A stretch of 64,000 nucleotides of DNA from Nitrospirota bacterium (GTDB lineage Bacteria; Nitrospirota; UBA9217): positions 1-64,000 of the forward strand of contig JAGVOT010000115.1 of assembly GCA_020052615.1 (NCBI GenBank). Reading direction: 5' to 3'. Of this stretch, positions 1 to 64,000 are shown piece after piece (within the stretch, counting starts at the first letter, position 1; the number at the start of each line of letters is the position of its first letter). The position numbers were made by a program, and so were the translations under genes. The notes beneath the pieces were generated by a model that was given only the letters and a program-made list of their open reading frames with translations, did not search any database and had not been told where the DNA came from.

Positions 1-216
1 ATGCACGACCTCGAAACCGTATCCTTCCAGAGCGCTTTGTACGCGGTCGGCCTGGTGGCCGAGGACCAGGACGGTCTTTTCCGGCACGAGCGGCACGATC
101 GCGTCCAACACATGACGGATGAGCGGCTTGCCCGCGAGCAGATGCAGCACCTTGGGCAATGACGATCGCATACGCGTGCCCAGTCCCGCGGCAAGAATGA
201 TCACCGTGAGCCTCAT
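1..216 (-). CDS. glmU: GlmU N-acetylglucosamine-1-phosphate uridyltransferase, N-terminal part (cut by window edge)
   Basis: The first 72 codons can be read before the window ends. The protein opens with [16 protein letters not shown] followed by SSLPKVLH, the nucleotide-binding signature of the pyrophosphorylase domain of GlmU. GlmU acetylates glucosamine-1-phosphate and couples it to UTP, giving UDP-GlcNAc for peptidoglycan and LPS in the cytoplasm. The ATG overlaps the stop codon of the DUF502 gene (ATGA), so the two are translationally coupled. The C-terminal acetyltransferase half lies outside the window, so a stand-alone nucleotidyltransferase of the same fold cannot be excluded. Confidence 0.85.
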
Positions 217-848
217 GACACGGCCTCACCCGACTTCTCCTGCAGGAGTTTCTCGGCCTGGATCTCGTTCATCGTGACCAGCCCCAGCGACACGATGTAC
301 TTCATTCCCTGGTCAACGGTCACATTCAGTTTGCGCACTTCGTTCTCGGGCAAGAGGAGCAGAAAACCCGCCGTGGGGTTCGGTGTGGTGGGAACAAAGA
401 CCGAAAGGTATATTCCTGACAGCCCCATGATCCGATCGTCCACCTGGCCGGTGATGAACCCGATGCTGTAGCATCCCTTGCGGGGATATTCCACGAGCCC
501 CACTCCGTGGAAGTTCTGCGCCGTGGAGAAGGTCTCCATCATCTGCCTGACCGTAGAGTAGATCCCCCGGACCAGCGGCAGGCGGCGCATGAGCCGGTCC
601 CATGCATGCAGGACCCGGTTGCCGATATAGTTCGCAGATATGGTGCCGATGACAAAGATCAGCAGCAGCAGCGTGATGATGCCGAGACCGGGATAGTAAT
701 GTCCCAATAAATCCCGCTCTATGTCGCCAAGGATCCCGTCGATCCAAATGAGCAGTGCCTTGAGAACGAAAACCGTGACGGCGACCGGCACCACCACGAG
801 AAGGCCGGTGATGAAGTTTTTCTTTAAAAAATTCTTCAGTTTTTTCAC
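213..848 (-). CDS. DUF502 family membrane protein
   Basis: The 211-residue protein has two clear N-terminal membrane segments (about residues 12-32 and 52-74) separated by a short loop, then a soluble domain with the DUF502 features GIYSTVRQM and a proline-rich [10 protein letters not shown] stretch near residue 155. Family members are usually about 200 residues, so this looks full length. Function is not established; some relatives are discussed as membrane trafficking or envelope proteins. The start is GTG, with no strong ribosome-binding site visible. The gene ends in an ATGA overlap with glmU. Confidence 0.8.
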
Positions 849-936
849 GTCGTTATATTACTGATTTTACCGGGGGCTTGCAAGCTTTTTTTCGGCGGAA
901 ATCCCTGAAAAAACGCGGAAGTGCGGAAGTAACGTA

Positions 937-1383
937 TTACCAGGTGTTATATGCCGTGCCGTCGGTCCCGACGAGCGGGCTGGCGCTGTGGACGTCGAAG
1001 ATCCCCCCCTCTTCGTTCTCAAGGGCGATCGTGATCCAGTCTTCGGCGCCGGTAAAAGGGTCCTTCGGTATGCCGCGAAGGTAGCTTTTCGACTTTTCCG
1101 ACTCGTTGATGAGATCCGTGAGCTGGGCGGGGTATTTCCCGTTGTCGGCGTAATATTGGTCCAGGGCATCGCGGATCTGGAACAGGTCTTCCCGAAGCAC
1201 GGCTTCCTTGGCCCGGGTAATGGACTGCTTCAGGCTCGGCTGAGCGATCGTGATAAGGATGCCCATGATGGCCATGACGATCATGATCTCCAGGAGCGTG
1301 AATCCCCTATTGGAGGACCCGGCGACCGTCCGAGCGCTCTCTTGTCCTGTCAGTTCTTTCATGTGTTGTCTCTGGCCTGTCAT
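937..1383 (-). CDS. Type II secretion GspG-like major pseudopilin
   Basis: The prepilin signal is clear: a short polar leader, the G|FTLLE cleavage site with glutamate at +5, then a hydrophobic helix up to about residue 50. The globular part contains the GspG-like pattern of a charged helix followed by a DNGKYPAQL stretch and a GIPKDPFTGAEDW turn, and it ends in a tryptophan. PilD/GspO would cleave and N-methylate it before it joins the pseudopilus. ATGs at 1383 and 1362 are both possible starts; neither has an obvious Shine-Dalgarno sequence. It is the last gene of the secretin operon. Confidence 0.88.
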   Translation of the reverse strand: MTGQRQHMKELTGQESARTVAGSSNRGFTLLEIMIVMAIMGILITIAQPSLKQSITRAKEAVLREDLFQIRDALDQYYADNGKYPAQLTDLINESEKSKSYLRGIPKDPFTGAEDWITIALENEEGGIFDVHSASPLVGTDGTAYNTW

Positions 1384-1413
1384 CAGCAGTCTGTGCTCTG
1401 TCGTCTGCTCACA

Positions 1414-1935
1414 TTACCATGAGCTGTACTTCGTCCCCTCGAGCGATACAGCATCATTCTTTGAATAGATGTCGTACACGTTCTCGCCGCCCCATTGCGT
1501 CGAATCTGGATCGTCGCTATAGGAACGGAGCCCCCAGTTATTCGTCTTGTCTGATTCTTCCAGGGGCGTAAAGGGGTCCCGGGGTATCCGGCGGAGATAC
1601 TTTTTGGTCTTGTCCGTTGCGCCGGCCATCTTCAAGGGTTCCGTCAGTTGTTCCAATGTTTCCGGGTAATTGTTCTGGTCGGCCTTACAGTAGCCTTCGA
1701 GCGTATTGAGTTTCTTGGTGTCACAGTCCTTCTTAAATTCATCAATGGCGTTCCGCAGGATCCTCAAGTTTCTCCTCAGCTCCGTCTCCTTTACGCGTAC
1801 CATCGTCACTCTTGACAATGGCATGACCGCTGTCGCCAGGATGCTGATGATCGCGATGACCACCAGAAGCTCTACGAGCGTGAGGCCATGCTGCTCCAGC
1901 AGGCCCCGCACTCCACGTTGAAAAAGCCCCTTCAC
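1414..1935 (-). CDS. Type II secretion GspG-like pseudopilin (second copy)
   Basis: This is a second pseudopilin of about 173 residues, with cleavage site G|LTLVE and a hydrophobic helix. An RIPRDPFTPLEES turn parallels the one in the downstream pseudopilin, and the protein ends in YSSW. I chose the GTG at 1935 because GGAGAGG precedes it by a good spacing. The open frame runs 65 codons further upstream, but that stretch is a purine-rich repeat with no protein character. It contains a DCDTK...EGYCK segment, so a disulphide between its two cysteines is possible. Confidence 0.82.
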   Translation of the reverse strand: MKGLFQRGVRGLLEQHGLTLVELLVVIAIISILATAVMPLSRVTMVRVKETELRRNLRILRNAIDEFKKDCDTKKLNTLEGYCKADQNNYPETLEQLTEPLKMAGATDKTKKYLRRIPRDPFTPLEESDKTNNWGLRSYSDDPDSTQWGGENVYDIYSKNDAVSLEGTKYSSW

Positions 1936-1974
1936 CCTTTTTCCCTCTCCGATGATGATGCCCCCTCTCCTCTT

Positions 1975-2100
1975 ATTCTCTTCCGACGATGAAGCCCCTT
2001 CTCCCTTTTCCCCTCTCCCACAATGGAGAGAGGGGCAGGGGTGAGGGCCTCTTCCAGGAAGCAACGGTGAGGGTGAATCTTCATAAGGGCGGGGGCGAGG
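1975..2100. repeat. REP-like palindromic repeat between secretin and pseudopilin
   Basis: The spacer contains the imperfect palindrome CCCCTCTCCCACAATGGAGA continuing into GAGGGG (2010-2035), followed by CAGGGGTGAGGG and degenerate GAGGG-rich copies. CCTCTCCC/GGGAGAGG palindromes of this kind are dispersed intergenic repeats in many bacteria. It sits in the middle of an operon and may fold in the mRNA between the secretin and pseudopilin genes. Confidence 0.55.
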
Positions 2101-2131
2101 GTCATGTCCATGCGCGCTCCGCACCGCCATC

Positions 2132-4474
2132 CTATTTCACCGTCATCCTCGCGGGTTTGATGTCCGCCTTGAGCTGTTCCCGGTTATAGTTCCCGAGCTT
2201 GACGCTCTTGAACAGGACCTGGCTTATACCCGCTGATTTTCCCTGAAACACGAGCGAGCAGAGGGTCCCCGCGCCTTCCACGCCGCCTACATCGCCGATC
2301 CGGGTTATGTAGATATCGACGGTCCCGGCCTTGATGTTGTTGGAGAACAGGAACGACGTCTGCTGGTTGTCCTTTTTGAGGAACGCGCCCTCCGCCGCCG
2401 CCTTGAAATCAACGACCTTGGGATCATAGCTTATTGTTATGATCGATCCGTACAGGTCCCTGACGCCCGCTACCGATACATCAAAGCGCGACTCCTGCCC
2501 GACCGGGACCGTTGTGTCGGACGGTTTGAGCTCGAGCAGAGCGGCGCTCGCCGCCGCTTCCACCGCCACCGGCCGCGTTTCCGTGGGCTTGGATTGCACT
2601 GCGGGCTCCCGTTTGGCCAACGTGTCGAGGACAGCCGTCTTTTCCAGGGTCTTCTCCGGCGTCTTGGAGCTCTTCCCCGCACTCATCGTGAACATCGGCT
2701 TCACGTCGTATGCCTCCTCCGTGCCTGACCAGAAGGACTGGTTGTCCTTGTCCGGCAGTTCGAGCGGCCTCACGATGTTCGGCGTTATGGACATGAGGAT
2801 ATCGGTTTTGACCGTCCCGTCATCGGTGTGCGAAAAAAGCTTTCCGAGGACCGGGATATCCCCCAGTAGCGGGATCTTTTTGCTATTCTTCCGTTCTTCG
2901 TCCTTGATGAGTCCGCCGATGATCACGGTCTCGCCGTCTCGCAGGTTGATGGTCGTATCCACGTTGCGGGTGCCGAACTTGTACTGCGTCTGGCCGCTGC
3001 CGAAGCTGATGGGATCGCCGAGGCTGCTGATCTCGAGATTCATCTTGAGCGTTACTGTATTGCTCAAATGCACGTTCGGTTCGATGTTCAATTTTATGCC
3101 GACGTCCTTGTACTCGAAGGTGGATGTCACGGCAACGAGGGCCGTCGATTGGACCGTCGAGGTCTGAATGGGAATGCGGTCGCCGATATGAAATTTGGCA
3201 GTTTTGCCGTTCAGCACCCGGACCCGCGGATTCGCGAGCGTTTGTGCGTCGGAATCCTGTTTGATCAAGTTCAGGAGAAGGCTCGGAAGCGTCAAGACGA
3301 CATTTTCGCTCGACAGGTTGCGAAAATCCTTCAAAGAGATGCCGCCACCCGCGTTCGTCGCGGTAGCGCCGGCGGTGGTAGCCGTGGTCCCCTGGATCGA
3401 TGCCCCGACCTGAAGTCCCGGCTCGAAATTCCAGCCGTATTGCAGGGAATTGGTCCTTGATATCTCGAGAATCTCCACGTCCAGGATCACCTCGGCCTCT
3501 TTCAGGTCGTTCGCGGCAATGATCTTCTCTATGAGCTTGATCTTTTCGGGCGTATCGCGGATCGTGATCGAATTCAATACCTCGTTCACATAGACCTTGC
3601 GCGTATCGGCCATGGACCGCAGCAGGTTGACCGTATCCTTCGCCTTTGCATTGTTCAGATAGAAGGTCTTCATGACCAGGTCCTGGTACTGGTCCAGCTT
3701 GGCTTTGGTCTTGGGAATGATGATGATGGTGTCCGCGCTCAGCTTCTTCATGAACAGTTTGTTGGTGGACAGGAGCAGGTTGAGGGCGTACTGGAACGAT
3801 ACGTCCTTCACAAAGACCGTCACCGGCTGGGCCTTGACCTCTTCATCAAAGAGAATATTGATGCCCGACAGTTTGGAGAGGAGCTCGAACACCTCCTTGA
3901 TGTTCGTGTTCTTGAAATTGAGCGTGACCGGCTTGTCCGAAGCCAGGGTCAGGGCCTCATCGGGCTCGGACTCACTCCGCTTTTTCTGGAGCTTTTCCAG
4001 GGCATCGATATATTTCGCGTTCTCCGGATCGAGTTCGACCGACCGGTTCAGCTCGTTGGCCGCCTCGCTGTGACGGCTCAGCTCCTGGAAGGTCAGGGCC
4101 GCGCGATAATGCTCCTCGGCCTGTTTCATGTTCAGAACGGTCTTGAGGGCGCCATGGATCGCGGCATTGGTCGGATTCAGGTAGATGGCCTGCTGGAGCT
4201 CGATGATGGCCTGGTCGAGCTTGCGCTCCTTCAGAAAATTCCGCGCCCTCTTATAATGCTGGTTCGCTGCCGTTTCCTCGGCTCGCAGCAGTGCGGAGCG
4301 AAACACGATGTCCTGGGGATTCTCCTTCAGGGCTTCGCGGTATTCCTTGACCGCCAGGTCCCACTCCCCCCCCTTCGCGTACTTTTCGCCGCGCTGGAAG
4401 GCCCTCGAACCGGCGCATCCGCCCAGCGCCGCGATCAGGACCATGGTCAGCATCAGTATGCCGATCTTTTTCAT
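2132..4474 (-). CDS. Lipoprotein secretin (GspD/PilQ family) with N-terminal TPRs and C-terminal cohesin domain
   Basis: The 780-residue protein begins with a lipoprotein signal ending ALGGC (Cys20). TPR-like repeats follow (about residues 22-165), then a secretin N0/STN domain (about 180-260), an N1 ring domain with VYVNEVLNSITIRD (about 265-330) and the secretin beta-barrel domain (about 330-600), which carries VRVLNGKTAKFHIGDRIP and the DGETVIIGGLIKDE motif. A linker leads to a cohesin-like domain (about 645-780). It should form the outer-membrane pore of the secretion or pilus system encoded next to it. The TPR and cohesin additions are not in classical GspD; the cohesin part may bind a partner or substrate at the cell surface. 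Confidence 0.9.
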   Translation of the reverse strand: MKKIGILMLTMVLIAALGGCAGSRAFQRGEKYAKGGEWDLAVKEYREALKENPQDIVFRSALLRAEETAANQHYKRARNFLKERKLDQAIIELQQAIYLNPTNAAIHGALKTVLNMKQAEEHYRAALTFQELSRHSEAANELNRSVELDPENAKYIDALEKLQKKRSESEPDEALTLASDKPVTLNFKNTNIKEVFELLSKLSGINILFDEEVKAQPVTVFVKDVSFQYALNLLLSTNKLFMKKLSADTIIIIPKTKAKLDQYQDLVMKTFYLNNAKAKDTVNLLRSMADTRKVYVNEVLNSITIRDTPEKIKLIEKIIAANDLKEAEVILDVEILEISRTNSLQYGWNFEPGLQVGASIQGTTATTAGATATNAGGGISLKDFRNLSSENVVLTLPSLLLNLIKQDSDAQTLANPRVRVLNGKTAKFHIGDRIPIQTSTVQSTALVAVTSTFEYKDVGIKLNIEPNVHLSNTVTLKMNLEISSLGDPISFGSGQTQYKFGTRNVDTTINLRDGETVIIGGLIKDEERKNSKKIPLLGDIPVLGKLFSHTDDGTVKTDILMSITPNIVRPLELPDKDNQSFWSGTEEAYDVKPMFTMSAGKSSKTPEKTLEKTAVLDTLAKREPAVQSKPTETRPVAVEAAASAALLELKPSDTTVPVGQESRFDVSVAGVRDLYGSIITISYDPKVVDFKAAAEGAFLKKDNQQTSFLFSNNIKAGTVDIYITRIGDVGGVEGAGTLCSLVFQGKSAGISQVLFKSVKLGNYNREQLKADIKPARMTVK

Positions 4475-4551
4475 CTTCCCCTCCCGTGTAATGGAGCCGG
4501 CGACCGGGACCGACGCACCGGTGACGATGCCCGATGACAGCGATCCATCGA

Positions 4552-5145
4552 CTACCTGCCGCTGCCCGTCAGCTCTATCCGGACCTCTACCTTCGTGATC
4601 GTGTCGAAGAGGACCACATGGTCCTTCCCTACGGTCTTCACCTGGTAGTTCTTCAGTATCGTATCGCCGCTTTTCACGATGAACAGCTCTCCATCTTTGG
4701 ACAGGAAAAGCGAACTGTCCTTATCGGTAAGATATCCCAGGAACCGGAACCTGGAGAGGTCCGCCCGCGCAAAGTCCGCGGCGATCTGCTCCGGTGTTTT
4801 TACCGGGATCGTGATCGTGGGAAGCGTAACGGTCGCGATCGGTCTCGTTATGAGCACCGGCTTTTTCTTCACCTGCCCGTTCGTACTGCCCATGCGGAAC
4901 AGGTCGCGCGCCACGCCGGGATACTTTTCGACCCGTCGTTCAAGAAAGACCAGGAGCGGGTCCCGCGACCCTCCGGGAACGGCGACCCCTCTCCGTACAG
5001 GCGAAGTCACCTTCATGCCCTGAGTATAGGTCAGCGGCTGGGTCCGTGGCGCATCTTCAGAGGCCCACCGGTACCCCATGATAACAATCATCATCGCTAC
5101 CAAGACCGCCAACAACTTTATCTGTTGCGCTTTAGTCAATGCCAT
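4552..5145 (-). CDS. PilP/GspC-position inner-membrane protein
   Basis: This 197-residue protein has a single N-terminal membrane helix (about residues 10-27), a proline-rich periplasmic linker and a C-terminal domain containing RFLGYLTDKDSSLFLSKDG followed by GDTILKNYQV. That small beta-domain resembles PilP/GspC homology regions, which contact the secretin N0 domain. Position supports the assignment: it lies between the pilO-like gene and the secretin gene, as pilP does in pilMNOPQ operons. Sequence similarity is too low to be sure by eye. Confidence 0.6.
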   Translation of the reverse strand: MALTKAQQIKLLAVLVAMMIVIMGYRWASEDAPRTQPLTYTQGMKVTSPVRRGVAVPGGSRDPLLVFLERRVEKYPGVARDLFRMGSTNGQVKKKPVLITRPIATVTLPTITIPVKTPEQIAADFARADLSRFRFLGYLTDKDSSLFLSKDGELFIVKSGDTILKNYQVKTVGKDHVVLFDTITKVEVRIELTGSGR

Positions 5146-5171
5146 GATCCGTCGAGTTCCTCTATCACAAC

Positions 5172-5741
5172 CTATTGTTCCCGTTCTCCCCGGATGTAGG
5201 TCACCAGCTTCATCTGCATCTTGACCCGCCCCTTTTCGGAGCCCAGCTTCACATCCTGGATGCCCACGATCCGGTCCGAGGTCTCGACCTCGTAGATGAA
5301 CCGTTTGATGTTGGCATAGGCCCCTGATGCGGGAAAGGTGAACGTCAGCATGGTCAGCCCCCCGCTTCCCGGCGTGGGAATATCGGAATTGATCGCCTCG
5401 ACCGAGAGGTTCAACCTGCGGGCCGTCTGCACAAGGTCCTTTATCAGGAGCGGCACATCCTTCTGCGTCGGGATGCCCGAGATGAGGCCGGTAAAAAGAC
5501 GTTTTTGCTTCTGGAACAGGACCGCTTCGGCGTGCTCCTTCTTGAGCTCCCCATACTGCTGCCGGTCAGCGGCAAGCCGACTGGCCGCGGGCGCAACGGC
5601 CACCCCATAGACGAGCAGATTGAGCACGATAAGACCGGAACCCAGGAGCATTAAGGTCCTGAGGCGCTTGGTCGCGGGGCTACCGGCCAGCGCCCGGAGC
5701 TGCTCCGGTCGCCAGATGTTCCTGATACGTGACTGCCACAT
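5172..5741 (-). CDS. PilO-like (GspM-type) assembly protein
   Basis: The protein has 189 residues: a cytoplasmic tail, one membrane helix (about residues 28-50), a coiled-coil segment and a ferredoxin-like periplasmic domain containing VEAINSDIPTPGSGGL and FPASGAYANIKRFIYEVE. The last phrase is characteristic of PilO/GspM folds. PilO pairs with PilN to form the inner-membrane alignment complex. The ATG at 5741 makes a 62-base overlap with the pilN-like gene; an internal start would shorten the cytoplasmic tail but keep the helix. Confidence 0.75.
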   Translation of the reverse strand: MWQSRIRNIWRPEQLRALAGSPATKRLRTLMLLGSGLIVLNLLVYGVAVAPAASRLAADRQQYGELKKEHAEAVLFQKQKRLFTGLISGIPTQKDVPLLIKDLVQTARRLNLSVEAINSDIPTPGSGGLTMLTFTFPASGAYANIKRFIYEVETSDRIVGIQDVKLGSEKGRVKMQMKLVTYIRGEREQ

Positions 5742-6246
5742 TGAATGATAGGTTCCCCTTGTCCATGGATTGATGCTTCAACAGCGGGCTCTTGAAGGCG
5801 CGTGACCTCTGCAGCCCGATCATCAGGTTGCTCAAGGACTCGGGGGACTGCGCGGTCCCTTCGAGCGCCACAGCCAGTTCCCGTGTGCTGAACTCCAGCC
5901 GGTCCAACGCGACGCCGTTGGGAAACGCCGCTTCGATCCCCGTCAGGAGCTGTGTCCAGGAGAACCGCCTTGCCTCCAGCAATCCCGACATGTCGCCCAG
6001 GTCCTTTACGAGCTGCTGCCGTTCCTGCATGGCAGGCCGCATTTTCTCGACCGAAGCGGTGAATTCCCTGACCTGCTGCGTCAAGTCCGCACTTTGCACG
6101 CGATACGAGTTCGCTTGCCAGAGCAGCGCGACCGTCATGGCCACGAGCAGGGCCACGGTGACAACGAGTCCCTGCTGGAGCCGCGCCAGGAGCCGGAAGT
6201 TCGTCCCGGCAAAATTGATGGTGATCAGCGCCGGGCGCTTCAGCAC
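5680..6246 (-). CDS. PilN-like assembly protein
   Basis: The 188-residue protein opens with an INFAGTNFRLL segment, the short cytoplasmic N-terminus through which PilN docks on PilM. One membrane helix (about residues 26-46), a coiled coil with VREFTASVEKMRP, and a periplasmic domain with the PilN-like phrase AAFPNGVALDRLEFSTRE follow. It overlaps the pilM-like gene by 7 bases and the pilO-like gene by 62 bases, as expected for subunits made in fixed ratio. Confidence 0.78.
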   Translation of the reverse strand: MLKRPALITINFAGTNFRLLARLQQGLVVTVALLVAMTVALLWQANSYRVQSADLTQQVREFTASVEKMRPAMQERQQLVKDLGDMSGLLEARRFSWTQLLTGIEAAFPNGVALDRLEFSTRELAVALEGTAQSPESLSNLMIGLQRSRAFKSPLLKHQSMDKGNLSFNVAVTYQEHLATGAAPGAGR

Positions 6247-7172
6247 AAGGCACCTCCCGCGCCGAAGGCCGCCGCGAGGGCGGGATCGGCGTCCGTTCCC
6301 GCCGCGAGAACGAAGGACGGCATGAGGGTCTCTATCTTGAGGCTCGTCTCGTTCTGCAGGACCTCCGAAAGCGGAGCGATCAGCGCCGGTTCACCGGAAA
6401 GATAGAGATGGCCGACCTCCGACTGCTGCTGCCGGTCCATGTGCAGGTAAAAATGGATCGTGTCGTCAAGTTCGCGGATGAGCCGCCCGGTGACATCCTG
6501 TTGGGCGCCTGCCTTGATCTCCCTGTAGCGATAAAAGCGGGGTCCACCCCGTTCCATGATGATCGTCGTGTATGATCCTTCCGCGACCCATACCTGGGCA
6601 TACCCGCGTATGCCCGTCTCGGCAAGATGGGGCGCATAGAGGTTCAGGGCGTTGAACGATGACGGGACCACTGTCCACGGATCGAGGCCCAGACCTGCCA
6701 GCAGGTCCTCGTACTGGGCGATGACCTCGCGCTTGGCAACGCACGCAAGCACGGAAGATCCCCTGTCCTGACGCGGAAGCACCTGATAGCGCAGAAGGGT
6801 GTTGGCCGTATCAAAGGCAGCGCCCTTCTCCAGCCGCCATCGGACCAGGCGGTCACGGTCCCTGGTGTTTGCAGGCAGTTCGTCGAACTCGATGGTCTGG
6901 ACACGGAAGATGCCATCGGGCAGGCTCAACCCCGCGCGGCGGACCGGAAGGGTCGTAGCCTCCCGAATAGTGCCGCGCAGAAGGGAGGCCAGCCCTTCGA
7001 AGTCCTTGATGTTCTGGAAAGCAAATGCCTCGTTCACCATGCCCGCGGGTAACGATACTGTTTTCGAAGCGGAAAGGGATATGGTTCCGTTCTTGCTGGT
7101 GAGCAGTCCCAATCTGAGCGCCTTGGCCGTTATCTCGATCCCAAGGCCTATTTCCTTAAAAAATCTCTGCAT
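6240..7172 (-). CDS. PilM-like actin-fold assembly ATPase
   Basis: This is a cytoplasmic protein of about 310 residues starting MQRFFKEIGLGIEITAK, the actin-like phosphate-1 region seen in PilM and GspL, followed by a RAGLSLPDGIFRVQTIEF segment where PilM proteins have a conserved SLP-type loop. C-terminal LYLSGEPALIAPL matches the actin-fold adenosine region. It would recruit PilN at the inner membrane. Starts at 7181 or a TTG at 7208 are also open; none has a convincing Shine-Dalgarno sequence. It is the first gene of the secretion operon. Confidence 0.72.
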   Translation of the reverse strand: MQRFFKEIGLGIEITAKALRLGLLTSKNGTISLSASKTVSLPAGMVNEAFAFQNIKDFEGLASLLRGTIREATTLPVRRAGLSLPDGIFRVQTIEFDELPANTRDRDRLVRWRLEKGAAFDTANTLLRYQVLPRQDRGSSVLACVAKREVIAQYEDLLAGLGLDPWTVVPSSFNALNLYAPHLAETGIRGYAQVWVAEGSYTTIIMERGGPRFYRYREIKAGAQQDVTGRLIRELDDTIHFYLHMDRQQQSEVGHLYLSGEPALIAPLSEVLQNETSLKIETLMPSFVLAAGTDADPALAAAFGAGGALC

Positions 7173-7291
7173 TGTCAGCATATTAGCAAGGTGGCCCCGG
7201 GAAGTCAATTATTTAGTGCAAGACCGGTGATTTATAGTCCGGTGAACGCAGAAGCTGCGTCGTAATTTCCGAAGAGAACTGATACAATAAA

Positions 7292-7325
7292 TAAAAAAAG
7301 ACCCGCACATGCCTCGTGCAGGTCC
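7292..7325 (-). terminator. Rho-independent terminator below the peroxidase remnant
   Basis: On the minus strand GACCTGCAC, a 7-base loop and GTGCGGGTC form a 9-bp stem (one G-U) followed by seven U. It ends transcription coming from the redox block before the pilM operon. Confidence 0.85.
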
Positions 7326-7350
7326 CTGTTGCAGCGTATGTATTCCCGGG

Positions 7351-7470
7351 CTACGGCACCTTCGGGTACGTAAAGGGCACCTCTTCACCAGCCAGTCCTT
7401 CGCTCAGAAAGACCTTCAGGGCCTTCTTCTCATCAACGGTGAGAGGCCGGGCCTTCAGCGCGGCGTTCCC
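7351..7470 (-). pseudogene. C-terminal remnant of a second cytochrome c peroxidase gene
   Basis: The minus strand encodes GNAALKARPLTVDEKKALKV and then FLSEGLAGEEVPFTYPKVP followed by a stop. This aligns residue for residue with the last 39 residues of the intact peroxidase next door (GNTALKPLKLSVKEKKALKV, then FLVEGLSGEEVPFKYPKLP). Similarity stops abruptly upstream, where an in-frame stop appears five codons further. The DNA differs at many positions, so this is an old paralogue or a divergent allele rather than a fresh duplication. The terminator that follows it presumably belonged to that gene. Confidence 0.88.
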
Positions 7471-7508
7471 CTCGATTGTTGCCGAATGTTATTCATATAC
7501 CAAAGAGG

Positions 7509-7611
7509 AAAGGCAGGTGCAAAGTATCCCCGACTACCTGCCGAGAACCGAACCTGCCTTGACAGTTCTGAGATGAGAATGTATTGGACGATTTTCAACG
7601 CGCACACTCGA
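7509..7611 (-). repeat. Hairpin element, copy 1 (direct repeat of 14649-14747)
   Basis: Read on the minus strand: CGAGTGTGCGCG, the near-palindrome TTGAAAATCGTCCAA (7584-7598), a 21-base spacer, TCAAGGCAGGTTCGGTTCTC (7543-7562), a variable loop and GCACCTGCCTTT (7509-7520). AAGGCAGGT and ACCTGCCTT form a perfect 9-bp stem. The order, the 20-base block and the outer sequences are shared with the copy upstream of fdnG; the loop is not. It could be a terminated small RNA, a leader element or an attachment-like repeat. Confidence 0.7.
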
Positions 7612-7647
7612 ATACAGGGGGCCTGCACACGTTCCACGCAGGTCCCT

Positions 7648-8703
7648 CTACGGGAGCTTCGGGTATTTGAATGGGACCTCCTCGCCTGACAGTCCCTCAA
7701 CGAGGAAAACCTTGAGCGCCTTTTTCTCCTTGACCGAGAGCTTGAGCGGTTTGAGCGCGGTGTTGCCCTTCCCGCCGCCCTGATCGAAGAATTCGATCAC
7801 CTGCTCCAGGGTCTCGAAGATCCCGTTATGCATGTACGGGCCGGTCTTCGCGATCTCCCGGAGCGTCGGCGTTCGGAATGCCTTCCAGTCCTTCTTGTCC
7901 TTGGTGACCAGGTACCTTCCCGGGTCCTCCTTGAGGTTCAGATAATCCTCGTAGTTCGAGACCTTCGCCACGAACCGCCGCGTCGCAGCCACCCGCGGAT
8001 CCTTCTCCTGTTCCTCGTTCTCGGGAACGTTGAGAGCATAGAACTTGTTGTCGGCAAGGTTCACGCCGTCATGACAGTCAGCGCACTTTCCCTTGCCGGT
8101 GAAAAGGTCGTATCCTTTCTTTGCCTCCCGGGAGAGCGCTTTTTTGTCGCCGTTCAGGAACCGGTCCAGCGGCGAGTTCACCGACACAAGGGTCCGCTGG
8201 AACGCGGAGAGCGCCATGGCCGCCCGCTCACGACTTACCTCTCCGCCGAAGACCTTTCCGAACGCCTCGACATATTCAGGGATCGACCGAAGCTCCTCCT
8301 CAAGGAAATCGAGGTTCTGGTTCATCTCGAAGGCGGACATCATGGGGAAGATCGCCTGTTCCTCGAGGGTATGGGCACGGCCGTCATGGAACAGGAACTT
8401 CTGGAAACCACTATTGATAAGTGTGGGCGAGTTTCGCCAGTTCCTCGTCGTGGGATAACTGAGCGATATAGCCAGGTCGTCGGAGTAGCCCTTCTCGGGA
8501 TCGTGGCAGGTGGAGCAGCTCATCGTGCCGTCGCCCGAGAGCCGCCGGTCGAAAAACAACTTCTTGCCGAGCTCGATCTTCCCGGGGGTCTGGGGATTTC
8601 CCGCGGGGACCGGGACTGCCTTGACGGGTTCGAGCTTGCCGGCGAACGCGCTCCCCGAAACAAGGACCGCGCACAGGATCGTTGCGATAATTTTACTATA
8701 CAT
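7648..8703 (-). CDS. Di-haem cytochrome c peroxidase (CcpA/MauG family)
   Basis: The start at 8703 follows GAGAGGA and gives a Sec signal peptide (MYSKIIATILCAVLVSGSAF). The mature protein has two c-type haem sites, CSTCH (about residue 75) and CADCH (about residue 215), and the family phrase RTPTLREIAKTGPYMHNG, which supplies a distal methionine and histidine. It reduces periplasmic H2O2 using electrons from small c-type cytochromes. At about 351 residues it has normal family length. It follows the DsbA-like selenoprotein gene in the same direction, suggesting a shared role in periplasmic oxidative or thiol stress. Confidence 0.93.
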   Translation of the reverse strand: MYSKIIATILCAVLVSGSAFAGKLEPVKAVPVPAGNPQTPGKIELGKKLFFDRRLSGDGTMSCSTCHDPEKGYSDDLAISLSYPTTRNWRNSPTLINSGFQKFLFHDGRAHTLEEQAIFPMMSAFEMNQNLDFLEEELRSIPEYVEAFGKVFGGEVSRERAAMALSAFQRTLVSVNSPLDRFLNGDKKALSREAKKGYDLFTGKGKCADCHDGVNLADNKFYALNVPENEEQEKDPRVAATRRFVAKVSNYEDYLNLKEDPGRYLVTKDKKDWKAFRTPTLREIAKTGPYMHNGIFETLEQVIEFFDQGGGKGNTALKPLKLSVKEKKALKVFLVEGLSGEEVPFKYPKLP

Positions 8704-8785
8704 GGCGTCCTCTCTTCGCAGCAACAACCGAACCAGTGACCACAGATGAACACAGATAAAATCCTTCAGCTATCCGAAATCGCAC

Positions 8786-9382
8786 TTACGTTGCCTTCTT
8801 CAGTTCCTCATCGATGATCTTTTTCAGGTATTCGAAGGGCCGTTCCCCCACAACCTGTCTGCCGTTGATATAGAAGGTCGGGGTGTTGTAGAGGTCCATG
8901 TCCGTCGCGAGCTTGAGATCGGCATCTATCTCTTTTTTGAACTTCTGCCCATCGATGGAATCGGCGAATCTCTTCACGTCGAGCCCCAGCTCCTTCGCAT
9001 AGCCGATCAGGCTCGCCCGGTCGAGCTTGGGAGAACGCTTGATCAGGATATCGTGCATTTCCCAGTATTTTCCCTGTTCCCTTGCCGCGAGCGACGCCTC
9101 GGCGGCGATCCGCGAATAGTCCCGGTAGCGGTATGGATAATTCTTGATCACCAACCGCACCTTCCCCTTGTAGACGTCCATGATCTTCTTGACGACCGGA
9201 CCGGCCGCAACGCAATGGGGTCATTGGAAATCAATGAATTCGACGATCGTCACCGGCGCGTCCTCGGGACCCATGGACGGGGAATCGCCGAGCGGGACCG
9301 TAATTCGTTTATCGGCGGCGGCTGTCAGCGTCAGGAACAGCAGGAGGAACATGCCTGTCGCGAACGGAAGGATCTTCTTCAT
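8786..9382 (-). CDS. DsbA-like thioredoxin-fold selenoprotein with UPHC active site
   Basis: The ATG at 9382 follows AAGGGGGG and opens a Sec signal peptide (MKKILPFATGMFLLLFL). The mature part reads DAPVTIVEFIDFQ, then UGA at 9221-9223, then PHCVAAGPVV. Relatives have C-P-x-C exactly here, so UGA most likely encodes selenocysteine 54 with Cys57 as resolving residue. The frame continues unbroken for 144 more codons and holds the helical insert and the cis-proline loop NTPTFYINGR of the DsbA family. Total length would be 198 residues, normal for the family. The protein would act on thiols or disulphides in the periplasm. A nonsense mutation is the alternative, but the position of the UGA, the intact frame, the hairpin after it and the selenoprotein formate dehydrogenase nearby argue against that. 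Confidence 0.9.
9189..9210 (-). promoter_or_regulatory. Putative bacterial SECIS hairpin of the DsbA-like gene
   Basis: Downstream of the UGA the mRNA can pair UUG and CGGCC with GGUCG and CAA around the loop GGUCC, with one bulged U; 8 bp with one G-U. The loop starts 18 nucleotides after UGA, the spacing I recall for GGUCU in E. coli fdhF. A GGU-type loop and a bulged U are the features SelB recognises in that RNA; here the bulge is on the 3' side. Confidence 0.7.
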
Positions 9383-9399
9383 GGTTGCCCCCCTTCGAG

Positions 9400-9430
9400 A
9401 AAAAAAGAGGCGGGACAAAGTCCCGCCTCC
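9400..9430 (-). terminator. Terminator between nrfD-like gene and DsbA-like gene
   Basis: GAGGCGGGAC and its complement form a perfect 10-bp stem with a 3-base loop, followed on the minus strand by seven U. The U tract ends about four bases before the Shine-Dalgarno sequence of the selenoprotein gene, so it may limit read-through from the formate dehydrogenase operon or act as an attenuator. Confidence 0.85.
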
Positions 9431-9446
9431 TTCTACGAACATCGTC

Positions 9447-10583
9447 TTAATGCGATTTCCCCGGTTCGTGGAACACGGGGAGGTAGGTAACCGCCAGACG
9501 GTACAGCAGGACCATGAGCGACACAAGGCCGATCGTGATAAGGATCTCGACGATCGACGGAAAGTAATTGGAGTTCGGTCCCGCCTGCGCGAAGAAGTTC
9601 ACGTTGAACCGGTTCATGACGGTCCCGACGATCACGCAGCAGGCGGCCAGGAACAGGCCGTTCACCGATTCGCGGATGGACTTCACGGCGTACAGACCGA
9701 TCGGCACGATCACGCCGATCAGCATCTCCAGGATGAAGAACACACTCGCCTTGCCGCTGGAGAACACCTGGGACAAGGCACCCCGATAGGCGAGATCGCC
9801 GACCTTGAAGGCAAAGTAGAGGCCCAGGGTGATAAGCACGCCCCTCCCCAGTCCCTGGATGATCTCCATCTCCTGCTCCCGCTTGAATGCCCGGGCGCTC
9901 ACAATGGACTCGAAGGACACCATGGCGAGTCCTAGCGCGATGGCAGAGAGGTAGAACATATACGGCAGGTTTGACGACCACCACAGCGCCGGGACCTTGT
10001 GCGGCATGATCAGGAAGAACCCGCCCAGCGACGACTGGTGCAGGAACGACAGTACGATGCCCGCAATGACCAGCGGGAAGGTGAAGAGCTTCAGGAACTT
10101 CTGCAGCCCCGTCAGTTTGAAGCGCTCGAGGAACGCCGGCGCGAACTCCAGCGCCAGCACCGCAGAATAGAGGGTGATACAGACCACGACCTCGAACATG
10201 ACCGACCGCGGGTTCCACATGACCAGGGGATGCCAGAAAGCGAGCGGCTTCCCGATGTCGATTACGAGCCCAATGACCACGACGGTATAGCCGATCCAGG
10301 CCGTGAGGATCGCCGGCCGGGCAATGGACTTATACTTCTTCATATTGAAGATGTAGACGGCGGCGGTAATGCCGAAGCCGCCGGCTGCCAGGGCCACGCC
10401 CGAAAGCACGTCCACGGCGACCCAGAGGCCCCAGGGAACGCTGTCCGACAGGTTCGTCGAGGCGCCGAGGCCCACCCAGAAGCGGTAGAGCGCCGCGGCA
10501 AAGCCCACACCGACCAGTGCGATAAGCGCCTTAAAGCCGGCAGCCGGTGCCGGTAATGCTGAAGCTGTTGAGGTAGCTGCCAT
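9447..10583 (-). CDS. NrfD/HybB-type quinone-interacting membrane subunit of formate dehydrogenase
   Basis: This 378-residue protein has about ten membrane helices. Typical NrfD/HybB phrases are visible: VPWGLWVAVDVLSGVALAAG near residue 50, GKPLAFWHPL and NPRSVMFEV near 120, and a late RFNVNFF motif. It would pass electrons from the iron-sulfur subunit to menaquinone or ubiquinone. Its place downstream of fdnG and the ferredoxin-like subunit shows that this enzyme uses an NrfD-type anchor and not the cytochrome b556 of E. coli FdnI. The start lies two bases after the stop of the iron-sulfur subunit gene. Confidence 0.9.
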   Translation of the reverse strand: MAATSTASALPAPAAGFKALIALVGVGFAAALYRFWVGLGASTNLSDSVPWGLWVAVDVLSGVALAAGGFGITAAVYIFNMKKYKSIARPAILTAWIGYTVVVIGLVIDIGKPLAFWHPLVMWNPRSVMFEVVVCITLYSAVLALEFAPAFLERFKLTGLQKFLKLFTFPLVIAGIVLSFLHQSSLGGFFLIMPHKVPALWWSSNLPYMFYLSAIALGLAMVSFESIVSARAFKREQEMEIIQGLGRGVLITLGLYFAFKVGDLAYRGALSQVFSSGKASVFFILEMLIGVIVPIGLYAVKSIRESVNGLFLAACCVIVGTVMNRFNVNFFAQAGPNSNYFPSIVEILITIGLVSLMVLLYRLAVTYLPVFHEPGKSH

Positions 10584-10585
10584 GG

Positions 10586-11404
10586 CTATTTCTCCTTCCC
10601 TTGTTTGGATTCCGAGGAATCATCATCGTTGTTCGCGCCCCGGTTCCTGAAGGCCGCGATAAGCGAAAGACCGACCACCAGCGCGCCGACCTTGGCGGGG
10701 ATGGTGCCCAGCATGTTCCAGGTGAGGTCGGGCAGCTTCTGCGCCGGGATCTTCGTGTTGAACCCGAGTTGGTCGAAGGGGACCGCCGAGAGATAGACCC
10801 AGGATGTTCCGCCGGCCTCCTCCTTGCCGTAGATATGATTCACATATTTGCCCGGGCTGTCCTTCATCCGCTTCTCCGCTTCCTTCATGATATCTTCCCG
10901 GTTGCCGAAGAGCATGACGTTCGTCGGGCAGACCTTGATGCAGGCCGGTATCTTGCCATCGGCAATGCGGTCGGAGCAGAACGTGCACTTGCGGATCCAG
11001 GGGTTCGTGGACTCCCATTCGTACTTGGGAATATTGAAGGGGCAGGCCACCATGCAGTACCGGCAGCCGATGCACTTTTCGAAGGTGTAGTTCACCGCCC
11101 CTTCGGGGGTCCGGGTGAACGCGCCCACCGGGCAGGCCGACAGGCAGGCCGGGTCCTGGCAGTGCATGCACTGGTCCTTCACGAAGGACCAGACCGGCTG
11201 GGCACCGTTGTCCTGTTCGATAAATGCGATGCGGGTGAAGGTATCCGAGTTGAGCTGCTTGGGATTGGTGAAATTCCCCTCGATGGTCGTCTTTCCGGTC
11301 TTGCGCTCGTTCCATGACTTGCAAGCCACCTGACAGCCGCGGCAACCGATACAGCGGGTCAGGTCGACCAGCACGCCTTTTGCTTTTTCGTTATTCGTCG
11401 CCAT
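10586..11404 (-). CDS. Formate dehydrogenase iron-sulfur subunit (FdnH-like)
   Basis: The 272-residue protein carries four cysteine clusters for [4Fe-4S] centres: CIGCRGCQVAC (about residue 18), CMHCQDPACLSACP (about 78), CIGCRYCMVACP (about 111) and CTFCSDRI with CIKVCP (about 137-160). A C-terminal hydrophobic segment (KVGALVVGLSLIAAF) anchors it in the membrane on the periplasmic side, as in E. coli FdnH. It relays electrons from the molybdopterin subunit to the NrfD-like subunit. It has no Tat leader of its own, so it is probably exported as a complex with FdnG. Confidence 0.93.
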   Translation of the reverse strand: MATNNEKAKGVLVDLTRCIGCRGCQVACKSWNERKTGKTTIEGNFTNPKQLNSDTFTRIAFIEQDNGAQPVWSFVKDQCMHCQDPACLSACPVGAFTRTPEGAVNYTFEKCIGCRYCMVACPFNIPKYEWESTNPWIRKCTFCSDRIADGKIPACIKVCPTNVMLFGNREDIMKEAEKRMKDSPGKYVNHIYGKEEAGGTSWVYLSAVPFDQLGFNTKIPAQKLPDLTWNMLGTIPAKVGALVVGLSLIAAFRNRGANNDDDSSESKQGKEK

Positions 11405-11413
11405 GACTGCCTC

Positions 11414-14400
11414 CTATGCTTTCTCAACGTTCACCATGAACGCCTTGGTTTCAGGGATCATCGTATTTGCATCCCCGACGGTCGGGGTGAGCAGGTTCGC
11501 GCTGTCCCCCTGACTTCCCTTGACAGGATACTGCCATCCATAGCACCAGGGCATGCCGACCTGGTGCACCGTCTGGCCGCCGATCCTGAAGGGTTTGAAC
11601 CGCGAGGTCACCACGGCAACGGCTGATATCTCGCCGCGTCCGGATTTTACCTTCACCCGGTCGCCGTTCTTGATGTTCTTCTCAGCCGCAAGCTCCTTGC
11701 TCATCTCGACAAAGGACTGCGGCTGCATCTCGAGCAGCCAGGGCGTATGCCGCGTCATGACGCCGGTCTGCCAGTGTTCGGTCACGCGGTACGTGGTCGC
11801 CACATAGGGATAGCGCATGTCGCAGGAGTAGAACGCGTCCTCCTTCTCGCCGAAGATCTTGACCGTCGGGTTGATCCGCTGTTTGGACAGGAGGTTCTCC
11901 TCGAGCGGACATTCCAGCGCCTCGTAATGCTCGGGGAAGGGCCCCTCGTTCATTGCCGCCGGGACAAACAGAGCGCCTTTGCCGTCCGACATCATGATGA
12001 AGGGATACTTTCCCGGGTCCTTTGCCATGGGCGGCGCAGGCCCGTCGGGCACATCCCCCACCCACATGCCGGGCTTCTTCGATACCGGGTCCTCCTTGTT
12101 GGCGTCCCACCTGAGCAGCGGCCGTTTGGGATCCAGGGGATTCCCGTTAACGTCCACCGACGCACGATTGTAGATGATGCGCCGGTTCACCGGCCATGCC
12201 CACGCCCAGCCGGAATACAGCCCGAGTCCCGTGGGATCTTCCTTGCCGCGGCGGGCCATCATGTTGATGATCTTGCCTTCCTTCTGCGTGTAGCTCTGGG
12301 AGTAGATCCAGCACCCGCAGGAGGTCTTGCCGTCTGCCTGGAGAAAGACGAATGAAGGGACAAGATCGCCCTTTTTCCCGATGAGCTTCGGCGGCGTGGC
12401 CTTCGTGTCATACACGTCCTCAAGGTAGTAGCCGTTGATCTCCTTGGCCACGTCGTGGGCGTTGATGTGCTTGCCGTAGTTCCAGGTCAGGTTCATGATC
12501 GGCGCCGGGAACTTGCCGCCTTCTTTCTTGTACAGATCCCGGATCTTGTGGAACAGCTCGTTCATGATCTCGGCATCGGGCTTTGACTGGCCGAGCGGCT
12601 CGATGGCCTTGTAGCGCCACTGCGCCCACCTGCCCGAATTGGAAAGGCTCCCTTCCTTCTCGATGGACGAGACGCAGGGCAGCATGAACACCTCTGTCTG
12701 GATATCCTTGGGATTCACGCCCGGCCCCTTCCAGAACTCACCGGTCTCGTTGTCGAAGAGGTTGACGTTTACCATCCATTTGAGCTTGGCGAGCGCAGCG
12801 CGCGTCTTGTTCGAGTTCGCGCCCGAACAGGCCGGGTTCTGGCCCCAGGCGAAAAAACCCTCGAACTGGCCCTTGAACATCTTGTCGAACAGCATGAGCC
12901 ACGAAGCGTTCTGGCCTTCATCGATCTTCGGCAGCCAGGCATAGCCGAAATCATTCTCCTTGGTAGCGGCCTTGCCATAGATGGCCTTGAGGTAGCTCGT
13001 GATGTACTTGTTCCGGTTGGACCACCAGTTGACGCTCTTGGGGTCCTTGGTCTTGGGCGTGAACTTCTCGATGTAGGTGTTCAGGTCCTTGACCGAGGCC
13101 GAGGGTGTGGGGTTGTAGCCCGGCAGGATGTGGAACAGGATGCCGTGGTCCGTGGAACCCTGCACGTTCGACTCGCCGCGCATGGCGTTGATGCCGCCGC
13201 CGGCGATGCCGATGTTGCCGAGCAGGAGCTGGACAATGCACATGGCGCGGATGTTCTGGGTACCGACGGTGTGCTGGGTCCAGCCCATGGCGTAGAGCTC
13301 GGTGCCGGCCTTGTTCGGCCTGCCCGTGGAACCGTAGAGCTTGTAGACAGCCTCGAGCTTGTCCTTGGGTGTGCCGGTGATGCTCGACACTTTGTCGAGG
13401 GTGTAGCGGGAATAGTGCTTCTTCATGAGCTGAAACACGCAGTGCGGATCTTTGAGCGTCGGGTCCTTCTTCGGGATCCCGTCCTCGCCCATCTGATAGC
13501 CCCAGGTCTTCTTGTCGTACTTCCGCCCCTTCTCGTCGTAACCGGAGAACAGGCCGTTCAGATCGGTCGGGCCCTTGTAATCCGGATTCACGAGATAAGC
13601 GGCATTCGTGTAATTTATGACGTAGTCTTTGTAATAGAGATTGTTGTCCAGGATATACTTGATCATACCGCCCAGGAAGGCGATATCCGTGCCCGAGCGC
13701 ATAGGCGCGTAGAGGTCTGCCTTGGAAGCGGTCTGGGTGAACCGGGGGTCCACCACGATGAGCTTCGCGCCCTTTTCCTTCGCCCGCATCACCCATTTCA
13801 TGGAAATGGGGTGGTTCGAGGCCGGGTTGGCGCCCATTACGAGAACAACGTCAGCGTTCTTGAAATCGATCCAGTGATTCGTCATTGCACCGCGTCCGAA
13901 CGACCCTCCCAGGGCCGCTACCGTTGCGGAGTGTCAAATTCGCGCCTGATGCTCTATATAGACCAGGCCCAGGGACCGCATCATCTTCTGGAGCAGGTAG
14001 CATTCCTCGTTGTCCAGAGCGGCGCTGCCGATATGGGCAATGGCGTCGGTCCGGTTGACCGTGAACTCCTTCTCGACCTCTTTTTCCGTGCCGTCAGGCT
14101 GTTTTTCCTTCACCTTGGCTTTCGAGGTGAGCTTGAACGTGCGGTCGCGGGTGTCCTTCACTTTTTTCGCGATCTGGTCCAGCGCCCAGTCCCACTCCAC
14201 CTCTTTCCAGTCGCTCGCGCCGGGCGCCCGGTACTTCGGCTTCAGAAGACGGGTATCGTTGTTGACCAGCTGCATGAGCGATGCGCCCTTCGGGCAGAGC
14301 GTCCCCTCGTTGATCGGATGCTCGGGATCGCCCTCCGTGTTCACCACCTTCCCGTCCTTGGTGTGGACGATGATACCGCAGCCCACGGCACAATACGGAC

Positions 14401-14536
14401 AGATGGTGCGTGTTTCCTTGGCGCCCTTGGTCTTCGACCCCTGCTCTTTTGCATCAGCAGAGGCCGGGACGGCCAGCGGACCCAGCAACAGCGTGCTTCC
14501 TGAGATCTTCAGGAAATCCCTTCTTGATACCCCCAT
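11414..14536 (-). CDS. fdnG: Formate dehydrogenase catalytic subunit, selenocysteine-containing, Tat-exported
   Basis: The ATG at 14536 follows AAGGAGGG and opens a twin-arginine leader (SRRDFLK). CPYCAVGCG and the later CPKG hold the [4Fe-4S] cluster. At 13934-13936 an in-frame UGA sits in HQARI-U-HSATVAALGG, where FdnG proteins have selenocysteine bound to Mo or W (residue 201 here, 196 in E. coli). The frame continues to 11414, giving about 1040 residues, normal for the family; the sequence right after UGA (FGRGAMTNHW) is also typical. The enzyme oxidises periplasmic formate to CO2. A GTG at 14551 is a weaker start. A standard SECIS was not obvious to me after this UGA. Confidence 0.95.
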
Positions 14537-14648
14537 GGTTCCCTCCTTCACTCGAATAGTAAGATCGTAATTCCTTATCCTTCGCAGTGCCGATTTGTCA
14601 GTCGTTATGCAAAAATTGCCTAACGTTCTTCAGTATAGCAAAAAAAGA

Positions 14649-14747
14649 AAAGGCAGGTGCTCGGCCCCCTCGTTTTTTTACGGGGAGAACCGAACCTGCC
14701 TTGATAATAAAATATTGAGTTGGACGATATTCAATGCGCGCACTCGA
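14649..14747 (-). repeat. Hairpin element, copy 2, upstream of fdnG
   Basis: Minus-strand order is CGAGTGCGCGC, near-palindrome TTGAATATCGTCCAA (14720-14734), an AT-rich 15-base spacer with -10-like TATTTT, TCAAGGCAGGTTCGGTTCTC (14685-14704), a loop with its own CCCCGT...ACGAGGGG stem, and GCACCTGCCTTTTC followed by seven U. It looks like a short terminated transcript ending about 105 bases before fdnG. It shares the 20-base block exactly with 7543-7562. Confidence 0.7.
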
Positions 14748-15074
14748 TGGAGACAATGGAGTCAATCCCTGCGAATTGGAAATCCCCCGGCACCGCCGGG
14801 CGAGGAATGCGGAATTCGCGGGAGGTCGCGTTCTTAAAGGGAGCCACCGGCTCCTGCCGGTGGGGGCTCCACTTGGGCGCATCATAATGTTGCAGATGCT
14901 GAATAGCATTACCGGAAGTAACTTTACCTGAGAAATTCCAACTTGGCAAGTTTTTTTTATGGACCGATAAATAATAGTTATAAACTCCATAACAATGAAC
15001 TCATCGGAAGAGCCTGCGCATTCCGGCATCGCCGGTTGTAAACGCACCGATGATGCTCTGAACCGGGTGTTATG
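14748..15074. other. Intergenic stretch with one strong hairpin, no gene seen
   Basis: GGAGCCACCGGC and GCCGGTGGGGGCTCC (about 14849-14877) form a stem-loop. The rest shows no frame with protein character on either strand. It separates hairpin element copy 2 from the symporter remnant. Confidence 0.5.
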
Positions 15075-15233
15075 TTATTCCGCCCCGATGCCAACGTACT
15101 CCCGGAGCTTTTCCGTCGCGAACTTCTCTTCCGCGTCCTTCTCCGGGAAAACATACGAGAAGAGAATGCCGACCAGGAACGCTATCGCCATGGAGAAGAT
15201 GCCGGGATTCCGGTACCTGACCGGCGCAAAATG
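15075..15233 (-). pseudogene. C-terminal remnant of a sodium:solute (acetate-type) symporter gene
   Basis: The minus strand encodes RNPGIFSMAIAFLVGILFSY then VFPEKDAEEKFATEKL and REYVGIGAE before the stop: a last membrane helix and a charged tail. This is the ending I associate with bacterial sodium:solute symporters of the acetate-permease group. There is no start codon or longer frame upstream, so only about the last 50 codons survive. It does not match the C-terminus of the intact symporter at 57740-59737, so it came from a different family member. Confidence 0.6.
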
Positions 15234-15386
15234 AAGATTAAATCGCTTGTTTTCGCTTGATTAATTGCGGCGGGAGGGCAGAGAGATCGTTGTTGAGACT
15301 TCCTGCAGCATGCTTTACGGGGAATTGGAGTTAAAGAATCTGCTCAAAGCGTGGCCGTGCACTTGGAATCTCAGTTTTACGACAGT

Positions 15387-15415
15387 GAAAAAGGGCCGGG
15401 ATGCTTCCCGACCCT
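15387..15415 (-). terminator. Terminator after the glucosylglycerate synthase gene
   Basis: CAGGGTCGGGAAGCATCCCG continuing into GCCCTTTTTC on the minus strand forms a GC-rich stem with a U run. A near-identical hairpin follows acs at 54877-54908. Confidence 0.8.
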
Positions 15416-15446
15416 GTAGGGGCTAAACAAATCCGATTGCCCCGGT

Positions 15447-16655
15447 CTACCGATTATCTTCGTCAACCGCCTTTTTCAGCATATCCAGGATCCCCGGGAT
15501 CGCAGAGGTAACCCTGTTCCAATTGGGAATGAGCGGAGTACCCATGGGATTCTGCATGAAGGTCTCCGCCGCCAGGGTGATGGCCCGCGCAAAGGACTCT
15601 ACGGCCTTCGCCTCTTCGTGACGGTCGAACTCAAGCCCGTTGATGGCCGCATCGGCCTCGAACTTCATGATCGTGTCCTCGGCAAGCCGGAGGTAGGCCA
15701 CGGAGAGGGATTTGAAGAAACCGTCGCTGAACACGACCCCTTCCGAAGCAAGGGTCCGGAAGATCGATTTGCTGATGTCGATCGTCATCTTCATCAGCCC
15801 CTTCTCGGGGTCCTCGGAAGACAACGCCTGGTGCTTGTGCTCATACGTGTCGGCGATATCCACCTGGCAGACCCGCCGGGGGGAGTAGTTCCGGTACACC
15901 TCGGCAAGAGACCCTACTTCGAGGCCCCAGTCCCAGGGGATACGATTGACCCGCGCCATGTCCGTGTGCATGGCGAACTCGCCGGCCAGGGGATAGCGGA
16001 AGCTGTCGATGAACTTGAGGAACCGGTGCTCACCCCCGAGGTTCTGGAGGGAGCGGACGAGCGGGGTAACCAGGAGCCGCGTAACCCTGCCGTGCATCTT
16101 GTTCGTCACCCTGCTGTAGAATCCCTTGCAGAACACGTAATCAAGGTTCGGATTCGCCACGGGATAGCACAGCCGGGCGAGCATTTCCCTGCTGTAGTTC
16201 ACGATATCGCAGTCATGGAGCGCGATCACATCGCACTTGCCGCTGGCGAGGACATATCCGTAGGCCAGCCAGGCCGATCGCCCTTTTCCGCGCTCACCCA
16301 CGCTCAGGCCGTTGCGCTTGAACGTGTCGTAGATCTCCATAACGCGTTTTCCGTCGTTGTGGACGATATTGACGCCTCCGGAGATCGGCGCCATGAACTG
16401 CCGCACCCGCTGGAACTCCTTGTCCGACGCCTTGTCGAGCACCAGCACGACCTCGCACAGGTATTTCACCTTCGCAAGCTCCTCGACGATCCTCGGCATG
16501 GCCGGTCCCTCGAACTCGGAATAAAGCGCCGGAAGGACCAGCGCGACGGGACGGGTCCGGGAAAAGTGCAGCAGCTCCCCCTCGAGCCGCTCCAATGACG
16601 GCCTGCCGAGCCGGTGCAGCGTGGTGATGACGCCGGTCTGATAGAAATCGGACAT
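15447..16655 (-). CDS. gpgS: Glucosyl-3-phosphoglycerate synthase-like glycosyltransferase (GT81)
   Basis: The 402-residue cytoplasmic GT-A protein has a metal-binding DCD (LHDCDIV, about residue 150) and the GpgS-type phrases FCKGFYSRVTNKMHGRVT, YPLAGEFAMHTDM and WDWGLEVGSLAEV, which contact phosphoglycerate and close the active site. It transfers a hexose from an NDP-sugar to 3-phosphoglycerate, the first step to glucosylglycerate (or mannosylglycerate). The matching phosphatase is at 21158-21982. Sugar specificity cannot be read from the sequence by eye. Length fits the bacterial GpgS family. Confidence 0.82.
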   Translation of the reverse strand: MSDFYQTGVITTLHRLGRPSLERLEGELLHFSRTRPVALVLPALYSEFEGPAMPRIVEELAKVKYLCEVVLVLDKASDKEFQRVRQFMAPISGGVNIVHNDGKRVMEIYDTFKRNGLSVGERGKGRSAWLAYGYVLASGKCDVIALHDCDIVNYSREMLARLCYPVANPNLDYVFCKGFYSRVTNKMHGRVTRLLVTPLVRSLQNLGGEHRFLKFIDSFRYPLAGEFAMHTDMARVNRIPWDWGLEVGSLAEVYRNYSPRRVCQVDIADTYEHKHQALSSEDPEKGLMKMTIDISKSIFRTLASEGVVFSDGFFKSLSVAYLRLAEDTIMKFEADAAINGLEFDRHEEAKAVESFARAITLAAETFMQNPMGTPLIPNWNRVTSAIPGILDMLKKAVDEDNR

Positions 16656-16706
16656 GGAAGTACCTCCTCACCCGAAAAAATCCGAATCGAAAGACAGAAA
16701 CGAAAA

Positions 16707-16814
16707 AGGCGTCTCTCGCAAAGGCGCGAAGCCCGCAAAGAAGGCCACATCATTTTGTCTCAAAACAGGATTTAAAGATTTTTTTGCGTCCTTTGTGGCT
16801 CGCTTAAAAGCGCC
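16707..16814. repeat. CGCAAAG/CGCGAAG-type dispersed repeat, imperfect inverted arms
   Basis: CTCTCGCAAAGGCGCGAAGC on the left and GCGTCCTTTGTGGCTCGC on the right are imperfect inverted arms around an AT-rich centre. A related copy lies at 57590-57662. Such arrays are common intergenic repeats of unknown role. Confidence 0.55.
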
Positions 16815-16872
16815 TACTTTTGGTTGCGTGATAAATTCTTTCCGTTTTGAGAGTACGTTGATACTTTCGTTG

Positions 16873-17577
16873 CTAGAGATGCTGGATATCGTCCTTCCCT
16901 TCGACCTTCTCGGCAGCGCCCTTTTCGATCATCCTGCGGGCGGCCTCTATGCCCCCGGCGCCGAAGGCGATGGCAAGGGCGATGACAATGCCGCCGAAGA
17001 TGATCGAAAACGCCGCGACCACGATATTCGGGGCGACCTGCAGCTGTTCCAGGGCCATCGCCAGGATCAGGACGATAAGCAGCAGCCGCACCGCCTCGGC
17101 CAGCAGCTTTGCGTAATGGTATCCGTTGTTCACGAGCGCGATCAACACCGTCCTGCTCAGAAAGCCGGCCGCAACGTAGCCGATGACCAGGATGAGAACG
17201 GCGGAAAACACTCGAGGGAGATAGAGGAAAAACTGGGCCACCAGGTTGTCGACGGCATGCACCTTGAGCGCGCCCAGGCCGATCATGATCGTGAAGATGA
17301 CGAGGAACCAGAAAACGACGCGAACGACCGCCTCCGTGGGCTTCGTCCAGAGATCTCCCTTCCGCATCATGACCGTGAATCCCATGCGGTCGCTCCAGGC
17401 GTCGAAGGAGAGCGCGGTCAGCGCCTTGCGAAGCAGCACGCGAACGATCCGGGCAAACACCAGCCCTCCGATCAGGATCGTGAGCATGGCCAGCATGTTC
17501 GGGGCGAACCGCTTGAATCCGGCGAACACCTCCCGGAACGGCTCAATCACCAGCGTCAGAAAGTCCTGCATGTTCAT
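16873..17577 (-). CDS. Mechanosensitive-channel-like TM-helix repeat membrane protein
   Basis: The 234-residue protein has about five membrane helices, with two copies of the conserved TM-helix unit seen in CmpX/MscS-related proteins (about residues 75-115 and 120-165: LPRVFSAVLILVIGYVAAGF). It ends with the glycine-rich helix IIFGGIVIALAIAFGAGG typical of the pore-lining segment. It lacks the large cytoplasmic MscS cage. It may be a small ion channel or scaffold acting in osmotic release. It starts 7 bases after the stop of the upstream glycosyltransferase gene, so it belongs to the compatible-solute operon. Confidence 0.75.
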   Translation of the reverse strand: MNMQDFLTLVIEPFREVFAGFKRFAPNMLAMLTILIGGLVFARIVRVLLRKALTALSFDAWSDRMGFTVMMRKGDLWTKPTEAVVRVVFWFLVIFTIMIGLGALKVHAVDNLVAQFFLYLPRVFSAVLILVIGYVAAGFLSRTVLIALVNNGYHYAKLLAEAVRLLLIVLILAMALEQLQVAPNIVVAAFSIIFGGIVIALAIAFGAGGIEAARRMIEKGAAEKVEGKDDIQHL

Positions 17578-17584
17578 ACCTCCT

Positions 17585-18844
17585 TCATTTCCAGTTGTTC
17601 AGCAGATATTCCTTGTTCTTCTCGAACTCCTCGCAGAGCCGTTCGATCTCTTCTTCCGCGCCGCTCTGGTCCGCATCCGCCATTTCCAGGACGAACGATG
17701 CCGTGCGGCCCAGATACAGCGGCGTCAGGGACTTGATGAGGTGCTCGGCCGGCAGTCTCTTCCGATGGTATGCAAGCGCGTAATCATAGATGATCCGCGA
17801 CCACAGACCCCGCGGGAAGCGAAATGCGTCAACGCCGGCGCCCCCTAGTGATTCGACGTCGCCAAAATCGCCCTGGCCGAGCACGGCGGTCCAGATCTCA
17901 CGGAGGTTCCTGAGGCCCTCGCGAAAGATCCCAAGCATCCGCTGCACATTGACGTTCACCTGTTCAAGACCGACGGCATACTGAAAGCCGTAGGTCCGGA
18001 CCGGTTCGGAACCCTGCACTTTTTTCCATACGTCCGGATAGGCCTCCATGAGCCCGAACGCGGCGCTCACGACCTGATAGAGCATGGCGGAGAGGTCCGC
18101 GCCGGGGTCCTTGGTATCATGGATCTTCGCGCCAAGGTAGGACTGGCTGATCTTGAAATTATTGGCAACCGCCGTGGTCGTCATCCAGATGTCGATGCCG
18201 AACCGCGCCACATCGGTCTCCCACACGTCCTTCTCGAGATAAAACCGGGCAAGTTTTCCGGAAAAACCGAAATCTCCGCCGATGGGCTGGCGCACGCGCC
18301 TGCCGTAGAGGGCGCGCGTCAGGGGATAGACGATGCTGTTCGTGATCGTGCCGTCGAACTTGTGGCGATGGTACAGCGGGGCGACGAATTCCGCCTCTCC
18401 CCGGAGCACCGGCTTGAGCAGAAGCTCCACCCATTCGGGGGTTATGCTCCGCAGGTCGGAATCAACGACCGCGCAGGCCTTCGCGTTCAGAGCATCGGCG
18501 ATCTCGAATACCGCCCTGAACGCGCTGCCTTTTCCCGGTATCCCCTCATAGGGTGTCGCGATGATGGGGACCGGATCGATCCGATGATGCACGAGGATCG
18601 CCGCCTGGTCCTCGATGCGCGTGCTCCGCACCACGTCCATGGTCCCGTCCCGTGAACCGCCGTCGGAATTTACGAGGACTGCTTTGAGCTCGGGAAAGTA
18701 TTTCGCAAGTCCCGCCTGAACGGCGCGTACAACATGGCCTATCGTCCGGGCGTTGTTGAAGCTCGGGATGCCGATGACGATGTCGGCGGACCCGGCCATA
18801 TCGAGAAAATCACAGACATCTTTACGTTGAATAATGCTCGTCAT
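17585..18844 (-). CDS. GT78-like glycosyltransferase, probably for (gluco/manno)sylglycerate
   Basis: This 419-residue GT-A protein reads IGIPSFNNARTIGHVV at the nucleotide site, DSDLRSITPEWVELL at the metal site, QPIGGDFGFSG and FGIDIWMTT downstream, and a late AKIHD. These blocks have the same order and spacing as in mannosylglycerate synthase of Rhodothermus marinus (DAD, QPLGGE, WGID, KAH). It could make mannosylglycerate directly from glycerate or extend glucosylglycerate with a second sugar. It is clearly different from the GpgS-like enzyme two genes downstream. Confidence 0.68.
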   Translation of the reverse strand: MTSIIQRKDVCDFLDMAGSADIVIGIPSFNNARTIGHVVRAVQAGLAKYFPELKAVLVNSDGGSRDGTMDVVRSTRIEDQAAILVHHRIDPVPIIATPYEGIPGKGSAFRAVFEIADALNAKACAVVDSDLRSITPEWVELLLKPVLRGEAEFVAPLYHRHKFDGTITNSIVYPLTRALYGRRVRQPIGGDFGFSGKLARFYLEKDVWETDVARFGIDIWMTTTAVANNFKISQSYLGAKIHDTKDPGADLSAMLYQVVSAAFGLMEAYPDVWKKVQGSEPVRTYGFQYAVGLEQVNVNVQRMLGIFREGLRNLREIWTAVLGQGDFGDVESLGGAGVDAFRFPRGLWSRIIYDYALAYHRKRLPAEHLIKSLTPLYLGRTASFVLEMADADQSGAEEEIERLCEEFEKNKEYLLNNWK

Positions 18845-18893
18845 ATGCTCTTATCGCGGTGTCGCCCTGCTCGGTCCACAGCGCAGGACATCT

Positions 18894-20357
18894 TCAGCGC
18901 TCGATCAGGATTATCTGGATATCCATCACGTTCGTCCCCGTGGGGCCGATCAGGACGTGGTGCTTTTCGCCGGTTTGGGAATCGAGACGCCGGAAGAATG
19001 TATAGGAGTCATTATTCCCCAGGTACGCCTCGGGATGGATGCCAAGGTTCCGCGCTTGATTCACCACGCTCCCATCCACCATGGCGCCTGCGGCATCGGT
19101 CGGACCGTCCGTCCCATCGGTGCCTGCCGAGAGCAGGGAAATCCCGTCCATTCCCGGGATCTCCATTGCGAACGCCAGGGCCAATTCCTGGTTCCTGCCG
19201 CCCGCGCCGGCCCCGCGGACAACGACCGTGGTCTCCCCGCCCGAGAGCAGACACCGGCGTTCACCGGGCTTCAGCTCATCCCACGTTTTCACCGCCTTCC
19301 GCGCCAGCAGCCGGGCAGCGTCGCGGGCTTCGCCTTGCAGCTCCGCGGTCACGAACTCTGGTTTCCATCCGAGGGCCGCCGCCTTCTCGCGTACGGCGGC
19401 AAGGGCCTGGATACTGCTGCCGACGACCACGTTCCTTGTCCTCAGGAAGGACGCATCGCCGCTCTTCGCCGTATCCGGTTCCTGTCCCGCCACCCCCCGT
19501 TCGAGGAACGATGCCACCTGCGACGGGATCGCCGTCTTCAATCCATGCTTTTCGATCACCTGAACGGCATCGGAAAAGGTCGAACTGTCCGACGCCGTCG
19601 GTCCGGAGGCGATCACGTCGAGCCGGTCGCCGATGACGTCGGAGAGGATCAGCGTCACCACCGTCGCCGGGTGGGCGATCTGCGCGAGCCTGCCCCCCTT
19701 CACCGCGGAGAGGTGTTTTCTGACCGCATTCAGCTCGTCGATGGTCGCGCCCGCCTTGAGGAGCAGCTCCGTCGTCCGCTGTTTGTCCTCCAGCGTAATG
19801 CCGGGAAGCGGCGCGACCAGCAGGGCCGAACCGCCGCCGGAGAGAAGGCAGATCACCAGGGTCTTTTCGTCAGCCCGCCTGACCAGATCGAGTATCCTCT
19901 CCGTGCCCCGCACTCCCGCCTTGTCGGGGACAGGATGGCCCGCCTCGACCTGCTCGATGGTCGAGAGCTTTCCCCCATGGCCGTACTTCACGACGACAGC
20001 GCCCTTGTCGATCCGGCCGCCGAGGACGCTCTCTACGGCAGCCGCCATTGCTGCCGCGGCCTTTCCTGCTCCGATGACCAGGACGCGGTCAAAGAGCTTA
20101 AGATCGTACACGCTTCCCCCGGCAGTGAGCATGCTGCTCTCGATCCGGAGGGCCCTGGTCACCGCGCGGTAGGGATCCACCGCCGCAAGGGCGGCGTTAA
20201 AAAGCTCTCTCAGATGATCCTGCTGAGTTTTTTTCATGGCATTGCGTTTTATCGATACGATCACGGTGCGCCGCCAGCTTCCTCTGCGAACAGGTCCGAG
20301 ACGGGCAGACAGGTTTCGATGCAACTGTTCTTTCTCTTGATCTGGCTGATAGGGCAT
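18894..20357 (-). CDS. Glycerate kinase, MOFRL family (GckA/TtuD)
   Basis: The N-terminal half carries VIGAGKAAAAMAAAVE and the VEAGHPVPD region of the DUF4147/GckA domain; the C-terminal MOFRL part contains LLSGGETTVVVRGAGAGGRN and SAGTDGTDGPTDAAGA. It phosphorylates D-glycerate with ATP. Here it could recycle glycerate released from glucosylglycerate or feed the synthase. The ATG at 20357 overlaps the stop of the LapA-like gene (TAATG); an ATG at 20237 (MKKTQQDHLREL) matches the usual family start better and leaves about 447 residues. Confidence 0.9.
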   Translation of the reverse strand: MPYQPDQEKEQLHRNLSARLGPVRRGSWRRTVIVSIKRNAMKKTQQDHLRELFNAALAAVDPYRAVTRALRIESSMLTAGGSVYDLKLFDRVLVIGAGKAAAAMAAAVESVLGGRIDKGAVVVKYGHGGKLSTIEQVEAGHPVPDKAGVRGTERILDLVRRADEKTLVICLLSGGGSALLVAPLPGITLEDKQRTTELLLKAGATIDELNAVRKHLSAVKGGRLAQIAHPATVVTLILSDVIGDRLDVIASGPTASDSSTFSDAVQVIEKHGLKTAIPSQVASFLERGVAGQEPDTAKSGDASFLRTRNVVVGSSIQALAAVREKAAALGWKPEFVTAELQGEARDAARLLARKAVKTWDELKPGERRCLLSGGETTVVVRGAGAGGRNQELALAFAMEIPGMDGISLLSAGTDGTDGPTDAAGAMVDGSVVNQARNLGIHPEAYLGNNDSYTFFRRLDSQTGEKHHVLIGPTGTNVMDIQIILIER

Positions 20358-20608
20358 TACAACGGTTTATCGGGGCTCACCGGTTCATTTCCCGTCGTTT
20401 TTTTCTTCCGGCTGGACCGTCGCAGCCGTATATACGAGAGAATGCTCATACCCGCGATCGCGCCGACAAGAAGACACAGGGCGATCACGACGGCAAGAGA
20501 TGCCTCGAAGCGCCAGAAGAGAAAGGACACAGCGACCGGTCCTGCATTCTGGACGGAAAAGAGCACGACGATGGTCAACGCGATGACAGCTATGATAAGT
20601 GAGAACAC
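20357..20608 (-). CDS. LapA-domain small membrane protein (first of three)
   Basis: The GTG at 20608 follows a GGGGAGGGG ribosome-binding site. The 83-residue protein has two membrane helices and the LapA_dom phrase FSVQNAGPVAVSFLFW between them, then a basic tail (LRRSSRKKK). LapA/YciS-type proteins are inner-membrane adaptors, in E. coli helping FtsH control LPS synthesis. Overlap with the glycerate kinase start suggests co-translation, though no functional link is evident. Confidence 0.78.
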   Translation of the reverse strand: MFSLIIAVIALTIVVLFSVQNAGPVAVSFLFWRFEASLAVVIALCLLVGAIAGMSILSYIRLRRSSRKKKTTGNEPVSPDKPL

Positions 20609-20726
20609 ATCCCCTCCCCGCCGGGTCGTCTGAAAGTGATGTACACAGCCCCTCTGCATCATGAAAGCGCCGTAACCGAAGCATCAGGGCGCCCGTCTTA
20701 ACACGGCATATCGGAACGAATGCATT

Positions 20727-21077
20727 CTATTTTGTTTTCCTTTTCCCGGCCGGAAGCGGCTCTCTTTCGAGGTCCGCGATCTGTGCATCGAGCTTCTTGA
20801 TCTGAGCTGCAATATTCTTCACCTGGGGATCGAGCGCAGGATTCTTTACCCGGGAGCCCATGAGCGCATAGACCCGGGCGCCCAGGTCGGCAACAGCCTC
20901 ATGGACCTTCGTTTTGAGCGTCAGGATCTTATACTGCCGCTTCCCCTCGTCCGTCAGGTCCCCAGCCTTCTTTTGAGCGACGATCGCCCCTTTCTTCATC
21001 GCCGCCATGCCCTTCTCCACGCCTTTCTGCAGGTCTTTCTTGATGCCTTCCCAATCGATGCTTTCAAAATAACCCAT
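20727..21077 (-). CDS. Conserved hypothetical small helical protein
   Basis: This 116-residue soluble protein is highly charged and helical: GVEKGMAAMKKGAIVAQKKA, then a TDEGKRQYKI segment and a C-terminal coiled coil (VKNIAAQIKKLDAQIADLE). I do not recognise a characterised family. The start follows a GGGGGT stretch. It lies between the LapA-like gene and the phosphatase gene and probably shares their transcript. It may be a cytoplasmic structural or stress protein, but nothing in the sequence fixes a function. Confidence 0.65.
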   Translation of the reverse strand: MGYFESIDWEGIKKDLQKGVEKGMAAMKKGAIVAQKKAGDLTDEGKRQYKILTLKTKVHEAVADLGARVYALMGSRVKNPALDPQVKNIAAQIKKLDAQIADLEREPLPAGKRKTK

Positions 21078-21157
21078 GGCAGTACCCCCTTCCGCATTGA
21101 CAGAATAGCGTTCCTTTTGATAACGCTCTTCGATACGTTAAGTATAACATACGCAGA

Positions 21158-21982
21158 CTATGGCAACTCGCCGATCATTTTCGACACCGCCTCGTTCCAC
21201 CCGGCCGGACCGATGCCTGCCGTCCGGACCAGTCCCGGGATATCGATCCTTGCATCATGCCTTCCTGTCGTTTTTTTTACGAGCACCGGCCGGTCCACGG
21301 CAAGAAGAAAGGGAAGGTCATTCAGGCTGTCGCCGATGCCTATGGTGGTCACCGACCCGTCCCTGCGCTCATAAAGCTTTCTGAGGAGATCGACGGCCCT
21401 CCCCTTGTGGTGATCCCCCATGAGATGAAAGTACCGCCCCTGTGTCCAGCGAAGTTTTTCTCCTTCGATCTCGCTGAGGAACCGGTCGTCAGGCTTATCG
21501 GGAAAGATAAAAGGTTCCTCATAGTCCCGCTGCTTGGCAAGACGGGCTTCCTCCATCGTCAGTCCCGTCAGTCCGGCAACTTCCTCGACGGTCATGTCAC
21601 CAAAGCCGCGGACAGCGATCCCGAGCCGGTCGCGCATTGCTGTGAACCGTTTTCGGATCTCTTCATAGGGCGAACCCAGGGATATGACCTCATATCCGCC
21701 CTTCTGCTCACCGGATCCTTGAAAGGGGAAATAACCCGCGGGAATATAGATCCCGCCGCCGTTCTCGGATATGAACGGATGAACGTTGTCCAGACGCTTC
21801 CGATACACCTCGATCTCCGCCCGGGTCTTGCTGGAGCAGATGACCAGGGGGATACCCCGCTGACGTACCAGCTCGAGCGCCGGCCTCGCTTCTTCAAAGG
21901 AGTAGGTCCGCGGATGCAGCAGGGTGCCGTCCAGATCGGTAATAATTATGAGGCGCCGAGGAGGCGCAGATCGCTTACGCAT
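21158..21982 (-). CDS. Mannosyl/glucosyl-3-phosphoglycerate phosphatase (HAD-IIB)
   Basis: HAD motif I is IIITDLDGTLL (about residue 13), motif II is the CSSKTR threonine/serine region (about residue 50), motif III is a lysine near residue 190 and motif IV is GIGDSLNDLPFLLAV. The cap contains the EISENGGGIYIP-like stretch FISENGGGIYIPAGY typical of MPGP/YedP enzymes. It removes phosphate from glucosyl- or mannosyl-3-phosphoglycerate, completing the two-step pathway begun by the GpgS-like enzyme. Its start overlaps the ClC gene end by 8 bases. Confidence 0.88.
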   Translation of the reverse strand: MRKRSAPPRRLIIITDLDGTLLHPRTYSFEEARPALELVRQRGIPLVICSSKTRAEIEVYRKRLDNVHPFISENGGGIYIPAGYFPFQGSGEQKGGYEVISLGSPYEEIRKRFTAMRDRLGIAVRGFGDMTVEEVAGLTGLTMEEARLAKQRDYEEPFIFPDKPDDRFLSEIEGEKLRWTQGRYFHLMGDHHKGRAVDLLRKLYERRDGSVTTIGIGDSLNDLPFLLAVDRPVLVKKTTGRHDARIDIPGLVRTAGIGPAGWNEAVSKMIGELP

Positions 21983-23351
21983 CGCCGCCTTTCTTCCCGG
22001 TCATCTTCTTGAAGCTCTTTATCACGGCCGTACCTATGCTTTTTGGATTCGGCTGGTACTCTACAGCACCGATATTCTTCATTTCCTTGCCGTGCTGGAC
22101 CGCAAGGGACGATGATTTCGTGAACGACAGCACCTGGCTCGGATAAACGCTCCGGTGGCCGGTCATGAGAAAGCTGATAACGCAGGCCACGGCCGCATAA
22201 GGACCGACGGCCGGACCGAACAGCTCGATGGCCATGATGCTGGACGAGATGGGGGTGTTGGCCGCGCCCGCCAGAAGGGCAACCATCCCGATAGCCGAGA
22301 ATACCGAAACGTCGAATCCCAGGACGCTGCCGAACGCATTGCCTGCCGTTGCCCCGACAAAGAATATGGGCGTGATGATCCCGCCGCTTCCGCCGAAACC
22401 GAGCGTGATCGCTGTAAAGATGCTCTTCAGGATGAATGCGCTTCCCGGGACCGCTCCTCCCTCGAGGGCATCCTTGATGGTGTCCAGGCCCAGCCCCAGA
22501 TAGCGGGTTGAGAACAAAGACGTGAGCAGAACGAGGAGGACTCCTCCCAGAAGTCCTTTCAGGGGCGGCCACAGCGTCACCGCCCTGCCCATACGCTCGA
22601 ACAGGCGCAAGACCTCGATCAGCACAAGCGAACAGAGCCCGAAAAAGATCCCCGCGGCGCAGACCTTGACGAAGAATAGACTGCTGAACAGCGGGACGAA
22701 CCGGAGGGGCTCATGAAAATAGGTGATCCCCAGGGCCGAAGATACCTGGAATGCCACGATGCCGGACACGAACGATGGAAGCAGAACGTCATAGAGCATG
22801 CCGCCGACGAACAGTACCTCCACGCCGAAGATCGCGCCGGCAATGGGAGTGCCGAACACGGTCGCGAAACCGGCGCTGATGCCGCAAATGACCAGTTTCT
22901 TCCGGTCCTTGCTGTCGAACCGCAGCAGGTCCGAAAAGGCCGAGGAAACGGCCGCCCCGATCTGCGCGGCCGGACCTTCCTTGCCCGCCGACCCGCCGAA
23001 GGCGATCGTGATGACCGTGGCGACCAGTTTCACGGGAACCACCATCAGCCTGATCTTTCCTGAGCGCTGGTGGACCGCCTCAATGATCTTTTCCGTTCCA
23101 TGCCCTTCAGCATCAGGCGCCATATACTTCACAATCAGTGCGGTCAGGAACAGAGCTACTGGCAGCAGCAGGTAATAATAGGAATACGTTGATGCTGCGG
23201 CTATGCTGAACCCAAGCGCCTTGAGAAAGACCGTTGTGGACAAACCGACAAGGATCCCCGCGCAGGATGCCAGGAACAGCCATTTCAGGATGCTGATGAA
23301 CAGGACCGAGCTTTCCACGATCTTTTTTTTCATGAACCTGCTCCTTGGCAC
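21975..23351 (-). CDS. ClC-family chloride channel or Cl-/H+ antiporter
   Basis: The 458-residue membrane protein has the ClC filter blocks: GSAGKEGPAAQIGAA (the GKEGP motif, about residue 120), GTPIAGAIFGVEVLF (about 170) and GGSGGIITPIFFVGATAGNAFG (about 315). The gating-glutamate position in GKEGP is kept. No C-terminal CBS pair is present. It sits between compatible-solute and trehalose genes and could carry anions during osmotic change. ATGs at 23351 and 23333 are both possible starts. Confidence 0.93.
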   Translation of the reverse strand: MPRSRFMKKKIVESSVLFISILKWLFLASCAGILVGLSTTVFLKALGFSIAAASTYSYYYLLLPVALFLTALIVKYMAPDAEGHGTEKIIEAVHQRSGKIRLMVVPVKLVATVITIAFGGSAGKEGPAAQIGAAVSSAFSDLLRFDSKDRKKLVICGISAGFATVFGTPIAGAIFGVEVLFVGGMLYDVLLPSFVSGIVAFQVSSALGITYFHEPLRFVPLFSSLFFVKVCAAGIFFGLCSLVLIEVLRLFERMGRAVTLWPPLKGLLGGVLLVLLTSLFSTRYLGLGLDTIKDALEGGAVPGSAFILKSIFTAITLGFGGSGGIITPIFFVGATAGNAFGSVLGFDVSVFSAIGMVALLAGAANTPISSSIMAIELFGPAVGPYAAVACVISFLMTGHRSVYPSQVLSFTKSSSLAVQHGKEMKNIGAVEYQPNPKSIGTAVIKSFKKMTGKKGGDA

Positions 23352-23361
23352 AGGACCGGCT

Positions 23362-26313
23362 TCAGGACATCCTCTCCAGCATCGCTACCGGAAAACTGGA
23401 AAAGATATCGGCAAGCGGCAGCCTCGTCATCCCCCCCCGCGTCACGGAGGAAAGAATCTCATTGGTGAACACATTCCTGAACTTCGATCCCTCTTCCCCT
23501 TCGGATAATACCAGATGCGTGTCCTCCCAGACAGCCTTGCCGAAGGGAACCGATGCGCCGCCTGAAATGACCTTTGTCAGGAGCCGGGGGACAGCGACGA
23601 CGATCATGCCCCCGGCCGTTTTCCGCGCAAAGGAGCAGATATTCCCGGCAAGGACCCCTTCGGCCGCCAGCGGCAGATACTCGCCCTGTTCGAACAGCGG
23701 GCGGTTGGCCTTTCGGAAATTCAGGGCCTTATACACAAGGTAGAGCATGATCCTGCCGTCCTCCTTGTTCATCGACAGGTCCCATGCAAGCTCTACGGCC
23801 GTCCCCTTCGCTTCCCTCTCCTTGAGATCTGCCAGTAGGCCGATCCTCGTATCGTAATCAACAGGCCGCCTGTTGTCGGGATCCACGAGGCTGAAGTTCC
23901 AGAGCTCCGTCCCCTGGTAGAAGTCCGGCACGCCCGGCGAGCAGATCTTGAGCAGCGCCTGGGAAAGCGAGTTATACAGTCCGTAGTGCGCGATCATCCG
24001 CTGAAAGGGCAGAAAGTCGTTCAGGAATGCGTTGTCAGTCCTCCGCTGCAGGATACGTTCGACAAAGGCGGCCATCGACAGTTCATAGCCCTCGTTCGGG
24101 CTGATCCAGCTCGTGTTCACCTTGGCCTCGCGCGATGCTTTGATCATATAGTCACGAACACGCCGGACCACACTTTCGACATCGCTACCCTCATTCTGCA
24201 CCAACGGCCACACGCCGATGAGGGTCTGATACAGAAGATATTCCTCGTTCCGGTCCGGAGCCTCTCCTCCCTCGACAGCGCCCTTATGCCTGCGGTTCAT
24301 CCTCGCCCATGCCTTGATCCGTTCGGCCCAGTCGTCGGGCATCTCGGACAGCACGTTGATCCGCGCCCGTACATCCGCGCTCCGCTTGGTATCGTGCGTG
24401 TCGGTAGTGATCAAGGCATGAGGCCAGCATTTCTTCCGTTCGATATTCTGGCCGTGAAAGGTATCGAGCGGTATGCCGAAGCGCTCGGGCATGCCGCCTA
24501 CCTCGTTTAGAGACACCAGGCGATTGTACACGTAAAACGCCGTGTCTTCCACACCTTTTGCCATGACCGGTCCGGTGATCTGCTGGAAGCGCATGACGAA
24601 GTCCAGCCAGGGGGCCTTTTCGCCGTCCGGTGCGCCCGGCGGAAACCGAAGCAGGAGCACGTCCTTCAGATAATCAAAGATCGACGAACTGATAGCCGGA
24701 TTCAGCCGCTTTGCCCGGGAGACGGCGATCTCGATGACCTGGCGGTCGCGGTCCGTCACGGTCCACGTGTTCGTATAGGTCCGGTAGACCGGAAACGCGG
24801 CGATCACCTCGATGATGGCGCTCCGCAGGCTGTTCAGGGTGAAGTCCCGCGTGTGCCGGTTCTTTTCGGAGAGGTCGTTCAGATAGTGGGCAAGCGTGTT
24901 CACTTCGCTCGACAGGGCGACTTGCATGACCAGTTTCTTGTTCCCCGTGAACACCGATGCCGGCGGACGCTTCGACCGCGTGAAGGTCTCATAGATCCGG
25001 TCGAATGCCCGCGCGTTGCCGTCGTCTACGAAGATGCCGTTGACCGAGTTCAGGAACACATAGCCCGTGGTGCTGAAGATCGGCCAGTCCTCGGGCATGC
25101 GCTCGCTCTTCGTCAGGACCTTTTCCCCCACGATATAGAAGGCCCGGTACGCGGGGTCTTCCAGGTATGTCCGGTCATACAGCTCTGACAGGGAGAGCCC
25201 GGCCTTGTCGGCCGCCAGACGCAGAAAACAGCCCCGCTGCAGCCGATGAAAATACTCGACAGGATTGTACAGTCCATCGGGGTGGTCAACGCGAAGACCG
25301 GTCACGCTGCCGTCGCCGATCAGCCGGAACAGGAGCGCGTGGGTAGCCTCGAACACATCGGAGCGTTCCATGCGTATGGCGCCCAGACCGTTGACGTCGA
25401 AAAATCGCCGGTAGTTGATCTCTTCGGTCGCTACGCGCCAGTATGAGAGGCGGTAGATCTGCTGGGACAGCAGTTCATCGAGCAGATCGAAGCTTCGCGG
25501 ATCGCCTTTCGTTCCGTTGAACAGGCTCATATTCTGATCGAGGTGCTCCCTGATCAGGGGACTGCCGGCAACGAGCGCCCCGAGCCGGCGCTTGATCACT
25601 TCCTTCTCCCGATGCCGCTCGGCGATCCGGTCGAGGTCGGTCTCGGTATAGGACGGCAGATGGCGGAGCGCCGTTATGATGCTCAGCAGTTCCTCGAGGT
25701 CGGAATGGCCCGCGGGCAGCGACGCCTGCAGTTCCGGAAGGCGGTGCGCCAGAACGGGAACGTAGGTCTGCGGCCGGACCGGGAACCGGTGATCATAGTA
25801 CCGGAAAGAGAATGCGCCCTCCTCAAAGGCCAGCCGGACCTCCTGGTTCTCCAGCGCATCGCCATATTGATTTCCCAGGACAGGAATAAGGACCTTGTCC
25901 TTCAGTTCTTTCTTTACCGGTGCCCAGTCGATGTCGAAATGCCGCGCATAGGGCGAGCTCGGGCCGTTCTCGAGCACGTCGGTCCACCATATATTCTCCG
26001 GACTATCCACGCACATATGGTTCGGGACGATATCGAGGACCTGCCCCATGCCATGGCGCCTCAGCTCCGCAATCATCTCCCGGTAATCCTCTTCCGTGCC
26101 AAGCTCCGGATTCAGGGCATTGTGATCGATGATGTCATACCCGTGCAGGCTCCCTTGCTTCGCCCGAAAATAGGGGGAAGCATAGATATCGGAAATGCCG
26201 AGATCATGAAGGTAGGAGATGATCCTCACGGCATCCCGGAACGTGAACCTGCTGTTGAACTGGAGCCGATAGGTGGAGGAGGGTATTTTCGGCTGCGGCA
26301 TCGGTTCTCTCAT
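23362..26313 (-). CDS. treY: Maltooligosyl trehalose synthase TreY
   Basis: The 983-residue GH13 protein begins STYRLQFNSRFTFRDAVRII, the TreY N-terminal signature, followed by the catalytic-domain blocks VLDIVPNHM, GLRVDHPDGLYNP and DTHDTKRSADVRARI. It turns the reducing end of a maltodextrin into an alpha,alpha-1,1 linkage, which TreZ then releases as trehalose. The first ATG overlaps the stop of treZ (ATGA). Length is typical for bacterial TreY. Confidence 0.95.
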   Translation of the reverse strand: MREPMPQPKIPSSTYRLQFNSRFTFRDAVRIISYLHDLGISDIYASPYFRAKQGSLHGYDIIDHNALNPELGTEEDYREMIAELRRHGMGQVLDIVPNHMCVDSPENIWWTDVLENGPSSPYARHFDIDWAPVKKELKDKVLIPVLGNQYGDALENQEVRLAFEEGAFSFRYYDHRFPVRPQTYVPVLAHRLPELQASLPAGHSDLEELLSIITALRHLPSYTETDLDRIAERHREKEVIKRRLGALVAGSPLIREHLDQNMSLFNGTKGDPRSFDLLDELLSQQIYRLSYWRVATEEINYRRFFDVNGLGAIRMERSDVFEATHALLFRLIGDGSVTGLRVDHPDGLYNPVEYFHRLQRGCFLRLAADKAGLSLSELYDRTYLEDPAYRAFYIVGEKVLTKSERMPEDWPIFSTTGYVFLNSVNGIFVDDGNARAFDRIYETFTRSKRPPASVFTGNKKLVMQVALSSEVNTLAHYLNDLSEKNRHTRDFTLNSLRSAIIEVIAAFPVYRTYTNTWTVTDRDRQVIEIAVSRAKRLNPAISSSIFDYLKDVLLLRFPPGAPDGEKAPWLDFVMRFQQITGPVMAKGVEDTAFYVYNRLVSLNEVGGMPERFGIPLDTFHGQNIERKKCWPHALITTDTHDTKRSADVRARINVLSEMPDDWAERIKAWARMNRRHKGAVEGGEAPDRNEEYLLYQTLIGVWPLVQNEGSDVESVVRRVRDYMIKASREAKVNTSWISPNEGYELSMAAFVERILQRRTDNAFLNDFLPFQRMIAHYGLYNSLSQALLKICSPGVPDFYQGTELWNFSLVDPDNRRPVDYDTRIGLLADLKEREAKGTAVELAWDLSMNKEDGRIMLYLVYKALNFRKANRPLFEQGEYLPLAAEGVLAGNICSFARKTAGGMIVVAVPRLLTKVISGGASVPFGKAVWEDTHLVLSEGEEGSKFRNVFTNEILSSVTRGGMTRLPLADIFSSFPVAMLERMS

Positions 26314-28157
26314 CGAGCCTCCCCGGCGGACCGGTAGAGCATGAAGCTCTGCGGCATCATGCGCACAACGATTTCCTGCCCGGGCGATTCAATGTGCTGT
26401 TCCATCGAACCGCCTCCCCCGTCCCAGCGTACATCCGAGGAGTCCAGCATTTTCGACCAGAGTCCGTCCGGCAGCATCAAAGGAACAGTCCGCCGCTCTT
26501 TGTTGAAATTGAAAAGAAAGAAAACCGCTTCATCGTCCTGCCATCGCCGCACATACAGCATTGTTTCCTCCGGAAAGGCCCTGACCTCCATGTCGGCCTT
26601 GCTGAGATTGTTCAATGATGCCGTCTCCTTCCGCAAGCGAAGCAGTTCCTTGTAAAAGCCGAATAGAGTCTGATGGTGTTCCTGTACGCACTGTCTGAGG
26701 TCGATTGTTGATGCCAGGAGCGTCTCTTCCGCCAGAGGGTCCGGGACCTCGCCTTCCCATCCGAAGGCCTTGAACTCTTCTCTCCTGCCCTTGCGGACCG
26801 CTTCAATGAGCCCCTCGTCTCCGTGGCTCACAAAATACTGGAACGGCGCTGTCTCACCGTATTCCTCTCCCATGAAGAGCATCGGCACAGCGGGCGAGAG
26901 GATCACAACGCCCGCGGCAAGCTTGAGCGCCTCGAAGGAGACCAGGCTCGCAAGCCTCTCACCGCGCATCCTGTTCCCTACTTGGTCATGGTTCTGGGAG
27001 AACACGACGAACTGGTGGGCAGGCCTGTCCTTCGAGGAACTGCCGTGCCTTCTTTTGCGATAAGAAGAATACTGGCCCGAAAATACAAAGCCTTCGCGAT
27101 AGGCCTTCGCCATCTGTTCGACCGCGCCGAAATCCTCGTAATACCCGCTCCGCTCGCCGGTGAGCAGCGCATGCAGGCAGTGGTGAAAATCATCATTCCA
27201 CTGCGCATCAAGGCCATATCCGCCCGTCACGACCGGCTTGACGACCCGCACATCGTTCAGGTCGCTCTCGGGAATGACGTAAACCTTCCGGCCAAGCTCA
27301 TCGGCCCGGGCATGGACGGCCTCTCCCAGTTCCTGCAGAAAATGCCTTGCGCTGAAATCGAAGATCCCGTGGATCGCGTCGATCCGCAATGCATCGATGT
27401 GATATTCGGACACCCAGTGCAGTGCGCTGCCGATGAAGTATGACCGCACCTCATCGCTGTACGCACCGTCGTAGTTGACCGCGTCGCCCCAGGGCGTTCT
27501 GTACCGGTCCGTGAAATAGGGCCCGTAACTCCAGAGGTAATTCCCCTCCGGACCGAGATGGTTATAGACCACGTCGAGGATCACCGCCATTCCCATCCGG
27601 TGACAGGCGTCCACCAGCCGCTTCAAGCCTTCAGGCCCTCCATAAGAGTTCTGGACAGCATAGGGATAGACGCCGTCATACCCCCAGTTCCGATCACCCG
27701 GAAACTGCGCCACGGGCATGAGCTCGATCGCATTGATCCCCAGGTCCTTCAGGTATCCCAGGCGGGATGCGATCGCGTCAAACGTGCCCTCGGGCGTGAA
27801 CGTCCCCGTGTGGATCTCATACATGATCATCGACCGGAGGGTGAGACCGCTCCATCCGCTGTCCGTCCATGCGAACGCGGCATGGTCCACGACCTGGGAA
27901 GGACCGTGCACACCATCGGGCTGGAAATGCGATGCAGGATCGGGCCGCTCATGCTCTTCGTCGATGCGGTAAAGGTACCGCGTCCCGGGCGGACAATTGT
28001 CCGTTTGCACGCGCCAATAGCCGTCCGTGTCTCTTCGGAGCGGGACCAGACGCTGTTCCGGCAGGACCAACTTCAGGCTGACAGAACGCGCGAACGGCGC
28101 CCATACCCGGAAATCGCAGATCCCGTTTTTAGAATAGTATGCACCCTGTTTCATCAA
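26310..28157 (-). CDS. treZ: Malto-oligosyltrehalose trehalohydrolase TreZ
   Basis: This 615-residue GH13 protein has an N-terminal CBM48-like domain (FRVWAPFARSVSLKL) and the catalytic blocks LDVVYNHLGPEGNY, ALRIDAIHGIFD, VIPESDLND and VFSQNHDQVGNR. It cleaves the trehalosyl end made by TreY, so trehalose is produced from glycogen or maltodextrin. treX and glycogen genes are not in the window. It sits 25 bases downstream of the peptidase gene and overlaps treY. Confidence 0.95.
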   Translation of the reverse strand: MMKQGAYYSKNGICDFRVWAPFARSVSLKLVLPEQRLVPLRRDTDGYWRVQTDNCPPGTRYLYRIDEEHERPDPASHFQPDGVHGPSQVVDHAAFAWTDSGWSGLTLRSMIMYEIHTGTFTPEGTFDAIASRLGYLKDLGINAIELMPVAQFPGDRNWGYDGVYPYAVQNSYGGPEGLKRLVDACHRMGMAVILDVVYNHLGPEGNYLWSYGPYFTDRYRTPWGDAVNYDGAYSDEVRSYFIGSALHWVSEYHIDALRIDAIHGIFDFSARHFLQELGEAVHARADELGRKVYVIPESDLNDVRVVKPVVTGGYGLDAQWNDDFHHCLHALLTGERSGYYEDFGAVEQMAKAYREGFVFSGQYSSYRKRRHGSSSKDRPAHQFVVFSQNHDQVGNRMRGERLASLVSFEALKLAAGVVILSPAVPMLFMGEEYGETAPFQYFVSHGDEGLIEAVRKGRREEFKAFGWEGEVPDPLAEETLLASTIDLRQCVQEHHQTLFGFYKELLRLRKETASLNNLSKADMEVRAFPEETMLYVRRWQDDEAVFFLFNFNKERRTVPLMLPDGLWSKMLDSSDVRWDGGGGSMEQHIESPGQEIVVRMMPQSFMLYRSAGEAR

Positions 28158-28182
28158 GGAACCGCACCGCCTTTATTGGATG

Positions 28183-29682
28183 TCATCTTCGAAGGTAAAA
28201 CGGCGGCATGCCCTTCTTTTGCTTTCCCGCTCTGCGCAACCGGTACACTCCAGCCAGGGCAATGAGCAGCAGCATGCCTCCCGTGAAAGCAAAGAACACC
28301 GTATAGCTTATGGTCGGCACGCTCCGGATGTCGATCCGACGGACCGGATGGAGGTACCGTCTTATGACGCGCTCCAGGTCCTCCGCGGTTACGGCGCCGA
28401 TCTCGTGTTCATAGTTCTGAAGGCTCCCCAACTGCTCCCCGCCGCTGTTCGTCCCCGGGAGCTTTGCACGGACGAGTATATCCTCGTACAGAGAGGCCAG
28501 CCCCGCATTCGTCTCATAGCCTTGCGCCCACTGGAGCAGGATCTTTTTCTTGGTCCGCTCCGCCTCCTCGGGGGTGATCTTTTCCCGCCGGATCATTTCC
28601 AATATTCCGGCCATGATCTCTCGCACCCGCTCAAGATTCCTGACGCTGGTGTCAGCGGTCGCATAAAAGATCCCGTAGTCAGGCTGAAAGAACATTACCG
28701 TCTCCGGTGCGTAGGACAAGCCCGCGTTGATGCGGACCTGTTCGTAGAACTTCGCGTTCAGATAGCTGCTCAGTACGATCAGCGGCGCGGCATCGGAGTG
28801 ATTGCGGCCCTCGGTCCGGAATGCCGCGCTGAAACTGCCGCTGCTGCCGAAAAAAGGCGACAAGGTGCTCGAAACCGCTGCGGGGCCGGTTGCGGGAGAT
28901 GGCGGCGTTACAACGCTCATAGCAGGTTTCGGCGCTCGGGGAAGGCCGCCGAAGGTCCTGATGATCCGATCAATGAGTTTCGCGCGATCATAGTTGCCGA
29001 CCGCGATAAGCGTCATGTTAGCCGGCACGTATACCGTCTTGAATACCTGCGAGACATCCTCTCCGGTGATCCCGTCCATGCTCACGAGCCCCGGACAGAC
29101 CGCGCCGGTCCCGGGAAGCAGCCATTCATTTGCTTTTTTCCATGCCCGCTTGCCGATGCCGAAATTATAGAACAAACGGCGAAGCGCCCCCGGGTTCCCT
29201 CCCTCCTCGCGGTATACGATTCCCTTTGCCTTGCGGATCTTGTCCGGGGTGAATACGGTGTCCGTCATGATCTCATGGAGCGCATCGATCCCCTGCAGCG
29301 CGAACCGGTCGAAGATATCGATATGAAAGGTCGTATGCTCCGTTCCCGTTACTGCATTCCAGGAACCTCCGTGGTCCGTGATCAGGTGCTCAAGCTCCGC
29401 TTCCGTATGTCGCGTCGTTCCGCTGAATAGAAGATGTTCCAGCAGATGCGGCGTCTCCCGTTGAGCGCAGTCGAAATGCCTCGTCCCGATGTTCACGATC
29501 AGCCGGAATGCCACGTTCCGGGACCCGGGCCGCTGCTTCAAGAGCACCTGGAACCCGTTCTCCAGCCGGATGCGCTCGACATCATAAAGGCCGCGCGGTG
29601 TGTAGCCGCTTTGCGCGGCTGCGGACCCCGGCAGAACCAGGAGGCAGAGCAGCAGTATTGAACTATACTTTGAATAGCTCAT
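28183..29682 (-). CDS. M16 family zinc peptidase, exported and membrane-anchored
   Basis: A signal peptide (LLLCLLVLPGSAAAQ) is followed by the M16 zinc motif HLLEH (about residue 86) with the downstream glutamate in VYREEGGN. A second, inactive-type M16 half runs to about residue 455, then a C-terminal membrane helix (TVFFAFTGGMLLLIALAGVY) and a basic tail. It would degrade peptides or misfolded proteins in the periplasm while anchored in the inner membrane. The C-terminal anchor is unusual for the family. It heads the treZ-treY gene pair but has no evident role in trehalose metabolism. Confidence 0.88.
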   Translation of the reverse strand: MSYSKYSSILLLCLLVLPGSAAAQSGYTPRGLYDVERIRLENGFQVLLKQRPGSRNVAFRLIVNIGTRHFDCAQRETPHLLEHLLFSGTTRHTEAELEHLITDHGGSWNAVTGTEHTTFHIDIFDRFALQGIDALHEIMTDTVFTPDKIRKAKGIVYREEGGNPGALRRLFYNFGIGKRAWKKANEWLLPGTGAVCPGLVSMDGITGEDVSQVFKTVYVPANMTLIAVGNYDRAKLIDRIIRTFGGLPRAPKPAMSVVTPPSPATGPAAVSSTLSPFFGSSGSFSAAFRTEGRNHSDAAPLIVLSSYLNAKFYEQVRINAGLSYAPETVMFFQPDYGIFYATADTSVRNLERVREIMAGILEMIRREKITPEEAERTKKKILLQWAQGYETNAGLASLYEDILVRAKLPGTNSGGEQLGSLQNYEHEIGAVTAEDLERVIRRYLHPVRRIDIRSVPTISYTVFFAFTGGMLLLIALAGVYRLRRAGKQKKGMPPFYLRR

Positions 29683-29766
29683 AGATAGATCTTATCGCCC
29701 TGCGGTATGGGCTATGGCGCCGAGGCTTGATGGACCCTTTGGCTAATTTGACATCCCCACCCCGCT

Positions 29767-30840
29767 TCACCTCTGCAATACCCGGCCCGTAGCCCCGTCA
29801 AACACCGATATCCGTTCAAGCGGCAGCACCAGTCTCACTTCGCTTCCTTCCCTGATCACTTCCGAAGGTCCCGCGACGACCCTGATCGGCGTCTTCCCCC
29901 ACAGCGCATCGACCAGGAAGGTCGAGCCGGCCGGTTCGATCATCGAGACGGTCGCCTCGAATGTCGTCTCATCCGGCCCGCGGGCAACGGTGATATCCTC
30001 GGGCCGGATGCCGACGATCACTTCATCGGATGAGGGTGCGGCATCCACAGGCGGCGCGATCACCGTCCCGTTGCAATCCAGTTCCAGCGGCGATCTCCGT
30101 ACCACCGCAGCGCGGAGGAGATTCATGGGCGGGTTGCCGATGAATCCCGCGACAAAGGTGTTCGCTGGATGCCGGTACACCTCTCGCGGAACGTCACACT
30201 GCTGCAGTTCGCCCTTCTCCAGGACGGCGATCCGGTCGGACAGTCCCATGGCCTCGCCCTGGTCATGGGTCACATACACGGTCGTGATCCCGAGCTCGCG
30301 GTGCAGCTTTTTCAGTTCGGCCCGCATGTCCAGCCGGAGCTTCGCATCGAGGTTCGAAAGAGGTTCGTCCATCAGGAACAGCTTCGGCTTGCGCACGATG
30401 GCCCTGCCCAGCGCAACGCGCTGCCGCTGGCCGCCGGAGAGCTCCTTCGGCTTCCGCAGCAGGTACTCCCCGAGGCCCAGCATGTCCGCCACCCGTCTGA
30501 CCTCGCTGTCGATACGGACCGCATGCTCCTTTTTCATCCTGAGGGGGAAGGCGATGTTCTCATACGCCGTCATATGGGGATAGAGCGCATAACCCTGGAA
30601 GATCATGGCAACATCCCGCTCCATCGGTGTCAATCCGCTGACCGGCCTCCCATCGAACAATATCTCGCCGCCCGTAGCCGGTTCCAGCCCGGCGATCAGG
30701 TTCAGGATCGTGGACTTGCCGCAGCCGCTCGGCCCCACGAAAGTGAAGAACTCGCCTGCCTCGATCGTCAGGTCCAGTCCTGTGATGACCGCGAACGATC
30801 CAAAGGTCTTTGTTATATTTTCAAGACGTATGTTTGTCAT
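29767..30840 (-). CDS. Sugar ABC transporter ATPase (MalK/UgpC/ThuK type)
   Basis: The 357-residue protein has Walker A GPSGCGKST, the signature LSGGQRQRVALGRAI, Walker B LFLMDEPLSNLDAKLR and a C-terminal TOBE-type regulatory domain (VIVGIRPEDITV). It energises the permease pair upstream. ATG at 30840 (MTNIRLENITKTFG) is the family-like start; 30849 is also possible. Genes for binding protein, two permeases and the ATPase run in this order, next to treT, as in trehalose/maltose uptake loci of Thermococcales. Confidence 0.93.
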   Translation of the reverse strand: MTNIRLENITKTFGSFAVITGLDLTIEAGEFFTFVGPSGCGKSTILNLIAGLEPATGGEILFDGRPVSGLTPMERDVAMIFQGYALYPHMTAYENIAFPLRMKKEHAVRIDSEVRRVADMLGLGEYLLRKPKELSGGQRQRVALGRAIVRKPKLFLMDEPLSNLDAKLRLDMRAELKKLHRELGITTVYVTHDQGEAMGLSDRIAVLEKGELQQCDVPREVYRHPANTFVAGFIGNPPMNLLRAAVVRRSPLELDCNGTVIAPPVDAAPSSDEVIVGIRPEDITVARGPDETTFEATVSMIEPAGSTFLVDALWGKTPIRVVAGPSEVIREGSEVRLVLPLERISVFDGATGRVLQR

Positions 30841-30881
30841 CGTTTTCATTCCACAATCCAATCCGAAATACGCAATTGAGA

Positions 30882-31694
30882 TCACCCTTTCACCGCGCCG
30901 GCGGTCAATCCCTCGATGATCCGTCGCTGGAACAGGAATACCAGAAGCACAAGCGGAATAGTGACGACCACCGATGCGGCCGCAATATCACCCCAGGGCA
31001 CCTCGTGCAGCCCGGGGAAGAGCGCGATGGCCACGGGGATCGTTCTCGATGCATCCGTTGCGGTGAAGGTGAGGGCAAAAAGGAACTCGTTCCAGGAAAA
31101 GATGAAGGCCAGGATGCCGGTGGTGGCTATTCCCGGCGCGGCAAGAGGCAGCATCACCCGGACAAAGGACCGGAAAGGCGTGCATCCGTCCACCAGCGAT
31201 GCCCGGTAGATCTCCTCAGGGATGCCTCGGAAGAAGTTGGTCAGCACCCAGATCGTGAGCGGCAGCGTGAAGGTTGTATAGGTCATGATCAGCGCCCAGA
31301 CCGTGTCGCGCAGTCCCAGCGCCCTGATGACGAGATAAAGCGGACTGACCGTGGCGATCGGCGGGAACATGGACGCCGACAGCACGAACAGCAGGATCAG
31401 GCCCCTGGACCGGACCCGCAGCTTTGCCAGCCCGAAGGCGGCAAGCGACCCGATCGCAAGCGACAGGAGCGTGGCGCTTGACGCGACAATTGCGCTGTTC
31501 GCGATGATGCGCAGGAACGAGGCGCCGGTGAAGACCGCCCGGTAATGCTCAAGCGTCGGCCCCACCGGCAGCAGCGGCGGCAGCCTGGCCAGCTCGGCGT
31601 CGGGCTTCACGCTCGTCACGGCCTGCCAGAGGAACGGCGCGATGCTCCAGGCGGCAACAGCGATGACGGCGAATACCTTCCCCGCTTGCCTCAC
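30882..31694 (-). CDS. Sugar ABC transporter permease (MalG type)
   Basis: The gene starts at a GTG (31694) whose last two bases belong to the TGA of the upstream permease gene; GGAGG precedes it. The 270-residue protein has six membrane helices and the EAA-loop EEIYRASLVDGCTPFRSF with the following LPLAAPGIATTG. It ends FQRRIIEGLTAGAVKG, the MalG-type terminus. An upstream extension of the open frame is antisense-like noise within the other permease gene. Confidence 0.93.
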   Translation of the reverse strand: MRQAGKVFAVIAVAAWSIAPFLWQAVTSVKPDAELARLPPLLPVGPTLEHYRAVFTGASFLRIIANSAIVASSATLLSLAIGSLAAFGLAKLRVRSRGLILLFVLSASMFPPIATVSPLYLVIRALGLRDTVWALIMTYTTFTLPLTIWVLTNFFRGIPEEIYRASLVDGCTPFRSFVRVMLPLAAPGIATTGILAFIFSWNEFLFALTFTATDASRTIPVAIALFPGLHEVPWGDIAAASVVVTIPLVLLVFLFQRRIIEGLTAGAVKG

Positions 31695-32542
31695 GGCCCC
31701 ACCTCCGCCTTGAGCGCGCGAAGATACAGAAGGCTCATGGCTCCCACGCAGAGAAATACGACGATCGCGAGCGTCGAACCGTAGCCGAACTGAAGCGTCT
31801 GGAACAAGACCTTGTATGCGTAGATCGACAGTGTTTCGGTGGTGTTCGCCGGACCACCGCCGGTCAGGACATACACCGCGTCGAAGACACGGAAGGCATC
31901 CATGGTCCTGAAGATAAGGACCACGAGGATCACCGGCATCAGCAGCGGCAGAATGATCCTCCTGAACAGGGACCATCCGCCGGCTCCGTCGATGCGAGCT
32001 GCCTGGATGACTTCCCCCGGTATCAGCTTCAGTCCTGCCATCAGTAAGATCACCACAAACGGCGTGGTCTTCCAGACATCCATCGCAACCGCGGCGTTCA
32101 TGGCCCAGAAGGGACTGCCGAGCCAGTTGATCTTCATCCCCAGCAGGTGATTCAGGAGTCCAATGTCGGAATTGTACATCCATTCCCACATCTTCGCGGA
32201 CACCACCGTGGGAATGGCCCAGGGCACCAGCACCACGGCTGTCACGAGGCCCTTGAACCGGAAGGTCCTGTTCAGCAGCAGCGCGATGCCGAGGCCGAGC
32301 AGCAGCTCGAGCGAAACCGACGCTGTCGTGAAATACACCGTGTTGCCGAGGGCGTTCCAGAAGCGGTCGTCGGCAAGCAGGAACCGGTAATTGTCGAATC
32401 CCGTGAACTCGGTTATGTCAAAGAGCAGCAGTTTCCTGTGCAGGCTCAGATACAGCACCGTGAGCACGGGATAGACCGTCACGAGCGACAGCGCCAGGAC
32501 CGCCGGCAGGACGAACCGGTTTCCCTCTTCGCGGCCGCTCAT
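31691..32542 (-). CDS. Sugar ABC transporter permease (MalF type)
   Basis: The 283-residue protein has six predicted membrane helices, starting ALSLVTVYPVLTVLYLSLH, and the ATPase-contact loop PGEVIQAARIDGAGGWSLFR near residue 185. It forms the channel with the MalG-type partner. Overlaps of a few bases with both neighbouring genes show a tight operon. The substrate is not readable from the sequence, but the trehalose genes nearby suggest a disaccharide such as trehalose or maltose. Confidence 0.93.
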   Translation of the reverse strand: MSGREEGNRFVLPAVLALSLVTVYPVLTVLYLSLHRKLLLFDITEFTGFDNYRFLLADDRFWNALGNTVYFTTASVSLELLLGLGIALLLNRTFRFKGLVTAVVLVPWAIPTVVSAKMWEWMYNSDIGLLNHLLGMKINWLGSPFWAMNAAVAMDVWKTTPFVVILLMAGLKLIPGEVIQAARIDGAGGWSLFRRIILPLLMPVILVVLIFRTMDAFRVFDAVYVLTGGGPANTTETLSIYAYKVLFQTLQFGYGSTLAIVVFLCVGAMSLLYLRALKAEVGP

Positions 32543-33861
32543 GGTCTCTCCCCGAGCAGGTGCCGCACCTGATTCTGGGCCGAGGCAAGTGCGTCCTCCG
32601 GCGTCTTGATGCCCGCGAGCGCAGCGCTGAACTCAGGCTGCAGGATCTGGGAGATCATCATATAATAGGGCGTAACCGGCCGCGGGCGGGCCTGCAGGAA
32701 GACCCCGTACAGCGATGTCATGAACGGCTGCTGACGCAGCAGGTCGGGGTCCTTGTACAGCGCCTTGCGCGTCGGCTTATATCCGACCGAGAGCGCCAGG
32801 GCCTTCTGGCTGGCCGGCGACGCGAGGAAACGGACCAGCTTTTTCGCGGCCTCCGGATGCTTCGTAAAGCGGTTCACCCCCAGCTGCCATCCGCCCAGCG
32901 TGGAAGCGGTCCGATACCCCGGAAAGGACGGCAGCGGCGCGACGCCTGTCTTTCCCCTCACCGCGGACCCCTCCTTCTCGAAGATGCTCCACGCATAGGG
33001 CCAGTTCCGCATGAACAGCGCCCTGCCGCTTCCGAAGAGATGGCGCGTCGGCTCCTCGATGGCGGTCGTCACGAGCGGGGGCGTGATGCGGTATTTCACG
33101 ATCAGCTCCCGCATGAACCGGACCGCTTCGGCGTTCCGGGCAGTGTTCAGGACCGGCCGGCCCTCCTCGAGCACATCGCCGCCGTTGCTCCAGATATATT
33201 CAAGCGCGTTGCAGACCAGCCCCTCATACTGCTTTCCCTGCCAGATGAACCCATACAGGTTCGGCTCCCTCCGCGTGATCTCCTGTGCCGTGGCGACCAG
33301 GTCCTCCCAGGTCAGGGGGATTGAAAAACCATATTTTTCCAGGAGGTCCTTTCGGTAATACAGGACGCCCGCGTCGATATACCAGGGAATGGCGTAGTTT
33401 CTGCCGCTCATGGTCACGGCCCGCATCGGCCCCGGGAAGAAGGCATTTTCCTCCCCCGGCCCGAGCAGATCGCTCAGGTCGCCGAGCCAGCCTGCCCGCG
33501 CGAACTCAGGCACCCAGATCACGTCCATGCTGAGCACATCGAAGTCCGTGCTCCCGCCTTCGAGGTTGATGACGTAGTATTGATGCTGCTCGTCAGTCGA
33601 CGCGGGCAGGGTCTCGTCCCTGACCCTGAGGCCGGGATTCTCTGATTCGAACCTGTCCAGCAACCGGCGGAACGTCGCAGGGTCCCCCGCGATCTTGCCG
33701 TGCTTGAATATTATGGTCGTTTCGTCCGACGGTCCGTGCTGCTCACGGTCGAATGCGCAGCCGGGAACAGTCAGCAGCACGAACACGGCCGTGATCAACA
33801 CGGCCAGGGTCTGGGTTCCGCCTGCGGTTCTTCGAGACACACGATTCTGCTCATCCTGCAT
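32539..33861 (-). CDS. Extracellular sugar-binding lipoprotein (family 1, MalE/ThuE-like)
   Basis: The start at 33861 gives a lipoprotein signal ending TVPGC; the open frame upstream of it lies inside a miniature element and is not coding. The mature protein of about 410 residues shows family-1 binding protein blocks: DVLSMDVIWVPEFARAGWL, YAIPWYIDAGVLYYRKDLL, and GWQLGVNRFTKHPEAAKKLV. It would capture a sugar and deliver it to the two permeases whose genes follow. The stop overlaps the next gene by four bases. Confidence 0.9.
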   Translation of the reverse strand: MQDEQNRVSRRTAGGTQTLAVLITAVFVLLTVPGCAFDREQHGPSDETTIIFKHGKIAGDPATFRRLLDRFESENPGLRVRDETLPASTDEQHQYYVINLEGGSTDFDVLSMDVIWVPEFARAGWLGDLSDLLGPGEENAFFPGPMRAVTMSGRNYAIPWYIDAGVLYYRKDLLEKYGFSIPLTWEDLVATAQEITRREPNLYGFIWQGKQYEGLVCNALEYIWSNGGDVLEEGRPVLNTARNAEAVRFMRELIVKYRITPPLVTTAIEEPTRHLFGSGRALFMRNWPYAWSIFEKEGSAVRGKTGVAPLPSFPGYRTASTLGGWQLGVNRFTKHPEAAKKLVRFLASPASQKALALSVGYKPTRKALYKDPDLLRQQPFMTSLYGVFLQARPRPVTPYYMMISQILQPEFSAALAGIKTPEDALASAQNQVRHLLGERP

Positions 33862-33884
33862 GATTGCCCCGCATGTCCTTTCTT

Positions 33885-34032
33885 CTAGCAGGCTGTTGAA
33901 AAAGGCCTCTTTAGCTGTCATTGCGAGGAGCGTGAGCGACGAAGCAATCTCGCAGTGCTTGAAAAGATTAACGACGAGATTGCTTCGCTTCGCTCGCAAA
34001 GACCCCGAAATCGTTTTTCAACAGCCTGCTAG
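33885..34032. mobile_element. Miniature inverted-repeat element (148 bp) with perfect 19-bp termini
   Basis: CTAGCAGGCTGTTGAAAAA at 33885-33903 is repeated exactly inverted at 34014-34032. Inside, GTCATTGCGAGGAGCG and GACGAAGCAATCTCG face GAGATTGCTTCGCTTCGCTC as a second inverted pair. No protein is encoded. Its right end supplies the TAG stop of treT. A degenerate relative lies at 63116-63277. Confidence 0.85.
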
Positions 34033-35240
34033 AGGTCCAGGACCCGTTTTCCCCGGTGCTCCATCGCGTACCACATTGAAAGATAGTCGCGAACCTGCCG
34101 GGTGATCAGGAAGTTCGTCCGAACGTATTCCTTTCCCCGCTCACCCATCCGCTTTGCCATCGCGGGATTCGTGAGCAGCTGCCGGATGCGGAACGCCGCG
34201 CCCTCGGTCGAGTGGACAAGGAAGCCGTTCACACCATGTACGACCTGGAGCGGAATGCCGCCGACCGCCCCGCCGAGCACCGGCTTCTCCTTCCACATGG
34301 CCTCGGAAACGGTCAGGCCGAAACCCTCCTTGAGCGACTTCTGGAGCACCACCGTGGCCATGCGCTGGAGCGCATTGATGTCCCGGTCGCTGAAGGCGGG
34401 AAGGAGCAGGATGATGATGTCCCTGTCATCGCTCGCATACTCCCGCACCTCGTTCAGGACCGCCTCTCCTTCCGGATCGTCCGATGCGGGGCTTCCGGCA
34501 AGCACGAGCACGCAGTCATTGTACTTCTTCGCCATGCGGTAAGCCTTGATCACGCCGATGGGGTCCTTGAACCGGTCGAAGCGCGAGACCTGAAGCAGCA
34601 CCGGCCGGTCCCGGGAGATACCGAACCGGTTCGCCGCTTCATCGATCTCGCCGGCCGTGAGCTCCCGGTTCTTCTCGCTCACCGGGTCTATGGACGGGGG
34701 TATGATGAACTCCTCGACCGGCAGGGCGCGCGCGAACTTGGCCACCGAGAAGACCGCGGCATCGTACTTCTCGCAGTGCCGCTTGAGCGCGTTCCATACG
34801 GCCATGTGGGGGCCGGACGCATCGATATGGCACCGCCACATCCAGATGCCGCCTTTTCTGTAATGGATGAGCGCCGCGGGCTGGGGATCGTGGATCAAAA
34901 CCGCGTCCGCCTCCAGGTTCAGCTTTTTGGCGTTCCGTTCATTCACCTCACCGTGATAGGCCCACATCTGCTCGGTCATGATTTCTTCGTTGCCCTGCAG
35001 GGCGTTATGGATCTTCTTGGTGATGTCAAAGAAGCGGGCATCGCCCTCGATGACCTCCCACCGCGCATCGATGCCCAGTTCCCGGAGGATCGGGATCATC
35101 CGGTGCAGGATCTCCGCGACCCCGCCGCCTTCCCGCGTGGAATTGACATGGAGGAACGACCGGGAGCGGAGCGTTTCGCCGAGCTTCCCCAGGAGCATCA
35201 GGTCTCCCTTGGGCGCTATGTTCTTGTATTCGTCGATCAT
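34029..35240 (-). CDS. treT: Trehalose synthase TreT (GT4 glycosyltransferase)
   Basis: The 403-residue GT-B protein shows TreT features: FLHVNSTREGGGVAEILHRM near residue 30, IHDPQPAALI near 125, WRCHIDASGPH near 145, and the nucleotide-sugar site SLKEGFGLTVSEAMWKEKP near 320. TreT makes trehalose reversibly from NDP-glucose and glucose. The ATG at 35240 overlaps the DUF5752 stop. The last codons run into a miniature element whose terminal repeat provides the stop, so a few C-terminal residues may have been lost. Together with TreY/TreZ this gives the cell two trehalose routes. Confidence 0.9.
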   Translation of the reverse strand: MIDEYKNIAPKGDLMLLGKLGETLRSRSFLHVNSTREGGGVAEILHRMIPILRELGIDARWEVIEGDARFFDITKKIHNALQGNEEIMTEQMWAYHGEVNERNAKKLNLEADAVLIHDPQPAALIHYRKGGIWMWRCHIDASGPHMAVWNALKRHCEKYDAAVFSVAKFARALPVEEFIIPPSIDPVSEKNRELTAGEIDEAANRFGISRDRPVLLQVSRFDRFKDPIGVIKAYRMAKKYNDCVLVLAGSPASDDPEGEAVLNEVREYASDDRDIIILLLPAFSDRDINALQRMATVVLQKSLKEGFGLTVSEAMWKEKPVLGGAVGGIPLQVVHGVNGFLVHSTEGAAFRIRQLLTNPAMAKRMGERGKEYVRTNFLITRQVRDYLSMWYAMEHRGKRVLDL

Positions 35241-35905
35241 TGCGGCACCCCCGCGCTCTCCATGTCCCGTTTTACTTCCTCCTCGACCGCATCGACGATG
35301 CGTTCCCGGATCGTCTCCAGGGTGTGCATAAAGGGATCGATGGACCGGACCCTTGCGGCGACTTCCGGTTTTTCCATGCCGTCCTCCAGCCACTGCGAAA
35401 AGTCGTCGGTCTTGTTTCCGAGGCGCACCCGGGCATCGTAAAAATGATAGTAGAGCGTGCTTGCCTCGGCGTATTTCATTGCCATGAGAAACTCCGCGAG
35501 GTTTCTGGCGCGAACGCCCGCGGGAAACACCAGCATCACGGTCTCGTTGAAGTGGAATTCGTCGCCGGGCATGGCGTCGCGCGGCTCGGGGAACGCCGTC
35601 AGATGATCGTCAATGGCCCCGATAAGGTCGCGGCGAAGGTCCTGGATCGAGGCGTATGCGTAGGGATCGATATTCGAGAGCCGCTCGGCCAGGGCCCGCT
35701 CCTCGATGCTTTCTCCGGCCCAATGCGCGAAGTCGTTGGTGTATTCCAGGATGTGCCCCTTGAGAAAATACTGATAGGTATGGTGAGCGATGGCGCCGTC
35801 GCTTACCTGGGCAAGTGCATCTTTCAACTCGCGCAGGTTCCCGGCTTTTTTTCCGGTAGACTTGAGGAGGGTGACGCACTGTTTGAACTCGAATGACTTC
35901 GGCAT
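35237..35905 (-). CDS. DUF5752 family protein
   Basis: The 222-residue cytoplasmic protein is built of two related units: YQYFLKGHILEYTNDFAHWA with NIDPYAYASIQDLRRDLIGA in the first, and YYHFYDARVRLGNKTDDFSQ with SIDPFMHTLETIRERIVDAV in the second. DUF5752 genes often stand beside glycosyltransferases of the TreT type. Here it overlaps treT (ATGA) and mscS (TAATG). Function is unknown; a regulatory or stabilising role for TreT is an inference from gene order. Confidence 0.8.
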   Translation of the reverse strand: MPKSFEFKQCVTLLKSTGKKAGNLRELKDALAQVSDGAIAHHTYQYFLKGHILEYTNDFAHWAGESIEERALAERLSNIDPYAYASIQDLRRDLIGAIDDHLTAFPEPRDAMPGDEFHFNETVMLVFPAGVRARNLAEFLMAMKYAEASTLYYHFYDARVRLGNKTDDFSQWLEDGMEKPEVAARVRSIDPFMHTLETIRERIVDAVEEEVKRDMESAGVPQ

Positions 35906-36945
35906 TACCGGTCGCTCCTTTCCGTCCGCAGATGGATGGTGCGCTGCGGGAAGGGGATATCGATGTTCTCCTGTCGAAACCGGCGGAAGATGCGCTTCCG
36001 CAATTCGTGCTGCGCAAGGTACTGGTCCGTGAACTCGGCGACCTGGCAGATGAGCGTGAAATCCAGGGAGCTGTCCCCGAAGCCGGGGATGAAGCGCACA
36101 AAGGGTTCGGGTTCGGCCAGCAGCCCGGGGATATTCTTCGCCCCTTCTTTCGCCTCATCAACCAGGATCCTCTCCACCTGTTCCGGATCAGAGGCGTAGG
36201 ATACTGAAATCGAAATAAGCAGCGACATCCGCTTTTCCGGGAGGTAATAATTCGTCACAACGCTTTGAGCAAGTTTGCTGTTCGGGATCACCACCATGTT
36301 GTTCGGCAGCATCCGCACCCGGGCCGTCCTCCAGGTGATGTCATCAACATAGCCTTCCTGCCCCGTTTCCAACCGGATAAAATCACCGACCCGAATGGAC
36401 TTTTCCACAAGAATGTGGAGCCCCGCAAAGAGATTAGCCAGTGTATCCTGAAGCGCCAGGGCCACGGCAAGACCGCCGACGCCAAGCGCCGTGAGCAGCG
36501 GCGCAATGGAAATGCCCAGCAGACTGAGTACGATCAGGGCCCCGATTCCGTAAATGACGCCTTGCACAACGCCGTTCGCCAGCCCGGTCGCGGGTATGGG
36601 CAGGTTCAACCTCTTGACGTAGTAATTGAGTGATCTGCTCGAAAGTCTTGCCAGTGCGATCGTGACGGACAGAATGAGCAGTACGTGGATCGCTCCGCCG
36701 ATCAGCAGAGCGTACCGCGCCGGCAGTTCGGACACTCCGATGCCCAGATAAACGCCGAAAGCAACCGCCCAGAATGCCGAAGGCAGGCGAAATGATTCCA
36801 TGATCAGGTCATCCGCCCGTGTTGCGGTCCCCGCCGCCCATCGGCGCAGTACCCGGAACGCCGCCGATCGGAAGATCAGCAGGGCCACAACGAACCCGAG
36901 CGATATGGCAGCGGGCGTAATTATTTTCTCCATCATGGAATTCAT
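35905..36945 (-). CDS. Small-conductance mechanosensitive channel (MscS family)
   Basis: Four or five membrane helices end in the pore helix ALGVGGLAVALALQDTLANLFAGL, followed by the MscS beta-domain (FIRLETGQEGYVDDITWRTARV, written here in overlapping parts of 20 or fewer: FIRLETGQEGYVDDITW) with IPNSKLAQSVVTNY. The C-terminal alpha/beta part is present. The ATG at 36945 follows GAAGG. It would open on osmotic down-shock to release solutes such as trehalose. It leads the DUF5752-treT operon. Confidence 0.93.
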   Translation of the reverse strand: MNSMMEKIITPAAISLGFVVALLIFRSAAFRVLRRWAAGTATRADDLIMESFRLPSAFWAVAFGVYLGIGVSELPARYALLIGGAIHVLLILSVTIALARLSSRSLNYYVKRLNLPIPATGLANGVVQGVIYGIGALIVLSLLGISIAPLLTALGVGGLAVALALQDTLANLFAGLHILVEKSIRVGDFIRLETGQEGYVDDITWRTARVRMLPNNMVVIPNSKLAQSVVTNYYLPEKRMSLLISISVSYASDPEQVERILVDEAKEGAKNIPGLLAEPEPFVRFIPGFGDSSLDFTLICQVAEFTDQYLAQHELRKRIFRRFRQENIDIPFPQRTIHLRTERSDR

Positions 36946-37249
36946 CGTGAGCCTTCGCAGGCATGTTCGGGCATCTTCCGGCCCTTCCAATTACCGATCA
37001 ATCCGGTTTTTCATGCCTGTTCATTTTTTGCAGATCGATTCATCATCCGGTAAAACAGGATACTACAGCCGGCCTCCGCTTCAACGCGCTCGACCAGTCC
37101 CCCCTGCAAAAAAACACCCCGTATCCCACCCTTTCTGATCTAAGTTTAGCAGACCTCGCCCGGAAACGAAACGTTGCGAGCGTCTATTGTTATCTTTTTT
37201 AACCATCGGCTTCCGGACCCGATCTGTCCGTTGCGGAGAGCCCTGCCGC
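36946..37249. other. Intergenic, no gene seen
   Basis: The 304 bases between the amidase stop and the mscS start show no convincing frame on either strand. The part near mscS should hold its promoter; I see only weak -10-like TAAACT on the minus strand (near 37140). Confidence 0.4.
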
Positions 37250-39055
37250 TCAGGAAGCGGGGCCTCCCCAGTCCGCCGTCTTCGGTTGACGGGTGTCGAC
37301 ATATTTTTTCACGCCGTCGTAGAGCGCCTCGGCGATGGCCTGCCGGTACGATCTCTTCCTCAGCAGCCTTTCCTCGGCGGGGTTGCTGATGAAACCCACT
37401 TCCGCCAGGATGCTCGGCATTCCGGTATTGATGAGCACGTAAAAGAACGCCCGCTTGACGCCGAGGTCGGCGGCCCTGCCCTGGATCGGTTTAACCGCGT
37501 CCATGAGGGACCCCTGGACTGCATGAGCAAGGTGTATCGAGTCCTCGTCGTTGCTCTCCATCCGCAGACCGGCGAGAATTTTCGTCAGCTCGTCATCAAG
37601 TTCACCGAGGGTCCTGGAGGTGGTCGCATTTTCCCTGGCAGCCGTCGCCATGGCGTCGAGATCGGATGCCCTCAGTCCCTGGATGTAGGTTTCGATCCCC
37701 CGCGCCTGCCGCTTCCGGTTCGCGTTGACGTGAATGGAAACGAACAGGTCTGCGCCCTTTGTCCGGGCAATGGCAGGCCGGTCTTCAAGCGGGATAAACA
37801 CGTCCCGGTCCCGCGTCATTACCACATTGCACCCAAGTCCCTTCTTCACGAGCGCGGCAAGTCTCTTCGCGATATCAAGGGTAATGGTCTTTTCCTTCGT
37901 ATTCTGCCTGCCGATAGCTCCCGGGTCACGGCCGCCATGACCGGCGTCGATCGCAATGGTCCTGACCTTGAGGCCCAATTGGCGGGAAAGGGAAAAACCG
38001 GCGCTGCCCCCGGCATCCCGCGTGTTGACGGCCTGGCCGGTCCCGGCCTGCGGCTCTGCCGTCGATCCCGCCTCCGTCTTCCGGTCTGCAGCGGCAGCCG
38101 GCTCCCGGGGGGTCCCGTCCGCATCGGCAAGGGCGGCGTCGGAGTTCTTGCCAGCTTCACCCATTACATCGATCACCAGCCGCTGAGGATCGCGAAGCGG
38201 AAAGGCCGCGTAGCTTCTGATGTTCGCAAGGTCGAGCACCACACGCACGGTATCAGGCGCGTACTGACTTGCCCGGACCTGTCGCAGAATACCGTCATTA
38301 ACCGCCAAAGGATCGTTATCGATCAATGGTCCCACCTGAGAATGAAAAAGGTCAAATACCAGCCGGGGCGGATCTCTGAGTTCGATGACGCGAAATTCGG
38401 TCTTTTTCCGATAGTCTATGACGACGCGCGAATATTCCCCGCTCGAGCGATGCCGGATGTTATGCACCACGTTGCCGGAAGTCCTTTTTCGGCTCGCCGC
38501 GTGCAACGGCGCCTGGCTCTTCCGGGACGACTTCAGAGAGGTATTTTTCAGACGGGCTTTCGCCTTTGACGTCCAACTGCTGCGCGGGTAGGTTTTCGCA
38601 AGCAGCGAGTATGCGTCGGCGGCGCGTGCCCCGTCTTTCTTATGATCCAGCGATATCTCGATGATCCGGAATAATGCCTCGGGCGCCCTGGGGTGTCCGG
38701 GATAGAATGCCCGGCATATTCCGTAGGCCTGCAAAGACTTATCGATGTCCTTCGCAAATCGGCTGCGCTGATAGAGTTCCCGGTAGGTTTCGGCACGGTC
38801 GAAGCAGGCGTCTCGTGCATACATGCTCTTCCGGTATTTCTTTTCCACGAGTTCGAAGGCGCGGATGCAGTCGATCCAGTAGGAGCGGTACTTGTGTTTC
38901 TCAGGGGATTTTTTGAGATCTGCCAGGCGACGGGAGGCGACGGCGTACGCGCGCCCGGCCTCGCTGTTGTACGAGGAGTGGACGGGATGCGCCGTAAACA
39001 CTACGATGACGCAGGCCAAATAAAGCGCGATTATGGGTCGTCCGCATATCGTCAT
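37250..39055 (-). CDS. N-acetylmuramoyl-L-alanine amidase (AmiC type) with TPR and AMIN domains
   Basis: The ATG at 39055 gives a signal sequence (IIALYLACVIVVFTAHPVHS). The mature protein has TPR-like helices (about residues 35-200), an AMIN domain (RVVIDYRKKTEFRVIELRDP, about 225-330), a low-complexity alanine/aspartate linker and an amidase_3 domain with the zinc ligands in IAIDAGHGGRDPGAIG, a later glutamate and VSIHVNANRKR, ending at the active-site glutamate in ILAEVGFISNPAEE. It cuts the peptide stem from peptidoglycan in the periplasm, usually during cell separation. The TPR addition suggests a protein partner. Confidence 0.9.
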   Translation of the reverse strand: MTICGRPIIALYLACVIVVFTAHPVHSSYNSEAGRAYAVASRRLADLKKSPEKHKYRSYWIDCIRAFELVEKKYRKSMYARDACFDRAETYRELYQRSRFAKDIDKSLQAYGICRAFYPGHPRAPEALFRIIEISLDHKKDGARAADAYSLLAKTYPRSSWTSKAKARLKNTSLKSSRKSQAPLHAASRKRTSGNVVHNIRHRSSGEYSRVVIDYRKKTEFRVIELRDPPRLVFDLFHSQVGPLIDNDPLAVNDGILRQVRASQYAPDTVRVVLDLANIRSYAAFPLRDPQRLVIDVMGEAGKNSDAALADADGTPREPAAAADRKTEAGSTAEPQAGTGQAVNTRDAGGSAGFSLSRQLGLKVRTIAIDAGHGGRDPGAIGRQNTKEKTITLDIAKRLAALVKKGLGCNVVMTRDRDVFIPLEDRPAIARTKGADLFVSIHVNANRKRQARGIETYIQGLRASDLDAMATAARENATTSRTLGELDDELTKILAGLRMESNDEDSIHLAHAVQGSLMDAVKPIQGRAADLGVKRAFFYVLINTGMPSILAEVGFISNPAEERLLRKRSYRQAIAEALYDGVKKYVDTRQPKTADWGGPAS

Positions 39056-39162
39056 TTTCTTGAAATCCTGACATAGGAAGCAAGGGAATACAGGAACAAG
39101 AACGGGTGAACGGACCATGGAAACAGCGCCTTTTTCAGCCGGCACCGACGTTTCCGGTGCAT

Positions 39163-39708
39163 TTAATCCGAAACCACAACAAAGTCGTCTCTTCTGTTCT
39201 TCTGCCGGCAGTCTTCCGTACTTTCCGTACAACCCGGTTTTTCCTTGCCGTAGCTGATCAGTGAGATACGCGGTCCGGCAATGCCCATATCAGTAAGGTA
39301 CTTCTTCGCGCTTGCAGCACGCCGCTGGCCGAGAGCCTGGTTATATTCTATGGTGCCTCGCTCGTCGCAATTACCCTCGATCCTGATCCTGGCCTGCGGG
39401 TGAGCCTTGAGCCATTCTCCATTCGCTTTCATGGCCTCTTTCGCTTCATCACGTATGTAAGATCGATCAAAATCGAAATACACAGGCTGCAGGCCCGCGG
39501 CTGCGGCTGCGGCACGCTCCCCGGCTTCCTCGGCTTCAGTCATCGCTTTTTGCCCGGCTGGAGCCTGTTCTGCAGTCGGGGCCCCTTCCCGCTGCGTCTC
39601 CGGCGTCGCAGTGACGTCGGTTTTTTTCGGGCACCCCCAGAGGGCCAGCAGTACGATTGATAATACAACCATCACATACCATGCACTTTTCCTGTTTAAT
39701 CCCTTCAT
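39163..39708 (-). CDS. pal: Peptidoglycan-associated lipoprotein Pal
   Basis: AGGAGG lies seven bases before the ATG. A lipoprotein signal (VVLSIVLLALWGC) is followed by a linker rich in Ala, Glu and Pro, then an OmpA-C domain: VYFDFDRSYIRDEAKEAM, then the peptidoglycan-binding stretch IEGNCDERGTIEYNQALGQR and RISLISYGKEKPGC. Pal ties the outer membrane to peptidoglycan through the Tol system. tolA and tolB are not seen here. The amidase gene follows in the same direction. Confidence 0.93.
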   Translation of the reverse strand: MKGLNRKSAWYVMVVLSIVLLALWGCPKKTDVTATPETQREGAPTAEQAPAGQKAMTEAEEAGERAAAAAAGLQPVYFDFDRSYIRDEAKEAMKANGEWLKAHPQARIRIEGNCDERGTIEYNQALGQRRAASAKKYLTDMGIAGPRISLISYGKEKPGCTESTEDCRQKNRRDDFVVVSD

Positions 39709-40111
39709 AATCGTATCCTCCTATGAGTTTCGACGCATGCATTGCATCGTTATAACTGTTTATGCGGCTTCATGGATGTGTATGTAATCCACGTTTCATT
39801 TCCAGGTTCCCGTCTGCGGGAACTTCAGTTTGTGCCCCGCCTGCAGCAGCGTCCCTCGCTGATATTTATTCGAATCATCGACATCACGGATGCTCATGCG
39901 GGACTCAGGCAAGAAGCGATAGAGTTTCCCCCTCTTCTTACACAATGAGAAAATGACCCTTCTTCAGAATTGTTCACCGCAAGATGAAGCAAATACGATG
40001 ACCGAGACAATTCATCCGCCGCTGGCGGAAGCATTATTGCAGTAAGAATGCAATTTAAGTCAGCGTAGCATTCTGATGAGAATCGGGGACTGTTGGAAAA
40101 TCCTGGTTTGG
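39709..40111. other. Intergenic, with small hairpin and possible short coding fragment
   Basis: GTTCCCG and CGGGAAC (about 39804-39822) form a stem-loop. On the minus strand, 39796-39940 reads as SIRDVDDSNKYQRGTLLQAG, HKLKFP and a stop a few residues later, which resembles the end of a LysM domain but has no start or signal. Otherwise I see nothing except the pal leader. Confidence 0.3.
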
Positions 40112-40534
40112 TTAAGCGGAAGGAGGAGGCGATATTCCTGAATGGTAGTAGAAATATCCATTGGGACAGTTCAGGGCGTTGCTCGGGATCTGCATGAGAA
40201 CAGATGCTATTTTGAAGGAGGGATCGAGATCGGGGAAATTGGCGTACTGCAAAAATAGCCTTGGTACGATTTCCTTGAAGGATGGCGCAATTGCCCGTTT
40301 CTTCTTCAGCAGAATATGCGCGGCAGGGGCTGAAGAAGAATCCGAGTTCTGTTCGTCAGAAGAAACCAGCCACAGATTTTGTTCAATGATTGACCGTCGA
40401 ACCGTTGAGTGAGATGCGTACGCGTGATCTTCTTCTGCACTCGCGCTCTTCGTTGAATATAACAGAGGAAGAAGCGCCGAAGAGAGATAAATGCTGAGGA
40501 CCAATATATTAATGAGTTTATCTTTATTATTCAT
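40112..40534 (-). CDS. Small exported protein with C-terminal SGISPP motif
   Basis: This 140-residue protein has an N-terminal signal (LINILVLSIYLSSALLPLLY), a polar middle with ILLKKKRAIAP near residue 75 and the C-terminal ending CPNGYFYYHSGISPPPSA. The central LxKKKR block and the ending GY(F/Y)..(S/T)G(I/L)SPP recur in the protein at 54259-54717, suggesting one family. I know no characterised member. It would be secreted or periplasmic; the conserved tail may be a recognition or processing signal. Confidence 0.6.
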   Translation of the reverse strand: MNNKDKLINILVLSIYLSSALLPLLYSTKSASAEEDHAYASHSTVRRSIIEQNLWLVSSDEQNSDSSSAPAAHILLKKKRAIAPSFKEIVPRLFLQYANFPDLDPSFKIASVLMQIPSNALNCPNGYFYYHSGISPPPSA

Positions 40535-40543
40535 TGCACTCTA

Positions 40544-40572
40544 GTAATAACCGGATTCACGCAAATTGTCAA
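40544..40572 (-). promoter_or_regulatory. Sigma70-type promoter of the small exported protein gene
   Basis: TTGACA, 17 bases, TATTAC on the minus strand. The -10 ends only ten bases before the ATG at 40534, so the transcript would be almost leaderless. Confidence 0.55.
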
Positions 40573-40718
40573 GCCTAAGGTCGGCAGCAGGAACCATCCT
40601 GGCCATGAGCAGTACCGCATACCAGGACCAGGCCGCTCGGAACAATAAATTTTTCCATGGCGGTTCAGCGCACCTTCCTGAAGTCCCTATCAGTGCGATT
40701 TCTTCCCGCGTTGGGCCC

Positions 40719-40925
40719 TCATCCCTTATCCTTCGATTTCGCTTCCGGCCGAAAGGTGATCAGCCCGCCTGTAAGCATGCCGATCAGCATGACTGCCACG
40801 ATGACGAGTGTGAGCGGCGCATCAACATTCCAGAAAAGAACAACCACAGAAACAAGCGCCGCATTCTGCACGGACAGAACAGCCACCGCGGCGGTCAGCA
40901 TGGCGATCAAACCGGCCTTTTTCAT
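40719..40925 (-). CDS. LapA-domain small membrane protein (second)
   Basis: The ATG at 40925 gives a 68-residue protein with two membrane helices and the LapA-type phrase LSVQNAALVSVVVLFWN, followed by a second helix (LVIVAVMLIGMLTGGLI) and a basic tail. It is a paralogue of the proteins at 20357-20608 and 44254-44490. It stands alone between intergenic stretches. Role unknown; the E. coli relatives help control LPS synthesis. Confidence 0.72.
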   Translation of the reverse strand: MKKAGLIAMLTAAVAVLSVQNAALVSVVVLFWNVDAPLTLVIVAVMLIGMLTGGLITFRPEAKSKDKG

Positions 40926-41065
40926 GGTTTTCGAAACCTCACCAAGATACCTGGAGGATGACAACACGCGGTGCGACAGGCGTCAAACAACTTCAGCGCA
41001 GAAGTGCCGCCGAAACAACCCGCTCTGATTCACCAGCTTTTATAACGGTAATACGACTGAATTAT

Positions 41066-41425
41066 TCAGCGCCTCTTTTCCGACTCCGCCTGGCATCGAA
41101 GACAAGAAGGCGTCTCGGGCCCGGCCTTCAGGCGTTTGTACCCGATAGGCTCCTCGCACCGGCGGCAAAATCCGTACGTACCCGAAGCAACAGCGGCAAG
41201 GGCGGAGGCGATCTGGTTCAGGCGGCGCTCCAGCGCGGAGACACCTGCCTGCGCCATATGCTGCTGCTGCATGGCGTCCATCCTTGACAGTCTGCCGATC
41301 GGCAGTCCCAGATCAACCGGCCTGGTCCCGGACCTGGCGGTCTCCATGGATCCCTGGATCTCCCTGCGCAAGGCTTCCATGTCCAGGGCAAGTTCCTTTA
41401 TTTGATCAGCTGATAGTTCTTCCAC
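41066..41425 (-). CDS. DksA/TraR-type C4 zinc-finger protein
   Basis: The 119-residue protein has a helical N-terminal coiled coil and a C-terminal zinc finger CRRCEEP...CLRC (residues about 87-111) with the DksA-like GTYGFCRRCEEPIGYKRL. DksA-type proteins bind the RNA polymerase secondary channel and tune transcription, often with ppGpp. This one is short and lacks the acidic DxxDxA tip of true DksA as far as I can see, so it may be a TraR-like or unrelated regulator. Confidence 0.82.
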   Translation of the reverse strand: MEELSADQIKELALDMEALRREIQGSMETARSGTRPVDLGLPIGRLSRMDAMQQQHMAQAGVSALERRLNQIASALAAVASGTYGFCRRCEEPIGYKRLKAGPETPSCLRCQAESEKRR

Positions 41426-41566
41426 GTTTTTTTCGTTTTCCTTTTTACGTTATCAACTCCGCCCGCCGGCTCTTTCCCTTCCTTCTTCAGCCCTCCTCGC
41501 TCGAGCGGTGACAACACACGTGCCCGCTCCCGGGTTTACCTGTACAAGCCATGTTCGCGGCGCGTC

Positions 41567-44251
41567 TTATTTTGCCAGCCGCCGGAGTATTTCTTCCAGG
41601 CTTCGTATCTGCTCTCCGTACCCCGCCCAGTTCCCCTGGCGCTGCAGTTCCAGCGCCCGCTCGTAGGCCTTGAGAGCCTGCCGGGCCAACTCCGCCGGGG
41701 CGACCGTCTCCGTGGCGACTGGCCGGGCGGGCCTCCCCTGTTCCGGCCTCTTGCCGCCGAACAGCTTGAACAAGGCCAGTTCCAGGTTCTCCTCCATCAC
41801 TACCTCGTTCTCGTACGCGACGATCACCCTGCGCAGTTCGGGAAGGCTGCCCTTGTCCGCTGAAGCAAGGTACAGGGGCTGCACGTACAGAAGCGAACGC
41901 TCCATGGGGATGACGAGCAGGCTGCCGCGGATGACCTGTGAGCCTCGCTGGCTCCAGAGGGTAAGCTGCTGGGAGATCGCGGAATCCTGGTTGATGCGGG
42001 CATCGATCTGCTTCGGCCCGTAGATGAGCCGGTCGCGGGGAAAGGTATACGCGATGATCTTGCCGTAGTTCGGGCCGTCGCACCGCGCCGTCACCCAGGC
42101 AGCCAGATTGTCGCGCTTGGCGGGGGTGAACGGCAGAAGAAGGATGTACTCCTCCTTCTTCTCTCCCGGCAGCTTCATGACCGTGTAGTAAGGCTCCATG
42201 ATCCGACCTTCGTGCTGCGGCACTTCCCAGAGGTTCTCCTTGTTGTAGAACACCTGCGGATCGGTCATGTGATAGGCGGCGAAGAGGGAGGCCTGGATCT
42301 GAAGGAACCGGTGGGGATAGCGGATATGCCGCCGCAGGTCCTCGGGCATCCGGGAGAGCGGCTGGAACAACGTGGGGAATATGCGGTCGTAGGCCCGCAC
42401 CAGCACGTCGTCAGGATCGTTGATGTAGAAGTTCATCGAACCGTCATAGGCATCCACGACCGCCTTGACCGAGTTGCGGATGTAGTTGAACCTTCCCGCG
42501 GGCCGGGAATAGGGAAGTCCGCCCGATACGGTGTAGGCATCGACGATCCAGACGAGCCTGCCGTCGTCCCGCACGACCATATAGGGGTCCTGATCGAAGA
42601 AAAGGAACGGCGCAACGGCATTCACCCGCTCGCCGATGTTCCGGAAGTACAGTATCCGGCTCTCCGACTGGATGTCCGAGGAGAGGAGTATCTTCTCGGT
42701 CCCGAACTTTACGGCAAAGAGCGCCCGCCTCGGCAGGGACCCGATACCGACCCCCCCGCGGCCCTCGTAGGTCGTATAGATGTTTTTTTCGGTTGTGGGA
42801 TAGCTGAACTCGGCCTCCCGCGTCTTCACGATAACGTAGTCGTTCGACAATTCGCCGTAGTATATTTCGGGCCGGGTGATGCGGATTTCGGGGGCCTGGC
42901 TCACGGGCGGGATGTCCTTCACGGTGAACTCGGGCAGACCTTCCTTGCTGATCCGGCTTACCGGCCCCATGGCGAACCCGTTGCCGTGGGTGAAGATCAG
43001 CCGCTCGTTGATCCAGTTGCGGCTTGGCAAATCGGCATAGGAAAGCTCCCGCGGGGAGAGCATGATCTGCGAATAATCGCCGTTCACGGTATAGCGGTCG
43101 TTGTCCACGTCGAAAAACTTATAGTAGGTACGGATCTGCTGAAGCTGGCTGTAGGTCCGGAGCAGCGGCACATGGTCCCAGAGCCGGACGTTCTTGATGG
43201 TTGCGTCGTTCTTTTCGACGTCCCGGGCCGTCAGATTGTAGTCCACGTCGAACGGGCTCATCTCGATCTTGTCCAGATCGAAACCCATGCGGGTAAAGCG
43301 GATATTGTGGGAAATGTAGGGCGTTTCGAGCGCCAGCTCATTCGGCGCAACCTTGAATTGCTGCAGCGCCGACGGATAGAGCATGCTGCCTGCGACGTAA
43401 AGCGCAGCCGCGGCCGCAAGAGGAAGGAGCGCCAGACGCCACGAGCCCTTCCACGCGCCGGCGGCAAGTAGCGGGGCTGCAATGAGAAACGTCACCGCCA
43501 GGGCCCGATATACCGGCAGTCGGGCATTTACATCCGTGTATCCCGCCCCGAAGACAGCACCGCCATTGGAGAACAGGAGCCCGAACGTGTCCAGGTAGAA
43601 CCCGAAGGCCGTGTTCACCAGGACCAGGCCGGCCAGAACAGCGAGATGGCGCCTGACCGCCGGGGCCGGGGAAATGCCCCGCTCGCCGACAACGATGCCT
43701 CCCCGCAGAAAGTACAGCAGTGCCGTGACGAGGGTGGTGAGGACGAGGGTGAACCCGGCAAACCCCTTGAGCGTCACGATGAACGGCAGGGTGAAGAAGT
43801 AAAAGCCGAGGTCTTTTCCCAATATCGGGTCTGCGATTCCCACCGGCTCCCCCTGGTCAAAGAGCAGGAATTCCTGCCACTGATGGGCGCCCCATTGCCC
43901 CGCGGTCAGCGCCAGCAGGGCGGCGCCTGCCAGAGCGATGGGCATAAGGAAGCGATCGGCCTGCTCCGTGGAGAAAGGCAGGAAGGCCCCTGCCCCGAAT
44001 TGAAATTGGCGGTGAGGGAATGCAGCCCGCCGCACCAGGAACGCATTGACGAGAACGAACACTGCCAGCACCAGTCCGAAGACCACGCCCAGGCCGATCT
44101 TGGCGGTGAGGGTCCTGGTGAAGACCGCGGTGTAGCCCGTCTCGGCAAAAAAGAGCCAGTCGATGGCCAGCCCGAGGAAGGACGAGACAAGCGGGATGAG
44201 GAGCAGGAGAGCGACAGCAAGAACAATGAACCGGGACGTTCGTATTTGCAT
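41567..44251 (-). CDS. UPF0182 family large membrane protein
   Basis: The 894-residue protein has seven N-terminal membrane helices (about residues 7-300) followed by a large extracytoplasmic domain containing VRLWDHVPLLRTYSQLQQIR, RNWINERLIFTHGNGFAMGP and YFRNIGERVNAVAPFLFFD, all characteristic of UPF0182. The family is widespread and functionally uncharacterised. Near the C-terminus an acidic-basic segment and a helical tail (QALKAYERALELQRQGNW) look like a single TPR unit, as in other members. It lies 2 bases from the LapA-like gene upstream. Confidence 0.93.
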   Translation of the reverse strand: MQIRTSRFIVLAVALLLLIPLVSSFLGLAIDWLFFAETGYTAVFTRTLTAKIGLGVVFGLVLAVFVLVNAFLVRRAAFPHRQFQFGAGAFLPFSTEQADRFLMPIALAGAALLALTAGQWGAHQWQEFLLFDQGEPVGIADPILGKDLGFYFFTLPFIVTLKGFAGFTLVLTTLVTALLYFLRGGIVVGERGISPAPAVRRHLAVLAGLVLVNTAFGFYLDTFGLLFSNGGAVFGAGYTDVNARLPVYRALAVTFLIAAPLLAAGAWKGSWRLALLPLAAAAALYVAGSMLYPSALQQFKVAPNELALETPYISHNIRFTRMGFDLDKIEMSPFDVDYNLTARDVEKNDATIKNVRLWDHVPLLRTYSQLQQIRTYYKFFDVDNDRYTVNGDYSQIMLSPRELSYADLPSRNWINERLIFTHGNGFAMGPVSRISKEGLPEFTVKDIPPVSQAPEIRITRPEIYYGELSNDYVIVKTREAEFSYPTTEKNIYTTYEGRGGVGIGSLPRRALFAVKFGTEKILLSSDIQSESRILYFRNIGERVNAVAPFLFFDQDPYMVVRDDGRLVWIVDAYTVSGGLPYSRPAGRFNYIRNSVKAVVDAYDGSMNFYINDPDDVLVRAYDRIFPTLFQPLSRMPEDLRRHIRYPHRFLQIQASLFAAYHMTDPQVFYNKENLWEVPQHEGRIMEPYYTVMKLPGEKKEEYILLLPFTPAKRDNLAAWVTARCDGPNYGKIIAYTFPRDRLIYGPKQIDARINQDSAISQQLTLWSQRGSQVIRGSLLVIPMERSLLYVQPLYLASADKGSLPELRRVIVAYENEVVMEENLELALFKLFGGKRPEQGRPARPVATETVAPAELARQALKAYERALELQRQGNWAGYGEQIRSLEEILRRLAK

Positions 44252-44253
44252 GG

Positions 44254-44490
44254 CTATTTACCTTCGCCCTTCAGTAATACCACGATGAATCCCCCCGCCA
44301 GCGCGCCGAAAAGACCGGAGCCCAGGAGCGCAAAAGAGAGGGCCACGCTGACCTTCCCCACAAGAACATCTATATGAACGACTTCCGGATTGCGGGCAGA
44401 GAATACAACAAGCCCCACAGCCATCGCCGTTGCGATAAGAAGTGCGAGCGTTTCCATCGGGGAAGCGTCTCCTGTTCTTTCAACTGGCAT
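44254..44490 (-). CDS. LapA-like small membrane protein (third)
   Basis: The 78-residue protein (67 from an ATG at 44457) has two membrane helices with the LapA-like link FSARNPEVVHIDVLVGKV. Its second helix is glycine-rich (GSGLFGALAGGFIVVLL). It ends 2 bases before the UPF0182 start, so the two are very probably co-transcribed and may form a complex in the membrane. Confidence 0.68.
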   Translation of the reverse strand: MPVERTGDASPMETLALLIATAMAVGLVVFSARNPEVVHIDVLVGKVSVALSFALLGSGLFGALAGGFIVVLLKGEGK

Positions 44491-44526
44491 TTTTCCGCAC
44501 GATTCCGGTTCAGCCCATCGTTCGCA

Positions 44527-45540
44527 TCATCCCTGCGCCCGCATCCGGTACAGCAGCGCGATGTTCACGAGATAGGCCAGGATCAGCGCAAGCGCGTCCC
44601 AGCCGATGCGAAGGACCGTCTTCCTTTCGAGGCGGTACATCAGGCTCACGACCACGATGCCGGTCATGATGATAGCTATTGTCCCGGTAACAGCATGGTT
44701 CTGCGATATCGAGCTGAACAGCGCCCCCCCGGAATAGGCAAGGTCGTCTATGGCGAGAATTACCATGTTGAACAGATTGCTTCCCAGAAGGTTCGCGATC
44801 GCCATGTCAGCCGCGCCGATCCTGAGCGCCGAGATCGAGACGACAAGCTCGGGCAGCGACGTGGTCATGGCTATCATGATAGAGCCCACAAAACTCCTGC
44901 CGAGACCGGTAACCTCGGCCATGCGGTCGCCGATGAACGGAAGCCACGTGGCCGCCCCAACGATGACCAGGGCATTCAGCGCATATTTGACCGATGCCTC
45001 CTTCGTCGTAATGTGGCCATACTGAAGATCAGGCGCGATCTCCCCGATGTAGGGAGCTGCCTGCCGTTTCTGGAACAGGAATACGCTGCGCATGGAAAGG
45101 GCATACAATCCGACGATGATCGGCGTGGTGAACGCAACATGTCCGAATGAAGGAAGCCCCTCCGCAACAACGACGGAAAGCACGGCGATCCCCATCAGGA
45201 TCGCGCCGAATCCCGCGGTCAGGATGTGGCTGCGCTCCGCGCGGGAAAATATCGGATCAGGGCCGTGCAGCATGTCCATGAGCGCGATCAGGGACAGATT
45301 GAACACGCAGCTCCCCATCACGTCGCCGACGGCGATGTCGGGCGCGCCGGCAAAGGCAACGGAACTGATCCCCGTGATCAGCTCGGGCAGCGACGTGACG
45401 CCGGACATGAGGATCAGGCCGATCCATGCTCTCCCGAGCCCGCTCTTTTCCGCGATCACGTCGCCGTAGCGCGACAGGTTCACGCCGCAATAGACAATGA
45501 CGGCCGAGCAGAGAATGAATTCAAGCCACAGCAGGATCAT
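44527..45540 (-). CDS. Sodium/calcium exchanger family protein (CaCA, YrbG-like)
   Basis: The 337-residue protein has about ten helices in two inverted halves, each with the ion-binding alpha-repeat: SGVTSLPELITGISSVAFAG with DIAVGDVMGSCVFNL in the first, and AMTTSLPELVVSISALRIGA with IANLLGSNLFN in the second. The acidic residues of both repeats are kept. It exchanges Na+ or H+ for Ca2+ or another cation. It belongs to a row of three cation antiporters. Confidence 0.93.
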   Translation of the reverse strand: MILLWLEFILCSAVIVYCGVNLSRYGDVIAEKSGLGRAWIGLILMSGVTSLPELITGISSVAFAGAPDIAVGDVMGSCVFNLSLIALMDMLHGPDPIFSRAERSHILTAGFGAILMGIAVLSVVVAEGLPSFGHVAFTTPIIVGLYALSMRSVFLFQKRQAAPYIGEIAPDLQYGHITTKEASVKYALNALVIVGAATWLPFIGDRMAEVTGLGRSFVGSIMIAMTTSLPELVVSISALRIGAADMAIANLLGSNLFNMVILAIDDLAYSGGALFSSISQNHAVTGTIAIIMTGIVVVSLMYRLERKTVLRIGWDALALILAYLVNIALLYRMRAQG

Positions 45541-45561
45541 CGGATCTCTCCCTTAATGCCA

Positions 45562-46773
45562 TCAGACAGAACATTCCTCCGGCAGGTCCTTCATCAGCGA
45601 TCTCAGCGCGAGAGGCGCGAGCAGCGTTGTCACGGCCACAACGAAAACGACCACCGCGTACACGGAATCATCGAAGATGCCGTTCCTTTTCCCCACCTCG
45701 GCGAAGATGAGCCCCACTTCGCCGCGAGGCACCATGGCCATGCCCGTGGAAAGCTTGCAGTTCCAGCCACCCCGCACCCACAGGCCGCTCGCCATCTTGG
45801 AGAGGATCGCAGCAGCTGTCAACGCTCCTGCGAATCCCCAGAATGCTCCCGAGGTGACATCGATCACCCGGAAGTTGATGGAGGCGCCGACCATGACGAA
45901 GAACACCGGAACGAACAGGTCGATGATGGGCGTCATGCTGTCTTCGATCTTTTTCGCGATGCTCTGGCTGTAATGCTCGATGGCCGAACCCAGGGGAAGA
46001 AAGAACCGCCTCGCCAGGGCGACGCCGGCCGCAAAGGAACCCAGGATCTCCGGCGCTCCCACCTTGTGGGATATGACCGCCAGTCCGAGTATCATGGAAA
46101 TAATGAGCGTGGGGATCATGCCCTTGGTCCTGCTGCTCTCAGCAAGCCTTGCCATCGTAGGGACGAAAAGCTTTGCGATGATCGGGGCGACAACCAGAAA
46201 GACCGAGATGAACACAACGATCCTGATCGTGTCGGCGATGCTGACCGCCCCCTTGACGGCAAAGTCGTACAGCACCGCCAGGATCACGACCCCGATGATG
46301 TCGTCGAGCACCGCTGCGCCCAGGACGATCTGGGAGATTACCGTATTCTGCTTTTTCAGGTCCGCCAGGACCCGTACGGTGATGCCGATGCTCGTGGCCA
46401 CGACGGTCCCGCCGATGAAGAGCGACGGGATCAGGTCCAGGCCGAACCAGGAATAGGCTATGGCAAAACCCGAGACCGCGGGAACGATGACGCCCGTCAG
46501 GGCCACCAGGATCGACTGTACACCGACCTTGATGATCCGGCCCACGTCAGTTTCGAGCCCCACCTCGAACAGAAGCAGGAGGATCCCGATCTCCGCCAGG
46601 AGATGGAACGTGGCGTCCGGCTGAATGAACCCGAGTAGGCTCGGGCCGATCACGATCCCTGCCGTCACCTCCCCCAGCACCGACGGCATGCGGAGGCGCG
46701 CAAAGACCTCGGCGAACAGCTTCGCCGAAAGGATGATCGCAAGAAGTTTAATAAAGAACTCGGAGACTTCCAT
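45562..46773 (-). CDS. Monovalent cation:proton antiporter, CPA2 family (NapA/KefB type)
   Basis: ATG at 46773 follows AGGGAG. The protein of 403 residues has about twelve helices: GEVTAGIVIGPSLLGFI near the N-terminus, TVVATSIGITVRVLADL and AAVLDDIIGVVILAVLYDF, where the DD pair is the ion-binding site of CPA2 members. There is no C-terminal RCK/TrkA-N domain, so it is NapA-like and not a full Kef system. It would export Na+ or K+ in exchange for protons. Confidence 0.9.
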   Translation of the reverse strand: MEVSEFFIKLLAIILSAKLFAEVFARLRMPSVLGEVTAGIVIGPSLLGFIQPDATFHLLAEIGILLLLFEVGLETDVGRIIKVGVQSILVALTGVIVPAVSGFAIAYSWFGLDLIPSLFIGGTVVATSIGITVRVLADLKKQNTVISQIVLGAAVLDDIIGVVILAVLYDFAVKGAVSIADTIRIVVFISVFLVVAPIIAKLFVPTMARLAESSRTKGMIPTLIISMILGLAVISHKVGAPEILGSFAAGVALARRFFLPLGSAIEHYSQSIAKKIEDSMTPIIDLFVPVFFVMVGASINFRVIDVTSGAFWGFAGALTAAAILSKMASGLWVRGGWNCKLSTGMAMVPRGEVGLIFAEVGKRNGIFDDSVYAVVVFVVAVTTLLAPLALRSLMKDLPEECSV

Positions 46774-46793
46774 GAACAGGCTCCCTGGTAGAG

Positions 46794-46833
46794 ACAAAAA
46801 AGGCTGGCAAAAAGTAATACCTTTTTGTCAGCC
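46794..46833 (-). terminator. Terminator between nhaD and the CPA2 antiporter gene
   Basis: On the minus strand GGCTGACAAAAAG, a 6-base loop and CTTTTTGCCAGCC are complementary except for one mismatch, followed by six U. It lies about 190 bases after the nhaD stop and about 20 bases before the antiporter start, so it may end nhaD mRNA or attenuate the next gene. Confidence 0.8.
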
Positions 46834-47021
46834 CCCTCTCCCGATGGATCAAAGCTCCCTCAGGCGCGTCAGTCCGCTAAACGTTCTAATGTATGCTGAT
46901 TTAAGTATATTCTATACGACCCCCGGTGTCAAACCGGCTCCTCGCCTGATGCGACTACCGCATGCAGCAAGGTCGGCATAGCGATGGAAATCGCCCCCGG
47001 GTGAGCCGGAGGATCCGGCGG

Positions 47022-48296
47022 TCAGTGCAGAAGGACGTATACAACCGCACCGCCTATATAGCCGATGAGGGCGAGAATGCTGAGCTTCCGGACATACCAG
47101 AAGAACTCGATCTTTTCGATGCCCATGGCGGCGACGCCGGCTGCTGAACCGATGATCAGGATCGAACCACCCGTCCCGGCCGCGTAAGCGAGGAATTCCC
47201 ACAGGAACGAATCGGCTGGGAACTGGGTCAGGGAATACATTCCCATGGATGCGGCGACAAGAGGCACGTTGTCCACGATAGCGCTGACAAGACCGAAAAT
47301 GGAAACAATGACCGCTTGGTTTCCCACCGCCTTGTCCAGCCACTGGGCAAGCGAGGTCAGGATGTGCGCATGCTCCAGCGTCGCCACGGCAAGCAGTATC
47401 CCGATGAAGAACACCAGCGACGGCATATCGATCCGCTGCATGGCTGCCACAAGCGTCAAGTGCTGCTTATCTTCATCTTCTTTATCGCGGTGGATCAGTT
47501 CACCGGCCAGCCAGAGGAGACCCAGACCGAACAGGACGCCCATAAATGGCGGCAAATGGGTCAAGGTCTTGAAAACAGGAACCGCGCACAGTATGCTGAT
47601 CCCTGCGAAGAACATAAAGCTGCTCTCGAATGACGTTGTCTTATATTTGCAGCAGCCATTCTCTGCCTTCTCGGGGCAGACAATGGACTTTCCACGAAGC
47701 ATATAGCTGACAACAGCTAACGGCACGATCATGTTGACCACGGAAGGGATAAAGACGCCTTTGATGATCGCCAGAGCGGTGATCTGCCCGCCTATCCAGA
47801 GCATGGTGGTGGTCACGTCCCCGATCGGCGACCAAGCACCGCCGGCGTTGGCGGCAATAACAATGACCCCGGCGAAGAACAGCCGGTCTTCTTTCTGACC
47901 CAGCAATTTTCTGATCAAAGAGATCATCACAATGGTCGTCGTCAGGTTGTCGAGCACGGCGCTCAGAAAGAACGTGACGAAACCGACCAACCACAACAGC
48001 GTCGTCATCCTGGTCGTTTTTATCTTGTCCGTGATGACGTCAAAACCGTCATGCGCGTCGACGACCTCAACGATCGTCATTGCACCCATGAGAAAAAAAA
48101 CGATCTGCGCGGTTGCCGACAGCGACTCGTTCAAATCCTCGGTGACATTGCCGGTAAATATCGCGTAAATGGTCCAGAGCAGACCGGCGCCTACCAGGGC
48201 GGGCGCGCTTTTATTGACTTTGAGCGGATGTTCGAGTGCGATTGCCGCATAGGCTATCACGAAAACAGCGATTAGCAACGTATTCATAATTTCCAT
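47022..48296 (-). CDS. NhaD-type Na+/H+ antiporter
   Basis: The 424-residue protein has about twelve helices and the NhaD/ArsB-type core: FFLSAVLDNLTTTIVMISL (about residue 110), IAANAGGAWSPIGDVTTTM (about 150) and the second pseudo-repeat VSAIVDNVPLVAASMGMYSL with YAAGTGGSILIIGSAAGVAA. These paired NT and GGxxSPxGD sites bind Na+ or Li+. ATGs at 48296 and 48287 are both possible. It would expel sodium, consistent with the osmoadaptation genes elsewhere in the window. Confidence 0.93.
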   Translation of the reverse strand: MEIMNTLLIAVFVIAYAAIALEHPLKVNKSAPALVGAGLLWTIYAIFTGNVTEDLNESLSATAQIVFFLMGAMTIVEVVDAHDGFDVITDKIKTTRMTTLLWLVGFVTFFLSAVLDNLTTTIVMISLIRKLLGQKEDRLFFAGVIVIAANAGGAWSPIGDVTTTMLWIGGQITALAIIKGVFIPSVVNMIVPLAVVSYMLRGKSIVCPEKAENGCCKYKTTSFESSFMFFAGISILCAVPVFKTLTHLPPFMGVLFGLGLLWLAGELIHRDKEDEDKQHLTLVAAMQRIDMPSLVFFIGILLAVATLEHAHILTSLAQWLDKAVGNQAVIVSIFGLVSAIVDNVPLVAASMGMYSLTQFPADSFLWEFLAYAAGTGGSILIIGSAAGVAAMGIEKIEFFWYVRKLSILALIGYIGGAVVYVLLH

Positions 48297-48413
48297 CTCT
48301 GTTCAGGATTTCCCCCTCCCTTATTTACGTAAATATTCAGATCAATGGTTAAAAAAGCACGGATCGATCTCCCAAACATTCAACGATACATTTTCCCTCA
48401 GTTGTGCAGAACA

Positions 48414-48442
48414 AATATACACTGCAAGATTGATAACTGCAA
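48414..48442 (-). promoter_or_regulatory. Sigma70-type promoter upstream of nhaD
   Basis: TTGCAG, 17 bases, TATATT on the minus strand, leaving a leader of about 110 bases that contains GGGAGGGGG. No recognised sodium riboswitch fold was seen in the leader. Confidence 0.5.
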
Positions 48443-48575
48443 GGAATTTGGAGACCGTACGGACGCGGCCGATCAGGATCATCTTGAGCGAGGACGGAGA
48501 TTACTGGTTAGGGGAGACCGGGCGAGGACTTGCGCGCGGATGGAGATCATCCTTTGTCCTGAAAAAGGGGCGTAT

Positions 48576-49364
48576 TCAGGAGCAGCCAGTCGGAATCTCG
48601 ATATGCTGTTTGAGGTCGGGCTTCGTTGCCGGTTTTCTGGCGATCGCGAACACCGAGCTTCCGAAGGGAAGCGAAACGTGTTTGAGCAGCGCGTTCTCAG
48701 CGAGCAGGACCTTCGTGAGCAGGGTGTTCACGATCCGGGAATGCCTCGTCACATCCGAAACCGGGTTCTGCCTGCCCCTGCCGTTCCGGGAACGCCGCCC
48801 GAACACCCTGATCGCGGCAATGGGCAGGAACAGCAGGCCGACCCGATAACTTGCCTTCTCGACCACCAGTCCGGCGTCGCGCAGCATGGTGACGACGCCT
48901 GATCTCGTATATCGTCTTTCCGTGTGGACCGCCTCGTCGTGCTCGCTGCGGAGCCATTCGTAGGCCGGAACCTGGAAGATCAGCATCCCCCCCGGCTTCA
49001 GCGCCCGGTGCATGCTCTTCAAAACCAGATGCTCGTCTTTCACCGCCCGGTGGTAGAGCACGTCGATCGACGTGATAACATCGTATCGCGACTCCGGAAG
49101 CTGCGTGGTGTTGAGATCGCACATCCTGACGTTGCTCACGCCCCGTTTTCCGCACAAAGCGACCGCTTCGGGAGCGTTGTCGCATCCCGAAACCCGGCCC
49201 CGGACCTGCATGAGCTGCATCAGCCGTCCGGTCCCGCATCCCGCGTCAAAGATCACAAGGTCGCTGCTTTTGGGCAGGGATTGGAGCACGAGGGCGTGCA
49301 GGGACGCATACCACCAGTGCGAATCCTCCGCTTCGTACATAGTAACGTATTCCGCCTCGTTCAT
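48576..49364 (-). CDS. SAM-dependent methyltransferase of the deoxysugar operon
   Basis: The 262-residue class I methyltransferase has motif I VIFDAGCGTGRLMQL (about residue 37), an acidic residue at the end of the second strand (SGCDNAP), and LKPGGMLIFQVPAYEW (about 125). A C-terminal region of hydrophobic and basic helices may touch the membrane. It overlaps the aminotransferase gene (ATGA). In this operon an N- or O-methylation of a deoxysugar is likely; the substrate cannot be told from sequence. Confidence 0.8.
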   Translation of the reverse strand: MNEAEYVTMYEAEDSHWWYASLHALVLQSLPKSSDLVIFDAGCGTGRLMQLMQVRGRVSGCDNAPEAVALCGKRGVSNVRMCDLNTTQLPESRYDVITSIDVLYHRAVKDEHLVLKSMHRALKPGGMLIFQVPAYEWLRSEHDEAVHTERRYTRSGVVTMLRDAGLVVEKASYRVGLLFLPIAAIRVFGRRSRNGRGRQNPVSDVTRHSRIVNTLLTKVLLAENALLKHVSLPFGSSVFAIARKPATKPDLKQHIEIPTGCS

Positions 49365-50473
49365 GACGAATGGTCCGCAAAAAAAAGCTTCGCACAACGC
49401 GCGACCTTTCCCGCATCCTCCGGCGCGAGTCCCGGGTAAAGCGGCAGGGACAGGATCTCTCCCGCAAGCCTCTCGGTCACGGGGAGCCTGCCCGCCTTGT
49501 AGTTCAGGAAACCATATCCTCGCATCAGGTGGACCGGCGTCGGATAATTGATGCGGCATTCGATCTCATGATCGCGCAAAAATCGCATCAGGTCGTCCCT
49601 GTGTTTCGTCCGTATGGTATAGGTATAGAACTGGTGGGTGCGCCCGTTCCTTACAACAGGCACGGCGATATCGCCGACGCCGGTCAGTTCCTCGGTATAG
49701 TGCCGGGCAATGTCCTGACGTTTCCGAACAGATGCGTCCAGGCTCTCGATCTTGTGAAGCAGAAGCGCCGCCTGTATCTCATCAAGGCGGGAATTATAGC
49801 CTTCTTCTTCGGCATAGTAGTCCGTCTTCATCCCGTAGAACCTGAGCCGCCTGAGCTTGTCCCGCCACGCATCGCTGTTCGTTATCGCCATGCCGCCATC
49901 GCCGTATCCGCCGAGGACCTTCGTGGGGTAGAACGAGAATGCCCCGATGTCGCCGAAGCTTCCTGCTTTCTTTCCCCCGTACAGGGCGCCGGCAGCCTGG
50001 GCGCAATCCTCAACGACCTTGAGGCCATGGCGGGCAGCCGTCCTGAGCAGGGGTTCCATGTCAGCGACCTGGCCGAACAGGTGGACCGGAAGGACGCATT
50101 TCGTTCTCGCGGTTATGGCCGGTTCGATCTGCGATGGGTCGATCAGGAAGGTATCCTCCTCGACATCGACGAAAACGGGCAGGGCCCCGGCCGCGCGGAC
50201 CGCGGCTACGGTCGGCACGGCCGTGTTGGCCGTCGTGATCACCTCGTCGCCCGGTCCTATCCCCAGGGCTTTCAGCGCCAGGAACAGGGCATCGGTGCAG
50301 GAATTGACGCCCACGCCGTGCGCCACCCCGCAATAAGCGGCGAATTTCGCTTCGAAGGCCGCTACCTCGGGGCCCAGAATGAGCCTGCCCGAGGAGAACA
50401 CCCTGTCGACGATCTCAAGGATCAGGCGCCGGTCGTGTTGATAGTCGTCGAGATAATTCCAGTTCTTGATCAT
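49361..50473 (-). CDS. PLP-dependent sugar aminotransferase (DegT/DnrJ/EryC1 family)
   Basis: The 370-residue protein shows VNSCTDALFLALKALGIGPG (cofactor phosphate site), VEDCAQAAGALYGGKKAGS (the aspartate that binds the PLP nitrogen) and SFYPTKVLGGYGDGG with the Schiff-base lysine. It also has the family ending EILSLPLYPGL. It would transfer an amino group from glutamate to a keto-sugar nucleotide, at C3 or C4. Overlaps of four bases with both neighbours show a translationally coupled operon. Confidence 0.93.
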   Translation of the reverse strand: MIKNWNYLDDYQHDRRLILEIVDRVFSSGRLILGPEVAAFEAKFAAYCGVAHGVGVNSCTDALFLALKALGIGPGDEVITTANTAVPTVAAVRAAGALPVFVDVEEDTFLIDPSQIEPAITARTKCVLPVHLFGQVADMEPLLRTAARHGLKVVEDCAQAAGALYGGKKAGSFGDIGAFSFYPTKVLGGYGDGGMAITNSDAWRDKLRRLRFYGMKTDYYAEEEGYNSRLDEIQAALLLHKIESLDASVRKRQDIARHYTEELTGVGDIAVPVVRNGRTHQFYTYTIRTKHRDDLMRFLRDHEIECRINYPTPVHLMRGYGFLNYKAGRLPVTERLAGEILSLPLYPGLAPEDAGKVARCAKLFFADHSS

Positions 50474-51501
50474 TGAACGCTAAGTCCTTGTTCCCCGAGA
50501 TCGACCCGGTCGCAGCTTTCCCACACCTGCTCTGCCAGTTGCGCCAGACGATCGGCGGCCCGGTACAGGACGGAATGGTCCCCTTCCTGCAGGATCCTAT
50601 CGCAGACCTTTTCGAGCATCAAGGTGAAATGATCGGCAGGGGGGACCGAAACAACGCTGCTGACGCCGCCGGTTGTGAGCTGTATGGTATTGGCAAGGTC
50701 GGCCGGTGTCGTATAGGCCCGGTCGACCCTGAGCCTGCCTTGTTCCCCGACGATCTCATACCAGCATTCGTACTGCTGTTCAAAGCCGATCGAGAACAGG
50801 AAACGTTCCTTGCGATCGGTCACGGCGCTTGCGGTCATGGCAACGTTCAATCCGTTCCTGAAGAACGCGCGTCCGTTGAACCGGTAGTCGCTTCCTTCCA
50901 GGAAAAAGAGCGCCGCGCTCAGGGGATAACGGGCCTGGTCCAGGAACGCCCCGCCGCCCTCGGCCGGTTTCATCCTGAAGCCTTCGCGGTCCTGAAGCAA
51001 AAAGCCGAAGGAGGTCCGCAGTTCCCTGATCTTGCCGATCACCCCCGATGCGATCATGTCCTTGACCATCCGGTGCTGGGGGTGATGGAGATACATGATA
51101 TTCTCGTACAGCAGAAGACCCTTTTGTCCGGCATATGCGGTCAACCGCTTCACCGAACCGGGGGACAGCGCCAGGGGTTTTTCGCAGATGACATGCTTGC
51201 CGTGCTCCAGCGCCTTCATGACCCATTCTTCATGCAGGTGGTTCGGCAGCGAGATATAGACCAGCTCGGTCTTGTCCCCGGCAAGGAGATCGTCGTAGTG
51301 TGCGGTGTCATAGTCGGCTGCGGGATACCAGCTCTTCGCTTTTTCAGGATCCCTGCTCGCGACAACGGACAGGGACGCGTTTCCTGCCTTCTGAAGCGCC
51401 GGCACGAACCGCCTGCGGGCGATGTCGGAGCATCCCAGGATACCGATGCGGATGCGCCGTCCCGCTTTCATGCGTCCCCGTCCCTGCGGAACGCCATTCA
51501 T
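50470..51501 (-). CDS. Gfo/Idh/MocA-family NAD(P)-dependent sugar oxidoreductase
   Basis: The N-terminal Rossmann fold reads IRIGILGCSDIARRRFVPAL and is followed by HVICEKPLALSPG, the EKP catalytic-lysine motif. The C-terminal half is the usual open beta sheet (VFFLEGSDYRF-like region and RLRVDRAYTTP). In antibiotic deoxysugar pathways this family provides the 3-ketoreductase acting right after the 2,3-dehydratase. Possible starts are 51561, 51501 and 51471; I chose 51501 for its preceding AGGGG. The first overlaps the dehydratase stop. Confidence 0.85.
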   Translation of the reverse strand: MNGVPQGRGRMKAGRRIRIGILGCSDIARRRFVPALQKAGNASLSVVASRDPEKAKSWYPAADYDTAHYDDLLAGDKTELVYISLPNHLHEEWVMKALEHGKHVICEKPLALSPGSVKRLTAYAGQKGLLLYENIMYLHHPQHRMVKDMIASGVIGKIRELRTSFGFLLQDREGFRMKPAEGGGAFLDQARYPLSAALFFLEGSDYRFNGRAFFRNGLNVAMTASAVTDRKERFLFSIGFEQQYECWYEIVGEQGRLRVDRAYTTPADLANTIQLTTGGVSSVVSVPPADHFTLMLEKVCDRILQEGDHSVLYRAADRLAQLAEQVWESCDRVDLGEQGLSVQ

Positions 51502-51548
51502 TCCTGCCCCTGCCGATGGTCCGGCATCGGGCAGGTGAGGATATCCGG

Positions 51549-53111
51549 TCAGATCAGACATGCCAATATGCTGCGGGCACAGGAGTTCACCTGCTCTCCC
51601 ATGTTCAGCAGAAACCGCAGCTCGTCCGCTGTCAGCCACCGGAAATCCCGGGGGACCTCGAGATCCAGATGCTCCGGCAGCATCAGGATGCGGTGGACGT
51701 GTTCCTCACGGTAGAACCGTGCGCCCTCCTCGGATTGCCGGGTCTCGGCATAAAGCGTGAACTGGCCGGGCTTCAGGAATTCATTGAAGAGGAACGGTTT
51801 AGACAGCTTCTCATTGTCCAGATAGTTCTCCTGGGTAAACTGCACGGTCGGGGCAAGCTGGATCGTGGCGCGGTTGCCGACCTCCGCTTTCGCCTGCATA
51901 AGGAACTCAGGTCCGTTCAGTCCCCTGCGCACCAGAAGGCCGATGATGCCGGTCGAGATATTATCCAGGATCGGCTGGCACCAGGAAGCGACTTCCCTGC
52001 CGCTCGACGTGATATGCAGACCGACGATGGTGAAATAACGATGCCTGCGATAGACGAGGTGCCCGTTGCCGTTGAAATGCCAGTCGCGAAGCAATTTCAG
52101 AGGCACTCGCTGCTGGAACATGTGGTTTCCTGACTTCATGTCGTCGATCCACTGGACCAGGTCGGCGTAGGACCGCCAGGACCCGTCCGCGAATACGCGC
52201 GGGTCGATTGTTTCCCTCGACAGTGGCTCCGAACACCACCCGGCACCCGTTTCCCGCTGCGGCCCCTTTCCCGCCTTCGTCTCCGCCGGCCGGTCGACGG
52301 CATTGGGGATCCGTCCGGAAAATAGGCCTGCGAGCACGCTCCGGCAGCACGCGTTCATGACATTATCCATCCGGATCAGGCGGCTGATCTGTCGAAGGGT
52401 CAGCCAGATGAAGCCTTCCGGCAAGGTCTGGATCTCCCCTTCATTGACCTGGATGATCATGTTCCTGTTCGATTTGAAAAGGAACCGCCCCCCGTCCTCG
52501 GTCTGCAATTTTGCGAAGACGATGCGCTCTTTCGGCGGATCGAGAAAATAGGAGACGAAGGGGGGAAGACTGCCTCCGTGAACGCCGGTGTAATTGCTGT
52601 AGGTGGCCTGCACCGTCGGAGACAGCTGGACCGCATGGATCGTGCCCGGCTCTGCCTTCGCTTGCAGACAGAAATGAAGAACGCCGCCGATCTTCATGGC
52701 AAGAATGCCCAGAATGCCGATCTCCGGCTGGTCGATGATCGGCTGGTCCCACTCAAGCTCGCCGGCGTTGGTGCGGTGCCTGGCCTTGACGCCGGTGATC
52801 GAAAAAAATTTCCCTGACACGTGGACGATGTTCCCCGTTTGCGCATCGATCTGCCAGCCTTCGGCGCGATCAAGCGGGATGATCGTGGTTTCGAGGAGAC
52901 CGGATGTCCTGCGATGCTTGATCCACCGGTCCACTTCGTCGTCGGAATGCAGGGCCTGCTCGATCGTCCGGGAAACAACCAGGTCGACGGCGGTCTCCGT
53001 GGCGCCAGGGGATGCAGGATGCCCCTTGTCTGGCTGGGCGTCCGACATCTGCCGCAGGACCTCTTCGCGGCGGCATTGCACCGCTTCCGGGATATGAGCA
53101 CTGATCGTCAT
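51549..53111 (-). CDS. NDP-hexose 2,3-dehydratase (EvaA/TylX3-like)
   Basis: The 520-residue protein is made of two homologous halves, each with a QP(I/D)(I/L)D...GI(I/L)G core and a late WLT-R-I/L-MN...C-RS block (WLTLRQISRLIRMDNVMN in the first, WLTADELRFLLNMGEQVN in the second). This duplicated architecture is typical of dTDP-4-keto-6-deoxyhexose 2,3-dehydratases, which remove the C2 hydroxyl and yield a 3,4-diketo sugar. Such enzymes are best known from antibiotic producers. Family identification is firm; the exact NDP-sugar is not. Confidence 0.85.
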   Translation of the reverse strand: MTISAHIPEAVQCRREEVLRQMSDAQPDKGHPASPGATETAVDLVVSRTIEQALHSDDEVDRWIKHRRTSGLLETTIIPLDRAEGWQIDAQTGNIVHVSGKFFSITGVKARHRTNAGELEWDQPIIDQPEIGILGILAMKIGGVLHFCLQAKAEPGTIHAVQLSPTVQATYSNYTGVHGGSLPPFVSYFLDPPKERIVFAKLQTEDGGRFLFKSNRNMIIQVNEGEIQTLPEGFIWLTLRQISRLIRMDNVMNACCRSVLAGLFSGRIPNAVDRPAETKAGKGPQRETGAGWCSEPLSRETIDPRVFADGSWRSYADLVQWIDDMKSGNHMFQQRVPLKLLRDWHFNGNGHLVYRRHRYFTIVGLHITSSGREVASWCQPILDNISTGIIGLLVRRGLNGPEFLMQAKAEVGNRATIQLAPTVQFTQENYLDNEKLSKPFLFNEFLKPGQFTLYAETRQSEEGARFYREEHVHRILMLPEHLDLEVPRDFRWLTADELRFLLNMGEQVNSCARSILACLI

Positions 53112-53115
53112 GACG

Positions 53116-54081
53116 TCACCGTTCCTTCAAATAGGCGATATGATCGGACGCCTTCCTTGTCGACGATAGTCGTTCGCGGACCACGAACTGGGGATCGCGG
53201 CTGAACGACAGATAGAGCCGCCCGATGTATTCACCGACAATGCTGATCGCCAGAAGGATCATGCCGCGGAACACTACGTTCGCGAACATGAGCGATTCGT
53301 AATCCGTCAATCGGGCATGCATGCCGACATCGTCATACGCCTTGATCGCCCCGTACACAGCACCGACGACGACGAGCAGAAGTCCGATCATTCCGATGAG
53401 ACGCAACGGCACCATCGAGTAGCTCATGACCATGTTCCCCCAGAGCCCGATCAGCTTGCCGAAGGTGTAGCCTGACCTGCTGGACGCGCGCACAGCATGT
53501 TCGATGCGGACGGCCCCGATGTTGTCCGTGATCCTTAGAATGATCCCGTCGAGGTAAGGTTCGGGTTCGGCATGTTTGACGATCTCCTTCACAAGGAACC
53601 GGTTCAGGGCTTTAAAACTCGAAAGGTAGAGGCCCTTCGGTTTTTTCAATACCATGCCGGCCATCATATTGTTGAACCGGCTTCCGAAATTCCGATACCA
53701 TGCGTCCCTTTTTGCATCGTACTGCGCGTATACGACGTCATACCCCCTGGACAGCTCCTCGACAAGCTTTCCCACCTCGGAGGGCGGATTTTGAAAATCA
53801 TCGTCCATGACAACGCAATACTCTCCGGAAGCATGGTTCAGTCCCGCCATGACGGCGCTGTGTTCCCCGAAGTTTTTCGCCAGTTTGAGATAGGTGATCG
53901 TATCGGGATAGTGCTCATGCAGGTTTCGGCATACAACATCCGAACTGTCCCTGCTGCCGTCGTTCACGAGTACGATCTCGAGCCGATAGCTGCTCGCGTA
54001 GAGATTAATGAGTGAAGTGGAGAGATGACCGACCGTCTTCTCCGAATTAAAGACGGGAATCACAATGGATAGCGTTTTCAT
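53116..54081 (-). CDS. Family 2 glycosyltransferase with two C-terminal membrane helices (DPM1/ArnC type)
   Basis: The 321-residue protein begins LSIVIPVFNSEKTVGHL. NDGSRDSS and MDDDFQNPP hold the nucleotide and metal sites, and PYLDGIILRITDNIG lies near the acceptor site. Two membrane helices (about residues 230-255 and 265-290) end the protein. Enzymes of this kind load a sugar onto a polyprenyl phosphate or use a lipid acceptor. It probably transfers the deoxysugar made by the following genes to a membrane-bound carrier for surface polymers. It is the first gene of the deoxysugar operon. Confidence 0.88.
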   Translation of the reverse strand: MKTLSIVIPVFNSEKTVGHLSTSLINLYASSYRLEIVLVNDGSRDSSDVVCRNLHEHYPDTITYLKLAKNFGEHSAVMAGLNHASGEYCVVMDDDFQNPPSEVGKLVEELSRGYDVVYAQYDAKRDAWYRNFGSRFNNMMAGMVLKKPKGLYLSSFKALNRFLVKEIVKHAEPEPYLDGIILRITDNIGAVRIEHAVRASSRSGYTFGKLIGLWGNMVMSYSMVPLRLIGMIGLLLVVVGAVYGAIKAYDDVGMHARLTDYESLMFANVVFRGMILLAISIVGEYIGRLYLSFSRDPQFVVRERLSSTRKASDHIAYLKER

Positions 54082-54258
54082 CGTTAATGCACCCTCTTCG
54101 GCCCCCTGGAGCGGCGGCGTTCACCGAACGACTTGCCGCCGGTTCCGGACGGGCATCGGAACACGGCACGCCGTAAACGTTCTGCTGCGAGCGCCGGTCC
54201 GCTTTCGTCAGGGACTCTGTTGAGCCGATTTGCCGTTATTGTCACCGGGTGGTGATGA

Positions 54259-54717
54259 TTACGATATAAAAGAGGGGGGCGAGAGGCCGGTTCTGAGGGA
54301 GTAATAGCCGTCAGCGTGACGGTGCGCCATGTCAAGGGGGATCTCGTTCGTGCACGGGACGGCCGCAGGAGGTTCGACCTCACGTGAGGCAAAGTCGCTC
54401 TGCTTAAGAGGCGGCTGCACCAGATACGATTTATTGTTCACCTCGCGCTTCTTCTTGACAAGCACGAGATCCTCGTCCTGCGGTGCCTGCACGAGCCGGC
54501 CGCTGCGGGCGGCGCCGATGTCCCGGCCTTCATCGACGAATGAGCCAAGCAGGACATTCAGCCAGAAGATCCCCATTTCTGCGTGATGTTGAGAAGCGTA
54601 TTGCAGTCCATTCACGCTGTGCGATTCGGGGAGGATCGCGTAGATCGGCGACAGCGCATATACGCTGTAGCAGAGCAGCGTGATCGTCCGGCTCTTTTGA
54701 ATGATCCCTTGCAGCAT
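54259..54717 (-). CDS. Small exported protein with C-terminal TGLSPP motif
   Basis: From the ATG at 54717 the protein has 152 residues, with a short hydrophobic leader (ITLLCYSVYALSPIYAI), a polar middle with LVLVKKKREV near residue 80 and the ending DGYYSLRTGLSPPSFIS. The KKKR block and the GYY...GLSPP ending match the protein at 40112-40534, which is otherwise divergent. I do not recognise a described family. It sits upstream of the deoxysugar operon and is separated from it by about 180 bases. Confidence 0.55.
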   Translation of the reverse strand: MLQGIIQKSRTITLLCYSVYALSPIYAILPESHSVNGLQYASQHHAEMGIFWLNVLLGSFVDEGRDIGAARSGRLVQAPQDEDLVLVKKKREVNNKSYLVQPPLKQSDFASREVEPPAAVPCTNEIPLDMAHRHADGYYSLRTGLSPPSFIS

Positions 54718-54876
54718 GTGCGGATTGTACCTCTCTCCCGCTTGAATTTCAAGGGTAATCATGACCCTTGCCGTTCGCAATATTCGTTCCCGGCCGGCCC
54801 GTCCCCGGTCACGTTGGATATCCGCTGTGATCCCACGACAGGTCACCGCTGGACGATCGACGCAATGAAATAATCA

Positions 54877-54908
54877 TAAAAAAAGGGCCGGGATGATTCC
54901 CGGCCCTG
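54877..54908 (-). terminator. Terminator after acs
   Basis: CAGGGCCGGGAATCATCCCG continuing into GCCCTTTTTTT on the minus strand: a perfect GC-rich stem with a U run. It nearly matches the terminator at 15387-15415. Confidence 0.9.
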
Positions 54909-54938
54909 TGTGCGCCTGCAAATAAGATACTCCTGATC

Positions 54939-56921
54939 TTACAGTTTGCCCTTCACCAGCGAAGCCACCACCGACGGATCGGCCAGGGTCGAGGTGTCGC
55001 CAAGCTCGTCGACCTGGTTGTGGGCTATCTTGCGCAGGATGCGCCGCATGATCTTGCCGCTCCGCGTCTTCGGGAGGCCGGGCGCGAACTGCAGCTTGTC
55101 GGGAGTCGCGATGGGGCCGATGACCGTACGGACGTGGCCGACCAGGATCTTCTTGAGGTCGTCGCTCGGCGTCTGGCCGTCCTTGAGCGTCACGTACACG
55201 TAGATGCCCTCTCCCTTGATGTCGTGGGGGTATCCAACCACCGCGGCCTCTGCCACGGCCGCATGGGAGACCAGCGCGGACTCCACCTCGGCGGTGCCGA
55301 GACGGTGGCCCGAGACGTTGATGACGTCATCGACGCGGCCCATGAGCCAGTAATCGCCGTCCTCGTCGACCCGCGCGCCGTCACCGGTGAAGTAGACGCC
55401 CGGGTAGGTCGAGAAATAGACCTCCTTGATGCGCTTGTTCTCCGGGTCGCCGTAGGTGCCGCGGAGCATGCCCGGCCAGGGCTTCTCGATGACGAGTTTG
55501 CCGCCTTCGTTCACGCCGGCGGGTTTGCCGTCGTCCTTCACGACCCGGGGAACCACGCCGAAGAAGGGCCTGGTCGCCGAGCCTGGCTTGGTGGTCATGG
55601 CGCCCGGAAGCGGCGTGATCAGGATGCCGCCCGTCTCGGTCTGCCACCACGTGTCCACGATGGGAAGCTTCTCGCGGCCCACGTTCTTGTGGTACCACAT
55701 CCAGGCTTCCGGATTGATGGGCTCGCCCACCGAACCCAGGACCTTGAGGGAAGACAGGTCGTGGCTCGTGACCCACTTCTCCCCTTCCTTCATCAGGGCG
55801 CGGATGGCCGTGGGCGCCGTGTAGAAGATGTTCACGCGGTGCTTGTCCACGATGTCCCAGAACCGGCCGGGATTCGGATAGCTCGGGATGCCTTCGAACA
55901 TGATGCTGGTCGCGCCGTTCGAGAGCGGGCCGTAGACGATGTAGCTGTGGCCCGTGACCCACCCGATGTCGGCGGTGCAGAAGTGGATGTCTTCGTCATG
56001 ATAATCGAAAATGTACCGGAACGACAGGTTGGTGTACAGCATGTACCCGGCCGTGGTATGCAGCACGCCCTTGGGCTTGCCCGTTGATCCGGAGGTGTAG
56101 AGGATGAAGAGCGGATCCTCGGCGTCCATCTTCTCGGGCTCGCAGTACAGCCCGATATCGGCGGCGTTCACTTCTTCATGCCACCATGTGTCGCGGCCGG
56201 GCTCCATGGGCATCTTGCCCGTCGCGCGTTTGACGACGATGACGGTCTTGATCGTCGGGCACTCGTTCAAGGCCTCGTCGGCGTTGGCCTTGAGCGCCAC
56301 GAACTTGCCGCCCCGCATACCCTCGTCGGCGGTGATGAGCAGCGTCGACTGGCAGTCCTGGATGCGGTCGATCATGGACTTGGCGGAGAACCCGCCGAAA
56401 ATGATGGAATGGATGGCGCCGATGCGGGCGCAGGCCAGCATGGAGATCGCGAGCTCGGGGATCATGGGCAGATAGATCGTCACCCGGTCGCCCTTTTTGA
56501 TGCCCTTCTTCTTCAGCACGTTGGCGAAGCGGTTCACTTCCATGTACAGCTGCTGGTACGTGAAGGTCCTGTACTCGCCGCCGTCGGACTCCCAGATGAG
56601 CGCAGCCTTGTTCCGCGTGGCCGTGTTGACGAACCGGTCGAGGCACTGCACCGACGCGTTCAGCTTGCCGCCCTGGAACCACTTGATGTAGGGCTTGTGG
56701 AAATCGTAGTCCAGCACCTTGTCCCACTTCTTATACCACGTCAGGTTCTTCTCCGCCTGCTCGCCCCAGAACTTGTCCGGGTCGTCGACGGACTGCTTGT
56801 ACATCTTCTCGTACTCCTTCATGCTCTTGATGTGCGCCTTCTCGCTGAACGCCTTCGACGGCGGGAACGTACGCTTCTCCGTCGAAAGGACTTCAATGCC
56901 CTTCTTTTCTTCCTTTGCCAT
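54939..56921 (-). CDS. acs: Acetyl-CoA synthetase
   Basis: AAGGAGG precedes the ATG. The 660-residue ANL enzyme has [18 protein letters not shown] (the adenylate P-loop), WWQTETGG (acetate pocket) and the C-terminal [16 protein letters not shown] with the catalytic lysine that is commonly acetylated. It makes acetyl-CoA from acetate, ATP and CoA in two half-reactions. The symporter and DUF4212 genes upstream supply acetate or another monocarboxylate. Length is normal for Acs. Confidence 0.96.
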
Positions 56922-57231
56922 TCGGTATCCTCCTTATAAGGTGATAGTATTCCGTATGATCAACAGTTGACCTGCAGATACAGTTATCCCTCAATCGCTC
57001 GTTCCCGGATCAGGGCGCGGTTCACCTGCATCCTATTACGTACATGACTGATGGCCTTTTGGCGGGAATGCCGCAGTGGTCCAGCAACACGTGCCTTGCT
57101 TCCTCGCCTGGTACCGCGGATTCCTCAATGCCCTCTACACACAACGTGCATCGTCCCCGGGAAGGGAAACGATGCATCGCGCAACAGATATGATTATACC
57201 AGAACCGCTATGATACGTCCCTTTCGCCCGC
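56922..57231. other. acs leader region, no gene seen
   Basis: The 310 bases between the YggT-like gene and acs carry no convincing reading frame. Near acs the sequence is AT-richer and holds its ribosome-binding site; I could not pick a clear promoter or a sigma54 site. Confidence 0.4.
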
Positions 57232-57543
57232 TCATTTCGGTAACGGAGGGGTAAAGAATAAGATCAGGGCAAGCCGAAGTATGATAATGAAGAAGAAAGA
57301 AAAGAACGGAATGCAGCCCCCGATAGCGCCCCACAAGGTCCCCTGCTTTTCCGGCGGCACGACCGCAAAAGGTACGACAGCTCTCACCACCCGGTATACC
57401 GGATCGGTAACCTTCCGGAACATACCGATGATAACATTATCTTTTTTTGTACCGATCATCAGCGTCACGATGATCCTTCCGAGGATCATCCACATAAGGA
57501 AAGAGAGGGTGTAGTTGATTATTTGAAAGACGTATATGTTCAT
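57232..57543 (-). CDS. YggT-like small membrane protein
   Basis: The 103-residue protein has two membrane helices: YTLSFLMWMILGRIIVTLMI and a C-terminal FFSFFFIIILRLALILFF. FRKVTDPVYRVVRAVVP between them is the typical YggT loop with TDP. YggT proteins are thought to shape the envelope or protect against osmotic shock, but the role is not settled. It lies between the symporter and acs genes, about 200 bases after the symporter stop. Confidence 0.7.
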   Translation of the reverse strand: MNIYVFQIINYTLSFLMWMILGRIIVTLMIGTKKDNVIIGMFRKVTDPVYRVVRAVVPFAVVPPEKQGTLWGAIGGCIPFFSFFFIIILRLALILFFTPPLPK

Positions 57544-57589
57544 GAATGCTCCGGTTGTTTCCCTGCAAACTTAGAGACAATGCTCATTT

Positions 57590-57662
57590 CACCGCGAAGC
57601 CGCGAAGAACGCGAGGGGATCATTTCCAGTACCCCTTCACGGTCTTTGTGCCTTGGCGGTTC
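57590..57662. repeat. CGCGAAG-type dispersed repeat, second copy
   Basis: ACCGCGAAGCCGCGAAGAAC on the left and GTCTTTGTGCCTTGGCGGTT on the right form imperfect inverted arms. It is related to 16707-16814. It separates the symporter and YggT-like genes. Confidence 0.5.
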
Positions 57663-57689
57663 TCATTCTTTTCTTTTTTGGATCAAGAA

Positions 57690-57722
57690 AGCAGGCAGCC
57701 CCGCCCATGCGGGGCTGCCTGC
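57690..57722 (-). terminator. Strong terminator after the symporter gene
   Basis: GCAGGCAGCCCCGC and its complement form a perfect 14-bp stem with a 4-base loop, followed on the minus strand by TTTCTT. Transcription of the symporter operon should end here. Confidence 0.85.
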
Positions 57723-57739
57723 GAAAATGAACGGCAGGT

Positions 57740-59737
57740 TTACTCCTGAACTCCCGCAGACGCGCCCTTCGGGATGCGGACGCTTTCCACGAAGTCCTGC
57801 ATCTCCTGGCTCGGCGGCGCCGTCATGCGCGACACCGCGAAGTTCACGATGAATCCGAGCGGTATGCCGAAGAGCCCCGACGAGATGGTCTTGATGCCCC
57901 AGATGTCGAGGCCGTAGAACCGGCTGCCGACCATGTAGATCACGCAGGACAGGAAGCCCACATACATGCCGGCGAGAGCGCCGGCCTTGTTGGCCCGCTT
58001 GTCCCAGATGCCCATGACGAGCGCCGGAAAGAACGATGCCGCGGCAATGGAGAACGCCCAGGCAACGAGCTCCACGATGATCGTGATCTTGTAGGTGGCC
58101 ACCCAGGCGGAGATGAGGGCCGTGACCACGAGCAGGGTGCGCGAGATCGCCAGCCGCTTGGTGATCGACGCGTGCTGGTCGATCATCTTGTAGTACAGGT
58201 CATGGGACAGCGCGTTGGAGATGGTCAGGAGCAGACCGTCTGCAGTTGACAGGGCAGCGGCCAGGCCGCCCGCAGCCACAAGGCCGGAGATCACGTAGGG
58301 AAGGCCGGCGATCTCGGGCATGGCAAGCACGATGGCGTCGGGAGCGATGGTCAGCTCATACCACTGCAGGATGCCGTCGGCGTTGATGTCGGTGAACGAC
58401 ACCAGTCCGACCTTGCCCCAGTTCGCCATCCACGCCGGAAGCTGGGCGATGGGCAGGCCGACGATGTTCGACAGCACTTCGCTCCGGCCGAACGCTGCGA
58501 CTGCCGGCGCGGTGAAGTAGAGCAGGAAGATGAAGAAGAGCGACCAGCCCACGGACATGCGCGCGTCCTTCACCGACGGAACGGTGTAGTACCGCATCAG
58601 GATGTGAGGAAGGCCGGCGGTGCCCACCATGAGGCAGAAGGTGAGCGCCAGCATGTTCTTGGCGTCGAGCCGCGCGAACGGTTCGAGGTAGGGCTTCATC
58701 GGCTTGGACTTGCCTGCAGCAGCCCCCTTGGCAGCAGTCCACTTGGTTTTCGCGTCCTCGGCATCCGCCGGAAGTCCTTTGAGCGCCTTCTCGAGTTTTT
58801 CCTTGTCCGCCGGAGTTGCAGCGGCCGCTATCTTGGCGTTCAGGTCGGCCTTCTTCGCATCGAGGCTGCCGGGAAGGCCCTTGATGTCGGCATCGAGATC
58901 AGCGGCCTTCTGCTTCCAGAGGCCCATGACTTCGATTTCCTTGGCATCGGCGTTGATCGCCTTTTCCCGGGCGTCGATCTTCTGGAGCGCCTGACCATAG
59001 GCGATCTCGGAGATCGGGTTGCCCGTGGTCTTGAAGGACATCACCGTTGGCGGGATCAGGTAGGCCACGATCAGGATGATGTACTGGGCCACCTGCGTCC
59101 AGGTGACGGCCTTCATGCCGCCGAGCATGGAGCAGACCAGGATGCCGCCGAGTCCCACGAACACGCCGACCGAGAAGTCGAGGTTCAGGAACCGGGACAT
59201 GATGATGCCCACGCCCGTGACCTGCGCGATCAGGTAGGTGAACGACGCCGTGATGGCCGCGATGATGCCGATGGAACGGGCGGCGTTGCCGCCGTACCGG
59301 GCGCCGAGGAAGTCAGGGATGGTGTACTGGCCGAACTTCCGGAGGTAGGGGCCGAGGAACACGGCGAGCAGCACGTAGCCGCCGGTCCAGCCCATGATGT
59401 AGGCCAGGCCGTCATAGCCCAGGGTGAAGATGGTGCCGGCCATGCCGATGAACGAGGCCGCGGACATCCAGTCCGAGCCCGTCGCCATGCCGTTGAAGAA
59501 CGCCGGGACCGAGCGGCCGGCAACGTAATACTCCGAGACCTTGGCCGTGCGCGACAGGATGCCGATCATGGCGTAGAGGCCGATGGTCACTGCCATGTAC
59601 ACGTAGCCGATGGACTTCGGCGTCATGCCGAAGAATGCTTCGCCCAGCCCGAGCAGGATGACGAAGACGATGAAGCCTACGGTATAGATCCCGTAGATCT
59701 TGCCCAGGTTGTCAAGAAATCCGCCTTTCATAGCCAT
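57740..59737 (-). CDS. Sodium:solute symporter, acetate-permease group (SSS family)
   Basis: The 665-residue protein has about 13 helices with SSS blocks YYVAGRSVPAFFNGMATGSD, GYDGLAYIMGWTGGYVLLA and FLGARYGGNAARS. Between two helices (about residues 235-345) it carries an unusual insert rich in Ala, Lys, Asp and Leu (KADLNAKIAAAATPADKEKL), probably a coiled coil. Together with the DUF4212 subunit it imports acetate or a related monocarboxylate with Na+. It starts one base after the DUF4212 stop. Confidence 0.93.
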   Translation of the reverse strand: MAMKGGFLDNLGKIYGIYTVGFIVFVILLGLGEAFFGMTPKSIGYVYMAVTIGLYAMIGILSRTAKVSEYYVAGRSVPAFFNGMATGSDWMSAASFIGMAGTIFTLGYDGLAYIMGWTGGYVLLAVFLGPYLRKFGQYTIPDFLGARYGGNAARSIGIIAAITASFTYLIAQVTGVGIIMSRFLNLDFSVGVFVGLGGILVCSMLGGMKAVTWTQVAQYIILIVAYLIPPTVMSFKTTGNPISEIAYGQALQKIDAREKAINADAKEIEVMGLWKQKAADLDADIKGLPGSLDAKKADLNAKIAAAATPADKEKLEKALKGLPADAEDAKTKWTAAKGAAAGKSKPMKPYLEPFARLDAKNMLALTFCLMVGTAGLPHILMRYYTVPSVKDARMSVGWSLFFIFLLYFTAPAVAAFGRSEVLSNIVGLPIAQLPAWMANWGKVGLVSFTDINADGILQWYELTIAPDAIVLAMPEIAGLPYVISGLVAAGGLAAALSTADGLLLTISNALSHDLYYKMIDQHASITKRLAISRTLLVVTALISAWVATYKITIIVELVAWAFSIAAASFFPALVMGIWDKRANKAGALAGMYVGFLSCVIYMVGSRFYGLDIWGIKTISSGLFGIPLGFIVNFAVSRMTAPPSQEMQDFVESVRIPKGASAGVQE

Positions 59738-59738
59738 G

Positions 59739-60020
59739 CTATTCTTCCTCCTCTTCCACGCCGTATTCCTTGTCAGCCGCGTTCATCTTGATGGCATACC
59801 AGAAGATCAGGATCACGAAGATGATCAGCGATCCCTGTGCGCCCATGTAGTAGCCGAAGGGAAACCCGGCGATCACGATCTTGTCCAGCTGCGGCGCGAA
59901 GAAGATCGCCACGTAGGTCACCACGAACCAGATGACCATGACGATCGTCGTGAGCCGCACGTTGTACGACCAATATGCTTTCAACTTCTCTTTATCAAGA
60001 CCTGCTAATTCCTTAGCCAT
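59739..60020 (-). CDS. DUF4212 small subunit of the sodium:solute symporter
   Basis: The 93-residue protein has two membrane helices (LTTIVMVIWFVVTYVAIFFA and a second with GSLIIFVILIFWYAIKM) and an acidic tail. The LKAYWSYNVRLT start and FPFGYYMGAQGS link are typical of DUF4212. It always pairs with a symporter of the type encoded next. GGAGGAGG precedes its ATG. It probably stabilises or gates the transporter. Confidence 0.93.
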   Translation of the reverse strand: MAKELAGLDKEKLKAYWSYNVRLTTIVMVIWFVVTYVAIFFAPQLDKIVIAGFPFGYYMGAQGSLIIFVILIFWYAIKMNAADKEYGVEEEEE

Positions 60021-60110
60021 ACTGCCTCCTCCTTAATGATAGTAGGATTGTAATCCCTGAACCTTGAAACAGCTGCATTGTGAATGTTTATTCCTTTCAC
60101 CTCCTCCCCC

Positions 60111-60779
60111 CTAGGGTTTCGCGATCCGCAGCAGGTCCTTCACGGTCCTGACGCCGAGCGCCGGCAGAAAGCTCAGGAACCGCTGAAAGAGCTGCGCCGT
60201 GATAAAAGCGTCCATGAGCGCATTATGCGCCGCGGAAACCTGGATCTGATATTTTTTTGCCAGACTGAACAGGTCCTTGTTCTCTTCATAGGCGTCGTAC
60301 TGGCTGCGGGCGCCTCTGCTGTTGTCCTGCATCCACTTGTGCACCTGCAGGGTATCTACAACGGGATAGCGGAACTTCTTTCCCAAGAGCCGTTTCATCT
60401 CCTTGTTCAGGAACGCCAGGTCCAGGGAGAGAAAATGCCCCACGATCACCGCTCCTTCGCAGAACTTCAGAAGATCGTCGAGCACCGCGCCGATCGACGG
60501 TTTGCCCACCACCTCCGACGGCATGATGCCGTGGATCACGATGCTTTCCGACCGGAGCGCTGTTTCGGGGAAGACCATTTCGTAGAAAGTCTCGCCCAGG
60601 ATGATCTTGCCGCCCTCCATGGCAACGGCCCCGATGGAAACGATGGAGTCCTTTTTCACATCGAGCCCCGTCAGCTCGGTATCCATGACCACGTAGCGTG
60701 ACTGCCCGATGGGCATTGCCGGATCGGGGCAGGCCTCATAAGCCGCGCGCCGTTTGAAAAGCTCCATCACGGCGCTCAT
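60111..60779 (-). CDS. DEDD 3'-5' exonuclease (DNA polymerase III epsilon-like)
   Basis: The 222-residue protein has ExoI YVVMDTELTGLD (about residue 28), ExoII VIVGHFLSLDLAFLNKEM (about 130) and ExoIII SAAHNALMDAFITAQLFQ (about 190), keeping the four acidic residues and a histidine. Genes of this type often accompany CNB-CBS-DUF294 proteins and acetate symporters; whether it acts on DNA, RNA or a signalling nucleotide there is unknown. It overlaps the upstream DUF294 gene (ATGA). Confidence 0.9.
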   Translation of the reverse strand: MSAVMELFKRRAAYEACPDPAMPIGQSRYVVMDTELTGLDVKKDSIVSIGAVAMEGGKIILGETFYEMVFPETALRSESIVIHGIMPSEVVGKPSIGAVLDDLLKFCEGAVIVGHFLSLDLAFLNKEMKRLLGKKFRYPVVDTLQVHKWMQDNSRGARSQYDAYEENKDLFSLAKKYQIQVSAAHNALMDAFITAQLFQRFLSFLPALGVRTVKDLLRIAKP

Positions 60780-62686
60780 CCGCCCACCATGCCGGGCCCG
60801 TACAGGTCGATGACCCCGTCCTGGATCTTCGAGATGATCTGGAACGACTCTTTCAATATCCGCTTCTCCAGGTTGCTCATCGTACTCGGATTAACGAAGT
60901 TGTCCGGCGCCTCGCCCTGCTCGATCTGCTCCACCTGGTGATGGATCCGGAGCAGCGTGATGAACTCGAAGGCCTGGGCAAGCTCGTCGCCGACGGAATC
61001 GATGGTAGAATGTTTTCCCTTCATGGCCTCGATCCGTTCGAGCGTCGAGGTCTCGGAGATCCCCGCTTCGAGCGAAAAGAGCCGCACGAGATCGACGAGA
61101 GGACCGATGCCCCGGAATTTCAGGTTCAGCTCGTCCTTGTGTTCGCCGCCTTTTTCCACGATGAAGGTCCTGAAAAAGCCGAGGGGAGGCCGGTTCTTTA
61201 CCGTTGCAGCCGCCATCTGCGCCAGGAACACGTTCTGCCCTTTCACGATCTTCATAAGATATTCACGAAGCTCGGTCCCCAGGGAATCATCGCCGTGGAG
61301 CGGCCGGAAATCGAAGAAGATGAGCGACCGCAGTACGGCCTCGGGCGTGGGACTATTGATCCATCCTGAGAAGTGCCGCTTCCAGACCGAGAGCGGCTGG
61401 CACCACTTGGGATTGCTCGCCATGTAATCGGCCGGGCAGAGCGGGAATCCGCACTTCACCAGTCCGTCACGGACAAAGAGCGCGAAGGCGGCAAAATACT
61501 TTCGCGCCGCCTCTTCCTGCGCCGCCCCGACGGGGTCCGCGTAGACGAGGGCATTGTCCTGGTCCGTCTTGAAGGTCTGCTCTTTCCTGCCCTCGCTCCC
61601 GAAGGAGAGCCAGCAATAAGGCACCGGCGGCTTCCCGAACTTCCTGTCGGCGAACTCCAGCACCTTGCGCACCAGCCGGTCGTTCAGTTCGGCGATGATC
61701 TTCGTGATGTTGCTGGCCCGCGCGCCGTCCTTGAGCAGCAGCCCGACCACCCGGTTGATCTTCGCCGACACCGGGACCAGGCCGTCGATGCTTTCCTGGC
61801 TTTCCAGGTCCTTGGCGAAGGACAGGGGCGACGATCCCTGCAGGAGCATGAGATCATGGTTCGAAAGGATCCCCTTGAGCTTCCCCTCCTTGATCACGAG
61901 GATGTGGTGGATGTTGTGCTTGATCATCTTCAGCACGGCGTCAAAGCAGTAGTCCTTCACGTCCACCCGGATGAGCGGCAGGGTCATGATGTCCTCGACC
62001 GGCGCGTCCACGTTCCGGCCCCGGGCCACCACCTTTTCCCGGAGATCGCGGTCCGTCACGATCCCCACGGGGAGCTCGTTGCGGTCCATGACGATCAGGC
62101 AGCTGATGCGGTTCTTCGACATCTCCAATGCCGCGTCGCGGATCGTGGTGTCCTCGCGGACGGTAACGACCCCCTTCGTCGCGATATCGCCCACGGGCGT
62201 CGTGAACAGGAGATGGTCGCTGCTTCCGTAGAACAGGCTCTTCGAATGCATCTCCCGGTACACTTTGTCGACATAGGTGGTGAAATGGGTCTGGAGGAAA
62301 TACTCGGTGAACGACGGATTGGACTCGATCAGTTCCTTGATCTGGTCCCTTTTCAGCAGGTAGCAGATGGTGTCTTCCAGGGCAACGACGGTGGTCTTCT
62401 GCCGGTCCTGGCCCATGAGGGATACGAGTCCGAAGGTGTCCCCTTCGCCGCGGTGGTCTATGGTCAGTTCCTCACCGCTGTCGGTCCTGACGGAGACCTT
62501 CACCCCGCCCTTTTTGATGATCCTGAGAGAATCGCTCGCAGGATCGTCCTGCCTCAGGATGACGGCGTCGCGGGGATAGAACTCCATGGTCATATTCCCG
62601 GCGACAGCCTTCAGTTCCTCTTCATTGAGGAACTGAAAGGGGGGAACATTTCTCAGGAACAGTATGCTGTCTTCTGCAATTAACAT
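60776..62686 (-). CDS. CNB-CBS-DUF294 signalling protein (putative nucleotidyltransferase)
   Basis: Domains in order: cyclic-nucleotide-binding fold (about residues 10-125), two CBS motifs (about 165-285), a DUF294 nucleotidyltransferase domain with SFGSEGRKEQTFKTDQDNAL (about 360-385) and a DUF294_C helical domain (about 460-610). The GSxGR and TDQD motifs match GlnD-like nucleotidyltransferases. It could modify a partner, in response to nucleotides bound by the CBS or CNB parts, to control the acetate transporter below it. It heads the operon of exonuclease, DUF4212, symporter and acs. Confidence 0.92.
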   Translation of the reverse strand: MLIAEDSILFLRNVPPFQFLNEEELKAVAGNMTMEFYPRDAVILRQDDPASDSLRIIKKGGVKVSVRTDSGEELTIDHRGEGDTFGLVSLMGQDRQKTTVVALEDTICYLLKRDQIKELIESNPSFTEYFLQTHFTTYVDKVYREMHSKSLFYGSSDHLLFTTPVGDIATKGVVTVREDTTIRDAALEMSKNRISCLIVMDRNELPVGIVTDRDLREKVVARGRNVDAPVEDIMTLPLIRVDVKDYCFDAVLKMIKHNIHHILVIKEGKLKGILSNHDLMLLQGSSPLSFAKDLESQESIDGLVPVSAKINRVVGLLLKDGARASNITKIIAELNDRLVRKVLEFADRKFGKPPVPYCWLSFGSEGRKEQTFKTDQDNALVYADPVGAAQEEAARKYFAAFALFVRDGLVKCGFPLCPADYMASNPKWCQPLSVWKRHFSGWINSPTPEAVLRSLIFFDFRPLHGDDSLGTELREYLMKIVKGQNVFLAQMAAATVKNRPPLGFFRTFIVEKGGEHKDELNLKFRGIGPLVDLVRLFSLEAGISETSTLERIEAMKGKHSTIDSVGDELAQAFEFITLLRIHHQVEQIEQGEAPDNFVNPSTMSNLEKRILKESFQIISKIQDGVIDLYGPGMVGG

Positions 62687-63115
62687 ATCGATCTATAAAG
62701 GAACCTGATTCCTGTTCCGCTATTAATAAGCAAAATGGATACCACAATGTCCGCAGCTATTCACTTAGTGAACGCTGGAAGAGAAGACGGAAAAGAACTG
62801 ACAACGAGGATTTGATAACTTGGCAGCAGTCAGCCATCTGGTAACAGATGAAAAGGGTACTGGTGAGTATAAGGTATTTAATTTCAGTGGCTTATCAGAA
62901 ATTCAGCAACGATGCAGATTTGAAGCATTCCACGCAAGGAAATGCACTAAAATGCTACATCCTAAAACAGCTTAACAAAATATCATTTATAAAATTATAA
63001 TTATGATAATTTATGTTTCGATAATAACATAACTTATTGTAGTTTTTTTTATACCGTTACATTTCGTAATCTAGTTTTCATTTTTCACGTTACTATTGGT
63101 AGTAAATCCTCGAAT
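62687..63115. other. AT-rich intergenic stretch, no gene seen
   Basis: This stretch of about 430 bases is clearly AT-richer than its surroundings, most of all at 62960-63080, with long runs of A and T. Short frames on both strands have no protein character. It should hold the promoter of the DUF294 operon. It could be a binding region for a nucleoid protein or a remnant of inserted DNA. Confidence 0.45.
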
Positions 63116-63277
63116 CGTCATTGCGAGCCGAAAGCGAAGCAATCTCGCTTTTTATACATTACAGTCAGAATAAACACCGCGATCTCGGAGTTCGCTTGAT
63201 CAAGCACGACGAGATTGCTTCGTCGCTAACGCTCCCCGCAATGACAGCAAAAGAGGACTGTGTCAACAGACTGTTAC
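63116..63277. mobile_element. Degenerate miniature element related to 33885-34032
   Basis: CGTCATTGCGAGCCGAAAGC and CGAAGCAATCTCG face CGAGATTGCTTCGTCGCTAA and CCCCGCAATGAC, as in the intact copy. One end keeps a decayed terminal repeat (GTCAACAGACTGTTA against TTCAACAGCCTGCTA); the other end is not recognisable. It abuts the stop of the next gene. Confidence 0.75.
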
Positions 63278-63279
63278 TA

Positions 63280-63807
63280 TCATTTTCCCGTATGCAGCAT
63301 CGTACCCTGCTCGACGGCAAAATAGATCGCGGCAAGATCCTTTGATCCTATCAGTATCCGCGGCGCTGCCCTTTCCTTCCCTGGAGCGACGGAAGAGCGT
63401 TTTGACTGGATGACAAGGTCCTCTCCGAACAGCAGCATTTTCTTTCGGTCATTGCCATCGGTCTTCGCGGTCATTTTCAGGATGGTGTTCCGGGGGATAC
63501 GCCGCTTGCCCGCAGTCGTGGAGAACGCGAAGGTTCTGAGCACCCGGTTCCGGTATTTCAGCTTTCCCGTACGGGACCGGAGATCAAGGAGCAGGTATTT
63601 GGAATCGGACGCATAGAACGCCTTTTGCATGAGCAGGTACTCCTGCTCATGGTTCAGGGACGCTATCCGTTCGGAAAGCTTCGCCTGCTGTTCAATAAGC
63701 CTCCGGCGCTCGACATCATCGGGCGACTGCCCCTGCATCCCGACGAGCAAGAACGACATTACGATCAGGAGAACTCCCGCTATCGTCGTATGTTCTGTAC
63801 GATGCAT
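63280..63807 (-). CDS. Conserved hypothetical exported protein beside an L,D-transpeptidase
   Basis: The 175-residue protein has an N-terminal hydrophobic helix (TIAGVLLIVMSFLLVGM), a coiled-coil segment (RRRLIEQQAKLSERIASLNH) and a C-terminal domain beginning SKYLLLDLRSRTGKLKYRNR. That last pattern resembles the strand that opens YkuD-type proteins (a YLVLD stretch), yet no catalytic HGC is present. Its stop lies three bases from a degenerate miniature element. It starts 23 bases after the L,D-transpeptidase stop, so the two are probably one operon for cell-wall work. Confidence 0.6.
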   Translation of the reverse strand: MHRTEHTTIAGVLLIVMSFLLVGMQGQSPDDVERRRLIEQQAKLSERIASLNHEQEYLLMQKAFYASDSKYLLLDLRSRTGKLKYRNRVLRTFAFSTTAGKRRIPRNTILKMTAKTDGNDRKKMLLFGEDLVIQSKRSSVAPGKERAAPRILIGSKDLAAIYFAVEQGTMLHTGK

Positions 63808-63829
63808 AACCACATCCCGACTGCTGAAC

Positions 63830-64000
63830 TTAGTAAATATAGACTTTCGTCCCGATCTTGACGGTCTTGTACAGGACCTCGAGGTCCTTGTCCCCCACCG
63901 AAACGCAGCCATGGGTAAAATGCGTCCCCAGAAGGTCGGTAAACTTGGTGCCGTGGATCTTGTATCCGTTCCCGAGGATAAGGGCGTATTTTCCCAGCAC
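63830..64000 (-). CDS. L,D-transpeptidase (YkuD), C-terminal part (cut by window edge)
   Basis: The last 56 residues can be read: a KIHGTKFTDLL stretch, then THGCVSVGDKDLEVLYKTV and a TKVYIY ending. HG before and [ST]HGC with the catalytic cysteine form the YkuD active site. The enzyme forms 3-3 cross-links in peptidoglycan or attaches a lipoprotein to it. The N-terminus lies beyond the window. Confidence 0.9.
   Translation of the reverse strand: MLGKYALILGNGYKIHGTKFTDLLGTHFTHGCVSVGDKDLEVLYKTVKIGTKVYIY

Follow-up and report, generated by a model that had tools for sequence, protein, structure and literature searches.

A selenocysteine-containing DsbA-like protein paired with a di-haem peroxidase at formate dehydrogenase loci of Nitrospirota and Desulfobacterota

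Genes and signals of the locus

The window, that is, the whole stretch of 64,000 nucleotides analysed here, comes from a draft genome of 3.99 Mb (98% complete) and carries five consecutive genes on its minus strand. They encode the alpha subunit of a formate dehydrogenase (FDH) of the FDH-N type (11414..14551), with an in-frame UGA (selenocysteine, Sec) at 13936–13934; an FeS beta subunit resembling FDH-beta and HmcB (10586..11404); the NrfD/HmcC-like membrane subunit of the cluster (9447..10583); a Sec-containing DsbA-like protein, here Sec-DsbA (8786..9382); and, as the downstream neighbour of the latter, a di-haem peroxidase of the CCP/MauG superfamily with the haem-binding motifs CSTCH and CADCH (7648..8700). 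We refer to the last two genes as the module. Further downstream on the same strand (937–7208) there are pilin- and secretin-like genes, with prepilin-type N-termini and a secretin-like protein of 780 aa.

A terminator-like hairpin with a perfect stem and a tail of seven T (9400..9429, minus strand) separates the FDH genes from the Sec-DsbA gene and lies about 18 nt ahead of the start codon of the latter. Similar hairpins are seen in several Nitrospirota relatives, and they suggest separate or attenuated transcription of the module. Since the hairpin divides the module from the FDH genes, the module may be a transcription unit of its own. A scan for consensus promoters and terminators reported nothing, the 9400..9429 hairpin included; the latter was probably missed because the T run can base-pair with the stem as well.

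The Sec-DsbA frame (9382–8786, 198 codons) is interrupted only by a TGA at codon 54 (9221..9223, minus strand), exactly at the first active-site position. The features listed in the original prediction, namely the frame, the length of 198 aa, the UGA at codon 54 in the context VEFIDFQ-U-PHC, the signal peptide and the cis-Pro loop (NTPTFYING), were all re-found in the sequence. With U replaced by Cys, the protein matches the Pfam families Thioredoxin_4 (100 bits) and DSBA (72 bits), and it has the characters of this superfamily: a thioredoxin fold with a helical insertion, a CXXC-type site and an invariant cis-Pro (P168). The AlphaFold2 model has pLDDT 95.6 and pTM 0.88; the nearest structures (3gyk, BdbD, alpha-DsbA2 and ScsC) are ordinary DsbA-like proteins. 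Nevertheless, "ordinary DsbA" is a poor description of this protein, because the genome has a separate Cys-containing DsbA, whose gene adjoins dsbB on another contig (C70).

Selenocysteine in the active site

To compare codon 54 between species, we used 198 genomes of the same phylum, the Nitrospirota, 115 of which have a DsbA-type match. Exactly one in-frame TGA was found in all 34 matches with identity of at least 52%. Codon-by-codon mapping demonstrated that position 54 is TGA, and never TGT or TGC, in 53 loci from two collections, at least four contigs being present there twice, and TGA is also found in 13 Desulfobacterota loci, some of them shared with that set. The 47 Sec proteins used for the tree form one clade (support 0.96) that spans the Nitrospirota and Desulfobacterota, and every member examined has TGA at this position. 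The codon is retained over the range of 46 to 89% identity, with conserved residues on both sides. Homologues below 46% identity have Cys at position 54, the exceptions being a few proteins with a UGA of their own (L195 and others) and a single Ala, in a tandem copy of L062. Hence the Cys/Sec pairing, named in the original prediction as a check to be made, is indeed observed, the UGA being aligned with the redox Cys of the homologues; none of the close relatives examined has a sense codon here, and one other than Cys was to count against the prediction.

The other DsbA-like frames with one TGA (L195; G181:C46, G191:C69, G008:C30 and others; 33–42% identity) represent a different Sec lineage. 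L195 scores under the cut-off of NF041057, the family discussed below.

The genome encodes the full set of selA, selB, selD and tRNA-Sec that the original prediction proposed to look for. The selA and selB genes are adjacent, selD itself contains a UGA, and the anticodon of tRNA-Sec is UCA. There are two tRNA-Sec genes in this one draft genome, both with UCA (C50:31653-31747 and C130:47997-48087; L106 and L107), the second copy being either unusual or a binning artefact.

A bacterial SECIS hairpin (9192..9208, minus strand) consists of a 6-bp stem and a GGUCC loop; the predicted spacer of 18 nt between the UGA and the loop was confirmed. Taken singly, this sequence does not fold with a better energy than its shuffled versions (z 0.08), and therefore the hairpin alone is weak evidence. 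Comparison of 42 distinct sequences revealed double-sided changes in four of the six stem pairs and loss of pairing when the stem partner was slid along; the covariation score was reached by none of 500 shuffles. Synonymous constraint is seen in the loop, where the codons GGT and CCG are nearly fixed (each in 47 of 48 distinct sequences), while in the same genes GGT accounts for about 18% of the Gly codons and CCG for about 33% of the Pro codons. It is this cross-species comparison, not the energy, that makes the case for a SECIS element strong.

The original prediction of a likely selenoprotein is backed by the invariant UGA of the clade, the covarying SECIS and the Sec machinery, and we consider it near certain, as judged from the sequences, that the UGA is decoded as selenocysteine by SelB and tRNA-Sec with the help of the downstream hairpin. 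Termination at the UGA, or a gene in decay that has acquired a nonsense mutation, would agree with the chance-level fold of the single hairpin, but a UGA kept between conserved flanks over such a range of identities, the compensated stem and the complete machinery leave this reading very improbable; the comparison appears to have refuted it already. Even less probable is a different genetic code with UGA standing for another residue such as Trp: we found no support for it, the homologues have Cys at the aligned site, and both tRNA genes with the UCA anticodon found in the genome are those of tRNA-Sec.

The original prediction also mentioned Sec variants of DsbA-like proteins in some Deltaproteobacteria, and the literature agrees. 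Sec-containing DsbA-like proteins have been known since the Sargasso Sea survey (PF01323 with UxxC; PMC1088965, PMC1794560); others are Dde_1263 (PMC1914089) and "DsbA-like protein form 1" (PMC13188914), and they are tabulated in a 2026 review. All share with Sec-DsbA the DsbA fold, Sec at the first active-site position and the UxxC motif. The descriptions in the accessible portions of these reports, by which we set the known proteins (representative NIP15863.1) apart from ours, mention neither the Nitrospirota/Desulfobacterota clade nor a peroxidase partner nor a link to FDH. The best NCBIfam match of Sec-DsbA is NF041057, the Rcas_1661 thioredoxin-like (seleno)lipoprotein (DsbG-like), a family of the same superfamily that may contain Sec. 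Membership was rejected, as the score is 89.3 bits (68–90 for members of the clade) at the cut-off of 190. In the open-access literature we found no description of the Sec-DsbA/peroxidase pair or of its link to FDH; hence what seems new is not a Sec-containing DsbA-like protein as such, already known, but the module context. This setting, a peroxidase partner and a neighbouring Sec FDH, was absent from the original prediction and tells more about the function than the fold does.

The peroxidase partner and the formate dehydrogenase

The peroxidase gene lies directly downstream of the Sec-DsbA gene in all 53 loci and in all 13 further Desulfobacterota loci. Conversely, a close peroxidase (at least 59% identity, the next best being 46–47%) is present in 35 of the 198 genomes, 34 of which have Sec-DsbA; in the only exception (G005) the locus is cut by contig ends, and a remnant of the Sec-DsbA gene remains at the edge. 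In the Desulfopila phylum sample of 395 genomes, seven have the peroxidase (E ≤ 1e-90), and Sec-DsbA is found in all seven. As gene order and co-occurrence show, Sec-DsbA and the di-haem peroxidase form an obligate two-gene module.

Similar to di-haem cytochrome c peroxidases, MauG and MbnH, the partner has the PF03150 domain and two CXXCH motifs, and scores 184 bits against the cytochrome c551 peroxidase 3hq6. Assignment to MauG or MbnH was rejected, as the scores are below the NCBIfam equivalog cut-offs (228.6 against 443.85 bits and 201.2 against 362.85 bits, respectively). In the partner, an invariant Tyr-Pro (Y82-P83) occupies the place of a His, presumably the distal haem ligand, in the corresponding loop of 3hq6. 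The cysteines of the peroxidase are those binding haem, plus one in the signal peptide. Having no free thiol, the peroxidase cannot trade disulfides with Sec-DsbA, and any exchange between the two would require electron transfer or proceed via the target.

The gene order of the window is repeated in both phyla, the Nitrospirota and the Desulfobacterota; many loci have a cytochrome b561-type subunit instead of NrfD, and in many, fdhE follows the peroxidase gene. In 20 of 23 named loci, FDH precedes the module and has the same orientation. In one Nitrospirota family with small genomes, three genomes have the pair apart from FDH and followed by fdhE and moeA, and at two loci (L047, L154) the pair lacks an FDH gene in its vicinity. 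Gene order thus shows that the module usually resides at the locus of a predicted periplasmic Sec FDH or beside the maturation genes fdhE and moeA.

Comparable arrangements exist outside the clade. Its nearest Cys relative (L183/L316, genome G226; support 0.90) is encoded just upstream of a Sec FDH. With CSFC in its active site, this DsbA forms a fusion protein (L316, 10682-11965, minus strand) with a peroxiredoxin domain in which TGA replaces the peroxidatic Cys codon (TPV-C), apparently a further selenoprotein architecture. In G568 and G473, genes for a TlpA-like CPHC protein and a peroxiredoxin come after the FDH and FeS genes, and in G230 a TlpA-like/peroxiredoxin pair is upstream of FDH. 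A TlpA-like gene followed by a peroxiredoxin gene (TPVC) beside FDH was mapped in L342 (about 3418-4661, CPHC), L343 (about 6910-5687, minus strand, CPHC) and L334 (3162-4331, CPYC). When FDH loci lacking the pair (about 15 Nitrospirota and 40 Desulfobacterota) were screened for a nearby DsbA, G226 was the only clear case, and a TlpA-like protein with a peroxiredoxin was seen in three more. A peroxiredoxin gene is also directly upstream of four Bacteroidota Cys homologues; a true fusion was ruled out there, these being neighbouring genes in different frames. Taken together, the fusion, the TlpA pairs and the Bacteroidota neighbours demonstrate a recurring combination of a thiol oxidoreductase with a peroxidase, frequently at FDH loci.

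In Desulfovibrio vulgaris FdhAB, the C845–C872 disulfide is an allosteric switch: the enzyme is inactive and O2-stable when the disulfide is formed, active and O2-sensitive when it is reduced, and the accessible portions of the two reports name no physiological partner (PMC11323313, PMC13397495). Aligned along its length with D. vulgaris FdhA (6sdr), the FDH alpha subunit of the window shows a Cys at each of the two positions, the codons being 11909..11911 (C845) and 11822..11824 (C872), minus strand. Hence it has both cysteines of the switch; the switching activity is predicted from the sequence, and the dedicated partner is proposed here.

Both cysteines are present in 46 of 47 FDHs of genomes with the module, compared to 76 of 104 close FDHs of genomes without it (Fisher test, 1e-4). 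On the FDH tree, a Pagel-type test speaks for dependence (LR 27.3, p 1.7e-5), although the events behind it are few, the alignment is short and the genomes are drafts. In two genera (G117/G115 and G155/G106), the member with the module has both cysteines (CC), and the module-less member has CG or CA. We regard the association, as read from the alignments, as real but modest. The possibility that the pair is exclusive to genomes with the module was rejected, since it is widespread without it. On the other hand, G354 retains the module and has lost the second Cys (CN), and G230, with its TlpA-like/peroxiredoxin pair, has GA in FDH. Given these cases and the frequency of the cysteine pair without the module, the switch cannot be the sole target.

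Possible function of the module

The reading we lean towards, with moderate confidence, is that of a dedicated peroxide/thiol module protecting or switching an O2-sensitive FDH. The peroxidase would remove H2O2, and the presumed selenenyl-sulfide (Se/S) pair of Sec-DsbA, expected to be fast and of low potential, would exchange with a disulfide of FDH, the best candidate being the surface pair equivalent to C845/C872. Such an exchange could toggle FDH between an O2-protected resting form and the active form. As for the direction of the electron flow, re-reduction, that is, reactivation after stress, seems somewhat more likely than peroxide-driven oxidation. A more specific version, possible though doubtful, is a periplasmic relay dedicated to one enzyme, in which the peroxidase senses or consumes H2O2, and Sec-DsbA passes the signal, or the reductant, on to the disulfide that regulates the Sec FDH.

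Two other explanations leave FDH aside. Sec-DsbA could assist in the assembly of the di-haem peroxidase by holding the CXXCH cysteines in the reduced state, or in the right pairing, that haem attachment needs, with the link to FDH reflecting merely a formate-to-peroxide respiratory chain. The link of Sec-DsbA to the peroxidase is indeed stricter than that to FDH, the cysteines of the mature peroxidase all bind haem, and a cytochrome c peroxidase could be fed by formate oxidation. However, a DsbA devoted to one peroxidase is seldom required; the fusion partner in the nearest relative is a thiol peroxidase, with no link to a haem one; and FDH genes or fdhE/moeA accompany the pair across two phyla. 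Further, the active site of CcmG and ResA is WCXXC, from which the CPHC-type dipeptide differs. We consider this role rather unlikely. Still less probable is a general role in periplasmic disulfide oxidation or antioxidant defence, that of a second DsbA with incidental neighbours, where Sec would do no more than speed up the reaction. It is consistent with the fold and the ordinary DsbA-like proteins among the closest structures, but the genome already has its own DsbA beside dsbB; besides, the peroxidase is adjacent in every locus read and FDH is present in most, and chance neighbours are not kept across two phyla.

The clade is also of note as a DsbA family that is Sec-only in every member examined and has unusually clear SECIS covariation. 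If the relay operates as proposed, selenium chemistry would guard a selenium enzyme, and the same relay would have arisen independently in the fusion of DsbA to a (Sec)peroxiredoxin and in the TlpA–peroxiredoxin pairs at other FDH loci. Such FDHs are among the leading catalysts of CO2 reduction, and their O2 sensitivity is set by a surface disulfide; a conserved module that accompanies many such FDHs would be a concrete candidate for the partner of this disulfide.
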